Part shown: piece by piece, positions 1 through 64,000 of the stretch
Layout: the number at the start of each line of letters is the position of its first letter
How positions within the stretch are numbered: position 1 is the stretch's first letter
Origin: an uncultured Prevotellaceae bacterium
Lineage (GTDB): Bacteria; Bacteroidota; Bacteroidia; Bacteroidales; Bacteroidaceae
Assembly (NCBI GenBank): GCA_947168395.1
Contig: CAMVLT010000007.1
Coordinates: 57,269 to 121,268 of the forward strand
Length of the DNA: 64,000 bases
Direction of reading: 5' to 3'
Translations under genes and position numbers: made by a program
The notes under the pieces: generated by a model
What the model saw: only the letters and a program-made list of their open reading frames with translations
The model's database searches: none
What the model was told of the DNA's origin: nothing

Positions 1-2
1 CC

Positions 3-872
3 GAACTCTTCATCGACAACACCGACCGCAACCGCACGTCGCCCTTCGCCTTTACCGGCAACCGCTTCGAATTCCGCGCCGTAGGTTCAGAGGCTAACTG
101 CGCCTCGGCCATGATTGCGCTGAACAGCGCCGTCGCCGAAGCCCTGGTTGACTTCAAGAAGCGTGTGGATGCCCTCGTTCCCGAACTGGAGAAGACACTC
201 GATGGCACAGGTCACAGCGCCACGTTCCATGCCATCATCGACGTGCTGCGCGAGGACATCAAGACCTGCAAGCCCATACGTTTTGACGGCAATGGTTACA
301 GCGACGAGTGGGTTGTTGAAGCTGAGAAGCGTGGACTGGACGTAGAGAAGTCGTGTCCCAGAATCTTTGAGCGCTACCTCGACGACGCCAGCGTCAAGAT
401 GTTCGAGAGCCTTGGCGTGATGACTAAGAAAGAACTGGAGGCCCGCAACGAGGTGAAGTGGGAGACCTACACGAAGAAGATTCAGATAGAGGCCCGCGTG
501 CTGGGCGACCTGTCAATGAACCACATCATCCCCGTCGCCACCCGCTACCAGACGCAGCTGCTTCAGAACATCAGCAACATGGCTGTGGTCTTCCCCATCG
601 ACACGGCTGACAAACTGTCTGCCCGCAACAAGAAAATCATCCAGGAGATTGCCGAGCGTACCAGTGCCATCGAGAAGGGGGTAGAGGAACTGGTTGAGGC
701 TCGCAAGAAGGCCAACAAAATTGCCGACGAGCACGACAAGGCCATAGCCTATCACGACACCGTGGAACCGTATCTTGACGCCATCCGCTATCAGATTGAC
801 AAGTTGGAACTCATCGTCGACGACAGCCTCTGGCCACTGCCGAAGTACCGCGAGCTGTTGTTCATCAGATAA
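3..872 (+). CDS. glnN: Glutamine synthetase type III, C-terminal part (gene starts before window)
   Basis: Frame is open from base 3: ELFIDNTDRNRTSPFAFTGNRFEFRAVGSEANCASAM..., typical GSIII C-terminal sequence; stop at 872. Confidence 0.88.
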   Translation, partial: ELFIDNTDRNRTSPFAFTGNRFEFRAVGSEANCASAMIALNSAVAEALVDFKKRVDALVPELEKTLDGTGHSATFHAIIDVLREDIKTCKPIRFDGNGYSDEWVVEAEKRGLDVEKSCPRIFERYLDDASVKMFESLGVMTKKELEARNEVKWETYTKKIQIEARVLGDLSMNHIIPVATRYQTQLLQNISNMAVVFPIDTADKLSARNKKIIQEIAERTSAIEKGVEELVEARKKANKIADEHDKAIAYHDTVEPYLDAIRYQIDKLELIVDDSLWPLPKYRELLFIR

Positions 873-1289
873 CAAGAAAACTTGTTACACATAGAATTTC
901 TTGAAAAAGGGTGATACGCTGACACAATGCCGATGTACAAAGGCTGTGCAACGTTTTAGAGGGTGACACAGGGTGACACAAGGGTGACACACTTTGGAAC
1001 TAAGAATTAGCCGCGCAAGGTAGGGTAAAGTCATCTGATGCTGTAGAGTAATTTAGGGTTGCCCCACGGCAAACTCCTAAATTCTCTCGAGAATTGGAGA
1101 GTTTACCCTACCTAAACTTTTACTCACCCTACGGCAAACCCTCAAATTCTCTCGTGACAACGTTGTTATACTATGCAACTCCAAGAAGACGACCTGTACT
1201 GAAACGAGGAGTGAAGAACTCTTTTGGCAGGAAATAAGGCGAAGAATCAAAAATATGGGTGATTTGTAAGGATAGTCAGTTTATTTTTG

Positions 1290-1297
1290 TACCTTTG
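1290..1297 (+). promoter_or_regulatory. Bacteroidetes -7 box TACCTTTG upstream of epimerase gene
   Basis: TACCTTTG 19 bp before ATG 1316, matches TAnnTTTG consensus. Confidence 0.6.
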
Positions 1298-1315
1298 CAG
1301 CCAAAAAGGAAGAAA

Positions 1316-2317
1316 ATGAAGATACTGATTACAGGAGCCAGCGGTTTTATCGGCTCGTTCATTGTGGAAGAGGCGTTGCGACGGGGACTGGAGACGTGGG
1401 CCGTCGTCAGGCGGAGCAGCTCGAAAGCCTACCTGACGGACGAACGCATACACTTCATTGAACTGAACCTCTCGTCGAAGGTACAATTGGTGGAGCAGCT
1501 GCGCGGCCATGAGTTTGACTATGTGGTGCATGCTGCCGGCGTGACGAAATGTCTGAACAAAGCCGACTTCTACCGCGTCAACACCGAGGGGACGAAAAAC
1601 CTGGTGAACGCCTTGCTGGAGCTGCAGATGCCGCTGCAACGGTTTGTGTATATCAGTTCGCTAAGCGTCTTCGGAGCCATCCGCGAGCAACAGCCTTACG
1701 AGGAGATACGTGAGACGGACACGCCGCAGCCGAATACGGAATATGGCCGCAGCAAGCTGGAGGCGGAACGGTGGCTGGATGACCTCTCACGCAAAAGGGC
1801 TTTTCCCTACGTCATCCTGCGGCCTACAGGGGTCTATGGCCCTCGGGAGCGGGACTACTTCATGATGGCCAAGAGCATCAAGGGTCACAGCGACTTTGCC
1901 GTAGGCTTCAAGCGCCAGGACATCACGTTTGTATATGTCACCGATGTGGTGCAGGCTGTGTTCTTGGCATTGGAGAAAGGGCAGACTGGCCGCAAGTATT
2001 TCCTGAGTGACGGACAGGTGTACCAAAGCACAACGTTCAGCGACCTGATTCACGAGGAGCTGGGCCGCCCGTGGTGGATTCGCATTACGGCACCCGTCTG
2101 GGTGCTCCGCATCGTCACCTTCTTTGGTGAGCACATCGGCCACTTGACGGGCAAGGTGACGGCGCTTAACAACGACAAATACAATATACTGAAACAGCGC
2201 AACTGGCGCTGTGACATACAACCGGCCATCGACGAGCTGGGCTACCGGCCGGAAGTGGACCTGAAAGAGGGTGTGCGCCGTAGTATAAAATGGTATAAGG
2301 AGAACGGGTGGCTGTGA
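1316..2317 (+). CDS. NAD-dependent epimerase/dehydratase (extended SDR)
   Basis: MKILITGASGFIGSFIVEEAL Rossmann motif and YGRSKLEAE; promoter box lies inside the longer ORF-track start, so ATG 1316 preferred. Confidence 0.85.
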   Translation: MKILITGASGFIGSFIVEEALRRGLETWAVVRRSSSKAYLTDERIHFIELNLSSKVQLVEQLRGHEFDYVVHAAGVTKCLNKADFYRVNTEGTKNLVNALLELQMPLQRFVYISSLSVFGAIREQQPYEEIRETDTPQPNTEYGRSKLEAERWLDDLSRKRAFPYVILRPTGVYGPRERDYFMMAKSIKGHSDFAVGFKRQDITFVYVTDVVQAVFLALEKGQTGRKYFLSDGQVYQSTTFSDLIHEELGRPWWIRITAPVWVLRIVTFFGEHIGHLTGKVTALNNDKYNILKQRNWRCDIQPAIDELGYRPEVDLKEGVRRSIKWYKENGWL

Positions 2318-2396
2318 AAAGGAGCAACGGACAAACACGGACGGACACGGACAAAAAGAGTAAGTCCGTGAAAGTCAGGTGCAAATAATGAATTAG

Positions 2397-3359
2397 GTGA
2401 AGTACTTTAAATATCTGTTTGGAATTGAGAAGAAGCCCCGACGGGGGTTGCTGGAGGCGGAATGGGTCGTCATGGGGTACCTGATGCTGACCTTGCTGCT
2501 GATGCTGTTTACGTGGACAAAGCTGCCCGACCCCGAGCCCATGCTGTGGGGACGTTTCAGGGTGGTGGTGTCAACGCTGGCCCTATGGGGTGTCTACCGC
2601 CTGGTGCCTTGTCGCTTCACAATGCTGTGCCGCGTGGTGCTGCAATTAGCCTTGCTGTCGTGGTGGTATCCCGACACGTTCTCGCTGAACCGCATATTTC
2701 CCAACCTCGACCACCATTTTGCCGCCTTCGAGCAGTCCATCTTCGGCTGCCAGCCCGCCTTGGAGTTTGCCAACCAGTGGACTCATCCCGTGTGGAGCGA
2801 ACTGATGTATTTGGGCTACTCGTCCTATTTCCTGCTCATCAGCATAGTTGTGGTCTATTATTTCATCTGGCGCTATGAGGAGTTCCACCGCACGGTATTC
2901 ATCATTCTGACGTCGTTCTTCGTCTATTATGTTGTCTTTGTCGTGCTGCCTGTCACGGGGCCGCAGTACTACTACTTGGCTGCCGGCCTTGACAACATCA
3001 GCCAGGGTGTGTTTCCCAATGTTGGCGACTACTTCCTGACCCACGACGAAATGATGAAGATGCCAGGCTACGAAGACGGATGGTTCTACCAGATTATGGT
3101 CAATGCCCATAGCGCCGGCGAGCGTCCTACGGCAGCCTTCCCCAGCAGCCATGTCGGCGTGACCGTCATCCTGCTGCTGTTGGCATGGCGCTCCAAGAGC
3201 CGTCCGCTGATATGGTTTGTATTTACGTTATTCCTGCTGATGTGTTTAGCTACAGTCTACATCCGCGCCCACTACGTCATCGACGTGTTTGGCGGTTTAT
3301 TGTCGGCAGTAATTATGTATACTACCTTACATTATATATGTAAATATCGGCGAATTTAG
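2397..3359 (+). CDS. PAP2-family phosphatase / inositol phosphotransferase-like membrane protein (GTG start)
   Basis: Multiple TM segments; AFPSSHVGVTV and RAHYVIDVFGG PAP2 motifs. Confidence 0.75.
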   Translation: MKYFKYLFGIEKKPRRGLLEAEWVVMGYLMLTLLLMLFTWTKLPDPEPMLWGRFRVVVSTLALWGVYRLVPCRFTMLCRVVLQLALLSWWYPDTFSLNRIFPNLDHHFAAFEQSIFGCQPALEFANQWTHPVWSELMYLGYSSYFLLISIVVVYYFIWRYEEFHRTVFIILTSFFVYYVVFVVLPVTGPQYYYLAAGLDNISQGVFPNVGDYFLTHDEMMKMPGYEDGWFYQIMVNAHSAGERPTAAFPSSHVGVTVILLLLAWRSKSRPLIWFVFTLFLLMCLATVYIRAHYVIDVFGGLLSAVIMYTTLHYICKYRRI

Positions 3360-3412
3360 GGTAGTAAAGTCATTTTTCTCTCCGAAAATTTGGCAGTGTC
3401 AAAAAATATCCC

Positions 3413-3420
3413 TAACTTTG
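3413..3420 (+). promoter_or_regulatory. -7 box TAACTTTG for greA leader
   Basis: TAACTTTG, long (~130 nt) leader to ATG 3551. Confidence 0.5.
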
Positions 3421-3550
3421 CCCTCGATAACAAGACATAATAGTCCAAGGATTCCGGCATTAGCGAACGCGTCGGAATTCTTTGTTTTTGTCTACCTAAA
3501 ATAATAAATAGGAAAATAGTAATTAGTAAAATAGTAAAATAGGAAATAAT

Positions 3551-4018
3551 ATGGCATACATGTCACAAGAAGGCTACGACAAATTGATAGCCGAATTAAA
3601 GTATTTGGAGAGCGTAGAACGCCCCAAAGCATCGGCCGCCATCGCGGAAGCACGCGACAAGGGCGACCTGAGTGAGAACAGTGAGTACGATGCTGCCAAG
3701 GAGGCACAGGGTCATCTGGAAGCAAAAATCAACCAGCTGAAGCTGGCCATCTCGGAAGCGAAAATTGTGGACACCTCGCGGCTGAGTACCGACGCCGTAC
3801 AGATTCTGTCGAAGGTGGAGATGACCAACCTGGCCAACAAGGCCAAGATGGCCTACACCATTGTCAGCGAGAGCGAAGCTAATCTGCGCGAGGGCAAGAT
3901 TTCCATCACCACCCCCATTGCCCAGGGCCTGCTGAACCACAAGGAAGGCGACGAGGTGGAAATCAAGATTCCGCGTGGCACCATCAAACTACGCATCGAC
4001 AAAATAACCGTAGGATAA
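3551..4018 (+). CDS. greA: Transcription elongation factor GreA
   Basis: YMSQEGYDKLIAELKYLESVERPKASAAIAEARDKGDLSENSEYDAAKE. Confidence 0.95.
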   Translation: MAYMSQEGYDKLIAELKYLESVERPKASAAIAEARDKGDLSENSEYDAAKEAQGHLEAKINQLKLAISEAKIVDTSRLSTDAVQILSKVEMTNLANKAKMAYTIVSESEANLREGKISITTPIAQGLLNHKEGDEVEIKIPRGTIKLRIDKITVG

Positions 4019-4057
4019 AAATAGTACATAGTACATAACTTAATAGTTAATAACAAG

Positions 4058-4453
4058 ATGGACATCTTTTCAAAAATCGCTGCTGGCGAAATACCCAGCT
4101 ACAAATGCGCTGAGAACGACGAGTTCTACGCATTCCTTGACATTAACCCGCTGGTGAAAGGTCACACCTTGGTGATTCCCCGCCGCGAAGTTGACTACAT
4201 CTTCGATATGGACGACGACGAAATAGGCCGCTACCAGCAGTTTGCCAAGCGCGTCGCCGTGGCCATCAAGAAGGCATTCCCCTGCCGCAAAGTAGCACAA
4301 GTGGTGCTCGGACTTGAAGTGGCACACGCCCATATCCACCTCATTCCCATGCAGAGCGAGGCCGATGTTGACTTCCGCCGTGAAAAGCTACAGCTCACGG
4401 AAGATGAGTTTAAGGAAATCGCATCGAAAATACTTGAGGAATTTTCGAAGTGA
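4058..4453 (+). CDS. HIT family protein
   Basis: DIFSKIAAGEIPSYKCAEND... HAHIHLIP histidine triad. Confidence 0.93.
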   Translation: MDIFSKIAAGEIPSYKCAENDEFYAFLDINPLVKGHTLVIPRREVDYIFDMDDDEIGRYQQFAKRVAVAIKKAFPCRKVAQVVLGLEVAHAHIHLIPMQSEADVDFRREKLQLTEDEFKEIASKILEEFSK

Positions 4454-4472
4454 AAAGGGATTAATGAATAGT

Positions 4473-4547
4473 GAAAAGTGAATAATTTGCTGCCGCCATT
4501 CCTGCAACATAACCAGCGGAACGGCGGCAGCAAATTATTCACTTTTC
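4473..4547. terminator. Large hairpin between convergent genes (30-bp arms, one mismatch)
   Basis: GAAAAGTGAATAATTTGCTGCCGCCATTCC / GGAACGGCGGCAGCAAATTATTCACTTTTC between convergent HIT and manC. Confidence 0.7.
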
Positions 4548-4566
4548 ATTTTCCCCTTTTCCCTTT

Positions 4567-5658
4567 TTATACAAACTCTTCTTTATATTTCAAGCTAACC
4601 TCATTGACATACTTTCGGATAAGCGCCGATGAGTCGCCCTTCCTACAGATGAGCAGCACGTCGCCCGATTCTGCCACGATGTAGCCTTCCAGCCCATTGA
4701 TGACGGCCAAGTGCCCCTTCGGCATCTTGATGATGTTGTCACGACAGTCCTCCAGCATCACCTCCGAGTCAATCACCACGTTGTCGCCATCACCCTTCTG
4801 CATACCCTCATAGATAGAATGCCACGTACCAAGGTCGGCCCAGCCGAAACTGCACTTCATAACGTAGACGTTCTGTGACTTCTCCAAGATGCCGTTGTCG
4901 ATGGAGAGGTTGGGAAACTTCGAGAAGTTTTCCCTGATATACTCACACTCCTGCTCCAGACTGATGCTCATGCCTTCCTGGTCGATAAGCCTCAATACCA
5001 CAGGCAGGATTTTGCGCAGGGACAATACCAAATTCTTGACATTGGACATGAAGATGCCCGTGTTCCACAGGAACTCGCCGCTCTCGACAAACAGCCGTGC
5101 AAAGTCACGCTCAGGCTTCTCCGTGAACGACTGCACTTTGTACAAGTCCTCCGGCCCAGCCGGGTCACCCATCTGAATATAACCATATCCCGGCTCGGGA
5201 CGTGTCGGCTTAACGCCCATCGCTATCAGACAGTCGTTCTGCTCCACAAAATCGAAACATTCCTTAACATTACGCTCAAAAGCCTCATCACCAAACACAG
5301 CCTGGTCTGACGGCAGTATGATAATCTGGGCATTGGGACAGATATGGGAAATGCGAAAGGCAGCCCATGCCACACTCGGCGCCGTATTACGTGCAACCGG
5401 CTCGGCCAGCACGTTATCGGCAGGCAATTCGGGTAACTGATCAGTCACCCAATGTGAATACTCCACTTGGGTGCTGATGTAGATGTTCTCACGGGGAACG
5501 ATACGCACCATGCGGTCGTAAGCCTGCTGCAACTGGGTACGTCCGGTTCCGAAGAAGTCAATAAACTGCTTTGGTTTCTGTTCACGGCTGCAAGGCCACA
5601 GACGTCTGCCCTTTCCACCAGCCAGAATGACACAGAAATGCTTTTCTGATATTTCCAT
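4567..5658 (-). CDS. manC: Mannose-1-phosphate guanylyltransferase
   Basis: CVILAGGKGRRLWPCSREQKPKQFIDFFG; FTEKPE; nucleotidyltransferase motifs. Confidence 0.9.
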   Translation of the reverse strand: MEISEKHFCVILAGGKGRRLWPCSREQKPKQFIDFFGTGRTQLQQAYDRMVRIVPRENIYISTQVEYSHWVTDQLPELPADNVLAEPVARNTAPSVAWAAFRISHICPNAQIIILPSDQAVFGDEAFERNVKECFDFVEQNDCLIAMGVKPTRPEPGYGYIQMGDPAGPEDLYKVQSFTEKPERDFARLFVESGEFLWNTGIFMSNVKNLVLSLRKILPVVLRLIDQEGMSISLEQECEYIRENFSKFPNLSIDNGILEKSQNVYVMKCSFGWADLGTWHSIYEGMQKGDGDNVVIDSEVMLEDCRDNIIKMPKGHLAVINGLEGYIVAESGDVLLICRKGDSSALIRKYVNEVSLKYKEEFV

Positions 5659-5797
5659 TATTTTAGATATACGAGTTAGCTTCTAATTCGGGGGCGAAGA
5701 TACGCAATAAATATGATATTTGCAAGTATTTTTAAGATTTTTAGCTGAAAGTCTTTGTCATTTCATTTTTTATTAGTACCTTTGCACCGCTTTTCGA

Positions 5798-5879
5798 GCC
5801 CAGATGGCGGAATCGGTAGACGCGCTGGTCTCAAACACCAGTGGGGCAACCCGTGCCGGTTCGACCCCGGCTCTGGGTA
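5798..5879 (+). tRNA. tRNA-Leu (anticodon CAA)
   Basis: Acceptor GCCCAGA/TCTGGGT, anticodon stem CTGGT-CTCAAAC-ACCAG, long variable arm, GGTTCGACCCC T-arm; CCA not encoded. Confidence 0.93.
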
Positions 5880-5897
5880 CAAAGCTCAAAAGCGAAG

Positions 5898-5930
5898 TGC
5901 TGCAAGTCTACAGATTGCAGCATTTTTTTT
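5898..5930 (+). terminator. Rho-independent terminator after tRNA-Leu
   Basis: TGCTGCAA..TTGCAGCA followed by 8 T. Confidence 0.85.
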
Positions 5931-5996
5931 AACCATCCCGAGACTGGCACAGGTTTTCGGTATTACAGATAAATCACAATATAAAGCTAAGATAAA

Positions 5997-8747
5997 ATGA
6001 TAGACAGCATTGTTGAAAGTTTTAAAAACAACTTGATAGCCGAGGATCGTTACCAGATGATTCTCGACGGTCTACAGGTGACACTTATTATCACGCTCTG
6101 TGCTACCGTCTTAGGCACGATACTGGGCGGACTGGTGTGCTGGATGCGCATGAACCGGCGGGCATGGCTGCGGCAAGTGGCCAAAGTGTATATCGACCTG
6201 ATGCGCGGCACACCCGTACTGGTGCTGCTCATGCTGATGTACTATGTGGTGATGGCACCGATGGACGCTACGGGCATTGTGGTGGCCATCGTCACCTTCG
6301 CCCTAAACACGGCAGCCTACATCAGCGAGATGCTGCGCACCACCATTCAGGGTATTGACCGAGGCCAGACCGAGGCGGGACTGGCCTTAGGCTATACACA
6401 ACGGCAGACGTTCTTCCGGATAGTGCTGCCACAGGTCATCAGGGCGGTGATGCCCGTCTATCAGGGCGAAGTGGTGAGTCTGCTGAAGGGTACAAGTATC
6501 GTGGGTTACATTGCCGTGAACGACATGACACGAGCTTCCGACCTGATACGCTCGCGAACGTTCGATGCCTTCTTCCCCCTCATTGTGACCGCCATCATCT
6601 ATTTCTTCATGGCATGGCTCATCGGAGTGCTGCTGATGTCGCTGGTGCAGCGCCAGCGTATGAAAGCCATTGCTGCGGCAGTAGTGCTGACGCTGTTTGG
6701 CATGGTGGCTTACGTGCCAACGCTTGCGGATGGCTGTTCTGCAGCAACCGTGGCCGACGGTTCTTTGCAGGGCAAAGCTCCATCGGATGTTCCTTCCGTC
6801 TTCAAGGCCCTCTCCGGCAAGCGTGTCGGAGTCATTATCGGCAGCATACAAGACATTGCCGTCACCGACATGGCCCCCGATGCCGACATTCTGCGCGTAG
6901 CCAACACGACCGACATGCTGACAGCCTTAGAGAGCGGCAAGGTGGAGGTGGCAGGCGGTGAGAGCCTGACGCTGATATTCAACAAGGAGCTGGCCGCCAA
7001 GGTGGACTCGGTGGACTCGGGGCTGAAACCAATTCCGATAGGTGCCTGTTTCCGCCAGGACAATACCGCGTTGCAGCAGGACTTCAACCGCTTCCTGGCC
7101 GACATTCGCAACGACGGCACCTACCAGGAGATTATGGACCGCTGGAGGAATGCCGACGACCCCTCGGCCGTGACAATACCCCAGCAGCGCGGCACAGGGC
7201 GCACCCTGCATGTGGCAACCTACCCGGCCATGCCTCCGTTCAACTTTATCTGCATGGGAAAGCCGTCGGGCATAGAGCCAGACATACTGACGGAGTGGGC
7301 TAACCGCCGCAACTGGCAACTGGAGTTTCTCGTGATGGACTTCGCCTCGCAGATTCCTGCCGTACAGACAGGCAAAGCCGACATGGCCTTAGGGGCTATC
7401 AGCATTACCGAGGAGCGACAGAAGCAGGTGCTCTTCTCCGACGGTTATATCGATTCGCACATTGTGCTGATTACACGAAAAGGAGAAAGCCTCACCTCCA
7501 ACCCCGCTTCCGAGGAGAAAGGAGAGACAGAAGGTGAGGTTTTTGGTGTTATCGCTTTCCTTATTATTATAATAGGTGGCGGCGCATGGCTATTTGTTCG
7601 TCGCAAACACCACTCCGCATCACATTCCACTCCCCTCCCTCACAGGGAGGGGACGGGGGAGAGTGTGTTAGGCCTTCACATCTCCCACGTGAAGAAAAGT
7701 TTCGGTACGTTCGATGTGCTGCGCGATATCAATGTTGATATACACAAGGGCGAGGTAATCTCCATCATCGGCCCCTCAGGAACGGGCAAGAGCACTTTCC
7801 TGCGATGTCTGAACCTCTTGGAGCACCCCACCAGCGGCAGCATCCTCATCAACGGACAAGACATCCTGTCTCCCAATGCTGACGTACCTATGCTGCGCCG
7901 CCGTATGGGCATGGTGTTCCAGTCGTTCAACTTGTTCAACGGCATGTCGGTACTCGACAACATCTGCCTGGCACCCATGCAGCTGCTTGGCAAAAGCCGT
8001 GAGGAAGCCGAGCAGAAAGCTTACGAACTGCTGAAGATGGTGGGACTGGCCGAACGAGCCGATGCCCTGCCCGACCAACTATCAGGTGGACAGAAGCAGC
8101 GTGTAGCCATTGCACGTGCGCTGGCTATGGAGCCCGAGATACTGCTCTTCGATGAACCGACCTCTGCCCTCGACCCCACAATGGTGAGCGAGGTGCTGGG
8201 CGTGATGACACGACTGGCCCGTGAGGGCATGACGATGATTGTGGTGACCCACGAGATGCGCTTCGCCCGTCAGGTGAGCAGCCGCGTGCTGTTCTTTGCC
8301 GACGGTGTGGTCTATGAGGACGGCACACCCGACCAACTCTTCGAACATCCGCAGCGCGAGCGTACCCGCCAGTTCATACAGCAGATACACGAGACGACAT
8401 TCAGCATCGAGAGCGAGCAATTCGACTGGTATGCCATGATGGCGCAGATGGAGCAGTTCTGTCAGCAATACAACCTGTCGCGCCAGCAGACCGACGGCGT
8501 GCTCCACGTTATAGACGAATCGCTCAGCATCCTCGGCTCAGGTGAAAAAGCTATCCAGTCCGGCACGCGCCTCACGCTGTCCTATACGGAGCAGGACGAT
8601 ACGCTGCAGTTCACCGTCAACTGTCCGCAGGCCATCGACCGCGATGTCTTCCAAGCCGACAACGACGATTTAGCCCTGACCATCCTGCGCAACTTCTGCC
8701 GCGACATCAGCATCGACGGCAATATGCTCCGCATAACTGTCAGGTAG
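5997..8747 (+). CDS. Single-chain amino-acid ABC transporter (permease + substrate-binding lobes + ATPase)
   Basis: HisM/GlnP-like permease N-terminus; SBP_bac_3-like segments; ATPase with GPSGTGKST, LSGGQKQRVAIARAL, LLFDEPTSALDP. Confidence 0.88.
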   Translation: MIDSIVESFKNNLIAEDRYQMILDGLQVTLIITLCATVLGTILGGLVCWMRMNRRAWLRQVAKVYIDLMRGTPVLVLLMLMYYVVMAPMDATGIVVAIVTFALNTAAYISEMLRTTIQGIDRGQTEAGLALGYTQRQTFFRIVLPQVIRAVMPVYQGEVVSLLKGTSIVGYIAVNDMTRASDLIRSRTFDAFFPLIVTAIIYFFMAWLIGVLLMSLVQRQRMKAIAAAVVLTLFGMVAYVPTLADGCSAATVADGSLQGKAPSDVPSVFKALSGKRVGVIIGSIQDIAVTDMAPDADILRVANTTDMLTALESGKVEVAGGESLTLIFNKELAAKVDSVDSGLKPIPIGACFRQDNTALQQDFNRFLADIRNDGTYQEIMDRWRNADDPSAVTIPQQRGTGRTLHVATYPAMPPFNFICMGKPSGIEPDILTEWANRRNWQLEFLVMDFASQIPAVQTGKADMALGAISITEERQKQVLFSDGYIDSHIVLITRKGESLTSNPASEEKGETEGEVFGVIAFLIIIIGGGAWLFVRRKHHSASHSTPLPHREGTGESVLGLHISHVKKSFGTFDVLRDINVDIHKGEVISIIGPSGTGKSTFLRCLNLLEHPTSGSILINGQDILSPNADVPMLRRRMGMVFQSFNLFNGMSVLDNICLAPMQLLGKSREEAEQKAYELLKMVGLAERADALPDQLSGGQKQRVAIARALAMEPEILLFDEPTSALDPTMVSEVLGVMTRLAREGMTMIVVTHEMRFARQVSSRVLFFADGVVYEDGTPDQLFEHPQRERTRQFIQQIHETTFSIESEQFDWYAMMAQMEQFCQQYNLSRQQTDGVLHVIDESLSILGSGEKAIQSGTRLTLSYTEQDDTLQFTVNCPQAIDRDVFQADNDDLALTILRNFCRDISIDGNMLRITVR

Positions 8748-8749
8748 AG

Positions 8750-10015
8750 TCATTTGTTGGCGTTGCAGCGGGCGGTATAGAACTGGCGGAAGTCCGACCA
8801 TTTGTAGTATGGATAGTTGTCCGTAGTCAAGGGCAGACTGGCCTCCTTGCCGTTCAGCAGGCATTTCACCAGCACATCGTCGCTGGCCTTCTTGCTGCGG
8901 TAGAATACGAGCTGTATGTTGCAAGCCTTGCAAGTGTTCCAGTTCTGGTAGCAGTTCTTTATCTCGTAGGGGTCCTCGGGGTCAAGGTCGGCACCGTTGA
9001 TGCCCATGAGGATGTGGAGCGGCCCCAGACAATCATCGTGGCCGAATCGCAGGTCGGCAATGTGGTCGCTACTACCATCGAGCACGGCATCGGCCTTCTT
9101 GATGATGTCCTCCAAGATGGGAATCATCATGTACTGGCGGGGAAACAGCCAGGAGTAGGTGCCCAGATTGGAACTCTCCCATCGCTCAGCTATCTCCTTG
9201 TCGGTGATAAGATTGCCCATCATGCCCTCATGACCGATATTAGGCAGCGAGGTGTATAGGTTGATGAAGTTGTCACCAATATGATGTACGCTGCCAGGCA
9301 GTCCCTCGGTAGAGGTGAAGGCACGACCGACAATCGTTTCGCGCAGGTTGTCGTTGTACTTGAACTTGTCGCGGTTCTTCTCGTAGCGGGGCTTGTGGCT
9401 GGGAAAGTCGCGACGGGCGGGATTCTGACGGTCGGCAGGCACCACACCGTCGAGGGTGAAGCGCGACGACTGCTCGCGAATCTCTATCTTGGGATTACAC
9501 TGCACCAGTTCCTGACAGAAGCCTGCCATGCTGATGACGCAACGCCCACTGAGCGAGGCAATGGCAAACACATTGCCGCCCTTCTTGAACACCTCGGGGA
9601 AATTGTTGTACATGGTTCGGGCTATGCGCTGGTGCTGCTCCCAGCCCAGGTCGCTCAGCTCGCTAACACCGGTGGACAGTTCATCCTTGGCAGCCTCAAA
9701 CTTCTTGTAAAACGCCTCGCCCTCGGCAGTGAGCTGGTGCTTGCGGTGAGCAATGGTCAGCAGGCTGTCCATTTCGCGATAGAGGAAAGCGTTCCAGTAG
9801 TAGCGAGAGCCGTGACGGCCATAGTGGCTGATGTAGAACGGCTTGTAGCCGCTGGGAGCCTTGGTCAGTTTCTCGGTCGTGAACTCATACGGATAGTCGG
9901 TACCGTATGCTTTCCTTGGATCGGCCTTCAGCTGATCTAATGGTGAGCGACCTTGTGCCCAACCTGCAAGCGCAAAGGCGATGAATACAATAATAGTCAA
10001 GGTTCTTCTCTTCAT
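8750..10015 (-). CDS. Histidine-type phosphatase (MINPP/phytase-like), secreted
   Basis: Signal peptide; YISHYGRHGSRY (RHGxR) and HIADLRFGHDD. Confidence 0.8.
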   Translation of the reverse strand: MKRRTLTIIVFIAFALAGWAQGRSPLDQLKADPRKAYGTDYPYEFTTEKLTKAPSGYKPFYISHYGRHGSRYYWNAFLYREMDSLLTIAHRKHQLTAEGEAFYKKFEAAKDELSTGVSELSDLGWEQHQRIARTMYNNFPEVFKKGGNVFAIASLSGRCVISMAGFCQELVQCNPKIEIREQSSRFTLDGVVPADRQNPARRDFPSHKPRYEKNRDKFKYNDNLRETIVGRAFTSTEGLPGSVHHIGDNFINLYTSLPNIGHEGMMGNLITDKEIAERWESSNLGTYSWLFPRQYMMIPILEDIIKKADAVLDGSSDHIADLRFGHDDCLGPLHILMGINGADLDPEDPYEIKNCYQNWNTCKACNIQLVFYRSKKASDDVLVKCLLNGKEASLPLTTDNYPYYKWSDFRQFYTARCNANK

Positions 10016-10084
10016 GTCTCTTAGTTTTATGTTCAGTTATTGATATTTGCTTACTCGCCAAAGCGGCACCTCATAATCCTGAAT

Positions 10085-10726
10085 TCAAATATAGAATTCT
10101 GACGGATCTATCAATCCCGCACGGAACGCGTACTTCACCGCTTCGTGCGCTGTGTTGATACCCAGTTTGCGGAAGATGTTCTTGCGATGCGTGGTGACAG
10201 TATGGATGCTCGAGAACCGCTCGGCAGCTATCTCCTTCGTGGTCTTACCCTGGGCAATGGCTTTCACTATCTCCGTCTCGGTAGCCGTCAGTATGTCAGG
10301 TTTCTCCTCTTCCTGCTGCTGGGTGATGATGGTCTCCAGGGCACGCTGGCTGAGGTAGCGGTTGTGGCGGCCTACTGACTGCAGGGCCTCACGAAGCTCG
10401 CTAAGGGGACTGTCCTTGAACACCACGCTGAACTGATGGGACGAATACACCACACGGCGTATGAACTGCGGTGTCAGCTCGTCGCTGAGGAGAATCCACT
10501 CCGACAGTCCGAACCGCTCGGCTACTATCAGCAACTGGTCCTCGTCGGCAAAGTCAAACAACGTATAATCGAGAATCACCACCGAATCCTCGTGCTCCCT
10601 CAACAACTGGATCAGCCCTGCCTTATCCACTGCGCGATAGACCACTTGCTCCTCATCGCGCTTCAACAGGCTGCGAATTGCAAAGGCTGTCAACTCCTGA
10701 TTGTCTGCAACAATATATTTCCTCAT
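10085..10726 (-). CDS. LuxR-family response-regulator-like transcription factor
   Basis: TATETEIVKAIAQGKTTKEIAAERFSSIHTVTTHRKNIFRKLGI LuxR HTH; N-terminal receiver-like region. Confidence 0.85.
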   Translation of the reverse strand: MRKYIVADNQELTAFAIRSLLKRDEEQVVYRAVDKAGLIQLLREHEDSVVILDYTLFDFADEDQLLIVAERFGLSEWILLSDELTPQFIRRVVYSSHQFSVVFKDSPLSELREALQSVGRHNRYLSQRALETIITQQQEEEKPDILTATETEIVKAIAQGKTTKEIAAERFSSIHTVTTHRKNIFRKLGINTAHEAVKYAFRAGLIDPSEFYI

Positions 10727-10747
10727 AATTGTGCCGGTTTTTGGGTG

Positions 10748-10755
10748 CAAAGGTA
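10748..10755 (-). promoter_or_regulatory. -7 box (TACCTTTG on minus) for LuxR regulator
   Basis: CAAAGGTA on plus strand 22 bp upstream of ATG 10726. Confidence 0.5.
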
Positions 10756-10990
10756 CTACTTTTAAAATATATAACCAAATCTACAACGAATTAAGGAAAA
10801 TATCTCTGCACATCATGCCCTTTACCTTCGTTCTATTCCAAGAACCCCCATTTTTGGGTGCCAAAATAGATTATTATTCTGCAAAGTTAACAAAAACACA
10901 TCTTGTGTGTAATAGATGTTAAAAGTGTGCGCTTTGGTGCAAGGTTTTACATGATGTGGCGTTTATATAAAAGAATGAACTAAAAACGAT

Positions 10991-11665
10991 ATGACTATAA
11001 ATACAAAGATTATTTATCCGCTGAGTTATCCAAACAGACTTGTACTCCTTGCATCATTCTGCTTTTTCACCTTGGCGGCGAATGCTCAAAGTTTCCGTCA
11101 CCATGAGTTCAGCAGTACATTCGGATTTGGTCCCAATATGGCAGACAAGGAAGTCCGCCACGTGAAGGACTACTACGAAATGCAGTACCAAGGGGAATGT
11201 TTCGGCCTGCTGGGCGATTCTTTCGTTACTTTCAACTTAGAATATCACTATCGCTTTGACTGGCATTGGGCTGCTGGAGCCATCGTGGGATGGGGACGTT
11301 CTGAAGGTAGCTATCACCGTTGCGATGATATACGAACGTCCGTCGAGGATTCTTATGACTGTTTTATTCGGGATCGTGGCGGCATATCGAGCAGGGTCTT
11401 CTACCTGGCTCCGTCAGTAAAGTACGACTGGTTTCTGAAGGGTAAGTTCAGGCTCTATTCACGAGTCGCTTTAGGTGCGATGCGACAGCATACGACATTT
11501 GAATACAAAATGATGGAAGCATCTTATGACGAGGTCAAATGGAAAGTAGCCTATCAGCTGACCCCCATAGGCTTCGACTTCGGTATAGAACCCATCCGCG
11601 TTTACTCAGAACTCGGATATGGCTGCCAAGGCGTATTCACAATAGGTGCCAGAGTAGCATTGTAA
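10991..11665 (+). CDS. Hypothetical outer-membrane beta-barrel-like protein
   Basis: Signal peptide LVLLASFCFFTLAANAQ; alternating aromatic/polar strands. Confidence 0.55.
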   Translation: MTINTKIIYPLSYPNRLVLLASFCFFTLAANAQSFRHHEFSSTFGFGPNMADKEVRHVKDYYEMQYQGECFGLLGDSFVTFNLEYHYRFDWHWAAGAIVGWGRSEGSYHRCDDIRTSVEDSYDCFIRDRGGISSRVFYLAPSVKYDWFLKGKFRLYSRVALGAMRQHTTFEYKMMEASYDEVKWKVAYQLTPIGFDFGIEPIRVYSELGYGCQGVFTIGARVAL

Positions 11666-11690
11666 ATATAGAAAGTTAACAGAAACGAAT

Positions 11691-12260
11691 ATGAGAAAAC
11701 AGGTATTATTTATGAGTGCGTTCCTGCTTCTTTGTGTAACGGGATGCAGCAATGATGAGAGTGAGGTTAACGATGTGAACAATGTGCGTGGCGGTGTTAT
11801 CTATGAAGGATATACCCAACAGGAGATAGATAAGTCAGATCCGTTAGCCGTGTTCTTCGGAAACGAGCTACATGGCCCTCGTTGGGGCGCCTATGGGAAT
11901 GAGCTCAAGACCTTTTTCGAGCAAGGGGAATGGAACGACGAAACCTGCCTGGCAATCAACAGCAGACAGGAATTCCAAACAGCCTATATGGGAACAAAAG
12001 AATTGCCCGATGTAGATTTCGACCAATATACGCTTGTTATTGGCAGAACATGGGGCAACGACGGTTCTTATACGCTCAACAAAATTGTCCTAAGGGATAA
12101 TGGCCAAGCTTATGAACTTGAAACCCAGTTGCTCCACCATCATTATTCAAATATGGCTGTTACGTGTGCCATCATAAGCATTTGCTACTGGCGCTTGTAC
12201 CCGAAGTTGGCGCAAAAAGCAATCATACCCAAACGTACTGTGAAAGATGTATTTGAATAA
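11691..12260 (+). CDS. Hypothetical lipoprotein
   Basis: Lipobox LLLCVTGCSND. Confidence 0.6.
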   Translation: MRKQVLFMSAFLLLCVTGCSNDESEVNDVNNVRGGVIYEGYTQQEIDKSDPLAVFFGNELHGPRWGAYGNELKTFFEQGEWNDETCLAINSRQEFQTAYMGTKELPDVDFDQYTLVIGRTWGNDGSYTLNKIVLRDNGQAYELETQLLHHHYSNMAVTCAIISICYWRLYPKLAQKAIIPKRTVKDVFE

Positions 12261-12266
12261 ACAAAA

Positions 12267-12302
12267 ATTTGGCCGTTTGAATGTTTCTCATTACCTTTGC
12301 AA
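12267..12302 (+). repeat. Left arm of 36-bp inverted promoter repeat (33/36 identical to 13131-13166)
   Basis: ATTTGGCCGTTTGAATGTTTCTCATTACCTTTGCAA; contains TACCTTTG. Confidence 0.85.
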
Positions 12303-12342
12303 ACAGGAACCATTAATATCTTAACAAACAAAACTATTAGTT

Positions 12343-12870
12343 ATGAAAAAGATCTTTACTTTACTGTTTGCGTTCCTGATGGCAGGTACAGCATCCGCAC
12401 AGGACAAGTGGTTTAATTTCCTGAGAAATGGCACGTTGTCTGAAGATCCTGTCGGTGGAAAGTTTACCAACTTTACTGGCCGTTTCGGAGCCATAGGTAC
12501 CGACGACAAGGCCGTCGTCGTGGATGACCCGTTAGATGGAAAGCCCGCCTTGACTTTGACCACTATTGCCTACAATTACCAAGAGCCGATATTAGATGAT
12601 GACGGTAATCCCGTCTTGGATGGCGATGGTAATCCTACCTACATTGACTACTACAAGAAGGAGGATGGCACTTTGCTGTCGGCTATCGATGACTGGGCTA
12701 CCCAGTTCCATGTGACAATTCCCCACAAGTTTAAGGGTGGCGAGAAGTTCAGGCTGAAGTTCTCTGCTCCTGCAAGGTCAGCAGGATGGTGTCTTCGATG
12801 GAACCCGCTTCCAACCTCTTCTCCTGACTGCGATGGTAGTTGCAGAAGTCGGGCCACCATTCGCGACTGA
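12343..12870 (+). pseudogene. Truncated secreted protein; 3' part replaced from 12765 by antisense AlkZ-like sequence
   Basis: Signal peptide and coherent protein to ..RLKFSAPA, then the frame runs into the 362-bp duplicated segment read in reverse. Confidence 0.7.
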
Positions 12871-13126
12871 TGAAGCCGGCCTTACCTGCGAAGAACTTGC
12901 CATAGACGCAGTTGCCCTCCTGCACAATCGGGCCTTTCCACTTCCATAGCGGCCAGTCCCATCCGTCGTCGAACACCACGTAGCGGCAATCCTCGTCCAC
13001 CACGTCCTCAGCCGAAAAGCCCGGTATGCCGCTGTCAAGCAGTGGCAAGAAACCGACTTGCTGTATAAACTCCATCAGTTCGGGGCAGGAGTGTATCTCC
13101 ACCTGTGAGAAAATGCTGTTGTTCAT
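12765..13126 (-). repeat. 362-bp direct repeat, copy 1: 5' half of the 14980-15660 gene
   Basis: Identical by reading to 15299-15660; same 86-aa ORF in both copies of the ORF track. Confidence 0.95.
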
Positions 13127-13130
13127 TCGC

Positions 13131-13166
13131 TTGCAAAGATAGTAAGAAACATTCAAACGGCCAAAT
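13131..13166 (-). repeat. Right arm of 36-bp inverted promoter repeat
   Basis: Reverse complement ATTTGGCCGTTTGAATGTTTCTTACTATCTTTGCAA; contains TATCTTTG. Confidence 0.85.
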
Positions 13167-13297
13167 ATTTTCCAACTAAATATATGCTGCCGCCAACCAC
13201 TCGTCACAGAATCGTGCAGAATATCCCAGAAATTTGCAAGGCCAGATTTTTCCTCATACCTTTGCACCGTCAAACGATTTTTAAAAACAAAAGTAAA

Positions 13298-13864
13298 ATG
13301 AAAAAGATGATGTTTATGGCTCTTGCAGCCGTGGTTTTATGTGGTTCATTCGCTTCGTGCAGCAAAGACGACGATGACGTAATCCCTGCCGAGGACGATA
13401 AGGAAGTGAAGTATTATGACTATTCCGAGAAGGGATTCTTCATGAATGGTGAAATTAAGGTACGCGGGTACTTTGATAACGACAGCATCATGGAGGGCTA
13501 TACCAAATACGTGAAGCGCACGGCCTCCTACGTCACCATCGACGGTGACGAGAACGAGATAGTGTTAGGCTACGGCCTGGTCGTGGGAATCAACAACTTC
13601 GCCAGGTTCTATTCCGACGACGTCACTTACAATGCCGACAGTACTGCTATCACGTGTAAGGGGCAGATTGAGCTCAATGCGTATGATGGCAAGGCTTACG
13701 ATGCCAGCATTACCGCCGGCATTGACTCCATTGGGAAGCCTCATCTCGTCACTTGTAGCGCAGCGGTCGATGGCAAAAGGCTTACGCTACAGTTCCGGCA
13801 GACTTACCAAAGGAGCGAATACAGCGACGCTGAAGTGCCGAAGAAAGATGCCTTTAGCATATAA
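13298..13864 (+). CDS. Hypothetical lipoprotein
   Basis: MKKMMFMALAAVVLCGSFASCSKDDDD lipobox; TACCTTTG upstream. Confidence 0.65.
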   Translation: MKKMMFMALAAVVLCGSFASCSKDDDDVIPAEDDKEVKYYDYSEKGFFMNGEIKVRGYFDNDSIMEGYTKYVKRTASYVTIDGDENEIVLGYGLVVGINNFARFYSDDVTYNADSTAITCKGQIELNAYDGKAYDASITAGIDSIGKPHLVTCSAAVDGKRLTLQFRQTYQRSEYSDAEVPKKDAFSI

Positions 13865-13887
13865 CACGCCGCCTCTACCTGTGACAT

Positions 13888-14955
13888 TCAATCATGCAAT
13901 TTATTGAACGCCCTGATTTTCGCCAGCATCGCGACAGCCCAGGCGTCGTCGCCTGCTAACTGATAGCGGCAGTTGCCCGTGGCCGAGGGAGTGAAGATGG
14001 TAGCACATTCGGGGGTGAGGACGACGGTGCCGCGACCGGAGAGCGTGAAGAGGCTGTCGCCCTCCACGGCTTGGACAATCGGCATGACATCCCACATGCG
14101 CTGGCCTGTGTTGCAGTTGCAGGTCATATATACCTGCTTGATGGGGTGCGCATCGGTCCACGAGATGTCGCTGATTACCTGTTCGGGCGTGTACTCCACC
14201 GTCTGTCCTGCCTCCATCGGCGAGAATACGATGTCGATGCCGGTGGGCCAGAGATTGAAGAATACGTGGGAGAACTCCATGCCCTGTGCGAAGTTGTAGT
14301 CGGGTTCCTCGGCCTCTCCGAAGACACCGCCTTGGATGTAGATGCGCTTCACCTTCTGCCGCACCAGTTCGACACCGCTCAACGGCGAGTATTCGTCGGC
14401 TTCCGACTGCAGCAGCTGTGCCAGGCTGGTGACGAAACCGGTGCAGACGACGCTCACCGAGTGGTCGGGCTGTGCGGCTAAGAGCCGGCGGTAGAGCTGC
14501 CAGCCGTCGGGCAGCGCACTATAGTCGGTGATGGTGCGGTGGAACATGGGCTGTCCGTTGCCATCCTGCATATCGGCCACATGGGCATAGTCTATCCACA
14601 CCATAGGCTTGTCGATGCCCCGGCGGACGAGGCCGATGGGCGTGTCACCGTGACCGAAGTACGTGTTCATCACGTCTGTAAACACGGCGTTCTGTTCGCC
14701 CTGGCGGTCCACCACCACGCCCAGCAGCCGGCACCGTCCCTGCTCCTCGTAGCGGTAGAGCATCTCCAGCGCAAACAGGTCGTCGGTCGATGAGCCGATG
14801 TCGGTGTCGAGTATTATCAGCGGCACGCCCGCATACTCCTGAGGGCTTTCAGGATTATCGTTGTTACTGCATGACGTGAAGGTCATTACGCCGAGTAGGG
14901 CAAGGATGGTGGCCCTCGTCCAATGCATCGCTTTGCTTATTGTTCTATGGTTCAT
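13888..14955 (-). CDS. Nucleoside hydrolase-like lipoprotein
   Basis: PLIILDTDIGSSTDDLFALEML matches nucleoside hydrolase DTDxGxDD-type motif. Confidence 0.8.
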   Translation of the reverse strand: MNHRTISKAMHWTRATILALLGVMTFTSCSNNDNPESPQEYAGVPLIILDTDIGSSTDDLFALEMLYRYEEQGRCRLLGVVVDRQGEQNAVFTDVMNTYFGHGDTPIGLVRRGIDKPMVWIDYAHVADMQDGNGQPMFHRTITDYSALPDGWQLYRRLLAAQPDHSVSVVCTGFVTSLAQLLQSEADEYSPLSGVELVRQKVKRIYIQGGVFGEAEEPDYNFAQGMEFSHVFFNLWPTGIDIVFSPMEAGQTVEYTPEQVISDISWTDAHPIKQVYMTCNCNTGQRMWDVMPIVQAVEGDSLFTLSGRGTVVLTPECATIFTPSATGNCRYQLAGDDAWAVAMLAKIRAFNKLHD

Positions 14956-14979
14956 CTTTTCGAAATGTAAAGGTACAGA

Positions 14980-15660
14980 TTAATGTAGCAGTTTGGCTAT
15001 TTGCGTGTCGGTAGCGTCGGGCAATAGTGTCCTGAAGTGAGAGGCCATGCGCTCGAAAGATTGTTGCGGCGTGCGCTCACACTGGCTGGCATCACGCCCC
15101 AACAGCAACTCGGGGGTGGTGAGCAGCGACCAGCCCCAGCCGTATTCGTGGCCATGCTTGTCGAGGGGATAGACAAAGTCCTCGGTGACAATGCGACAGG
15201 CCATCTGCAGGCGGGTGACATAGCTGTCGAAGCGGCTGCGCATCTTCGGCCCCGTGAAGCCACAGGCGGCACGCAGTTCGCGGGTTATCATGCTGCCATG
15301 CTCCTGCAAGGTCAGCAGGATGGTGTCTTCGATGGAACCCGCTTCCAACCTCTTCTCCTGACTGCGATGGTAGTTGCAGAAGTCGGGCCACCATTCGCGA
15401 CTGATGAAGCCGGCCTTACCTGCGAAGAACTTGCCATAGACGCAGTTGCCCTCCTGCACAATCGGGCCTTTCCACTTCCATAGCGGCCAGTCCCATCCGT
15501 CGTCGAACACCACGTAGCGGCAATCCTCGTCCACCACGTCCTCAGCCGAAAAGCCCGGTATGCCGCTGTCAAGCAGTGGCAAGAAACCGACTTGCTGTAT
15601 AAACTCCATCAGTTCGGGGCAGGAGTGTATCTCCACCTGTGAGAAAATGCTGTTGTTCAT
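14980..15660 (-). CDS. Hypothetical protein, possibly AlkZ-related (winged-helix-like)
   Basis: Full-length ORF MNNSIFSQVEIHSCPELMEFIQQVGFLPLL...; family name from memory only. Confidence 0.5.
   Translation of the reverse strand: MNNSIFSQVEIHSCPELMEFIQQVGFLPLLDSGIPGFSAEDVVDEDCRYVVFDDGWDWPLWKWKGPIVQEGNCVYGKFFAGKAGFISREWWPDFCNYHRSQEKRLEAGSIEDTILLTLQEHGSMITRELRAACGFTGPKMRSRFDSYVTRLQMACRIVTEDFVYPLDKHGHEYGWGWSLLTTPELLLGRDASQCERTPQQSFERMASHFRTLLPDATDTQIAKLLH
15299..15660 (-). repeat. 362-bp direct repeat, copy 2 (inside full-length gene)
   Basis: See 12765-13126. Confidence 0.95.
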
Positions 15661-15736
15661 GCCGCAAAATTAGCAATTTATTCCCAAACGGCAAAGGGAA
15701 CGGCCAAATTTTTCCGTCAAAAATATGGCGCCGTCA

Positions 15737-15802
15737 AAGACCCCCCACCCGACAGGCGAAGACCCCCCACCCGATCGAGCAAGACCCCCCACCCGACGAG
15801 GG
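15737..15802. repeat. Three 22-bp tandem units AAGACCCCCCACCCGA(N)6
   Basis: Units start at 15737, 15759 and 15781. Confidence 0.85.
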
Positions 15803-15833
15803 AATTCCTTGGCTCTATTCTGATAGACAATGT

Positions 15834-16157
15834 AAAAACTCCTAACCTCCTAACCCAACAGCTCAAAGTGCCTAATACACAGGGATTTATGGTGGTTAGG
15901 AGTGTGCCGAACTCCTAACCTACTCCTAACCCATCCTCTTTCACCTCTCCTCTCTTGCCTTTTACCTCTGCGAAGCATCTGGGTTAGGAGTTGGTTAGGA
16001 GTTTTAGAAACTCCTAACCTGCCTGAAACCACGATGTACAAAGCATTTGCGGGCCATTGGGTTAGGAGGTTAGGTGTTTTTTCGAAAAATAGGTTTACCC
16101 TACCTAAACCGGCAGTTTACCCTACCTAAACTGCCGGTTTAGTTACGGCAAACTGCC
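15834..16157 (-). repeat. Multi-hairpin intergenic element, copy C (inverted relative to A and B)
   Basis: Outer arms AAAC(T/A)CCTAACCTCCTAACCCA; inner hairpins GGTTAGGAGT..ACTCCTAACC; GTTTACCCTACCTAAAC units. Confidence 0.75.
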
Positions 16158-16245
16158 ATGTTGCTACGGCTCTCAATAGCTGCGAGGGCATTTTAGCTCA
16201 GCATCTTCTTGTGCTTTTCAACGCTACTATTTCATAGCCAAAAAA

Positions 16246-16279
16246 TCAGGCGAGCCGCTTATTGCAGCGGCTCGCCTGA
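16246..16279 (-). terminator. Terminator of the susCDEF operon (13-bp perfect stem)
   Basis: TCAGGCGAGCCGC / GCGGCTCGCCTGA, with T-run on minus strand. Confidence 0.85.
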
Positions 16280-16299
16280 CACAATATAGGATATAGGTA

Positions 16300-18108
16300 T
16301 TATTGCTTTGTAATGGTGCAATAAGACTTGGTCTTGCAAAGCGGGAAGAACTGGATGAAGTAGGTTCCAGCCTCGTCAATCTTGAGGTTGCCGCCGTCCT
16401 GTTCCAGATTGTCGGCCGCTCCACCCCAGTTGATGGCCCAGTCGTCGTTGGCACGGAACTTGAACTCGTCGGCAGCCAGCTCGATGGTTGCTTCCCAAGC
16501 ACGGGTTTGCGGGTTGTAGGTCATGTCGGTGTCTTCGCCCCAACCGCCAGCCTGAGCCGGACCAATAATGCCAATGCCACTGATGGGTGTGAGGCTATAA
16601 GTCATGTCGGCCAGATTGACCTCGGCACGGTAGAAGCCTGGTGTTACCAGCACGTTACCGGAACCACCGTCGTTGATGAGCGTACCAGAAAGTCCGTCAT
16701 CGTTGATGGTGCCTGTACCATAGTTGCCGTTGTCCCAGTTGTTGAAAGCGCCCGTGAACTTGAAGGCGCCCTTGCCATCCGACCAGTCGGCATCCTGAGC
16801 GTAGAAGAAGCCCGTGTAGATGCCATCCTGATTAGCGCAGTAGAGCGGCTGCTCGATGGCACCCCAGTCGTTGTTGACGCCAGCCTCCCAAATGTACTCA
16901 GCGAAATTCAGCGGTGTAATCTCGTAGGTCATCTCAGCCATGTTAATGCTCATACGATACATCTTGGCTTGTCCGTCCACATGGAAGGAGTGGTCGCCAT
17001 CGAGGTTGTAGCGGCGGTCGAACGATCCACTCAGGTCCTCGCTGGCACCAGTGGTACCGAAGAGCTTGTTCCATACGTTATCGCCTACTGCATCGATGGC
17101 TTCTTCGTCGCCGAATGCGAACCACATGTCACCACCCGTGCTCTCGAAGACGTATGTGAAGACGGGATCCTCAAACACATCCTTGTCGCTGTGCGAGAAC
17201 TTCTGGTTCTTCGAGCTGTCCCAGTTGCCAGGACCACCTATGAGGTAGTAGCTGTCGGCAATATTGACAACCTCCACCTTGAAGGTGTACTCCATCATGT
17301 CGATGGTAATCTTGATTTTCTTAGCGTTGGATACGCAGAACGAGTTGTCGCCACCCAAGTTGTAGCGGTAATCAAGTGAGCCCTCGGCAGCCTTGTTGTC
17401 GCCGCCAACGATTCCGAGCAGCTTGTTCCATACACCCGCGCCGATGGCCTCTACGCCCTCATCGTCGCCGATGGCAAACCAGGTGTCGCCGTCGGGATTA
17501 CCGTCGATGACAATGGTGAAGACGGGGTCGTCATAGACATCGGCATCGCTGTGCGAGAACTTCTGGTCCTTGGAGTCGTTCCAGTCTTTCGTACCTCCTA
17601 CTACATAGTAGTTTTGAGCGATGTAGGGAGCCTCCGGGATGAGTTTCACGGGAATAACGCCAGCGTCGATGTAGACGGCCTGACCATCCTTGACGGCATT
17701 CACCTTGACATGTCCGTCGAAAGTACGTTCCGTGGGACGCTTGCCGTAGGTTTCCACGACAAGCTCCTGTAAGGTCTCAACTGATGCCATACCCGTCAGA
17801 CTGGTTTTCAGAATGGTGGTATTGGGATCGTCAAAGCCTTGAGGGGTCAGCTCAATGCGGGCATTGCCCAGGGTATAACCGTCGGGCAGTGAGACACTGC
17901 TGAGCGTGAACAGCGATACTTCGTCAGCATCGGTAGCCAGGTTCTGTGTTGCCACAGCTGAGGCAGCAAAGCCAGGAATGGTAATAGCATTCTCCGGACT
18001 GTTCGACTGGGGAGAAGCCCAGTCCTTGAAGTCCTCAGTACAGGCGGTGAATGCTGCTGCCATGAGCAGCATTCCACCGAATAATATATGTTTCTTCATA
18101 CGATTCAT
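16300..18108 (-). CDS. susF: SusF/SusE-family outer-membrane starch-binding lipoprotein
   Basis: Lipobox AAAFTACTED; two tandem homologous domains; follows SusC-D-E. Confidence 0.82.
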   Translation of the reverse strand: MNRMKKHILFGGMLLMAAAFTACTEDFKDWASPQSNSPENAITIPGFAASAVATQNLATDADEVSLFTLSSVSLPDGYTLGNARIELTPQGFDDPNTTILKTSLTGMASVETLQELVVETYGKRPTERTFDGHVKVNAVKDGQAVYIDAGVIPVKLIPEAPYIAQNYYVVGGTKDWNDSKDQKFSHSDADVYDDPVFTIVIDGNPDGDTWFAIGDDEGVEAIGAGVWNKLLGIVGGDNKAAEGSLDYRYNLGGDNSFCVSNAKKIKITIDMMEYTFKVEVVNIADSYYLIGGPGNWDSSKNQKFSHSDKDVFEDPVFTYVFESTGGDMWFAFGDEEAIDAVGDNVWNKLFGTTGASEDLSGSFDRRYNLDGDHSFHVDGQAKMYRMSINMAEMTYEITPLNFAEYIWEAGVNNDWGAIEQPLYCANQDGIYTGFFYAQDADWSDGKGAFKFTGAFNNWDNGNYGTGTINDDGLSGTLINDGGSGNVLVTPGFYRAEVNLADMTYSLTPISGIGIIGPAQAGGWGEDTDMTYNPQTRAWEATIELAADEFKFRANDDWAINWGGAADNLEQDGGNLKIDEAGTYFIQFFPLCKTKSYCTITKQ

Positions 18109-18122
18109 ATTTTTAAAGTTGA

Positions 18123-19283
18123 TTATTCATCTTCAACAACACCAGTGCTGCGGTCGAAGTTAATCTTGACGACCTTACCAGGACCTACAGAGACAGAGTA
18201 CTCATCGCCCACATCGTCCTTCCAGTTAGAGTTACTATTGTGGGTAGCGTCACGCCAGACGAGCTCGCCATTGCCACCAAGGATGGTAAACTCTGTCTGC
18301 CACCAATCGACACCAGGAACAGCAATGTATGCACGCAGCTCACCAGAGCCAGTGAAATCGCTGAATGTCCAGTAGCCGTCCTTGTCGGCGGGAGGCGTCA
18401 TCTCTACACCACTCCAGCTGCCACCGTCAACGGCAGCACCAATAGCGTATGCCTTGCCCTCGGCGACGGTGAGCGTGTACTTCACCTTCTTGCCCTCTAT
18501 GGCAGCCACGAACTTCAGTACATACCAGCCTGGCTTGCTGAATACGATGTTGCCATCGCCGTCGGCGCTGATTTCCATTCCGTCTACCTGATTGTCGAAT
18601 TCGTCAATCTTGTCGTAGCCGAACCAGTCCTGAGGCTTGTTGCCCCACTTGAAGCCGTCGGCATTATTGTAGATCATCGTATAGAACTGACCTTCCTTGG
18701 TCCAGATGAGAGGAACAGGCTTCCAGGTGCTCCAGGCATCGGCAATAGAGCCACCGCAGACATAGATAGAGGTAGGCAGCGACAACTCCACTGGAGGCTC
18801 GTAAGCCAGCACTTTAAGCTGTATGGTGTTGGAGAACACCTCGCCCAGATTGTTGGTGTTGTTCGCCAGATAAGCACGCAGACGAACGAAGATAGGCAGT
18901 GCGCCCTCAGGATTCTCGTCGTTGTTGGCAGCGCGATAGGCCGTCAGCACGGCTGTGTTAATCTCGTCGCCACTTGCCTGAATCTTAGTAGACGAAGAGG
19001 TGGTGCCAAGTTCAGTCCATGTGCCCTCAGCACCAGTGAGTGACACCTGTACGGCATAGATAACGGCAGCGGGCCACCCGCCATAGTCAGGCTGAGTCGT
19101 TGTCAGGTTGACCGTTCCATTGGGCAGGTCATAGACATTGTTGGCAGCCAGGCCCGGAGTGTTGAGCACGAAGCTCGACGGAATGCTCAGCGTGGGGTTG
19201 CTGTCGTTGTCGTCCTTACAGGAAGTAAGGAAAGGTACAGCCGCAACAGCCAGGAAGAGCAGGCTTTTATATATCTTTTTCAT
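18123..19283 (-). CDS. susE: SusE-family outer-membrane lipoprotein
   Basis: Lipobox AVPFLTSCKDD; SusE N-terminal domain order; operon position. Confidence 0.82.
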   Translation of the reverse strand: MKKIYKSLLFLAVAAVPFLTSCKDDNDSNPTLSIPSSFVLNTPGLAANNVYDLPNGTVNLTTTQPDYGGWPAAVIYAVQVSLTGAEGTWTELGTTSSSTKIQASGDEINTAVLTAYRAANNDENPEGALPIFVRLRAYLANNTNNLGEVFSNTIQLKVLAYEPPVELSLPTSIYVCGGSIADAWSTWKPVPLIWTKEGQFYTMIYNNADGFKWGNKPQDWFGYDKIDEFDNQVDGMEISADGDGNIVFSKPGWYVLKFVAAIEGKKVKYTLTVAEGKAYAIGAAVDGGSWSGVEMTPPADKDGYWTFSDFTGSGELRAYIAVPGVDWWQTEFTILGGNGELVWRDATHNSNSNWKDDVGDEYSVSVGPGKVVKINFDRSTGVVEDE

Positions 19284-19321
19284 ATTAATTATCAATTTTC
19301 AATTATCATTCAATTATCCAA

Positions 19322-20950
19322 TTAATACCCCTCATTCTGCTTGAGGTTCTCATTGTTGGTAAGGTCGTTGTCGGGCAACGGATAGATATTGCGGTAAGCG
19401 GGGAACTGGGTACCGGCGGGAAGTCCACCCATGAACTCCCACTTATAGGCCGACTGACCACCGTACATGCCGAAACGGACGAGGTCCATGCGGCGACGAC
19501 CCTCAAACCAGAACTCCTTCGACCACTCCTTGATGACATCCTTGAGCTCGTAGCTGCTCTCCTGCATAGCGTTGGCACGCTCACGGAGCTTGTTGATGTA
19601 CTCTGTGGCCTTAGCGTTGGGCCCGCTCAGACGGATAGAAGCCTCAGCGTAAGTCAGGTAAGCCTCAGCAACACGCATGAAGGGAAGGTCGGTATCCACC
19701 TTGACAATGGCAGCCGTAGCTTTGCCATCAGAGCGTACGTTGCGGAACTTCACGCAGCTATAGCCCTGCTCCTTCTCGCTCTCGTCGAGGATGTAGCGAG
19801 TGTAACCCTTGCTGTAGAACAAGGCACGGTCATCGCCGGCAGCTTTTGTCATCACACCCACGTTGTCGGTCTCAGGAGCCTCGCCACCCTCACCGAAGAA
19901 GGTGTCAATGAGCTTTCCGCGAACACGTGTACACTTACCCCAGCTGTTGTCGGTGCCGGAAGGAACGGACTCGCTCATCTCCGAGCTGTAGCAGGAGAGG
20001 ACAAGGAAGTTCATACCACCGTGGCTCTGGGTCTTCAGACCGTCGAACAACACGGGGAGGATGGCCTCATACTGTGCACCGTTGGTATCGTTGTCGGCCA
20101 GGAAAAGCATCTGGTAAGCTGAGTAGGTCTCGCCTGTCACAGGGTTGGTAGCACCCTTGGTGTTCAGCTTGTAATAGCCGTTGTTGATGACCTTCTCGGC
20201 ATAGTCCATAGCGTTCTGCCACTGAGCGGAACCTGTGTACACCTCTGCATTCAGATACAAGCGTGCCAGCAGCATCTCAGCAGCTACCTTGTCAACACGT
20301 CCGTAGGTGTTCTTGCCTGCATCGGCCAACTCGGCCTCGCAGGTCTTCAGCTCGCTCTCCACGTAGTTGAAGAACTCGCTGCGGGTGTAGTAGACGGCCT
20401 TCTCTGAGCTGACGTGCTCGATGAAGGCGGCATTGCCGTACATATCCATCATATAATAATAGTTGAGGGCACGGATGAAGCGAACCTCAGCACGGCGGTG
20501 CTTGGTCTCCTCTGTCCCGTCATCAGCTACCTCGTCCAGATAGAAGTTACAGAGTGTAATGGTAAAGTAGCAACGATAGTAGAGACCCATAGAGAAGTCG
20601 TTGGTGGCTCCGTATGTGTTGTGCAATACGTCGGGTACACCAGCATCGGTAGCCCAAATCCAGTGGGCCTCGTCGGTGGTGAACTCATTCATGTACCAGA
20701 ACATACGATAGAAGTCTGACTGACCCTCGTCGAACGAGGTCAGATCCTTGTTACCATGAGGGCCTTCCTGACCAGTCAGTGCAAAACTGGCATAAATCTT
20801 ATTGAACAGAGCGTCATAGTCTGCCTCCATCGTCTGCTGCGGGTTAATCGGATCTACGTCGAGATCTTTCACGCAGGATGTGGTGAATGTCCCAGCTGCC
20901 ACCAGCAAGAGTGCAGCAGAGAGCAATGACTTTATATTATTCAGATTCAT
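19322..20950 (-). CDS. susD: SusD/RagB-family nutrient-binding lipoprotein
   Basis: TTSCVKDLDVDP...; C-terminal KEFWFEGRRRMDLVRFG and YPLPDNDLTNNENLKQNEGY. Confidence 0.93.
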   Translation of the reverse strand: MNLNNIKSLLSAALLLVAAGTFTTSCVKDLDVDPINPQQTMEADYDALFNKIYASFALTGQEGPHGNKDLTSFDEGQSDFYRMFWYMNEFTTDEAHWIWATDAGVPDVLHNTYGATNDFSMGLYYRCYFTITLCNFYLDEVADDGTEETKHRRAEVRFIRALNYYYMMDMYGNAAFIEHVSSEKAVYYTRSEFFNYVESELKTCEAELADAGKNTYGRVDKVAAEMLLARLYLNAEVYTGSAQWQNAMDYAEKVINNGYYKLNTKGATNPVTGETYSAYQMLFLADNDTNGAQYEAILPVLFDGLKTQSHGGMNFLVLSCYSSEMSESVPSGTDNSWGKCTRVRGKLIDTFFGEGGEAPETDNVGVMTKAAGDDRALFYSKGYTRYILDESEKEQGYSCVKFRNVRSDGKATAAIVKVDTDLPFMRVAEAYLTYAEASIRLSGPNAKATEYINKLRERANAMQESSYELKDVIKEWSKEFWFEGRRRMDLVRFGMYGGQSAYKWEFMGGLPAGTQFPAYRNIYPLPDNDLTNNENLKQNEGY

Positions 20951-20971
20951 AATTATTTCCTATTTATATGG

Positions 20972-23900
20972 TTAGAAATTCAGGCTCACACCAAAGATAC
21001 CTGTGAAGGGACGCGGATAGAGCGTGCTGTCATAACCGCCGTCGACTTCCGGGTCGAGTCCTTCATACTTGGTAATGGTGAACACATTCTGTGCCGTCAG
21101 ATAGACACGGCCTCCGATGTTCTTGCCAAACAGCTTGTCGAAAGAGTAGCCGAGCGTGATATTGTCCATCTTCAGGAAGGACGCATTCTGAATGAAGTAG
21201 TCGCTGAGACCGTCTGTACCGTCAGCATACTGCCAGTCTTTTTTGACCTCCATCTTCATCACGTTCTTCCAGGCATCACCCTGCGAGAGATTAGAAAGAC
21301 TGATGTTGGAATTACCGCACTCCAAGGCATTGTAGTTGTAATTGTTCAGGCTGGCACGCATAGAGAAACCGAGGTCCCAGTTCTTGTAAATCAGCTTCGA
21401 GGTGAAGCCCATCGTTACATCAGGGACAGCCTGCTTATAGAAGTAGCGGTCATCATTGTTGATGACACCGTCGGCGTTACGGTCGACGTACTGGCCCTGA
21501 ATAGGCAGTCCCTGTGCATCGTACACCTGCTGGAACACATAGTAGGCAGAAGCACTCTGTCCGACCTTCCATGCCTTGACACCATCGGCAGAACCAGTAC
21601 CTACGGCACGTCCTCCGTATGTAATCTTATAATCGTCACCACTGCTGGCCACGAGTTCATCAATCTCGTTCTTGTTATAGGTGATGTTGTAGCCCAGTTC
21701 CCAGCGCAGGTCCTTCTGCTGGATGGCACGCCAGTTGACTGAGAACTCAAGACCCGTATTGTGGAGCGAACCGATGTTGCTGGTAACCTTCTCCGCGAAG
21801 TTGCTACCTGCAGGAACGAAGACCGTATTGATGAGGTCTTTTGTCTTACGATAGTACCAGTCGATGCTCATGGTCAGACTGTTGTTCATGAAACCGAAGT
21901 CCAAACCAGCATTATAAGTGGTGGTCTTCTCCCACGTCAAGTCAGGATTGTAGGCATCGGGACGATAGGTGACACCCTCACCGAGAACGGGATAGTAGGC
22001 GCCCTTCGAGTTGGTGGTATAAGAAGCGAAATAGGTATAGTCGCCAATGCCTTCCTGCTGACCAGTGATACCCCATCCGAGACGGAGTTTCAGGTCAGAA
22101 AGGGCCTCGACGTTCTTGAGGAAGGGTTCCTCATTGACTTTCCATGCGAAGGCAGCAGAGGGGAAGACACCCCAACGATTGTCCTTGTGGAAACGCGAGC
22201 TACCGTCATCACGCAGGGTGAAGGTAAGCAGGTAGCGGTCGAGCAGCGAATAGTTGAAACGGCCGAAGAATGATACCAAGTAATTCTCGGTCTTGTAGAG
22301 CGTGTTCTCTGAAGGCTGATAGGGCTTGCCTGCCATGGGATTGCCGTCGTCGTCAACATCCTCATTCGTAGCGGGGTAATAGCCACAGTAGTAATAGTCG
22401 GTCTTCTTGTGGAAGTGCTGCCACTCATAACCTGCCATGACGTCGAAATGGTGAGTCTCGGCAATGTCCTTCATATACTGTGCGTAGATGTTAAACGACA
22501 GGTTGTAGGTATCCATCGTGTTCCAACCGTAGCTGCCATAATAGTAGACGCCCGTATCGTAGGTGTAAGGCGACTGTTCCTTGTTGCTCTTACCTGAGGT
22601 GATGTCAGCACCACCATTGGCGTGGATGTGCAAGTCCTCGAAACCGTGTATCTTATAGTCTACCTCAATATTGCCAAGATAGACGTTCGACTTACCTTTG
22701 TCTGAATACAGCTCAAGGGCAGCCACAGGATTCTTCGGAGCCGTGTTCTGCACACCGTACGTCCATACCTTGTCACTGCGGGTAACGGGTGTAGCCCACT
22801 GCCAATAACCGCCATAGTGCTTCTGGTAAACGTCAACGTCGCTCGTAACAGGCTTCGTCGGGTCCATGCTGACAGCTGCGCCAATAGCCGTACCGCTGTT
22901 AGCATAGTCGGTCACCGAGTGCATATACTTGGCGTTCAGGTTCACCGACAGATGATCATCGAGGAAAGTCGGAGCCAAGTTCACGCTGGCGGTAAAACGC
23001 TTATAGTCAGAGGTCTTGATGATACCTTGCTGGCCGGTGTAGCCTGCACTGACGCGATATGGCATATTCTTCAGGCCACCGCTGACAGTGATGTTATGGT
23101 CAGTAGAGACTGCTGTACGGAAAATCTCCTTTTGCCAGTCGGTATCGGCAATAAGATGATTGCCTGCTGCGTCATAATAGCCCATAAGTCCATATTCCTT
23201 ACTGGCTTTCCAAGTGACATCGTCGTAGCCGAGCTTGTTCTGCACGAAGCTCATGTACTCGTTGGCATCCATCATCTCAACAGTCTTCTTGATGGCACTG
23301 ACTGAGATGTTGCCGTTATAAGCCACACGAGCCTTCTGGTTCTTCTGGCCTTTCTTGGTGGTAATAATAATCACACCGTTCGAGGCACGGCTACCATAAA
23401 TAGCAGTAGCAGAAGCATCCTTCAGCACAGTAAAGCTCTCGATATCGGCGGGATTCACCATCGAGAGGGGGTTGGATGCACCTTGGATACCATAGCTATC
23501 CATAGCCAGACCGTCGATGACAATCAGCGGGTCGTTCGATGCGTTCAGCGACGAACCACCACGGATACGGATAGTAGCACTACCGCCAGGGGCACCACCG
23601 CTATTGGTGATGTTCACACCGGCCACCTTACCCTGAAGGGCATCCTGGGCATTGGTAATCAGACCCTTGTTCATTTCGTCGGGCTTAATGGCCGTTACAG
23701 AACCTGTCAAGTCGTTCTTCTTGGCACGACCGTAACCGATGACTACCACGTTCTCGAGAATAGTAGCATCGTCAACAAGAGTAACTACAAGATTCGGCGC
23801 AGCCTTCACCGTCTGGGTTTGGTAGCCCACGTAACTGATGGTGATGTCTGCACCCTGACTTGCTTTCAGCGCGAAGTTACCGTCGAAATCGGACACGGTG

Positions 23901-24070
23901 GCCGTCTGTGTACCAGCCACGCGCACGGTTGCGCCGATAATGGGTTCGCCTGTAGCATCTTTCACATGGCCTTTCACCTCTATCTGGGCAAAGGCACCTA
24001 CCGACAGGAACAAACCTAACAATAAGGCCAGCATCCTGAACGGGATTTTCATGTTTACCTGCTTCATCAT
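20972..24070 (-). CDS. susC: SusC/RagA-family TonB-linked outer-membrane protein
   Basis: GHVKDATGEPIIGATVRVAGT carboxypeptidase-like domain; NVVVIGYGRAKKNDLTGSV TonB box/plug. Confidence 0.95.
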   Translation of the reverse strand: MMKQVNMKIPFRMLALLLGLFLSVGAFAQIEVKGHVKDATGEPIIGATVRVAGTQTATVSDFDGNFALKASQGADITISYVGYQTQTVKAAPNLVVTLVDDATILENVVVIGYGRAKKNDLTGSVTAIKPDEMNKGLITNAQDALQGKVAGVNITNSGGAPGGSATIRIRGGSSLNASNDPLIVIDGLAMDSYGIQGASNPLSMVNPADIESFTVLKDASATAIYGSRASNGVIIITTKKGQKNQKARVAYNGNISVSAIKKTVEMMDANEYMSFVQNKLGYDDVTWKASKEYGLMGYYDAAGNHLIADTDWQKEIFRTAVSTDHNITVSGGLKNMPYRVSAGYTGQQGIIKTSDYKRFTASVNLAPTFLDDHLSVNLNAKYMHSVTDYANSGTAIGAAVSMDPTKPVTSDVDVYQKHYGGYWQWATPVTRSDKVWTYGVQNTAPKNPVAALELYSDKGKSNVYLGNIEVDYKIHGFEDLHIHANGGADITSGKSNKEQSPYTYDTGVYYYGSYGWNTMDTYNLSFNIYAQYMKDIAETHHFDVMAGYEWQHFHKKTDYYYCGYYPATNEDVDDDGNPMAGKPYQPSENTLYKTENYLVSFFGRFNYSLLDRYLLTFTLRDDGSSRFHKDNRWGVFPSAAFAWKVNEEPFLKNVEALSDLKLRLGWGITGQQEGIGDYTYFASYTTNSKGAYYPVLGEGVTYRPDAYNPDLTWEKTTTYNAGLDFGFMNNSLTMSIDWYYRKTKDLINTVFVPAGSNFAEKVTSNIGSLHNTGLEFSVNWRAIQQKDLRWELGYNITYNKNEIDELVASSGDDYKITYGGRAVGTGSADGVKAWKVGQSASAYYVFQQVYDAQGLPIQGQYVDRNADGVINNDDRYFYKQAVPDVTMGFTSKLIYKNWDLGFSMRASLNNYNYNALECGNSNISLSNLSQGDAWKNVMKMEVKKDWQYADGTDGLSDYFIQNASFLKMDNITLGYSFDKLFGKNIGGRVYLTAQNVFTITKYEGLDPEVDGGYDSTLYPRPFTGIFGVSLNF

Positions 24071-24177
24071 TACATTTTAAATTAGTTATTAATTGATAGT
24101 TTTAGATAAAATTCTGCTGCAAAGTTAGTTTACTTTTGCTTACGTTGTTCTTTTTTTTTCTAATATTTGTTAATATG

Positions 24178-24199
24178 TTTGCGCAAACGTTTGCGCAAA
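24178..24199. promoter_or_regulatory. LacI-type operator, 22-bp perfect palindrome
   Basis: TTTGCGCAAACGTTTGCGCAAA between divergent susC and lacI-family gene. Confidence 0.8.
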
Positions 24200-24249
24200 A
24201 ACTAAAAGGAATAAATGCAAAACGAGAAACAACCAATGCAAAAAATGCC

Positions 24250-24257
24250 TAACTTTG
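24250..24257 (+). promoter_or_regulatory. -7 box TAACTTTG of lacI-family gene
   Basis: 24 bp before ATG 24281. Confidence 0.5.
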
Positions 24258-24280
24258 CAATTGTAAAACTAAAAACCGCC

Positions 24281-25306
24281 ATGATTATAAACTCGTCAAT
24301 GACAATGAAGGACATTGCCCAGGAGCTTGGAACCTCGGTGGCAACGGTGTCGCGCGCATTAAAGGACTCGCCCCGCATCAGCGAAGAGCGGCGACGTGAG
24401 ATCCAGCAGTATGCACGCGATCACAACTTCTATCCGAACATCAACGGTGAGGCCTTGCGCCACAGCCGCGTATCGACATCAAGGCTCATCGGTGTCATTG
24501 TACCTGAGATTACACACGATTACTTCTCCTGCATCCTAACGGGTATCGAAGAGACCGCTATGGCGCACGGGTATTATGCTTTGGTGGCACTCACCAACGA
24601 GGAATATGAGCGCGAGGTCCGCATCTGCGAGATGTTCCACCGGATGAAGGTGTGCGGTGTCATCGTGTCGCAGGCGAAGGACACCAGACAATACGACCAC
24701 TTCCAGAAGCTCATCGACTCGAACGTCCCAATAGTTTTCTACGACCGTATCTGTACAGGAATAAATGCCAGCCAGGTAGTGGTGGATGACTACAGGGGCT
24801 CCTTCAACGCCGTGAGCTATCTCATCAAGACGGGCTGCAAGCGAATAGCCTTCTATGGCTCGACTATGCTGTTAGAGATTTCGAAGAACCGCTACAACGG
24901 CTACAAAGACGCACTCCTGAAGAACGGCTTGCCAGTGGACGAGAGCATTGTCCGCATCTGCGACAACCGCTCGGACGCCGAGCTACTTACACCGAATATG
25001 ATGGCATTGGAGAATCCACCCGACGCATACTTCGCCGTCAACGACGACACCGCCATCGGCATCCTTTACACCGTGAAGCATTCCGGCTTGCGGGTGCCCG
25101 AGGACGTAAGCATCTGCGGCTTCGCCAACAGTCAGAACTCCATGGCCTGCGACCCCATGCTGACCACCGTCGAGCAACGTGGCGCGCGAGTGGGCGAAGA
25201 GGCCGTCGACATTCTCATCGACAAGGTAGAAGGCATGATGTCGATAGAGAAAGTGGAGAAGCGGGTGGTTCGTACTAAGCTAATTATCAGAGGAACAACA
25301 AGATAA
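24281..25306 (+). CDS. LacI-family transcriptional regulator
   Basis: MTMKDIAQELGTSVATVSRALKDSPRISEERRREIQQYA; ORF-track start 24215 lies upstream of the promoter box. Confidence 0.93.
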   Translation: MIINSSMTMKDIAQELGTSVATVSRALKDSPRISEERRREIQQYARDHNFYPNINGEALRHSRVSTSRLIGVIVPEITHDYFSCILTGIEETAMAHGYYALVALTNEEYEREVRICEMFHRMKVCGVIVSQAKDTRQYDHFQKLIDSNVPIVFYDRICTGINASQVVVDDYRGSFNAVSYLIKTGCKRIAFYGSTMLLEISKNRYNGYKDALLKNGLPVDESIVRICDNRSDAELLTPNMMALENPPDAYFAVNDDTAIGILYTVKHSGLRVPEDVSICGFANSQNSMACDPMLTTVEQRGARVGEEAVDILIDKVEGMMSIEKVEKRVVRTKLIIRGTTR

Positions 25307-25310
25307 GAAT

Positions 25311-26618
25311 ATGAAACAGAAACCGAATCTATCCTTTTGGAAAATGTGGAACCTGAGCTTCGGGTTCTTTGGCGTACAGATAGCCTACGCCTTGCAGAGT
25401 GCGAACATCTCGTCCATCTTTCACACCATCGGCGCCGATCCTCACGACCTGAGCTATTTCTGGATCCTGCCGCCGCTGATGGGTATGTTGGTACAGCCCA
25501 TCGTGGGTAGCCTGAGCGACAAGACGTGGACCCGCTTCGGGCGGCGCATACCCTACCTGTTCATCGGTGCTACGCTCGCTGTCATCGTGATGTGCCTGTT
25601 GCCCAATGCCGGCTCATTCGGTATGAGCGTAAGCATGGCGCTCATCTTCGGTCTCGTTGCCCTGATGTTGCTCGACACCTCTCTCAATATGGCTATGCAG
25701 CCGTTTAAGATGATGGTGGGCGACATGGTCAACGAGAAGCAGAAGGGCACGGCCTACAGCATCCAGTCGTTCCTGTGTAATGCAGGCAGCGTCGCCGGAT
25801 TCATCTTCCCCTTCTTCTTCACATGGATTGGCGTCAAGAACGTTGCCCCCAAAGGGGTGGTTCCCGACTCCGTCATCTGGTCGTTCTATGTGGGTGCGCT
25901 CATCCTCATCCTGTGTGTGGTCTACACCACGCTCAAGGTAAAGGAGTGGCCACCGAAGGAGTATGCGGAATATAATGGAACCAATGAGGCCCAGGAGGCT
26001 CAGGAGTCAGCCAACTGGGTAACCCTGCTGATGAGGGCGCCGTCTAACTTCTGGCGGGTCAGCCTCGTGCAGTTCTTCTGCTGGGCAGCCCTGCTCTACA
26101 TGTGGTCTTACGTTGTGGGAGCCGTTTCCGAAACCGTCTGGAACACCGACAACCCCGAGACCGAGGCCTATCAGACCGCACGCAACTGGACGGGTGTGCT
26201 CTATGCCATCCAGGCACTGAGTTCCGTCCTGTGGGCTATGCTCATTCCCCGCTTTAGCAACATGAAGATTGCCTACAGCGTCAGCATCCTGCTGGGCGCG
26301 CTGGGCTTCGCGCTGATTCCCTTCTGTCACGGCCAGTACCTGCAGATAGTGCCCTTCCTGCTCATCGGCTGCGTTTGGGCAGCCATGTTGGCTTGTCCTT
26401 TCACGCTGGTCACCAATGCGCTACAGGGGTATGGCCACATGGGAGCATACTTAGGCCTTTTCAACTGTGCCATCTGTCTGCCCCAGATTATTGCAGCAGC
26501 CTGTGGCGGCACCATCTTCGGACTTGTCGGCGGCACTCAGTCGGCCATGATGTTCGTATCGGCCGTACTGCTGCTGGCGGGTGCTGCCAGTGTCTTTGGC
26601 ATCAAGGACAAGAAGTAA
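25311..26618 (+). CDS. MFS transporter, sugar (maltodextrin-type)
   Basis: 12-TM profile; GSLSDKTWTRFGRRIPYLFIGA MFS motif; locus context. Confidence 0.88.
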   Translation: MKQKPNLSFWKMWNLSFGFFGVQIAYALQSANISSIFHTIGADPHDLSYFWILPPLMGMLVQPIVGSLSDKTWTRFGRRIPYLFIGATLAVIVMCLLPNAGSFGMSVSMALIFGLVALMLLDTSLNMAMQPFKMMVGDMVNEKQKGTAYSIQSFLCNAGSVAGFIFPFFFTWIGVKNVAPKGVVPDSVIWSFYVGALILILCVVYTTLKVKEWPPKEYAEYNGTNEAQEAQESANWVTLLMRAPSNFWRVSLVQFFCWAALLYMWSYVVGAVSETVWNTDNPETEAYQTARNWTGVLYAIQALSSVLWAMLIPRFSNMKIAYSVSILLGALGFALIPFCHGQYLQIVPFLLIGCVWAAMLACPFTLVTNALQGYGHMGAYLGLFNCAICLPQIIAAACGGTIFGLVGGTQSAMMFVSAVLLLAGAASVFGIKDKK

Positions 26619-26623
26619 AGTGA

Positions 26624-26637
26624 TGCAAACGTTTGCA
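26624..26637. promoter_or_regulatory. Second LacI-type operator TGCAAACGTTTGCA
   Basis: Same core AAACGTTT palindrome, just before GH77 gene. Confidence 0.7.
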
Positions 26638-26670
26638 CATATTATAGAAACAACAAAATTTCAAAGCTAT

Positions 26671-29112
26671 ATGAAAATCATATTCAACTTAGAGTATCAG
26701 ACGACATTCGGCGAAGAGCTGATGCTCAACATCAAGAAGGAAAACGGCGAGACCGAACAGTACAAAATGACTACACTCGACGGGCTGCATTGGACTTGTG
26801 AACTGACGAAGACCGCCAAGACGAGCGACTACGTTGACTACTACTATTCCTTGTTCCGTGGCGACGAGGAGTGCCGCCACGAATGGTTGGTGGAGCCTCA
26901 CCGGCTGGAATTTGCCGCCAAGAAGGGGGTAAAGTACATTGTCTATGACCACTGGCTTGACATTCCCGAGGACTCTTATATGTACTCATCGGCGTTCACG
27001 GAGTGTGTGGCAGCCCGCCAACGCTCCATGAGCATGGGAGCCGAGTTCGCAAGGACAGTACGTCTGAAGGTGCGCGCACCCCAGTTGCGAGCCAACGAAC
27101 GGCTGGCTCTCATCGGCGGAGGCGAGTCACTGGGCAACTGGGAGGCTAAGCGAGTGCTTCCGATGGCAGAGCACGACTGCAACGAATGGGTTGTCTCACT
27201 CGATGCCGACACGCTGCCCCGCACGTTTGAATTCAAGTTCGTGACCCTCGACGAAGAGGTGGACTTCACGCCGCTTTGGGAAAACGGCATGAACCGCACC
27301 ATCACCCTGCCCGAGATTCAGGACGGTGACGTCGTGGTCTACGAACTGCCACAGGCTTACTTCCCCGTTTATCCGTGGAAGGGTGCCGGAACTGTCATCC
27401 CCGTGTTCTCGCTGCGTTCTGAGGGCAGTTTCGGCGTAGGCGACTTCGGCGACCTGAAGCTGATGATTGACTGGTGCGACAAGACCCGTCAGCGCATCCT
27501 ACAGGTACTGCCCATCAACGACACGAACATGACTCATACCTGGCAGGACAGCTATCCCTACAACTCCATCAGCATCTATGCCCTCCATCCCCAGTACTGC
27601 GACCTGCGCCAACTGCCGGAAATCAAGGACGAGGCCCTGAGGACGAAGTTCCAAGCCATACAGAAGGAGCTGAACGCGCTGCCACAGATTGACTACGAAC
27701 GCATGTTCACGGCCAAGCTCGACTATCTGCATGAAGTGTTTGCACAGGAGTGGGCCTCCACCCAGCGCAGCGCAACATACAAGGAGTTCTTCGAGAAGAA
27801 CAAGGAGTGGCTGGTGCCCTACGCCGCCTTCTGTTATTACCGCGACCTCTACGGCACGGCCGAGTTCTCGAAGTGGCCAGCCGGTGCTACCGTGGCCAAT
27901 ACACAGAAGTCAACATTCAAGGATAAGAAGCTCCTGCAGTTCTGGTATTTCGTACAGTACCACCTCGACAAGCAGATGCATGCCGCCCACCAGTATGCCC
28001 GCCAGCACCGGGTCATCTTGAAAGGCGACATCCCCATCGGCATCAGCCGCGACGGTGTCGATGCATGGGTGGAGCCGAAATACTTCAACCTCAACGGACA
28101 GGCCGGTGCTCCGCCCGATTCGTTCTCTGCCGAAGGCCAGAACTGGGGCTTCCCGACCTACAACTGGGACGAGATGCTGAAGGACGGCTGCCAGTGGTGG
28201 GTAAGGCGTTTCCGCAAGATGGCTGAATACTTCGATGCCTACCGCATCGACCACGTGCTGGGTTTCTTCCGCATTTGGGAAATTCCCGTGCCTGAGAAGT
28301 CGGGACTCATGGGACAATTTTCTCCCGCACTCGGCCTGAGCCGCGAGGAAATCGAGGCCTACGGCATCGTCGGCCACGAAGAGCTGTTCCTCGTCGACCA
28401 TAAGCGCAACGACCGTTGGCACCCGCGCATCGCCGTGCAATACCAGGATGTGTACAAGGCACTGACCGAGGAGGAGAAGTTCAACTTCAACCGCCTCTAC
28501 AACGACTACTTCTACAGCCGCAACAACCATTTCTGGTATCAGGAGGCCATGAAGAAGCTGCCCCGTCTGACGCAGGCCACGCGCATGCTGGTGTGCGCCG
28601 AGGACTTAGGTATGGTGCCCGACTGCGTGCTCTGGGTGATGAACGAGCTGCGCATCCTGTCGCTCGAAATCCAGTCGATGCCCAAGGAGTCGAAGTACCG
28701 CTTCGGCCGGCTGAGTCACAATCCCTACCGCTCCGTCTGCACCATCTCAACCCACGACATGCCTACACTTCGCCAATGGTGGGATGAGGACAAGGAACGT
28801 ACCCAGGCATATTACGCCGTGTTGAGACGTACCGGCGAAGCTCCCCATCCGCTGCCGGGCTGGCTGGCCAAGGACATCGTGAGCCGTCACCTTACCTGCC
28901 CCTCCATGCTCTGCCTGCTCTCGCTGCAGGACTGGCTCGCTATTGACGAGAAGCTGCGCCTGCCCGACCAGAATGCCGAGCGCATCAACATCCCGGCCAA
29001 TCCACGCCACTACTGGCGCTACCGCATGCATCTGCAGCTCGAACAGCTCCTTGCCGCCGATGAACTGAATCAGGAAATCAGCACACTTATTATACAAAGC
29101 GGAAGAAAGTAA
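26671..29112 (+). CDS. malQ: 4-alpha-glucanotransferase (GH77) with N-terminal starch-binding domains
   Basis: ILQVLPINDTNMTHTWQDSYPYNSISIYALHPQY; YRIDHVLGFFRIWEIP; EDLGMVPD; start at ATG 26671. Confidence 0.93.
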   Translation: MKIIFNLEYQTTFGEELMLNIKKENGETEQYKMTTLDGLHWTCELTKTAKTSDYVDYYYSLFRGDEECRHEWLVEPHRLEFAAKKGVKYIVYDHWLDIPEDSYMYSSAFTECVAARQRSMSMGAEFARTVRLKVRAPQLRANERLALIGGGESLGNWEAKRVLPMAEHDCNEWVVSLDADTLPRTFEFKFVTLDEEVDFTPLWENGMNRTITLPEIQDGDVVVYELPQAYFPVYPWKGAGTVIPVFSLRSEGSFGVGDFGDLKLMIDWCDKTRQRILQVLPINDTNMTHTWQDSYPYNSISIYALHPQYCDLRQLPEIKDEALRTKFQAIQKELNALPQIDYERMFTAKLDYLHEVFAQEWASTQRSATYKEFFEKNKEWLVPYAAFCYYRDLYGTAEFSKWPAGATVANTQKSTFKDKKLLQFWYFVQYHLDKQMHAAHQYARQHRVILKGDIPIGISRDGVDAWVEPKYFNLNGQAGAPPDSFSAEGQNWGFPTYNWDEMLKDGCQWWVRRFRKMAEYFDAYRIDHVLGFFRIWEIPVPEKSGLMGQFSPALGLSREEIEAYGIVGHEELFLVDHKRNDRWHPRIAVQYQDVYKALTEEEKFNFNRLYNDYFYSRNNHFWYQEAMKKLPRLTQATRMLVCAEDLGMVPDCVLWVMNELRILSLEIQSMPKESKYRFGRLSHNPYRSVCTISTHDMPTLRQWWDEDKERTQAYYAVLRRTGEAPHPLPGWLAKDIVSRHLTCPSMLCLLSLQDWLAIDEKLRLPDQNAERINIPANPRHYWRYRMHLQLEQLLAADELNQEISTLIIQSGRK

Positions 29113-29132
29113 CTAAAAAAGTAAAAAGGTAA

Positions 29133-31406
<2,274 letters not shown>

Positions 31407-31588
31407 CTTTCCCGATGGAATCGGGTGCAGATTAGAGAGCCGGCAAAAGTGCTTAAGCACACCTGTGTGACCACCATGCTGGGCAAGCAGTTCTGCTTAG
31501 AGCTTGTGGATTCTGTGTACCAATATTCGGAACCGCCTTATTGAGGGTGAAGTTGTGGTTCTGGGGAAGAGTGAGGAGCGGGAGTTTG

Positions 31589-31917
31589 GGTAGGGTAAAC
31601 CCAGGGTTTACCGTAACTAAACTCTGGGTTTACCGTAACTAAACTCTGGAGGTTTGGAATTGGGGATAGAGAAAAAAAAGAATTTTCGAAAAACACCTAA
31701 CCTCCTACCTAAATCTCCGGAAAGCCCTTTGTGGATAGGGGTTTTGGCGAGGTAGGTGTTGGCTGAACACCTACCTAACACCTACCTTGATTGGTACCTT
31801 GAGGTGGTAGATAGAAATAGGTAGGTGTCAGGTAGGTGTTCAGCAAACACCTACCTGACGGAAAAGCCTTTGTAGAAAGGCATTCTGGAAGATTTAGGTA
31901 GGAGGTTAGGTGTTTTT
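31589..31917 (+). repeat. Multi-hairpin intergenic element, copy A
   Basis: 28-bp perfect outer inverted repeat 31689-31716/31890-31917; inner hairpins 31750-31776 and 31829-31857; TTTACCGTAACTAAAC units. Confidence 0.9.
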
Positions 31918-31972
31918 GCTTTATGTAGGTTGAAAAAACGCCAAATAGCTTTGCGGTGCGGCGTTTTATTTG

Positions 31973-31980
31973 TATATTTG
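31973..31980 (+). promoter_or_regulatory. -7 box TATATTTG upstream of helicase gene
   Basis: 9 bp upstream of ATG 31989. Confidence 0.45.
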
Positions 31981-31988
31981 CAGCCATT

Positions 31989-34900
31989 ATGACAACAGAA
32001 GAATTGTTTGGACGGTGTGTAGAGCTGGCGAAGAGTGAGCCGGGAGTGGTGGCCAACCGCTTCATGCACGAGACGCTGGTGCTGTGCTGTGCCCACGGGC
32101 TGAAAGCTGCCGGGACGGGGTTTGGCAATCTCTTTTCCCAGGTGGACTACCTGGCGAAGCGGCGGGGCATGACGACTGCCGAGCGCATGGCCGTGCAGCA
32201 GATGCGGCGCCACTCGAATCACTCGGAGGTGCCGAGCCGAGAGGTCTGGATGCAGGACGTCAGGGCTTTGGCGCTGTTTATATCGGCAGTCTGCCAAGCT
32301 GATGTTCCTGACGAACTGCTGAGGCTCATCCCGCACCATCAGTCGCTGGCGGAGGCGGCCCCATCGGTTGACCTTCGCTATCGGCGCTGCATCGTGGGAC
32401 GGTGGGACGAGAATACCATAGATGCCGAGACGGCCGACGGCGGCAGGGTGGAGATAGACTACACGGAGCATCCGTACCTAAGAAAGATACTGCGCGAGGG
32501 TATGCAACTCAACCTGCTCGACAGCCATGTGGAGGGTGAAAAGCTACAGCCCGCCATCGTGGTGGTGGAGCCCGACTTCCTGTTAGACGTATCGACGGTG
32601 GCGCGCTGTTTCCAGGGCAGCTACGGCCATCATCCCTTGCTCTACACCGCCCTGCGGCTGAAGGAGCGCGAGGGGTCACAGGCCATGCTGTTGGGAAACT
32701 TTGCTGGGGCGGCGTTGGACGACATCATCAACCACGTGGAGATGCCCGATACCATCAACAGCTTCTTCCGCGAACAGGCTATGCAGTTTGTGACCTGTGA
32801 GGGTTTCAACGGACGGCAGTTCATGGCCGATGCCCAACAGCAATGGACAAACATCGGGGAGGCGGTCGACGTGTTGTTTGGCGAAGAGTACGACCGCCGG
32901 AAGGCGCTGTTAGAGCCGTCGTTCGTGTGCGAAAGCTTAGGACTGCAGGGCCGTGTCGACCTGATGACCAGCGACATGCGGCTGCTGGTGGAGCAGAAGT
33001 CGGGCAAGAACTACTCCATAGAGCGTGCGTCGGCCCCCGACCACCAGCAACACTCTACCTTCAAAGAAGAGCACTACGTGCAGCTGCTGCTGTACTACGG
33101 TATCCTGCGCTACAACTTCGGGCGCTCGGCCAACCAGGTTGACATACGGCTGCTGTACTCACGCTATCCTGCCACCCGCGGACTGCTCTATGTGAACTTC
33201 TACCGCGAACTGTTCCGCGAGGCCATCCGTCTGCGCAACCAGATTGTGGCCACCGAACTGCTGATAGCCCGTGAAGGCTTCGGGCGCATCCTGCCCCTGC
33301 TGCAACCGGCCGTGGTGTTCAAGGAAGCCCGTAAGGACGACTTCTACTACCGCTACGTGGAGCCGCCTGTCGCGAAAGTGGCCTCCCTGCTGTCGCGTCT
33401 CAGCCCGCTGGAACGGGCGTATTACGAACGTATGCTGACGTTCGTCTACCGTGAGCAGCTCATTGGCAAGGTGGGGCGGCAGGAAGGACAGGGCGGTGCC
33501 GCCAGCGACCTGTGGAACATGCCGTTGGCCGAAAAGATGGAGACGGGCAACATCATACTGGGCGACGAACCTTCAGCCACCCTGAACTTCCGCCGAGGCG
33601 ACATGGTCTATGTCTACAACTACAACGACGTGCCCGATGCCAGGCGTGCTATATTATATAAAGGTACGATAGCCCAGATTGACGGCGAGGGAGTGAAGGT
33701 GAAACTCAGCGACGAGCAGCAGAACGTGGACCCCATGAAGCAGGGGAAGTGGGCCGTGGAACATGCCGGCAGCGACATGAACACCACCAGTGCCATCAAG
33801 AGTCTGCACCAGTTTATTGCGGCCAGCGCCGACAAGAAGTCGTTGCTCCTGGGCAGCCGCCCACCGCAGGCCGACACCTCGCTGCGCCTTTCACGTTCGT
33901 ACCATCCCCATTACGACGACATCGTGCTGCGTGCCAGGCAGTCGCTCGACTACTTCCTGCTGATAGGCCCTCCAGGCACGGGCAAGACGTCGATGGCACT
34001 ACGATTCCTGGTAGAGGAGGAACTCGCCACTCACCGCCCACCGCTCACAGCTCACCTCTTGTTGCTGTCGTACACCAACAGGGCCGTTGACGAAATCTGT
34101 GCCATGTTAGAGGACGCGGGCCACGACTACATACGAATAGGCAACGACACCTCGTGCGACCCACGCTTTGTCGGGCACCTGCTGGAAAACACGCTCGGCG
34201 AGAAGCCCAAGCTCGATGCCATCAGACAGCGTATCGAGGCCATGCCCATCATCGTGGGCACCACGTCAATGCTGCAGGCCCGGCCTTTCATCTTCCAGCT
34301 GAAGCACTTCTCGCTGTGCATCGTCGACGAGGCGTCGCAGATACTGGAGCCAGGACTGGTGGGACTGCTTGCCAGCGACCGCATTGGCCGCTTCATTCTC
34401 ATCGGCGACCACAAGCAGTTGCCCGCCGTGGTGCAGCAGAGCGAGGAGGAGTCGCGGGTGGACGACCCGCTGCTGACGGCCATCGGCATAACCGATTGTA
34501 GGCAGTCGCTCTTTGAACGGCTGCTGAAGTGGGAGCACAGCCAAGGCCGCACGCAGTTTACGGGCATCTTGCGGAAGCAGGGCCGCATGCACCCCGACAT
34601 AGCGGCGTTTCCCAACGAGATGTTCTACCCCAACGAGCGGTTGGAGCCTGTGCCGTTAGCCCACCAGACGGACACCTCGCTGCACTACGACCTGCCGTCG
34701 GAGGATGCCATTGACGAAGTGCTGAAGCAGCGGCGGGTGGTGTTCATTGATGCAGGGACCCATGAGACGTTCTCGGACAAGACCAACCCGGCGGAGGCAA
34801 GGATAGTAGCAGACTTGCTGCGCCGCATCTACCGCTTCTACGGCGACCGCTTCGATGCCGCCAAGACGGTGGGGGTCATCGTGCCCTATCGCAACCAGAT

Positions 34901-35213
34901 AGCCATGATACGCCACGAGATAGAGCAACTGCAGCTGCCCCGTCTGGAGCAGATATCGATAGACACGGTGGAGCGCTACCAAGGGTCGCAGCGTGATGTC
35001 ATCATCTATTCGTTCACCGTCAGCCGACCCTATCAGCTGGACTTCCTGACATCGAACTGCTTCGAAGAAGGCAACCGCACCATCGACCGCAAGCTGAATG
35101 TAGCCATCACGAGAGCCCGAAAACAGATGCTGATGACGGGAAATAAGGAAATTTTGTGTCGAAATGTCATTTTTTCGGAGCTGATTGCACGTTATCAAGA
35201 AAAAATATATTAA
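31989..35213 (+). CDS. Dna2-like SF1 helicase with PD-(D/E)XK/Cas4-like nuclease segment
   Basis: LQGRVDLM..LLVEQKSGKNY nuclease-like motif; LIGPPGTGKTSMALRF, CIVDEASQILEP, ILIGDHKQLPAVV, DTVERYQGSQRDVIIYS helicase motifs. Confidence 0.85.
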   Translation: MTTEELFGRCVELAKSEPGVVANRFMHETLVLCCAHGLKAAGTGFGNLFSQVDYLAKRRGMTTAERMAVQQMRRHSNHSEVPSREVWMQDVRALALFISAVCQADVPDELLRLIPHHQSLAEAAPSVDLRYRRCIVGRWDENTIDAETADGGRVEIDYTEHPYLRKILREGMQLNLLDSHVEGEKLQPAIVVVEPDFLLDVSTVARCFQGSYGHHPLLYTALRLKEREGSQAMLLGNFAGAALDDIINHVEMPDTINSFFREQAMQFVTCEGFNGRQFMADAQQQWTNIGEAVDVLFGEEYDRRKALLEPSFVCESLGLQGRVDLMTSDMRLLVEQKSGKNYSIERASAPDHQQHSTFKEEHYVQLLLYYGILRYNFGRSANQVDIRLLYSRYPATRGLLYVNFYRELFREAIRLRNQIVATELLIAREGFGRILPLLQPAVVFKEARKDDFYYRYVEPPVAKVASLLSRLSPLERAYYERMLTFVYREQLIGKVGRQEGQGGAASDLWNMPLAEKMETGNIILGDEPSATLNFRRGDMVYVYNYNDVPDARRAILYKGTIAQIDGEGVKVKLSDEQQNVDPMKQGKWAVEHAGSDMNTTSAIKSLHQFIAASADKKSLLLGSRPPQADTSLRLSRSYHPHYDDIVLRARQSLDYFLLIGPPGTGKTSMALRFLVEEELATHRPPLTAHLLLLSYTNRAVDEICAMLEDAGHDYIRIGNDTSCDPRFVGHLLENTLGEKPKLDAIRQRIEAMPIIVGTTSMLQARPFIFQLKHFSLCIVDEASQILEPGLVGLLASDRIGRFILIGDHKQLPAVVQQSEEESRVDDPLLTAIGITDCRQSLFERLLKWEHSQGRTQFTGILRKQGRMHPDIAAFPNEMFYPNERLEPVPLAHQTDTSLHYDLPSEDAIDEVLKQRRVVFIDAGTHETFSDKTNPAEARIVADLLRRIYRFYGDRFDAAKTVGVIVPYRNQIAMIRHEIEQLQLPRLEQISIDTVERYQGSQRDVIIYSFTVSRPYQLDFLTSNCFEEGNRTIDRKLNVAITRARKQMLMTGNKEILCRNVIFSELIARYQEKIY

Positions 35214-35239
35214 CTTTGCGCACGTTGTAGAGACGCCGC

Positions 35240-36031
35240 ATGAATAACAAGAACGTAGAACTTCGTCAACTGAGCATTGGCTACCACGGGAAGAAAGATG
35301 TGAAAACCGTGGCGAAGGACATCAATGCCACCATCAGACAGGGTGAACTGACCTGCCTGTTGGGAGCCAACGGCGTGGGAAAATCTACGTTGCTGCGGAC
35401 GCTCTCGGTCTTCCAGCCAAAGCTGGGGGGAAGCATCCTGATAGAGGGGCGTGAGATTGACGACTACAGCGACAAGCAGCTGAGCCGTCTCATAGGCGTG
35501 GTGCTGACGGAAAAGCCCGACATCAAGAACATGAGCGTCAGGGAACTGATAAGCTTAGGACGCTCGCCCTACACGGGCTTCTGGGGAACCTGCTCGGAAG
35601 AGGACCTGACCATTGTAGACGAGTCCATCGCCCAGGTGGGTGTCGGCCACTTGAGCAGCCGCATGGTCGATACCTTGTCAGACGGTGAACGGCAAAAGGT
35701 GATGATAGCCAAGGCACTGGCTCAGCAGACGCCCGTCATCTACTTAGACGAGCCGACGGCATTTCTCGACTTTCCCAGCAAGGTGGAGGTGCTGCTGCTG
35801 CTCAGGCGCATCTGCCAAGAGGCCGAGAAAACCATCTTCCTGTCTACCCACGACCTGGAGCTGGCATTGCAGATAGCCGACTGCATCTGGCTGATGGATG
35901 CTGAGAACGGAATGAGCATCGGCACTCCCAAAGAGCTGGCCCAGACGGGCGTGCTGGGGAAATTCATCGAGCGAAAGGGCATCAGCTTCGACACCAACAC
36001 ATTAACAATAAGAATTGACAAGACAATATGA
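35240..36031 (+). CDS. ABC transporter ATP-binding protein (FecE/BtuD type)
   Basis: LLGANGVGKSTLLRTL; LSDGERQKVMIAKALAQQTPVIYLDEPTAFLD. Confidence 0.92.
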   Translation: MNNKNVELRQLSIGYHGKKDVKTVAKDINATIRQGELTCLLGANGVGKSTLLRTLSVFQPKLGGSILIEGREIDDYSDKQLSRLIGVVLTEKPDIKNMSVRELISLGRSPYTGFWGTCSEEDLTIVDESIAQVGVGHLSSRMVDTLSDGERQKVMIAKALAQQTPVIYLDEPTAFLDFPSKVEVLLLLRRICQEAEKTIFLSTHDLELALQIADCIWLMDAENGMSIGTPKELAQTGVLGKFIERKGISFDTNTLTIRIDKTI

Positions 36032-37047
36032 TTTTCGGACACGGCAACGACTCATACCTTTACGGAGACCGCATCAAGATGGACTTCAGCTCCAACCTGC
36101 CAGGGTTTGCCAACCTTGGGGGACTGGAGGCACATTTGGCCACACGGCTGAGTACTATCAAGTCGTATCCAGAGCCCGAGGCACGTGAGTTGGAGGAGCT
36201 GTTGGCCGAAGAATTAGGCATACAGCCGAACAGCATCATGGTGACGGCAGGCGCTATAGAGGCCATCTATCTGATAGCCCAACTCTACAGGGGATGGGCT
36301 TCGGTAATACCACAGCCCACCTTCAGCGAATATGAGGATGCCTGCAAGATACACGGCCACCTGGTTTCATACTACGACAATGACGACATGGAGGTGCTGC
36401 CCGACAAACGCATCTACTGGCTTTGCAATCCCAACAACCCCACGGGCAACGTCATGTTGAAGACGCTGATGAGCCACGTTATCAGGGAACAGCGGAACTA
36501 CATCTTCGTCGTCGACCAGTCGTATGAGGACTACACGCTCAGAAGTATGCTGCAGCCAAGAGAGATGCAGGACTGCTATAACCTGATTCTGATACACTCG
36601 ATGACCAAGAAGTACTGCATCCCTGGACTTCGGCTGGGCTACATCACGGCATCGCCCATCATCATCGACCGTCTGCGACAGATACGGCAGCCCTGGACGG
36701 TCAACTCGCTCGCCATCGAAGCGGGAAAGTATATGGTGCAGAACCACGTGGAGGTGATACCCGACAAGGTGAAATACTTGAATGACGCTGCCCTGCTGCA
36801 CGAGATGTTGTCTGACATTCCGAGGCTGATGCTGATGGACAGCGACACCAACTTCATGCTGGCCCATATTGAGCACAGCAATGCCAAGAAACTGAAACAA
36901 TGGCTTATAGAAAAGCACGGCATCCTGATTCGAGATGCCTCCAATTTCCACGGACTCGACCACCACTGCTTCCGTGTATCGGGCCAGACACCAGAGCAAA
37001 ACGAGGCACTGGTGGAAGCCATCAAGGAATATCTGAAGGAGTATTAA
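36028..37047 (+). CDS. cobD: PLP aminotransferase-fold enzyme, CobD-like threonine-phosphate decarboxylase
   Basis: FGHGNDSYLYGDRIKMDFSSNLPGF; NPNNPTGN; SMTKKYCIPGLRLGY; overlaps ABC ATPase by 4 bp. Confidence 0.78.
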   Translation: MIFGHGNDSYLYGDRIKMDFSSNLPGFANLGGLEAHLATRLSTIKSYPEPEARELEELLAEELGIQPNSIMVTAGAIEAIYLIAQLYRGWASVIPQPTFSEYEDACKIHGHLVSYYDNDDMEVLPDKRIYWLCNPNNPTGNVMLKTLMSHVIREQRNYIFVVDQSYEDYTLRSMLQPREMQDCYNLILIHSMTKKYCIPGLRLGYITASPIIIDRLRQIRQPWTVNSLAIEAGKYMVQNHVEVIPDKVKYLNDAALLHEMLSDIPRLMLMDSDTNFMLAHIEHSNAKKLKQWLIEKHGILIRDASNFHGLDHHCFRVSGQTPEQNEALVEAIKEYLKEY

Positions 37048-37114
37048 ACAGGGAAATGAAAAGAAAAATGGTATTTTCCTTTGCATTTCGCTCACTTATT
37101 CGTACCTTTGCACC

Positions 37115-38239
37115 ATGATTACACAAGACCAACTGAAAGACGTGACCGAGCGCACCGAAAAGTTGCGCCGCTATTTGCGTATAGACGAGAAACAGATAGA
37201 GTGGGAGGAAGAAGACCTGCGGACACAGGCTCCCGACTTCTGGGACGACCCCAAGCGGGCCGAGGCCCAGATGAAGAAGGTGAAGGCCATCAAGAAATGG
37301 ATTGACGGCTATAATGAAGTGCGTACCATGGCCGACGAGCTGCAACTGGCTTTCGACTTCTACCGAGAGGAGATGGTCACAGAGCAGGAGGTGGACGAGG
37401 CCTACCAGAAGGCTATAGGAGCCATCGAGTCATTAGAGCTGATGAATATGTTGCGACAGGAGGAGGACCCGATGGACGCCGTGCTGAAAATCAACAGCGG
37501 TGCCGGCGGCACAGAGGCTCAGGACTGGGCTTCGATGCTTATGCGCATGTACATGCGCTGGGCTGAGGCTCACGGTTATAAGGTGACCATTGCCAACCTG
37601 TTAGACGGCGACGAGGCCGGCATCAAGAGTGTCACGATGCAGATAGAGGGCGGCGAGTATGCCTACGGCTACCTGAAGTCGGAAAACGGTGTCCACCGCT
37701 TAGTGCGCGTCTCGCCTTTCAATGCACAGGGCAAGCGCATGACGTCGTTCGCCTCCGTATTCGTCACGCCGTTGGTCGACGATACCATTGAGGTTTACGT
37801 AGACCCCGCCAAACTGTCGTGGGACACGTTCCGCTCGTCAGGTGCGGGTGGCCAGAATGTGAACAAGGTGGAGTCGGGTGTCCGGCTGCGCTATTGGTAC
37901 ACCGACCCTGACACCGGCGAGGAGGAGGAAATCCTGATTGAGAATACCGAGACACGCGACCAGCCCAAGAATAAGGAGCGTGCGATGGCGCTGCTCCGTT
38001 CGCAACTCTACGACCGTGCCATGAAGAAGCGTATGGAGGCACAGGCCAAGATAGAGGCTGGCAAGAAGAAAATTGAGTGGGGCAGCCAAATACGCTCCTA
38101 TGTCTTCGACGACAAGCGCGTAAAAGACCATCGCACGAATTTCGAAACTCGCGACGTGGAGAGCGTCATGAACGGCAAGCTCGACGGCTTCATCAAGGCC
38201 TACTTGATGGAGTTTGCCGCCGACGAGGCCGAAGGTTGA
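37115..38239 (+). CDS. prfB: Peptide chain release factor 2
   Basis: SGAGGTEAQDWASMLMRMY; RSSGAGGQNVNKVESGVRL; no in-frame UGA at usual frameshift position. Confidence 0.95.
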   Translation: MITQDQLKDVTERTEKLRRYLRIDEKQIEWEEEDLRTQAPDFWDDPKRAEAQMKKVKAIKKWIDGYNEVRTMADELQLAFDFYREEMVTEQEVDEAYQKAIGAIESLELMNMLRQEEDPMDAVLKINSGAGGTEAQDWASMLMRMYMRWAEAHGYKVTIANLLDGDEAGIKSVTMQIEGGEYAYGYLKSENGVHRLVRVSPFNAQGKRMTSFASVFVTPLVDDTIEVYVDPAKLSWDTFRSSGAGGQNVNKVESGVRLRYWYTDPDTGEEEEILIENTETRDQPKNKERAMALLRSQLYDRAMKKRMEAQAKIEAGKKKIEWGSQIRSYVFDDKRVKDHRTNFETRDVESVMNGKLDGFIKAYLMEFAADEAEG

Positions 38240-38283
38240 GAGAGATTGTTATTAGTAAATTGTTAAAATAGTAAATCAGAATT

Positions 38284-38439
38284 ATGGCAAAGAAAGTAGC
38301 AAAGGATTCAAACCCCAAGCGGGTGGCTTACGAGAAGAAACAGCAAGAGAAAGGTGAACTGGTCATCAAGTGGATTATCGGCGTGCTCATTGCCCTGGCA
38401 TTGTGCTATGCTGCTTACTCCATCTGGCTCGTTGCCTAA
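38284..38439 (+). CDS. 51-aa single-TM small protein
   Basis: MAKKVAKDSNPKRVAYEKKQQEKGELVIKWIIGVLIALALCYAAYSIWLVA; below ORF-track size cut-off. Confidence 0.65.
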   Translation: MAKKVAKDSNPKRVAYEKKQQEKGELVIKWIIGVLIALALCYAAYSIWLVA

Positions 38440-38442
38440 TCT

Positions 38443-38943
38443 ATGAGCGGCATGGAGATTGAACGGAAGTTCATGGTACGCGGCGAGGACTACAAGCAGC
38501 GTGCCTACGCTTCCGACCGCATTAAGCAAGGTTACATCTGCAGTGGCCACGGACGTACCGTCAGGGTACGCATCCGTGGCAACCGTGGATACTTGACCAT
38601 TAAAGGCCCCAGCACAAACGGCGGCATGAGCCGCTATGAGTTTGAGAAGGAAATAACGCTGACGGAAGCCGAGGAGCTGTTCAAAATCTGTGAGCCAGGC
38701 GTCATCGACAAGACGCGCTACTTGGTGAAAAGCGGAAACCACACCTTCGAAGTGGACGAATTCTACGGTGACAACGAGGGGCTCGTCATGGCTGAGGTAG
38801 AACTGCAGTCAGAGGATGAGCCATTCGAAAAGCCCGATTTCATCGGTAAAGAAGTGACTGGCGACCGCCGTTTTTACAACGGGCACCTGCGGCAGTACCC
38901 CTTCATCGTTTGGGGCAAAACTTTATCAGCAGAATACCGATAA
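38443..38943 (+). CDS. CYTH-domain protein (triphosphatase-like)
   Basis: MEIERKFMV (ExExK) N-terminus and KGP.. RYEFEKEI..TRY pattern. Confidence 0.9.
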   Translation: MSGMEIERKFMVRGEDYKQRAYASDRIKQGYICSGHGRTVRVRIRGNRGYLTIKGPSTNGGMSRYEFEKEITLTEAEELFKICEPGVIDKTRYLVKSGNHTFEVDEFYGDNEGLVMAEVELQSEDEPFEKPDFIGKEVTGDRRFYNGHLRQYPFIVWGKTLSAEYR

Positions 38944-39298
38944 CGCCACCCAGCGTACACCCCAAGGTGTTGGCCACAAAATCGTGCCAGTCGCCATTAC
39001 GATTAGTAGTGGCGTATTCCTGCAACAGTTCCAGGACACCGCTCATGGCAATTGGCATGAGCCATGCCCATAATCCCAGTTTCCCGTAGTCGGGACGCTG
39101 GTGCTTACGCCAGTATTCCCACCAGATGACACTACACGTGCCACCATACATCACCAGATGCGTCCATTTGTCGATGAACTTCACGTTGTCGAAGGGTGTT
39201 TCCGGGAAGAAGGGAGTCAACGACAATATCCACACAAGGGCAATGCACACCACTGACAGGGGGTACTTTTTGATGTATTTCCTGATAATTTCCAACAT
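38903..39298 (-). CDS. VanZ-family membrane protein
   Basis: ILSLTPFFPETPFDNVKFIDKWTHLVMYG; DWHDFVANTLGCTLGGVIG. Confidence 0.85.
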   Translation of the reverse strand: MLEIIRKYIKKYPLSVVCIALVWILSLTPFFPETPFDNVKFIDKWTHLVMYGGTCSVIWWEYWRKHQRPDYGKLGLWAWLMPIAMSGVLELLQEYATTNRNGDWHDFVANTLGCTLGGVIGILLIKFCPKR

Positions 39299-39327
39299 TC
39301 TTTGAAGATTTACTTACAATTTGCATG

Positions 39328-39355
39328 CAAAAGTAAGAAATATTTTATACTTTTG
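39328..39355. promoter_or_regulatory. Divergent -7 boxes (CAAAAGTA ... TACTTTTG)
   Basis: Inverted promoter boxes between divergent vanZ-like and NSS genes. Confidence 0.5.
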
Positions 39356-39389
39356 CAAACAAAATCGGAAGAAATAAGTAACAGGAGCT

Positions 39390-40772
39390 ATGGAAAGTCC
39401 ACATATAGGCGAGCACAGCTCGGGAATGAGAGCAAACTTCAGCGGCAAGTTAGGAATCATATTGGCTACGGCTGGCTCGGCCGTCGGGCTGGGCAACGTG
39501 TGGCGTTTCCCCTATATGACAGGCGTTAATGGCGGTGCGGCGTTTATCATCATCTACTTCGGCTGTATCCTGCTGTTGGGTATCCCTGGCATGGTCAGCG
39601 AGTTCATCATTGGCCGCCATGCCCAGGCCAATGCCTACCGTGCCTATGGCAAGATAGGCGGCCAGATATGGCGTCTGGTCGGCATTTTAGGCATATTGAC
39701 TTCTACCATCATCCTCGGCTTCTATGCCGTAGTGGCCGGCTGGTGCCTGCAATATCTCTTTGCCTCCTTTGCCGGACAGCTGAACGGCGATGCCACCTAT
39801 GTACAAAATTACTTCCAGAGCTTTTCCTCTGACCCACTGAAGCCGGCACTGTGGGGGATAGCCTTCATCGCGATTACCCATCTGGTCATTGTGCGGGGGG
39901 TACAGAGAGGCATTGAGCGGGCATCGAAGATACTGATGCCTTTATTACTCATACTGCTGCTGATTATCGTCGTTGCCTCGTGCATGCTGCCCAGAGCCAT
40001 CAACGGGGTGCGTTTCCTGCTGCTGCCCGATTTCACGAAGGTCTCGGGCAGTCTCTTGTTGGAGGCGTTGGGACAGGCATTCTTCTCGCTGTCTCTTGGT
40101 ACGGCCTGCCTCTGCACCTACGCCAGCTACTTCAGCCGCCAAACCAACCTGTTGCGCTCAGCCACACAGATAGCCCTCCTCGATACGCTGATAGCCATTC
40201 TCGCTGGTCTGATGATATTCCCCGCAGCCTTTTCCGTCGGCGTCAATCCCGACTCTGGCCCCTCGCTCATCTTCATCACTCTGCCCAACGTGTTCCAGCA
40301 GGCTTTTGCCCAGCTGCCTGCGGTGGGTTACGTTATTGGCATACTGTTCTATGCCCTCCTGGTGTTCGCCGCCCTGACGTCGACCATCTCCATGCACGAA
40401 ATCGGTACTGCCTTCTTCCATGAGGAGCTGCACTTGCCACGCCATAAGGCTGCCGTCATCCTGACAATGGTGTGCAGCGTCATTGCTGTTTTATGTTCAC
40501 TCAGCGTCGGAGCCGTCTCCGAGTTGCAGCTTTTCGGCGAGCCGCTCATGGGCTTTTGCGACCTCCTGACGGCTCAGGTTATGCTGCCTGCCGGAGCGTT
40601 CCTGACGAGCATTTTCATTGGGTGGTTTGTCTCGCGGCGGATAGTATATGACGAGTTCACCAACAACGGCACCGTCAGTCGCCCGCTGTTCGGTGTCTGG
40701 CTCTTCTGCGTGCGCTTTGTCGTACCCATCGGCATCCTGCTTATCTTCCTCCATCAGTTTGGCGTAATATGA
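39390..40772 (+). CDS. Sodium-dependent transporter, NSS/SNF family
   Basis: LGIILATAGSAVGLGNVWRFPYMTGVNGGAAFIIIY. Confidence 0.95.
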   Translation: MESPHIGEHSSGMRANFSGKLGIILATAGSAVGLGNVWRFPYMTGVNGGAAFIIIYFGCILLLGIPGMVSEFIIGRHAQANAYRAYGKIGGQIWRLVGILGILTSTIILGFYAVVAGWCLQYLFASFAGQLNGDATYVQNYFQSFSSDPLKPALWGIAFIAITHLVIVRGVQRGIERASKILMPLLLILLLIIVVASCMLPRAINGVRFLLLPDFTKVSGSLLLEALGQAFFSLSLGTACLCTYASYFSRQTNLLRSATQIALLDTLIAILAGLMIFPAAFSVGVNPDSGPSLIFITLPNVFQQAFAQLPAVGYVIGILFYALLVFAALTSTISMHEIGTAFFHEELHLPRHKAAVILTMVCSVIAVLCSLSVGAVSELQLFGEPLMGFCDLLTAQVMLPAGAFLTSIFIGWFVSRRIVYDEFTNNGTVSRPLFGVWLFCVRFVVPIGILLIFLHQFGVI

Positions 40773-41641
40773 AGTTCTTCTATCTTCAGAAATCCGACCG
40801 TCGTGTCATCTTGCTGCTCCTTGGCATCATCGTAGCGGCATTGGTCGTTGGCTACTTTTTCGACGGAGAACCTGAAGAAGCGGCTATGGAAGAAGTGCCT
40901 ACGCAAAAGGCAGGAAAGCAGCAACACTCCAAGGCCAGTTACTATCAGGGAGAGCCCAAGCAACCTGAACTCTTTCCGTTCGACCCCAACACAGCCGACA
41001 GTACCCAGCTGTTACGTCTCGGCCTACAGCCTTGGCAAGTGCGCAATATATATAAGTACAGGGCAGCAGGAGGCATCTATCGTGAGCCCAGCGACTTTGC
41101 CCGTCTCTACGGCCTCACCCTCAAACAATATCGACAGTTGGAGCCTTACATCCGAATCTCTGAGGACTACCAGCCTGCTGCCCGCTTTATTTCCAAGGAT
41201 GTCACTATGGAGGAGCGCGACACCATGCGGTATCCAGTCAAGTTGCAGCCCCAGGAGCGCATCGTCCTGAATACGGCCGATACCGCACAACTGCGCAAGG
41301 TGCCTGGTATCGGACATTACTTCGCCCGCAAGATTGTAGAATACCGCGAACGACTGGGCGGCTATGTTAGTGTGCAGCAACTGTTAGAGATTGAGGACTT
41401 CCCTGATACGGCCGTCAACTACTTTATCATTCCTGACGATACCCAGCTGCGCAAGTTAAACCTCAACCGCCTCAGCCTAAACGAGCTGAAGCGCCATCCC
41501 TACATCAGCTTCTACCAGGCCCGAGCAATTGTCGACTATCGGCGACTTCACGGTCCGCTCGAAAGTCTGCAGCAGCTCAGCCTGTCGCGTGACTTCCCGC
41601 CCGAAGCCATCAGACGGCTGGCACCATACGTGGAATTCTAA
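40769..41641 (+). CDS. Helix-hairpin-helix protein (ComEA-like repeats)
   Basis: FDPNTADSTQLLRLGL; LNTADTAQLRKVPGIGHYFARKIVEYRERLGGY; LNRLSLNELKRHPYISFYQARAIVDYR. Confidence 0.88.
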   Translation: MKFFYLQKSDRRVILLLLGIIVAALVVGYFFDGEPEEAAMEEVPTQKAGKQQHSKASYYQGEPKQPELFPFDPNTADSTQLLRLGLQPWQVRNIYKYRAAGGIYREPSDFARLYGLTLKQYRQLEPYIRISEDYQPAARFISKDVTMEERDTMRYPVKLQPQERIVLNTADTAQLRKVPGIGHYFARKIVEYRERLGGYVSVQQLLEIEDFPDTAVNYFIIPDDTQLRKLNLNRLSLNELKRHPYISFYQARAIVDYRRLHGPLESLQQLSLSRDFPPEAIRRLAPYVEF

Positions 41642-41654
41642 TAAGTACTTTACA

Positions 41655-42584
41655 ATGATGGACGAAACAAAGAGAATGGAAGAAAAGATGGTGAGAGGGT
41701 ACGTCAGGTACCTGAAGCTGGAACGCAATATGTCGCCCAACACGCTGGAGGCCTACCAGCGTGATTTGGAGAAGCTGTTGACCTGTCTGAAAGGAATGGA
41801 CAAGCACTTATTAGACGTCAAGTTAGAGGATTTGCAGACTTTTGCTGCCGGACTCCACGACATCGGTGTCGGTCCGCGGTCACAATGCCGAATCCTGAGT
41901 GGCGTCCGTTCCTTCTTCCATTACTTAGTGGTAGACGGCTACCGTGACGACGACCCAACGGAGCTGTTGGAGTCGCCGACGCTGGGCAAGCACCTGCCCG
42001 AAGTGCTGTCGACGGCTGAGGTGGACCAGTTGGAGGAGTCGATAGACCTGTCGAAGTGGGAGGGTCACCGCAACCGTGCCATCATCGAAGTGCTGTTCTC
42101 GTGCGGCTTGCGTGTCAGCGAACTGGTCAATCTGCGGCTGTCGAACCTCTACTTGGAAGAGCACTTTGTCCGCATCAACGGCAAGGGTTCGAAGGAGCGG
42201 TTGGTACCCATCTCGCCCCGTGCCATCAAGGAGTTAGGTTTCTGGTTCGACGATCGCTGCCACATGACCATTAAAGCGGGCGAGGAGGACTACGTGTTCC
42301 TGAACCGCCGGGGTGCTCACCTGACGCGCACCATGATTCTTATCATGATCAAGCAGCAGGCCGTTGAGGCGGGTATCAAGAAGACCATCTCGCCCCACAC
42401 GCTGCGCCACTCGTTTGCTACTGCCCTGCTTGAAGGCGGTGCCGACCTTCGCGCCATCCAGGCCATGCTCGGCCACGAGTCCATAGGCACCACCGAAATC
42501 TATACCCACATTGACACCACCACACTGCGGCAGGAGATTCTGGAGCATCATCCGAGGAACATGAAATGGCAAAAAAGTAGCTAA
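41655..42584 (+). CDS. xerD: Tyrosine recombinase XerD/XerC type
   Basis: SCGLRVSELVNL; SPHTLRHSFATALLEGGADLRAIQAMLGHESIGTTEIYTH. Confidence 0.92.
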   Translation: MMDETKRMEEKMVRGYVRYLKLERNMSPNTLEAYQRDLEKLLTCLKGMDKHLLDVKLEDLQTFAAGLHDIGVGPRSQCRILSGVRSFFHYLVVDGYRDDDPTELLESPTLGKHLPEVLSTAEVDQLEESIDLSKWEGHRNRAIIEVLFSCGLRVSELVNLRLSNLYLEEHFVRINGKGSKERLVPISPRAIKELGFWFDDRCHMTIKAGEEDYVFLNRRGAHLTRTMILIMIKQQAVEAGIKKTISPHTLRHSFATALLEGGADLRAIQAMLGHESIGTTEIYTHIDTTTLRQEILEHHPRNMKWQKSS

Positions 42585-42668
42585 TTTGCGTAGTTTTTTA
42601 GTGATTGCTGCGTCTAATCAGAAAAAAAGCAGTAATTTTGCACCCAAATACTTTTAAACAACCTAATT

Positions 42669-45497
42669 ATGAAGACGAAGAAATTCTTTGCTGTACTGCT
42701 GCTGACTGTGGTTGGCACAGTAACGATGGTGGCTCAGATGCAGATGCCGCAGATTCCTGTTGACCCCGATGTTCGCATTGGCAAGTTAGACAACGGACTG
42801 ACCTACTACATCCGTCACAACAACTGGCCCGAAAACCGTGCCGAGTTCTACATTGCCCAGAAGGTAGGCTCCATTCAGGAGGACGACAACCAGCGTGGTC
42901 TGGCTCATTTCCTGGAGCACATGGCCTTCAACGGCTCGAAGCATTTCAAGGGTAACGACCTGCTGCGCTGGTGTGAGAGCATCGGTGTGAAGTTCGGTAC
43001 CGACTTGAACGCCTACACCTCGATTGACCAGACGGTTTATAATATAAGTAATGTGCCCACGACCCGCGAGTCGATTGTCGACTCCTGCCTGATGATTCTG
43101 TGGGACTGGGCCGACGGTCTGCTCCTGGAACAGGAGGAGATTGAGAAGGAGCGCGGCGTCATCCACGAGGAGTGGAGACTGCGTACCTCGGCACAGATGC
43201 GTATGCTGGAGCGCGACCTGCCGAAACTCTATCCCGGTTCTAAGTACGGCTACCGCATGCCTATCGGTCTGATGGAGATTATCGACAACTTCGAGCGCCC
43301 ATTCTTGCAGGCTTACTACGAGAAGTGGTACCGTCCCGACAATCAGGGTATCATTGTGGTGGGCGACGTCGACGTTGACAAGGTGGAGCAGAAGATCAAG
43401 ACCATGTTCAGCCAGATAGCCAAGCCCGGCCCCGATGCTGCCAAGCTTGAGAAGGTCGACGTGCCCGACAATGCCGAGCCTATCGTCGTCATCGACAAGG
43501 ACAAGGAGCAGCGCATCGACATGGTCGAGGTGTTGTTCAAGCACGAGGCCATTCCCGACTCCGTGAAGGGTTCGCTGGAATACCTCGTGGCCAACTACCT
43601 GAAGAACGTGGCCCTCGGCATGCTGAACAGCCGCCTGAACGAGCTGGGCGAGAAGCCCGACTGTCCGTACCTGCAGGCCGGAGTGGGCGATGGTACCTAC
43701 CTGCTGTCGAAACCTAAGGATGCTTTTGAACTGAGCATCGTACCGAAGGATGGTCAGATGAACGCAGCCGTGAAGGCCGTCATCACCGAGGCACGCCGTG
43801 CCGCTGAGTTCGGCTTTACGCAGACAGAATACGGCCGTTCGAAGGCCAACACGCTGAGTTCGCTCGACAAGCAGTACTCCAATAAGGACAAGCGCTACAA
43901 CTCGCAGTTCGTGAACGAGTACGTGCAGCACTTCCTGGCCAATGAGCCCATCCCCTCGATTGACGACTATTATCAGCTCATGAAGCAGTTAGTGCCCGCT
44001 ATCCCTGTGGATGCCGTCAACGAGGTGATGAAGCAACTCATGCCGAAGAACGACTCGAACCTGGTGGTGCTGAACTTCAACCAGGAGAAGGATGGTGCCA
44101 TCTATCCGACGGAAGCCGGACTGCTTGGCGCCATCCGCGACGCCCGTGCCGAGCAGCTGACTGCCTGGGTGGACAACGTGAAGGACGAACCCCTGATGGC
44201 CACCCTGCCCACGTCTGGCAAGATTACGAAAGAAGTGAAGAACGACAAGTTCGGCTATTCTGAGCTGACGCTGTCGAACGGCGTGACGGTCGTGCTGAAG
44301 CAGACCGACCTGAAGAAGGACCAGGTGCTGCTGAGCGGCGAAGGCTGGGGCGGCTCATCGCTCTACGGTGAAAAAGACTTCGTGAATATCAAGATGTTCA
44401 ACGACGTGGTGGAAGCCAGCGGACTGGGTAACTTCATGCACACGGAGCTGACGAAGGCCCTGGCCGGAAAGATTGCCGGCGCTTCGCTGTCGATGAGCCA
44501 GCAGCGCACCAATATTAACGGTTCATCGACACCTACCGACGTGGAGACCATGCTGCAGTTGGTATACCTCTATATGACAGGTAATGTCAAGAAAGACCAG
44601 CAGTCGTTCGACCAGCTGATGAAGACCACCGAACTGCAGCTCAAGAACCGTCTGCTGCAGCCCGAGGCCGTCTTTGCCGACTCGCTGAGCCTCACCATCA
44701 CAAAGCACAACCCGCGTTTCAAGAACTTAGACGTCGCCGACCTAACACAGGTTGACTACGACCGCATTCTCGCGATGGCCAAGGAGCGCACGGCCAATGC
44801 CGCTGCCTTCACCTTCACCATCATCGGTAACTACGACGAGGCCAAGATCCGTCCGCTCGTCGAGCAGTACCTCGGCTCGCTGCCCGCCCAGAAGAAGATT
44901 GTGAAGGGCAAGGACGTATCGACCGACTATACTGGCAAGGTGGTGAACAACTTCAAGCACAAGGCCGAGACCCCGAAGGCCAATGCCGTACTGCACTGGT
45001 ACTCGAAGAAGGTTCCCTACTCGCTGGAGAACAGCATCCGTGCCCAAATGGTGGGTCAGGTACTCCAGATGGTTTATCTGAAGGAGATTCGCGAGGAAGC
45101 CAGCGCCGCCTATACCGTACAGGCTCAGGCCTCACTCGGCCGCGATGACTTCGGCGACGAGAGCATGATCCTGGCCTACTGCCCGATGAAGCCCGAGAAG
45201 GCCGACGTAGCTATCAGCATCATGCGCCGCGCCGTTCAGGACATGGCTGCCGGCAAGTGCGATGCCGACATGGTGACGAAGGTGAAGGAATACATGCTGA
45301 AGAACCACGCCGACCAGCTGAAGACCAACGGCTACTGGAGTGGCCGCATCGATGCCTGGCGCAAGTGGAAGCTCGACTTCCATACCGACTACGAGAAGAC
45401 CGTCCAGGCCATGACTCCCCAGAGCCTCTGCGCTTTCGTCGCCGAGGTGCTGAAGTCGGGCAACGAGGCCGAGATTGTCATGCTGCCGGCAGAATAA
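42669..45497 (+). CDS. M16-family zinc peptidase
   Basis: RGLAHFLEHMAFNGSKHF (HxxEH); C-terminal homologous half. Confidence 0.93.
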   Translation: MKTKKFFAVLLLTVVGTVTMVAQMQMPQIPVDPDVRIGKLDNGLTYYIRHNNWPENRAEFYIAQKVGSIQEDDNQRGLAHFLEHMAFNGSKHFKGNDLLRWCESIGVKFGTDLNAYTSIDQTVYNISNVPTTRESIVDSCLMILWDWADGLLLEQEEIEKERGVIHEEWRLRTSAQMRMLERDLPKLYPGSKYGYRMPIGLMEIIDNFERPFLQAYYEKWYRPDNQGIIVVGDVDVDKVEQKIKTMFSQIAKPGPDAAKLEKVDVPDNAEPIVVIDKDKEQRIDMVEVLFKHEAIPDSVKGSLEYLVANYLKNVALGMLNSRLNELGEKPDCPYLQAGVGDGTYLLSKPKDAFELSIVPKDGQMNAAVKAVITEARRAAEFGFTQTEYGRSKANTLSSLDKQYSNKDKRYNSQFVNEYVQHFLANEPIPSIDDYYQLMKQLVPAIPVDAVNEVMKQLMPKNDSNLVVLNFNQEKDGAIYPTEAGLLGAIRDARAEQLTAWVDNVKDEPLMATLPTSGKITKEVKNDKFGYSELTLSNGVTVVLKQTDLKKDQVLLSGEGWGGSSLYGEKDFVNIKMFNDVVEASGLGNFMHTELTKALAGKIAGASLSMSQQRTNINGSSTPTDVETMLQLVYLYMTGNVKKDQQSFDQLMKTTELQLKNRLLQPEAVFADSLSLTITKHNPRFKNLDVADLTQVDYDRILAMAKERTANAAAFTFTIIGNYDEAKIRPLVEQYLGSLPAQKKIVKGKDVSTDYTGKVVNNFKHKAETPKANAVLHWYSKKVPYSLENSIRAQMVGQVLQMVYLKEIREEASAAYTVQAQASLGRDDFGDESMILAYCPMKPEKADVAISIMRRAVQDMAAGKCDADMVTKVKEYMLKNHADQLKTNGYWSGRIDAWRKWKLDFHTDYEKTVQAMTPQSLCAFVAEVLKSGNEAEIVMLPAE

Positions 45498-45525
45498 ATA
45501 GTAAATAGTCAAATAGCACATATCG

Positions 45526-46782
45526 ATGAGTTATCTGTTTTCGTCAGAATCAGTGTCTGAAGGCCATCCCGACAAGGTGGCCGACCAGATAAGCGATGCC
45601 ATACTGGACCAGTTCCTGGCGTACGACCCGAAGGCCCGCGTAGCCTGCGAGTCGTTCGTCACAACTGGTCAGGTGGTGCTCATGGGCGAGGTGAGCAGCG
45701 ATGTTTACATCGACCTGCAGACCATCGCCCGTAACACAATCAACAAGATAGGCTATACGAAGGCCGAGTACCAGTTCGACGGCAACTCATGCGGCATCCT
45801 CAGTGCCATCCATGAACAGAGCCAGGACATCAACCGTGGCGTCGACCGCGAGGATGAGGACGAACAGGGTGCCGGCGACCAGGGTATGATGTTCGGTTAC
45901 GCCACCAATGAGACGGAGAGCTACATGCCCGTCTCGCTCGACTTGGCTCACCTCATCATGCGCACATTGGCCGACATCCGCAAGGAGGGCAAAGAGATGA
46001 CCTACCTGCGTCCTGACGCCAAGAGCCAGGTTACCGTGCAATATAGCGATGAAGGCATTCCCGAGCGCATCGACACCATCGTCGTCTCTACCCAGCACGA
46101 TGAATTCGACACGGACGAACGAATGCTGACCCGCATCAAGGACGATGTCATCAACATCCTCATGCCAAGGGTGAAGCAGCATATACACTCGCAGAAGGTG
46201 CTCGACCTCTTCGGCCTCGACATCAAGTACTACGTTAACCCGACGGGCAAGTTCGTCATTGGCGGACCTCACGGCGACACAGGCTTGACGGGCCGTAAGA
46301 TTATCGTCGACACCTACGGCGGCAAGGGTGCCCACGGCGGCGGTGCATTCTCGGGCAAGGACTCGTCGAAGGTGGACCGCTCGGCTGCATACGCTGCCCG
46401 CCACATTGCCAAAAACATGGTGGCAGCAGGCGTCAGCGACGAGATGCTGGTACAAATCAGCTATGCCATCGGCGTGGCCCGTCCCATGAACATCTATGTC
46501 AACACCTACGGCCGTTCCCACGTCAACATGACCGACGGCGAGATAGCCAAAAAGATAGAAAAGCTGTTCGACCTGCGCCCGAAAGCCATCGAGCGCTCGC
46601 TGAAACTACGCCAGCCGATGTATCTTGAGACGGCTGCCTACGGCCACATGGGCCGTAAGTCGGAGGTTGTGAAGAAGGTGTTCACCAGCCACTATCACGA
46701 CACCAAGGCAATAGATGTCGAACTGTTCACATGGGAAAAGCTCGACCGTGTGGATGACATCAAACGTGAGTTTTGGAAATGA
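45526..46782 (+). CDS. metK: S-adenosylmethionine synthetase
   Basis: [43 protein letters not shown]. Confidence 0.97.
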
Positions 46783-47627
46783 CTGACAGCTTATCGGTTA
46801 ATGATACCATCTGTTTCCTCTTCCCGCCGGAAGAGGCGGCGAGTGGGCTTGATGTCAATCTGCCCCAGTACTACCGCGAGTCGTTCTTTGCCAAGGACTC
46901 CCTGCTGCACCCCGAACTGAAGGGCGGACGCTTCGGCATTGCCGGCGACCCAGTACCCTACACAGTACGCAACGACAACGCCATCACCTGCATGCTCATC
47001 TTTTGCTTCGTGATGGCGTTAGTGTCGTTTGCCCACTCCAGCCAATACATCCTTCGCCAGCTGAGGGACTTCCTCTACATCCCCCGTACCAGCAACCCCA
47101 ACGACGCGGATCCGAGCAACAGGTTCCAGCTCTTTCTCAGCCTCCAGACCTGCCTGCTGCTGGCCATCATCTATTTCTTTTATATCAACCACTATGTAAC
47201 CGGCACCTTCGTGCTCGACACCCCCTACGAGATTATCGGCATCTTCTTCGGCATCATCATTGCCTACTTCATCGCAAAGGACATCGTCTACAGCATCGTG
47301 AACAACGTCTTCTTCGGTAGTAAAAAAAACAGACACTGGATTTGGACGCTCACCTTCATCACCGCCCTCGAAGGCATTGCTCTCTTCCCGGCGGTCATAT
47401 TGCAGGTCTACTTCAACCTTCCGATGCAAAATGTAGTATATTACTTCATTTTTATTCTCGTTTTAACCAAAATACTGACATTTTACAAGTGCTGGGTCAT
47501 CTTTTTTAGGCAAATTAGTGTTTATCTGCAAATTATTTTGTACCTTTGTGCCCTCGAAATCATACCACTGTTGTCGCTTATCGGCATTATGGTATTGATA
47601 ACCGACCGATTAAAAGTAAACTTTTAG
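46779..47627 (+). CDS. DUF4271-type membrane protein
   Basis: Multi-TM; gene order metK-DUF4271-hemD is familiar from Bacteroidales; ATGA overlap with metK stop. Confidence 0.7.
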
Positions 47628-47639
47628 GACACAAACGAA

Positions 47640-48389
47640 ATGATTAAGAAGATTTTGGTTTCGCAGCCGAAGCCCACAAGCGAGAAGTCGCCCTATTTTG
47701 ACATCGCGACGAAGTTTGACGTAGAACTGGTATTCCGCCCGTTTATTAAGGTGGAAGGAATGTCGGCCAAGGAGTTTCGTACCCAGAAAGTCAACATTCT
47801 GGACTACACCGCCGTCATTTTCACCTCTCGTCACGCCATTGATCATTTCTTCACACTGGCCAAAGAACTGCGTATCAACATACCCGAGGACATGAAGTAC
47901 TTCTGCGTCACCGAGACCATTGCCCTCTATATCCAGAAGTACGTGCAGTACCGCAAGCGCAAGGTGTTCTTCGGCTCCACGGGCCGCATTGACGACCTCC
48001 TGCCCACTATGGTGAAGCACAAGACCGAGAAGTATCTGGTGCCCATGAGCGACGTACATAACGACTCCATCTCCAAACTCCTCGACTCGAAAAAGCTCAA
48101 CCATTGCGAGTGCGTCATGTACAAGACCGTCAGCAACGACTTCACCCCCGAAGAGGTTGAGAACTTCGACTACGACATGCTTATCTTCTTCAGCCCGTCA
48201 GGCATCGAGGCCCTGACCAAGAACTTCCCCGAGTTCAATCAAGGCGATATTGCCATTGCCACCTTCGGTCCTGCTACGGCCAAAGCAGCCAAAGAAGCCG
48301 GACTCCGACTCGACATTGAGGCTCCTAACGAGAAATACCCCTCCATGACGGGAGCCCTCCAGCACTACCTGTTTGAGGTTGAAGATTGA
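47640..48389 (+). CDS. hemD: Uroporphyrinogen-III synthase
   Basis: ILVSQPKPTSEKSPYFDI; VIFTSRHAIDHFF; FFSPSGIEAL; TFGPATAKAAKEAGL. Confidence 0.85.
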   Translation: MIKKILVSQPKPTSEKSPYFDIATKFDVELVFRPFIKVEGMSAKEFRTQKVNILDYTAVIFTSRHAIDHFFTLAKELRINIPEDMKYFCVTETIALYIQKYVQYRKRKVFFGSTGRIDDLLPTMVKHKTEKYLVPMSDVHNDSISKLLDSKKLNHCECVMYKTVSNDFTPEEVENFDYDMLIFFSPSGIEALTKNFPEFNQGDIAIATFGPATAKAAKEAGLRLDIEAPNEKYPSMTGALQHYLFEVED

Positions 48390-48399
48390 AGGTTGAGCG

Positions 48400-48789
48400 T
48401 TGAAGGCTAAAGGTTTCCCCAAGCGGGAGCACATAGTCAGCACAAGGCTGATAGAGACGCTCTTCGGCAGCGGCAGCCAGTCGATGGCCGCCTACCCGCT
48501 GAGAGCCGTCTTTCGGTTGGCACCACGCCAACTCTCCGGAGTACCAGTGCAGGTACTCCTTAGCGTACCCAAGAAACGATTCAAGCATGCCGTCGACCGC
48601 AACCGCGTAAAGCGGCAGTTGCGCGAGGCCTACCGTCAGCACAAGCAGCAGCTTTGTGATGCTATTTCCGCAGAGCACACCCTCCTGCTGGCCTTCGTGT
48701 GGCAGTCCGACCGTCTGAGCCCCTCGGCCATCGTTACCGAGCGGATGGAAAAGCTGCTATGCCGCATAGTTGAGAAAGTAAAGCCATGA
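48400..48789 (+). CDS. rnpA: Ribonuclease P protein component
   Basis: [25 protein letters not shown]; adjacent to yidD. Confidence 0.93.
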
Positions 48790-49016
48790 ACCCCGTCTCA
48801 CGTTTCCTCTCCTGGCTCCTGGTGCTCCCCATCCGCGCCTACCAGACGTTCCTGTCGCCTCTTCTCGGCCCCTCCTGTCGTTTCACCCCCACCTGTAGCG
48901 AGTACGCCCGCCAAGCCATCTTGAAGCACGGTCCCATCAAGGGCCTCGCCCTCGCCATCTGGCGAATATTAAGATGCAACCCTTGGGGCGGCTCTGGCTA
49001 CGACCCCGTACCCTGA
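48786..49016 (+). CDS. yidD: Membrane protein insertion efficiency factor YidD
   Basis: [45 protein letters not shown]. Confidence 0.96.
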
Positions 49017-49121
49017 TTGCAATCCCTATTGCAAATTATCCATACTTCTTCATTCATAATTCGCAATTATTTACTATCTTTGTAGCGCAAAATGATGATA
49101 CACGATTAAGAATGAAGAACT

Positions 49122-49976
49122 ATGATTGAACTGAAAAATGAAATGTTGGCGGTTCGCGTAGCCGAAATGGGAGCCGAGCTCCAGAGTGTGAAGGACAGTG
49201 AGGGTAGAGAGTATTTGTGGCAGGCTGGGGAGCAATGGCCCAGACATTCGCCCGTATTATTTCCTATCGTCTGTAGTGTGAACAATAATACATACGTGGT
49301 TGATGGTAAGGAGTATCACCTGCCCCGTCATGGTTTTGCACGCGACATGGAGTTTTCCGTCATCAGACAGACGGAGGAGAAAGTGACGCTGGCCCTACAT
49401 GAATCGGAGGAGTCGCTGAAGGTGTATCCTTATCGTTTCAACCTGGCCATCACTTATCGTTTAGAGGGCAACAAGGTACACGTCATCTGGCATGTGGAGA
49501 ACACAGACAGCCGGGATATTCACTTCCAGATAGGCGGACACCCCGCCTTCAACATGCCTGGCGGAAAACTGGAGGGGATGATTAAGCTGGACTGCGAAGA
49601 GCCGATGGATGCACTGAAGAGCTATGCCGACGGTAGCCATGACATGGTGGAGGTACCATTGGAGGCTGACAGGGGAATTCTGGAAATCGGCAACAACTTC
49701 TTCCGCAACGACTCGGTGAAGATTCACAAGTGCCAAACGCACCGTGCCATGCTGATGGATACCACTGGTGAGCCCGCTGTGACGGTAGATTACAAGGCAC
49801 CAGTCTGCGCCTTTTGGAGTCCGTACGGCAAACAGGCTCCTTTCGTCTGCATAGAACCTTGGTATGGCATTGGCGACCCAAGGGACTTCAAAGGCGAGTT
49901 CAAGGACAAGCCCTTGATGAATCATCTGCAGCCTGGAGCCTCATTCATGAGCAGATATACCATCACTATAGGGTGA
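49122..49976 (+). CDS. Aldose 1-epimerase family protein
   Basis: LQSVKDSEGREYLWQAGEQWPRHSPVLFPIVCSV; GGHPAFNMP; EPWYGIGD. Confidence 0.9.
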   Translation: MIELKNEMLAVRVAEMGAELQSVKDSEGREYLWQAGEQWPRHSPVLFPIVCSVNNNTYVVDGKEYHLPRHGFARDMEFSVIRQTEEKVTLALHESEESLKVYPYRFNLAITYRLEGNKVHVIWHVENTDSRDIHFQIGGHPAFNMPGGKLEGMIKLDCEEPMDALKSYADGSHDMVEVPLEADRGILEIGNNFFRNDSVKIHKCQTHRAMLMDTTGEPAVTVDYKAPVCAFWSPYGKQAPFVCIEPWYGIGDPRDFKGEFKDKPLMNHLQPGASFMSRYTITIG

Positions 49977-49981
49977 CTTCT

Positions 49982-51532
49982 TCAAGTCACCCCTCTCTCC
50001 GCCCAGTCGCCTCTGTCAAGGTTGCGATAGCCGATAGCTTCAGCTATGTGCTGGCTTAGGACGTTCTCTGAACCTTCCAAGTCGGCAATGGTTCTTGCCA
50101 CCTTCAGGATGCGACTGTAGGCCCTGGCCGACAACTTTAACCGCTCCATCGCCATTCGCAGCATATCCATAGATGCAGCGTCAGGTTCTGCGAATTGGTG
50201 CAACATTCGTTCGGTCATCTGAGCGTTGCAATGAATACCTTTGAAATCCTTGAAGCGAGCCTCTTGGATTTGCCTTGCCTTAATCACCCTCTCACGTATC
50301 TTTTCGCTTGGTTCTCCAGGCTTCATCTCAGTCAAGGCAGCAAAGGGCACTGCCTGAAGCTCGCAATGAATGTCGATGCGGTCGAGCAAAGGGCCGGAAA
50401 TCTTGTTCATATAGCGCTGAATCTGTCCAGGAGAGCAGACACAATGATGTGTTGGGTCGCCATAGTACCCGCAGGGGCAGGGGTTCATGGACGCGATCAT
50501 CATGAAGGAACAGGGGTACTCAACATTGTACTTGGCACGACTGATGGTAATCTTGCAGTCCTCCAAGGGCTGACGCAGCACTTCGAGGACGCTGCGCGAC
50601 AGCTCAGGAAGTTCGTCCAGGAAGAGCACGCCATTGTGGGCCAGCGATATCTCACCTGGCTGTGCATTCTGACCGCCACCAACGAGTGCTACCTGCGAAA
50701 TGGTGTGATGAGGGGCTCGGAAAGGGCGTTGCGAGATGAGCGACGTGCCGCGATTCAGTCTGCCCGCCACCGAGTGAATCTGGGTGGTCTCTAAGCTCTC
50801 GGCCAGCGAGAGCGGAGGCAGGATGCTGGGCAGCCGCTTGGCCATCATGGACTTGCCGCTGCCTGGCGGGCCTATCATAATCAGGTTGTGACCTCCTGCA
50901 GCAGCTACCTCGAGCGCACGTTTCACGCTCTCCTGACCTTTGACATCGGCAAAGTCGAGCTCAAAGTCGTACTGCCGTTCGTAAAACTCCTTTCGGGTGT
51001 CTATCCTCGTCGGCTCATACGTCTGGGCACCATTGAAAAACTGGATGACATCAGTCAGCGACTCCATGCCATACACGTCCAAATTGTTGACAACGGCAGC
51101 TTCGCGGATGTTCTGGACGGGCACTATCAGCCCCTTGAACTTCTCCTTCCTGGCACGGATGGCTATGGGAAGCGCACCACGGATGGGCTGCAGCTTGCCG
51201 TCAAGCCCTATTTCGCCCACAAGCATGTATTCCGCCAGCCGTGCGCTGTCAATCTTGTTGTCGGCAGCCAGGATTCCAATAGCCAAAGGCAGGTCATAGC
51301 CAGAACCCTCCTTCTTGATGTCGGCAGGCGACAAGTTGATGGTCAGGTCAGCTACAGGCATTTTGAAGCCATTATTCTGTATGGCGGCCTTAATGCGGTC
51401 GTAACTCTCCTTGACGGATGTATCGGCTAATCCCGACAGACGGAACATCACCCCTCGGGTCATATTAACTTCAACCGTTATTGTATTGGCTTCCAGACCG
51501 TTAATTGCTGCTGTATATGTCTTTGCAAGCAT
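49982..51532 (-). CDS. comM: YifB/ComM Mg-chelatase-like AAA ATPase
   Basis: MLAKTYTAAINGLEANTITVEVNMTRG; GPPGSGKSMMAKRLPSILP; SMNPCPCGYYGDP. Confidence 0.96.
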   Translation of the reverse strand: MLAKTYTAAINGLEANTITVEVNMTRGVMFRLSGLADTSVKESYDRIKAAIQNNGFKMPVADLTINLSPADIKKEGSGYDLPLAIGILAADNKIDSARLAEYMLVGEIGLDGKLQPIRGALPIAIRARKEKFKGLIVPVQNIREAAVVNNLDVYGMESLTDVIQFFNGAQTYEPTRIDTRKEFYERQYDFELDFADVKGQESVKRALEVAAAGGHNLIMIGPPGSGKSMMAKRLPSILPPLSLAESLETTQIHSVAGRLNRGTSLISQRPFRAPHHTISQVALVGGGQNAQPGEISLAHNGVLFLDELPELSRSVLEVLRQPLEDCKITISRAKYNVEYPCSFMMIASMNPCPCGYYGDPTHHCVCSPGQIQRYMNKISGPLLDRIDIHCELQAVPFAALTEMKPGEPSEKIRERVIKARQIQEARFKDFKGIHCNAQMTERMLHQFAEPDAASMDMLRMAMERLKLSARAYSRILKVARTIADLEGSENVLSQHIAEAIGYRNLDRGDWAERGVT

Positions 51533-51569
51533 AATCTTGTGTATCTTTTCGGCAAAGATACAACTTTTT
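51348..51569 (-). repeat. comM 5' end and promoter, intact copy of the direct repeat flanking the island
   Basis: 51348-51386 and 51510-51569 recur identically at 61197-61294. Confidence 0.9.
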
Positions 51570-51653
51570 CTCGTAATACAATAAAGGTAGATGCTTTTTT
51601 ATTTAAAATAGGTTAATTATTTTGTTATGAGAGGATAATCACATATTATTCAC

Positions 51654-51661
51654 TACATTTG
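51654..51661 (+). promoter_or_regulatory. -7 box TACATTTG for first island gene
   Basis: TAnnTTTG about 20 bp upstream of the ATG. Confidence 0.45.
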
Positions 51662-51681
51662 CAAACTAAAAAGTCTTGTGT

Positions 51682-52197
51682 ATGAACATCAAAAAGATAA
51701 TAAGGTCTTTCTTCGGACTAAACAAAGTTTCTCATATTGAGGAGGCTTTCATTCAAGAGGGGAAAGAACATCAGTTGATTAATTTGGAAACGCTGGAATA
51801 TCTGGTGATTCCGCAACATTGTTTTGTAACGTGTTCCGGTCGGCCAGACAAAGACCCTTGGATTGATAGCATTGAACTATTGAAAGATCGTGCCCACTTA
51901 TTATCAGACACAGATAAGCAGGCTTTAGATGTCAAGAGTTACGAAGATGTCAACGTGAAGTGGGTCTTTTACCAGTTTCCACAGCCACAGAGAAGTAAGA
52001 TGGCTTATTACGGAATGATGATTCGTCGCGCAGGAGGTTATAAGACCTACTATACACTTGACAGAGGTGCAGATGATCATGAATTATTATTCAGCAAATG
52101 CGACGAGATTGGACGTACAGTTCTTTGTCCCTATAAGGGAGAACAAAACCCTGAAGCATTCATTGATTATGTGCTGAAATATACTCAGGAAAAATAA
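51682..52197 (+). CDS. Uncharacterised protein, paralog of 56476-57012
   Basis: Shared NVKWVFYQFPQP..AYYGM..YYTL..PYKGE pattern. Confidence 0.75.
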   Translation: MNIKKIIRSFFGLNKVSHIEEAFIQEGKEHQLINLETLEYLVIPQHCFVTCSGRPDKDPWIDSIELLKDRAHLLSDTDKQALDVKSYEDVNVKWVFYQFPQPQRSKMAYYGMMIRRAGGYKTYYTLDRGADDHELLFSKCDEIGRTVLCPYKGEQNPEAFIDYVLKYTQEK

Positions 52198-52256
52198 TAC
52201 ATGTCATAGTTGGGTGAAAAAGGCAAAATTTCTTTGCAAATATCATTCTTCTTATG

Positions 52257-52264
52257 TAAATTTG
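52257..52264 (+). promoter_or_regulatory. -7 box TAAATTTG for HExxH gene
   Basis: TAnnTTTG 39 bp upstream of ATG 52304. Confidence 0.45.
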
Positions 52265-52303
52265 CAGTCGAAATAAGTAATAATAACTAAAAAACAAAAG
52301 ATT

Positions 52304-53491
52304 ATGGCATTCAGAGCAGGTAACAAGGCAAGAAAGACGGAGTCCGTCCAGGATACTGTGGAAAGAATAGATCCTCCTTCGATTGATGAAGTAATAGAAG
52401 AATTCCATCATGTTGTTGGTGAATACACTCATGATATCCGTCAAAGCATTAGGGATAGGGTTAATGCAGCCGTACTCTTATATATAGTTGAAGTATGTAA
52501 AGAGAACAATAATTCTTATAGGGGTACTCCATATTGGGATACTTTTGTCGATATGACAGAAAAATTAACCAATAATGATATATTAAATGCTACTAAAAAT
52601 AAGAACAATAATTCTTATGGGGGTACTCCATATTGGAATACTCTTGTCGATAAGATAAAGGATATGGAGAACATCAATGAATCTATTCTCCCTCTTCTTA
52701 AGCACAAACCTAACTATTGCTTCAATCCTATCATTCGCAAAATATTTGCGGGTGATATCACTGATTTTGTTGCCTATCCGTATCCTGTGAATTGTGGATT
52801 GGAATTGAATCCAGACGAAAAGAAACTACTTATTGATATCAACAACTTTAAGTGCTCTTTCATGGAAGAGACTATGAGCAATCTGTATCTCACCACTAAA
52901 ATTATCTTGAGCAATTTAGAACCTGATGTCATACAGGACAAATTGGGATTCTATACAAAAAGAAAATTCGATATCGTAGAACCTGAGGTGTGGCTATTAC
53001 CAGAAGAAATTGGCAAAGCAGCTGAAAGCTTGGAATGTAAAAGGAAATATGTTCTGGCCAAAGTGTATATTCACGAAATGATGCATCGCTATTTTGATAT
53101 GCATCCAGAATTGCCTTTCAAGAGTTCTATCAAAGAGATTGAGGAACCAATAGCAGAACTCGCCACAATCGAGTTTTGTGAGGAATTCTGTAACAAACAC
53201 AAAGAATATAGTAAATTGGTAGATGTGGCGAAAGAGCAAATCAAAGATCTTAAAGCCACTGACGACAATTACTTTTATGCACTTGGGGCAGACTTGTATG
53301 AGTTATACGATGAAGAAAAAAGGCGATCTCTCATTGACATTTATCGTCATGTGTGCATGATGCTACATATGCAAAATACAGAAGTGGCAAACTACCTTAG
53401 TTTTGTTAGAAAATCTAAAAATATAATTGCATATAAGGAGGGTAATAAAGATGTTACAAATAAAATCTGCGACTTATTACTCAATTGTTAG
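52304..53491 (+). CDS. Uncharacterised protein with HExxH zinc-peptidase-like motif
   Basis: VYIHEMMHRYF..EEPIAELATIEFCEEF; contains a 33-codon tandem duplication. Confidence 0.7.
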   Translation: MAFRAGNKARKTESVQDTVERIDPPSIDEVIEEFHHVVGEYTHDIRQSIRDRVNAAVLLYIVEVCKENNNSYRGTPYWDTFVDMTEKLTNNDILNATKNKNNNSYGGTPYWNTLVDKIKDMENINESILPLLKHKPNYCFNPIIRKIFAGDITDFVAYPYPVNCGLELNPDEKKLLIDINNFKCSFMEETMSNLYLTTKIILSNLEPDVIQDKLGFYTKRKFDIVEPEVWLLPEEIGKAAESLECKRKYVLAKVYIHEMMHRYFDMHPELPFKSSIKEIEEPIAELATIEFCEEFCNKHKEYSKLVDVAKEQIKDLKATDDNYFYALGADLYELYDEEKRRSLIDIYRHVCMMLHMQNTEVANYLSFVRKSKNIIAYKEGNKDVTNKICDLLLNC

Positions 53492-53526
53492 ATATTATTT
53501 ACAATGAACTTAAAAATGGTGTTATT

Positions 53527-54621
53527 ATGAAAACATTATTGAGAAATTTCCGTAATTGGGCTATTAAGAATGGATTATCCAGTGGCTCTGCATCCAGTTA
53601 TTGTACCTATTTAAGGAAGTTGGATGCCATCAGTCCTTTTGCTAAGTTTGGGCATTACCTTCAAATCATTGCTGATTTCTTGAACGACAAGAATCGTAAT
53701 GATGGAGACAGCTTGTATGCATTGTCTATCTGCGACAGAATGCTACAGGTAATTGGAACTAAGCTTGTCAGTCCAGCGCCTTGTTTGAACAAACCAGACC
53801 TGCTAAACGGTCGTTCTGCCTTACGTCTGTTATTAGAATATCTATATCGTATTGCCTTGTGTAGTTCAGGTTCTGTGCTTGATAATGTTAGGAAGACGTT
53901 CAACAAACAAAATCTTCACAAGATTGATGGCATGGATAGTCTCATTGCACATTTTGGAGTGAACAATTTTGTGAGAATAGCTATTGAATCGTCATACTTC
54001 TTTGATATTGATATCAAGATGGACAGGAATCAGGTCTTAACAAACTTATTTAATAATAGGGATGCAATACCTGCCCGTGCAACAACTAAAGGCGAAATAA
54101 ATCCTGATTATAGTCATGTCTTTCAAAACAACGGTTGGTGGTATTGTGAGAATGGGACTCCCCTTTTCCCTATTGACATTGACCCCGATGGAAACAAATT
54201 CGTGCGTCAACTTATAAATAGCTATACTGGCTACACCATAGGACAAGGTAAAGGTTCTATTTTCCAAAACTATATTATATCACATATTTGGGGACGCGCC
54301 TATGATCCTCGCTTTTTTACCAGTTTCTGGAATATCGTGCTTATTCCTGCATGGGCAAATAGCCTGATGGATAAAATGGCTCCACAAGGTAGCGTCGCCT
54401 CAAAACTAAAAGCAACCTTTATGGCAATATGCTGGCAATACTATCAATTAGCAAGCTGTTCACATTGGGGAGCACTGCAAATGGGAAGTCATATTCCGCA
54501 GGTTGTAAATCCACAGGATGTTGTTCATGGTGAGTATACAATCAATGTGATACAACGTAAGCCTGCGAATATGCATCCAAGCATAGTTGCTCCCATTATA
54601 CAAGTTTCTGTAACCGTATAA
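53527..54621 (+). CDS. Uncharacterised protein: integrase-SAM-like N-terminus, HNH-like C-terminal region
   Basis: FRNWAIKNGLSSGSASSYCTYLRKLD; YIISHIWGRAYDPRFFTSFWNIVLIPAWANSLMDK. Confidence 0.6.
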   Translation: MKTLLRNFRNWAIKNGLSSGSASSYCTYLRKLDAISPFAKFGHYLQIIADFLNDKNRNDGDSLYALSICDRMLQVIGTKLVSPAPCLNKPDLLNGRSALRLLLEYLYRIALCSSGSVLDNVRKTFNKQNLHKIDGMDSLIAHFGVNNFVRIAIESSYFFDIDIKMDRNQVLTNLFNNRDAIPARATTKGEINPDYSHVFQNNGWWYCENGTPLFPIDIDPDGNKFVRQLINSYTGYTIGQGKGSIFQNYIISHIWGRAYDPRFFTSFWNIVLIPAWANSLMDKMAPQGSVASKLKATFMAICWQYYQLASCSHWGALQMGSHIPQVVNPQDVVHGEYTINVIQRKPANMHPSIVAPIIQVSVTV

Positions 54622-54626
54622 TAGTA

Positions 54627-54668
54627 AATCGAACTCTGACTGGGCAGTGCCTCAGTCAGAGTTCGATT
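54627..54668. terminator. Bidirectional hairpin between convergent island operons (16-bp perfect stem)
   Basis: AATCGAACTCTGACTG / CAGTCAGAGTTCGATT; right arm overlaps the 3' end of the minus-strand gene. Confidence 0.8.
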
Positions 54669-55285
54669 ATGCTGCATGGTGTTCCTTCGTTGATGCACAC
54701 CCAGATGACATCACCGCTATCGTAGGCATAGTAAAGTTCTGGGGTAACAATTGATGCGTCAGGAACCACAACAATAGTGACTGTCGTTTTTGTTGTGCGC
54801 CACTCAAGGGTTTCTCCATAAGTGAGTGGCTTTACACCTTCTTTCGTCAGCATCGAAGGGGAGTAATCGGCTATTTCCTCTAACGGGAATACATCAAGAG
54901 AACCTTGGTCGGCGTACGTGGGAATTAACTGTATGCGACTGAAATGGCAAGAAGAGTCTTCCATGATGTCGAACAAAGCCATCAAGAAATCCCCCAACAC
55001 AGTAGCAGAATCATTCCCTGCAACTACGCTTAGCGTAGGATGGAAATGACGACTTGTAGATTTGTAACGCAAAATGTCTTCTCCACGGGCTACACTATGG
55101 TAGTCAATACGGCGACCTGAGTCTTGTCGTGCCTGCTGACCCCGCTCTTCTATCAAGTCTTGCAGTTGTGATTTGAATGAGTCAGAGTTCAATGATACTA
55201 CATAGCATTCCTTCTTTGACGAGACAACATCACCGCTATTATCGTAAGCATGGAGTATGCCAACGGCTGTCTTCTTTTCGCTCAT
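54656..55285 (-). CDS. Uncharacterised island protein
   Basis: 209-aa ORF; start codon directly abuts the upstream stop codon. Confidence 0.65.
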   Translation of the reverse strand: MSEKKTAVGILHAYDNSGDVVSSKKECYVVSLNSDSFKSQLQDLIEERGQQARQDSGRRIDYHSVARGEDILRYKSTSRHFHPTLSVVAGNDSATVLGDFLMALFDIMEDSSCHFSRIQLIPTYADQGSLDVFPLEEIADYSPSMLTKEGVKPLTYGETLEWRTTKTTVTIVVVPDASIVTPELYYAYDSGDVIWVCINEGTPCSIIEL

Positions 55286-56464
55286 TTAATAATATTCTTT
55301 GAGTACGCCAGAGTAATTCTCAGGGATGTTCTGATACATTTTGGAATATCTGATAAGAAAATTAGATGGAGAACCATCATCCAAGGTCTCACGAATTTGT
55401 CTTATAACATCATCCAAAATTTTTAAATGTTCAGCACTAAGAGGAGTCCAACCACTTTCTTCTGACGAAGCTCCATCAAAAGCCATATACTCAAATGTGT
55501 CATTCTCTGTTAACCTAATCCTACTTATCGAGACATTGGCATAATCATCCTTATCGTAAAAGCTAAAGGATTCATCATTTATTTCTTCAATATGGATATC
55601 TGGATTTATAGGGCCTATCTCCTCAGGGAAACGGCGATCATTAGAAATTGTATACCAAGACTCAAAAACACCGTTAGGTTTAAGATATTTGAACAAAATT
55701 TGATTTAAGCCAAGTATTTTCATGGTAGAGACAATATTAGAAAGCGCAAAACCTTTTATTCTTTCCTGTGATTGTTTCAATTCTGACTCAAGACTTCCAA
55801 TTAGATTCTTTAATAGATAAATTCTTTCTTGCAAGTCTTTTTCTGTAGTGGTTATTTGGTGCTCTTTTAATAAAGATAATTGTTTATCATCCACCCTATA
55901 TGGGTTTTCATTGGGTGTTTCTTCTGAAGCAGAAGAAACCAACTTGATAGGAATACGGTTATATCCAACCAAATTAATAGAAAACTTGGTATAACACTCA
56001 AAGTCAATACTGTCAAGTTCACTATTATCAAGTTTGCTTTTAGCTATTTCTTTTGCAAGATTCAAAGCTTTTTGTTGGTCTTCAAAATACACTAGTCCAT
56101 TTTCTGTTCCAACGAAGTACCTTTTGTAATACTTTCCTTCTGCATCGTTGGTATAGAATTGTCCGTTATCATCATCCACTCCCCATATCATATAAGGAGT
56201 TGCACCTTCTTCAAAGATGGGAGAGATTATTTTTTCAATACCGATATTCCAATTACCAAAGAAGTCAAGAGATTTGTACGAAAAGATCCATAATTCTTCA
56301 TCACTATCGAATGAAGAATCATACTCTAAGCCATTTTCCTTTGCCAATTTTTCTGCCTTTCCATTAATACGTTCAAGAACAGAATGTTCCCCCAGCACAT
56401 GTGCTTCGAAGATGTAGCTGAACATGTCGTCATTTTGTTTAAAAAGAAGTTTCATATTGCACAA
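55286..56464 (-). CDS. Uncharacterised island protein with central coiled-coil-like segment
   Basis: 392-aa ORF; KDLQERIYLLKNLIGSLESELKQSQERIKG. Confidence 0.65.
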   Translation of the reverse strand: MCNMKLLFKQNDDMFSYIFEAHVLGEHSVLERINGKAEKLAKENGLEYDSSFDSDEELWIFSYKSLDFFGNWNIGIEKIISPIFEEGATPYMIWGVDDDNGQFYTNDAEGKYYKRYFVGTENGLVYFEDQQKALNLAKEIAKSKLDNSELDSIDFECYTKFSINLVGYNRIPIKLVSSASEETPNENPYRVDDKQLSLLKEHQITTTEKDLQERIYLLKNLIGSLESELKQSQERIKGFALSNIVSTMKILGLNQILFKYLKPNGVFESWYTISNDRRFPEEIGPINPDIHIEEINDESFSFYDKDDYANVSISRIRLTENDTFEYMAFDGASSEESGWTPLSAEHLKILDDVIRQIRETLDDGSPSNFLIRYSKMYQNIPENYSGVLKEYY

Positions 56465-56475
56465 ATTTATAAATG

Positions 56476-57012
56476 TTATTTTCTGTGTTCTTCTGTTTTA
56501 TGGGAATCCCGTGAGTCTTCTTTTATAGGAGAAGCGCTGTATTCCAGCACAAATTGCATAAAGGCCAATGCAGATAGTTCCCCTTCGTAGGGACCTATCA
56601 GACAATGCGCTCTTCCCCACCTAAGTTCTGCAACTTTACAGAAAAATGGCGGTCTTCCATCGGAAGCCATTTCCAGCGTATAGTATACCAATGGCTTACC
56701 TTTGTATTTGACCGCCATACCATAGTAGGCTTGCGGCTCCTTTATGGGTAATGGGAACTCATAGAACGCATACTTCAGATTAAGCGACGTATAGTAAGTT
56801 ACTGATACGGCCTCCCAATCAATCACCAGGTCTTTGTCACTCTCCATCATTTCATGGATGCTCGACAACCTGAACTTCTCGTCTGGGTCATACGCTGGCG
56901 ACTCATCAAACAGGTAGGCAGGAATCTTCATGAATTCCAGGATATACTGAGAATCAGAACGCCGTTCTTCCCGTTCTTGAGCCATCAACTTCTCTAATTT
57001 CTTTTCGCTCAT
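56476..57012 (-). CDS. Uncharacterised protein, paralog of 51682-52197
   Basis: NLKYAFYEFPLP..AYYGM..YYTL..PYEGE; start at MSEKKLEKL. Confidence 0.72.
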   Translation of the reverse strand: MSEKKLEKLMAQEREERRSDSQYILEFMKIPAYLFDESPAYDPDEKFRLSSIHEMMESDKDLVIDWEAVSVTYYTSLNLKYAFYEFPLPIKEPQAYYGMAVKYKGKPLVYYTLEMASDGRPPFFCKVAELRWGRAHCLIGPYEGELSALAFMQFVLEYSASPIKEDSRDSHKTEEHRK

Positions 57013-57031
57013 ATTACTTACGATAGTCTTT

Positions 57032-58030
57032 TCATACTTTATCATATTTTCCTTCTTCCATACGACATTGAGTGAGGTCTTTATGTTTATGGCCAATATC
57101 AAATTCAGAGAATTTAATGTCTTTTTCATCAAGGTTGATCAAGTAGCGAGACGGCTTATTGTCAGCCTTTCTACTTCCCTTGTTCCCTGGAGTCTGTTCT
57201 TCTTCCTGAATATCAAACATCACGGAATCTACTCTGCCATTCAGTTTTTCATCTATCATTTTATGAATACGACCTTTTATTCCAGAGAACTGTTTATCAA
57301 AGTTTTCGTATTTCCAATTTTTATCCAGATCAGAGTTTGCCGTATGTTCTAAAATTGGGTTCTTGCAATTCTCTGGGAACATTAAGTCTGCCAACTTCTT
57401 TAACTGTTCGTTGGCAAAAGCATTATTTATTTCATTGTCTGGACACCAGATGTCTCTCTTGGTCATCAGTTGACGAGGATGCAGCAAGAACCACATATAA
57501 ATAAGTTGGTCTATTTTATATCTGAAAGAGAGAGGCACATGCTCGCCATTAATGACGAGCTCGATTTGATACGGGCCATGGTTATTCGGGCTTGATGTCC
57601 ATTTCTTATCGTAGCTAATCATTATTTCTGCAGTTACAACTTCATCTGAAAGCTCAGTAATACATGTTTGTTGGCCAAGTTGTTTGGTAAGGTATATTAT
57701 GAGTTTGTTCTTTGTTTCAGAAGTCAATCTGTTGTTAAGGAAGTTATTAAGAACGTCATAACTGGCATTTCGCTGCACCAGTTCTCTCAATTTATTCAGA
57801 CTATCTCTTTTAGACTGACGAAGTGAATCCATCCCCATAACAACCATACCTAAGCCGAAATCTTTGTTTCGACTTTTTGTACAATGATTATTATTTTGCA
57901 AGAGACTATTGAAAAGTCTATCCCGTTCTTCAGCCATTTTATCACTATTTTGCAACATTTCTGCTAATTCAACGTCATGCTCAGTAACCAGCCCGCGGAG
58001 TGTTTCGATAAGCCTTTCTTCCATTATCAT
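57032..58030 (-). CDS. Uncharacterised island protein (possible DNA-binding region)
   Basis: MIMEERLIETLRGLVTEHDVELAEML; ORF-track start 58183 lies upstream of the promoter-like repeat, so ATG 58030 preferred. Confidence 0.65.
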   Translation of the reverse strand: MIMEERLIETLRGLVTEHDVELAEMLQNSDKMAEERDRLFNSLLQNNNHCTKSRNKDFGLGMVVMGMDSLRQSKRDSLNKLRELVQRNASYDVLNNFLNNRLTSETKNKLIIYLTKQLGQQTCITELSDEVVTAEIMISYDKKWTSSPNNHGPYQIELVINGEHVPLSFRYKIDQLIYMWFLLHPRQLMTKRDIWCPDNEINNAFANEQLKKLADLMFPENCKNPILEHTANSDLDKNWKYENFDKQFSGIKGRIHKMIDEKLNGRVDSVMFDIQEEEQTPGNKGSRKADNKPSRYLINLDEKDIKFSEFDIGHKHKDLTQCRMEEGKYDKV

Positions 58031-58039
58031 AAGTTTTAA

Positions 58040-58071
58040 GTTGCCACAAAAGTACGATATTTTGTGGCAAC
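58040..58071 (-). promoter_or_regulatory. Inverted repeat overlapping -7 box (TACTTTTG on minus)
   Basis: GTTGCCACAAAA-GTACGATA-TTTTGTGGCAAC; 12-bp perfect arms. Confidence 0.7.
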
Positions 58072-58092
58072 TTCCAAACTTATTAACTTCTT

Positions 58093-58215
58093 TTATCCAA
58101 ATAAATTGTCGTTTGAGAAGATATCCGCGATGAAACCGAATATGGAGCCCAAAACCATGAAAATCAGGCGGAACACCGCCCAAACGACAAAAAGTATAAG
58201 CATTAATGTAATCAT
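58093..58215 (-). CDS. 40-aa membrane peptide
   Basis: MITLMLILFVVWAVFRLIFMVLGSIFGFIADIFSNDNLFG; 22 bp downstream of AAA+ gene in same operon. Confidence 0.6.
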   Translation of the reverse strand: MITLMLILFVVWAVFRLIFMVLGSIFGFIADIFSNDNLFG

Positions 58216-58236
58216 AACAATAACCGAATTAAAAGA

Positions 58237-59967
58237 TTAAAAACCAATATGACTACCCGTCTTCGCGAGACTCTCTTGCTGACAGATTTTTTTCAGATTG
58301 TCCACCGACGCGGATTGTTCACCATAAAGCGCAGTTTCAACAGTCAGACGTCTGGCCACATTCTGTATCTGTGCGCCACTGAAGTTGTAGAACTGGGCTA
58401 ACTCGTCAGTAGTGGTTACGTCAAGTTTTGGCAGCATGGCGTGCCATATAGACTTGCGCGTTTTAAGATCGGGCTGCTCGAAGTTTACCTTATACAGGAA
58501 ACGGCGTTCGAAAGCACGGTCGAAGTTGCTGGTCAGATTGGTGGTCGCAATGAGGATGCCCTCAAAGCGTTCCATCTCTTCAAGGATGATGTTCTGGATG
58601 GCATTCTCCATCTTGTCGATAGAATACTGCACATTCTCCAATCGGCGTCCAAAGATGGCATCAGCCTCGTTGAACAGCAGAATAGGAGTGTCGTCAAAGG
58701 GATTCAACTCACTATATCTCTTGAAGATCGCTTTTACCTGTTTCTCACTCTCACCTACATACTGGTCACGGAGTTGGGAGAGGTCCACCTTCATCACATC
58801 GCGATGGGTCTGGAAGGCCAACTGATAAACGGTCTCCGTCTTGCCTGTTCCTGGTGCGCCATAGAACAGACAAGTAAACCCCTTTGGCATGTTCTGATCC
58901 TCAAGCCGTTTGCAGATGCTGTAATAATTGTCACTATTAATGAGCTGACCCAGACGGTCTATCTCCTTCTTAGTACACTCGTTGTAGAACATGGGGCGAG
59001 GCTTGATGGACTTATACTGTACGACATCACGAAGAGTCTTCGTCCTAAATTTGATGTCAAACAAGTCGAAAAGCAAACTCTCCTGTATCTTACGAGAAAG
59101 GCAGAAAGAATCCTGCGAGCGGAGGCCGTCTTCATAGCCCTGCTCCACAATTCCATTTTTCCGCAGTTCTCCCCAGCCATGAACAAGGTCACAAGCGATG
59201 ATGCTGAATCCCGCACTTTCGGGAATCAGCTCTTCGAGTATGCTCAGTGACACATTCTCCTTGTATTCAGCGATGTGATAAGCGGCCAGGATAATGACGA
59301 TTGTCTCGTCAGTCTCGTTCAACTTCAGTTCCCGTAACTTCTGGACAAAGTTGGTGGTGGGATTGCAATTCATGAGGTTGTGCAGTTCCTCGACCATCTC
59401 TTGGTAGCCAATCTCTTTTTCTTTGCGCTGACGCAAATAGGTCATCATCTCAAACATCAGTTGCCTGGCCGAAAGATTCTCCTTCTTCGCTGGTACAAAA
59501 TGCTTGTTCTCCTTAAAAGCGTCTATCGCTTCCTTGGAAATACGATAAGCCTTATAGCCTCCTCTGAGTGATGCGATGAGCAGGTGGTTCTTGACGAGTT
59601 GGTCAAGATCGTTAGAATAGCGTAGGATAGTGATGTTGCGGCAATCCAACAACTCTGACAGATCCTCGATAAAGGTATAGTCCTTAAGGCTCTCATTCAA
59701 GACAAGAGCGAGGAAGAGCGCCTGTTTTTCCGTGATCTGTTGCAGCTCTGCGACATACTTCAGATAAGGCTGCGCTTTCTTGAGTGCAGTCTTGCTGAGG
59801 CCTGATCCGTCCATAATCTGGACAATGGCTTCACAGGCGGTGAGCATCGTCAGCTGTTCATTAGGATCAACCAGACAGGCCTTCTTTTTCTTCCTGCCAG
59901 TCTTGGCTGGCTTGTTGTCAGCCTCGTAGTAACCATAATCGTCATCAAAAGGGCTTCTTGTCTCCAT
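58237..59967 (-). CDS. AAA+ ATPase with long N-terminal helical region
   Basis: FYGAPGTGKTETVYQLA; PILLFNEADAIFGRR; IATTNLTSNFDRAFERRFLYKVNFEQP. Confidence 0.85.
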   Translation of the reverse strand: METRSPFDDDYGYYEADNKPAKTGRKKKKACLVDPNEQLTMLTACEAIVQIMDGSGLSKTALKKAQPYLKYVAELQQITEKQALFLALVLNESLKDYTFIEDLSELLDCRNITILRYSNDLDQLVKNHLLIASLRGGYKAYRISKEAIDAFKENKHFVPAKKENLSARQLMFEMMTYLRQRKEKEIGYQEMVEELHNLMNCNPTTNFVQKLRELKLNETDETIVIILAAYHIAEYKENVSLSILEELIPESAGFSIIACDLVHGWGELRKNGIVEQGYEDGLRSQDSFCLSRKIQESLLFDLFDIKFRTKTLRDVVQYKSIKPRPMFYNECTKKEIDRLGQLINSDNYYSICKRLEDQNMPKGFTCLFYGAPGTGKTETVYQLAFQTHRDVMKVDLSQLRDQYVGESEKQVKAIFKRYSELNPFDDTPILLFNEADAIFGRRLENVQYSIDKMENAIQNIILEEMERFEGILIATTNLTSNFDRAFERRFLYKVNFEQPDLKTRKSIWHAMLPKLDVTTTDELAQFYNFSGAQIQNVARRLTVETALYGEQSASVDNLKKICQQESLAKTGSHIGF

Positions 59968-60010
59968 ATTCGTTTTACCTTGATTAATTATACAATTTTT
60001 TCATTTCACA

Positions 60011-60931
60011 TTATGCCGCCACCATGCGTTTGTGTACTGCCTCATATTCCCTCAGTTGTAAAGATGATACTGATGGACGAATGATCTGGGCGGCAAATAC
60101 CAGCTGTTGCTGATTGACAGGAACACGCAGTCGTGCAGCAATCAGAGATGCCTTATTGACGATTGCCTCTAAGTCGGACACAATATAGCCTTCTGTCATA
60201 TCAGCTATTTCTGAATAATTGATACGTTTCCGATAGACATTTTTCAGTCGCAGACGCAGAACGGCCTCACGCATCTCAACATCAGGCATAGGCACATAAA
60301 TCGCCTCATCAAAACGGCCCCTTCGCAGCAAGGCTGGGTCGATGTGTTCAGGCCGGTTGGTGGATCCGATCACAAAGATGCCACGCTCAGAACAGTTATT
60401 GAGTTGGGAAAGCATCTCATTGACTTCCATAGCATACGTCTCCTGAACCATCGATGAGCGTTTGCCAGCGATGGCATCTAACTCGTCGATACACAGAATA
60501 CATGGGGCCAGGCTTTCTGCCAGGTCAAACATCTTACGAATCTTTTCTTGCGTACCATGAATAAAGGTAGAGGCAAGGTCAGAACTTTTCACGAGCATAT
60601 AGTTCATACGTGACTGCTCGGCAAATTTCTCTGCAAGGAATGTCTTGCCACAGCCCGGAGGACCATACAACAGTATGCCGTTGAGCGCATGACCATTATA
60701 CTTTGTCTTGAATACCTCATCTGTGAGTGGGAAAAGCACTTCATGATCGAGTTTAATCTTCAGTTCACTCATACCAGCGACATCCTTAAAGCCGCCAGCA
60801 CCATCTTTTGCTCTTTTCACTACACAAGTAAACTTGTTGTTGTCAACATCAAACGGATCGTCATCGTGCATGATTGTAGATGCGCAGTTCGTTACTACTT
60901 GTTTCTTCTCTGTAGGTTTTCTTTTTTCCAT
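60011..60931 (-). CDS. AAA+ ATPase, FtsH/Cdc48-like
   Basis: DVAGMSELKIKLDHEV; LYGPPGCGKTFLAEKFA; CILCIDELDAIAGKR; GSTNRPEHIDPALLRRGRFDEAIYVPMPD. Confidence 0.88.
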   Translation of the reverse strand: MEKRKPTEKKQVVTNCASTIMHDDDPFDVDNNKFTCVVKRAKDGAGGFKDVAGMSELKIKLDHEVLFPLTDEVFKTKYNGHALNGILLYGPPGCGKTFLAEKFAEQSRMNYMLVKSSDLASTFIHGTQEKIRKMFDLAESLAPCILCIDELDAIAGKRSSMVQETYAMEVNEMLSQLNNCSERGIFVIGSTNRPEHIDPALLRRGRFDEAIYVPMPDVEMREAVLRLRLKNVYRKRINYSEIADMTEGYIVSDLEAIVNKASLIAARLRVPVNQQQLVFAAQIIRPSVSSLQLREYEAVHKRMVAA

Positions 60932-61087
60932 AATCTTTTTTTGGTTTTGGGGTTCAACTTGAATTCGGGGGCAAAGATAGGACAAATTTGTGAAAAAATC
61001 AATTGTATTTCGTCTTTGGTATTGATTTGTAATACGTGTTATTTTTTAGAAAATACTAACCTGTTGATGAGAATTGTAATTCCAAGT

Positions 61088-61129
61088 AAAAAAGAAGCCC
61101 CTAAGTACATTAATTGCGCTTAGAGGCTT
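61088..61129 (-). terminator. Terminator-like hairpin upstream of the AAA+ operon
   Basis: AAGCCCCTAAG / CTTAGAGGCTT with A-run on plus strand (U-run on minus). Confidence 0.6.
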
Positions 61130-61196
61130 AAATATAGTAACAATTCTTTATGAATCTATTGATCTATGCAGGGCTTAGAAATCATATAAGGTTGCA

Positions 61197-61294
61197 TCAG
61201 CTACAGGCATTTTGAAGCCATTATTCTGTATGGCGCTGTATATGTCTTTGCAAGCATAATCTTGTGTATCTTTTCGGCAAAGATACAACTTTTT
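61197..61294 (-). pseudogene. Decayed comM 5' end with promoter; 124-bp internal deletion
   Basis: 39 bp identical to 51348-51386 joined to 60 bp identical to 51510-51569. Confidence 0.92.
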
Positions 61295-61388
61295 TTTCGG
61301 AACTAAAGAAAGGTTGCTCTTTTTTTGCTAAAATTACCTCAACTTTAGAAAAAAGCAAGATTTTCACAGGTGGTGGGCTCCGACGGGG

Positions 61389-61725
61389 ATTACCGTAACT
61401 AAACTCAGGGTTTACCGTAACTAAACTTTGGGTTTACCGTAACTAAACTCTGGAGGTTTGGAATTGGGGATAAAGAAAAAAAAGAATTTTCGGAAAACAC
61501 CTAACCTCCTACCTAAATCTTCGAAAATGCCTTTGTGGACTGGGGTTTCAGCGAGGTAGGTGTTAGCTGAACACCTACCTAACACCTACCTTGACTGGTA
61601 CTTTGAGGTGATAGATAGAAACAGGTAGGTGTCAGGTAGGTGTTTCGCAAACACCTACCTAACGGAAATGCCTTTGTAGAAAGGCTTTCTGGGAGATTCA
61701 GGTAGGAGGTTAGGTGTTTTTGCTT
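61389..61725 (+). repeat. Multi-hairpin intergenic element, copy B
   Basis: Near-identical to copy A at 31589-31917; three TTTACCGTAACTAAAC units. Confidence 0.9.
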
Positions 61726-61770
61726 ACGAGAAACTTTGCTAAACAAAGCGGACAATTCTTTGTAATCATC

Positions 61771-61802
61771 CCACTTTCGACGTTCTAGAACGTCGAAAGT
61801 GG
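61771..61802. repeat. 32-bp perfect palindrome
   Basis: CCACTTTCGACGTTCTAGAACGTCGAAAGTGG. Confidence 0.95.
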
Positions 61803-62006
61803 TTATGTTACAATTTGAAACTTCTATATAACTAAATCTTAACGCATTGACAATCAGGAAAAGAAACCGTCAAAGGAAAGGGAACGCATGATTATGGATG
61901 AGATAGCAACCATAGCATCCGAACTTCAGAGCATCTGCGCTTAAAAGGCGGTACTGCCGTTTCGAAAAAGTCCGAAAAAATCTTGGCTTTTTGCTCACTT
62001 ATTCGT

Positions 62007-62014
62007 ACCTTTGC
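62007..62014 (+). promoter_or_regulatory. -7 box TACCTTTG
   Basis: Immediately before ATG 62018. Confidence 0.5.
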
Positions 62015-62017
62015 ACC

Positions 62018-63829
62018 ATGATGACGCGACGTACTGATTCTTTCGTGCTGATGCTGCTCGTGGCTGTGGCCCTGATGGCGGGCTGTGGCAAGGGAAGTCT
62101 CCTCCCCCAGTTGGGGGAGGACGGGAGGGGGCTTCCACAAGCTCTGGTGCAGGCTGACTCGCTGATGAACAGCCGTCCCGACTCCGCTTTGGCCGTGCTT
62201 GAAGGGGCGGAGGGGCAGATGGCTGGTGAGTCACGTTCCGTCCGTATGCGCTACCAATTGCTGCGCCACCAGGCCATGAACAAGGCATTCGTCCCCTTCA
62301 CCTCCGATTCCCTGATGCTTGATGTCGCCGACTACTACGACAGCCACGGCACCACTAACGACCGTATGCTGGCCCACTATCTCCTTGGATGCGTTTATCG
62401 GGATATGAAAGATGCTCCCAAGGCAATGGATTGTTTTCTGGATGCAACCGAATTCGCTGACACGACGGTAAGTAATTGTGACTACAGCATCCTTGCAACT
62501 ATCTATGCCCAAATGTCTGACATTTTCCATAAACAATGCTTGCCATATGATGAAATCCAAGCACTCCGCAAATATATTCAATGTATATGGAAAACAGGTA
62601 ACCACAAACAATCTATTATTGCACAAGGTTATTTGGTCAATCCCTATTATCTCTTAGGAGAAAAAGATACAGTATTGCAGATAATCAATACCAATTACAA
62701 TGAGCTTAAATCCCTCGGACATTCCAAAGAAGCGGCTCGGACTCTTGGGACGGCCATTTACATCTATACGGAACGTAAAAAGCTTGAAAAAGCTCGGCAG
62801 CTTATTTCTATTTACGAAAAAGAATCAGAGCTTTTTGATGCAGAAGGCAACATCGCTAAAGGGCGGGAATCATATTATTGGATAAAAGGATTCTATGAAT
62901 TAGCCGTCGGTCACGTTGACACAGCAGAATTTTTATTTAAGAAAGCCGCAAGCAATGGTAATGCCTCCGATATTTCCAATGCCTATAAAGGTCTGCTTGC
63001 TGTCTATCAACATAAGCATATTATTGACTCAGTTCTTCATTATTCCCAACTTAATGAATCAACATTAGATTCTTTGCACAATCAGATCCAGACAGAAGCA
63101 ATTCATCAGATGTCCTCGCTGTATGACTACACTTGCAGCAGAAAAGAGGTAGAGAAGGAATCTGAGAAGAAACGATATGCATGGTATTGCTTTTGGGCAT
63201 TCTTTGCCTTAGTTTCTGTCTTGTCTGGTGTGTTGTTCCATTTCTATTTAGTAAAGCAGAAAGAAAAGCAAACAAAGATGGCAATTCTAAACAAGGAACT
63301 AATCACAATAAAAGGCGAGCAACAAGCTGTACAAAAAGAGTTGAAGCGGCTCAAAGATAAAAACTATGAGAATCTGATTGAAGAAAAAGAAAAGAAAGAA
63401 CGAGAATTGATTCAGCGGATTTCAGAACTCGAAAAGGGAAATGACGATCTTGGTTCATATTCATTGAATAACAGCCTTGATGATTTCAAGAATAGCCAGA
63501 TTGTGGATATATTTGAGAAGAAGGCACAATTCACAATAGATCATCCCATCCCTAACAAATGGGAGTGGAATGCCCTTGTCAAGCAATTTAAGAAAGATTT
63601 GCCATCAGTATATGCAACATTTCAGCAAGGAAAGAAACTATCCCCACTGGAACTTCACACTTGCATCCTCTTGATACTTGATTATGAGGAGGGAATTATT
63701 GTTGGTCTAACAAAGACCTCAAGTCAGGCAGTTTCCATCGCCAAAGGCCGTGCTAATATGAAATTGTTCAAAGAAAAGGGCGCAGTATCCTTAAAAAACA
63801 ACCTTGACAACCTTGTTGAGTGCTTTTGA
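62018..63829 (+). CDS. TPR-repeat lipoprotein / membrane-anchored transcriptional-regulator-like protein
   Basis: Lipobox VALMAGCGKG; TPR-like helices; TM near residue 400; coiled coil; C-terminal HTH-like SSQAVSIAKGRANMKLF. Confidence 0.7.
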   Translation: MMTRRTDSFVLMLLVAVALMAGCGKGSLLPQLGEDGRGLPQALVQADSLMNSRPDSALAVLEGAEGQMAGESRSVRMRYQLLRHQAMNKAFVPFTSDSLMLDVADYYDSHGTTNDRMLAHYLLGCVYRDMKDAPKAMDCFLDATEFADTTVSNCDYSILATIYAQMSDIFHKQCLPYDEIQALRKYIQCIWKTGNHKQSIIAQGYLVNPYYLLGEKDTVLQIINTNYNELKSLGHSKEAARTLGTAIYIYTERKKLEKARQLISIYEKESELFDAEGNIAKGRESYYWIKGFYELAVGHVDTAEFLFKKAASNGNASDISNAYKGLLAVYQHKHIIDSVLHYSQLNESTLDSLHNQIQTEAIHQMSSLYDYTCSRKEVEKESEKKRYAWYCFWAFFALVSVLSGVLFHFYLVKQKEKQTKMAILNKELITIKGEQQAVQKELKRLKDKNYENLIEEKEKKERELIQRISELEKGNDDLGSYSLNNSLDDFKNSQIVDIFEKKAQFTIDHPIPNKWEWNALVKQFKKDLPSVYATFQQGKKLSPLELHTCILLILDYEEGIIVGLTKTSSQAVSIAKGRANMKLFKEKGAVSLKNNLDNLVECF

Positions 63830-64000
63830 TAAAATTTGATTAAAAGTTTTTGCTATAAATTGATTTACAGGGTCTTACGAGCACTTTCGTCGCCTTGCCA
63901 GTCATTTTTACAAACAAAATAACAGTAGTTTTCATGTCCTATTTTATTCGACCTGTACGGTTAAAAAGTCCCCTATCAACTTGCCATCCGATAGTCAATT

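Follow-up and report, generated by a model that had tools for sequence, protein, structure and literature searches.

A palindromic repeat of a Prevotella genome as a probable gene-less member of a helicase-bearing element family

Introduction

The window, a stretch of 64,000 nucleotides from an uncultured Prevotellaceae bacterium, contains a palindromic repeat (copy C) in which both sides of the inner stems differ from those of two related repeats (copies A and B). This locus raises the question of what such two-sided change records: selection on base pairing, as a sequence-only reading had proposed, or some other constraint on the repeated words. Rfam matches in the window consisted of one tRNA and nothing else.

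Results

Organization of copy C and related repeats

Read on the minus strand from 16165 to 15829, copy C has the unit order that had been described for it, namely GTTTA..TAAAC units, TTTTTCGAAAAAACACCTAACCTCCTA, the inner hairpins, and the closing arm (Table 1). The outer arms, at 15834-15858 and 16057-16081, are 96% complementary, and the GGTTAGGAGT/ACTCCTAACC inner arms occur twice, at 15894/15911 and 15993/16010. The palindrome contains a word, W, ten times in the order >><>><<><<; the word reads CTCCTAACC, except for one copy that reads CACCTAACC. In copies A and B the words are CACCTACCT, CACCTAACC, and TCCTACCT, set in this order with nearly the same spacings; these two copies carry AGGTAGGTGTT/AACACCTACCT at the places where copy C has GGTTAGGAGT/ACTCCTAACC, confirming that both inner-stem sides differ. 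A scan of the 64-kb window for an inverted copy, a loop, a copy, and a second direct copy recovered copies A, B, and C only, and the same arrangement was absent from three shuffles of the window DNA. Copy C genuinely belongs with the palindrome copies at 31.7 kb and 61.5 kb, as a second subtype. About twenty palindrome copies occur in the same genome, divided between two similar subtypes, A-type and C-type, and there are others with CACCTCAT.

Table 1. Features of the three palindromes and their adjoining arrays (window positions)
Feature	Positions	Strand	Words and remarks
Copy C palindrome	15834..16081	-	Two half-sites, mirror images of each other, with five W words apiece; A5/T5 flanks
Far end of copy C, outer W1+W2 words	15839..15855	+	CTCCTAACCTCCTAACC
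Far-half inner hairpin of copy C	15894..15920	-	GGTTAGGAGTgtgccgaACTCCTAACC
Additional direct W copy, far half of copy C	15923..15931	+	
Additional direct W copy, array-side half of copy C	15982..15990	-	
Array-side inner hairpin of copy C	15993..16019	-	Inverted W, short loop, W (GGTTAGGAGTTTtagAAACTCCTAACC)
Array-side end of copy C, outer W1+W2 words	16060..16076	-	CACCTAACCTCCTAACC
Triplet array beside copy C end	16093..16153	-	17-nt palindromic GTTTA-N7-TAAAC units, 22-bp period
Triplet array adjoining copy A	31584..31644	+	
Copy A	31689..31917	+	A-type W (ACACCTACCT); site order >><>><<><<, identical to copy C
Triplet array adjoining copy B	61388..61448	+	
Copy B	61494..61721	+	A-type W

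The GTTTA-N7-TAAAC triplet lies beside copies A, B, and C and also occurs alone elsewhere in the genome. The palindrome-free triplets (L070, L074-L077, L079, L080, L083-L087) form units of ~190 bp bounded by the imperfect direct repeats TGTTAATTATTTTCGCA ... TGTAAATATATTTCGTA, and the 7-nt cores of their GTTTA-N7-TAAAC units are found in either orientation. At the palindromes of genome G055 (L185, L189, L197, L201, L202), an array with a period of ~22 bp (CAATACAATAACTATTG) replaces the GTTTA..TAAAC array, and the copies of genome G266 (L098, L105) have yet another array type. Within the window, three 22-bp tandem units (AAGACCCCCCACCCGA...) lie immediately past copy C on its far side (15737-15804), and a short near-perfect palindrome (CCCACTTTCGACGTTCTAGAACGTCGAAAGTGG) is located just past copy B (61769-61802). 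The end of the gene upstream of copy A, together with the array (31513-31677), has a 98.8% identical duplicate at L067 214-378.

Base pairing and concerted change of the words

As single-stranded DNA, copy C folds strongly (z = -9.3). The parts of an outer stem enclosing inner hairpins, as drawn in the sequence-only reading, are present; that drawing is not the sole possible fold, however, and the best one is a single long fold-back. Across 16 copies from the same genome, both sides had changed in 41 cells compared to 13.5 in shuffles, and covariation in the formal sense is present. Within the inner and outer helices of these copies, 12 pairs had both sides changed and the covariation score was twice the shuffled mean. 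A covariation test of the kind that had been suggested would likely have a positive outcome.

The inner-stem change amounts in essence to a single A-type/C-type split, with few evolutionary events behind it, and in nearly all of the 16 copies the same version of the word stands in both arms of an inner hairpin and in the direct repeat that follows. For 61 relatives with 114 hairpins in all, likeness was 0.908 between paired arms and 0.903 between neighbouring direct copies (Wilcoxon p = 0.50), and the five bases outside the word agreed at only 0.34. The spacer that separates the words has no further copies elsewhere, and its fold is only slightly better than that of shuffles (mean z -0.58). 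The two-sided change is thus real, but because words outside the hairpin partnership have changed in the same way, it is no evidence for pairing selection, and covariation specific to paired positions was not found. Concerted change of a single word explains the data without pairing.

We regard it as highly improbable that the palindrome is kept for a base-paired structure, whether RNA or extruded DNA, with the stem changes as compensatory mutations. Such a structure would fit the strength of the copy C fold, two-sided changes that exceed slid controls as well as shuffles, the strong stems in some spacer segments (for example, L120 and L295), and the A5/T5 flanks, which could serve as a bidirectional terminator; it is at odds with the equal likeness of paired and unpaired words, with a non-word spacer that folds only slightly better than shuffles, and with the tracking of W by a DNA-binding domain and by one residue in that domain, as described below.

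Helicase-bearing relatives

Half-palindromes enclose or adjoin genes at three places in the genome: a broken Rpn gene, a gene for a VapE-type helicase of 403 aa, and a nucleotidyltransferase gene. The Rpn (PDDEXK_2) gene at L049 1708-2678 is split into two frames and lies between two C-type half-palindromes, and the nucleotidyltransferase gene adjoins A-type ends. Among Prevotella genomes, 90 of 105 VapE-type helicase loci had locus-specific inverted flanking repeats (E<1e-6), compared to 1 of 105 in a control with swapped flanks; the remaining 15 had no detectable inverted flanks. Full-length elements are ~1.6 kb long and consist of one gene, encoding the ~403-aa helicase, between two inverted ends of ~110 bp. 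Their words differ widely (51 distinct W in 61 loci, including ACACCTACCT, ACATATAACAT, ACTATTAACAT, ATCCCTCACAT, and CTCCCTCCCGT), and the order of W2, spacer, inverted W, short loop, W, and W is retained across loci. Such a helicase was present in 38 of 120 genomes at the genus level (E<=1e-80); in an order-wide sample of 295 genomes, the short helicase was found at E<=1e-60 in the genome of the window only. Searches of viral contigs returned no close relative of the helicase and no match to the TIR string. The same genome also encodes long VapE-type proteins (L322-L325; open frames of ~690-730 aa), which are without comparable repeat-word flanks.

In the genomes checked, gene-less copies carry the words of helicase elements in the same genome. 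This is the case for numerous copies in G035 and G055, and in the genome of the window helicase 1 (L050) is the match for the A and B copies and helicase 2 (L209, W ACACCTCAT) that for another set. Residue 391 is N in L050 and H in L209. A full-length helicase copy of C-type (ACTCCTAACC) was not found in this genome, the assembly of which is 88% complete.

Helicase domains and recognition of W

A Pfam scan of the helicase gave matches to PF05272, PF19263, and PF12990, all helicase domains. The Walker A region (GxxGCGKT) is conserved, and the core matches the structure of PriRep1 bound to dsDNA (7pds; profile 2.6e-12, fold 2e-8). By profile and predicted fold, the protein is distantly homologous to staphylococcal PriRep1. 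An AlphaFold model built from 10 sequences was poor in the core, and one built from 46 sequences was better but remained weak at residues 151-267. Residues 329-399 form a predicted winged helix (pLDDT ~90).

When similarity of the protein was compared with similarity of W, allowing for the core, the partial correlation was 0.38 for residues 361-403 and 0.44 for residues 386-398 (0 of 1000 permutations); it was ~0 for residues 61-320, and residues 1-20 correlated weakly with W as well. Wing residue 391 goes together with the base after the conserved T of the word, with Asn accompanying A and His or Arg accompanying C (Asn with A, 29; Asn with C, 2; other residues with A, 1; other residues with C, 42; Fisher 4e-17). 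L252 and L259 are real exceptions to this rule, and the lone H391 with A (L291, W ATACCTCACT) is an apparent register error of the rule used to pick the base. When the tree was built with the C-terminal domain left out, each of the 12 changes at residue 391 mapped to a branch that also has a base change. Asn classically contacts adenine, and His and Arg contact guanine, which is C on the strand used here. At the level of sequence, W co-evolves with the predicted C-terminal winged helix, down to residue 391, and the helicase appears to read the stem words as binding sites. The partner helicase of copy C is predicted to have Asn391, because the copy C word has A after the conserved T.

Comparison with known systems

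The VapE-type AAA+ core is also that of SaPI Rep, PriRep1, and SCCmec Cch2, which are self-loading helicases that act at iteron origins. As at SaPI-type iteron origins, the gene for a VapE/PriRep-type AAA+ helicase has repeats beside it, which sequence co-evolution matches to the C-terminal domain. In SaPI Rep proteins this domain recognises iteron origins, short repeats beside their own gene (PMC7581432), and because of this the Prevotella element, for which such reading is predicted, may work like a SaPI Rep/origin pair. Unlike in SaPI Rep and Cch2 systems, the Prevotella gene has the repeats as inverted termini on either side, a primase domain and an integrase are absent from the element, and the chromosome contains many scattered copies without the gene. 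Phage satellites (SaPI/PICI) are island-sized and have an integrase, whereas the elements described here have one gene and ~1.6 kb.

One alternative is that the helicase and W constitute a chromosomal replication or silencing module, such as extra origins or a decoy for phages or satellites, rather than a mobile element. The PriRep1 and SaPI Rep relatives are indeed replication initiators at iteron origins (PMC7581432), and relatives of the helicase are found in phage and plasmid records, with about 30-35% identity among the matches listed. The repeats nevertheless look selfish: each genome has dozens of them, dispersed among unrelated flanking sequences, the one-gene units have inverted ends on either side, and subtypes turn over. 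We consider a module of this kind unlikely.

The gene-less copies also resemble MITEs, being short and having ends in common with an autonomous-looking element; the partner of a MITE encodes a transposase, whereas the partner here encodes a helicase only. BrickBuilt, a MITE of Porphyromonas gingivalis (PMC4596501), is likewise a short intergenic repeat with inverted ends, a 22-23 bp array, and ~20 copies per genome. Its ends match insertion sequences of the IS5 family, whereas the Prevotella element has a helicase as its partner and ordered multi-site arrays as its ends. REP/BIME sequences, which are associated with RAYT (Y1) proteins, are similar in being interspersed palindromic DNA with a short motif beside hairpins, but REP/RAYT systems have GTAG/GGAG-tagged hairpins and a Y1 transposase, while W varies from element to element. 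Helitrons share with the Prevotella family the combination of helicase-bearing elements and many gene-less copies; the HUH nuclease that is fused to the Helitron helicase is absent from the Pfam matches, and the Prevotella element has inverted multi-site ends.

We consider it quite improbable that an undetected insertion sequence or a REP/RAYT system has these copies as its ordinary MITEs, with the helicase gene as a common passenger. In favour of this view, the copies are short, dispersed, and intergenic, they have inverted ends, other cargo (Rpn, nucleotidyltransferase) is sometimes found between or beside those ends, and the genome has one Y1 transposase gene; systematic flanking by the ends, on the other hand, is confined to the helicase, the winged helix of which co-evolves with W. 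Rpn was rejected as a mobiliser, as only 1 of 30 Rpn loci, the one in the genome of the window, has such ends; at one other Rpn locus the inverted repeat is unrelated. A Y1/RAYT mobiliser was rejected as well, as the single Y1 transposase gene of this genome has no W within about 1.5 kb. A likeness to integron attC sites (ACCTAAC/GTTAGGT) was also discarded, the core sites being absent from most other W words.

Search for evidence of movement

No nuclease, transposase, or recombinase was found in the element, and no target duplication was seen at the junctions, the array-side boundary of which is uncertain. When 300 relatives were searched for an empty site corresponding to the copy A locus, the flanking genes were present, with no alignable intergenic site among the matches listed. 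The 165-bp duplicate at L067 ends near the junction of array and palindrome, but the DNA downstream is unrelated, and it was rejected as a clean empty site. A same-locus comparison of L050 and L229 suggests that one helicase copy had been inherited vertically rather than having moved.

Discussion

From the sequence comparisons, copy C is probably an empty, non-autonomous member of a rumen Prevotella family of helicase/iteron elements. Each end would be an ordered set of the 10-bp W (>><>>), providing iteron-like sites for the C-terminal winged helix of the helicase. Helicase rings may assemble on both inverted W arrays and open or extrude the palindromic ends, giving rise to an intermediate that would be resolved by host or other enzymes, which would do the cutting and joining; any DNA between two ends could thereby be copied or excised. 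The stem changes that had seemed compensatory would reflect binding sites changing in concert when the helicase specificity of an element lineage switches. We infer both the mobility of the family and this route.

A literature search of open-access papers returned no description of these elements, and they are possibly a new kind of mobile DNA. We suggest, tentatively, that they may form a new class of bacterial transposable element, in which an iteron-binding replicative helicase is the sole protein, its winged helix recognises the multi-site inverted ends by a changeable code (Asn391 for A, His391 or Arg391 for C), empty copies and passenger genes are mobilised in trans, and the host does the cutting and joining.

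An apparent signal of RNA or DNA structure at this locus gives way to one of protein-DNA co-evolution, which is a caution for covariation tests on repeats built of many copies of one binding word. The elements make up a widespread one-gene family without a visible nuclease, and their dozens of natural helicase/site pairs offer a ready test of how self-loading helicases choose their sites and of whether a helicase is by itself enough for DNA to spread.
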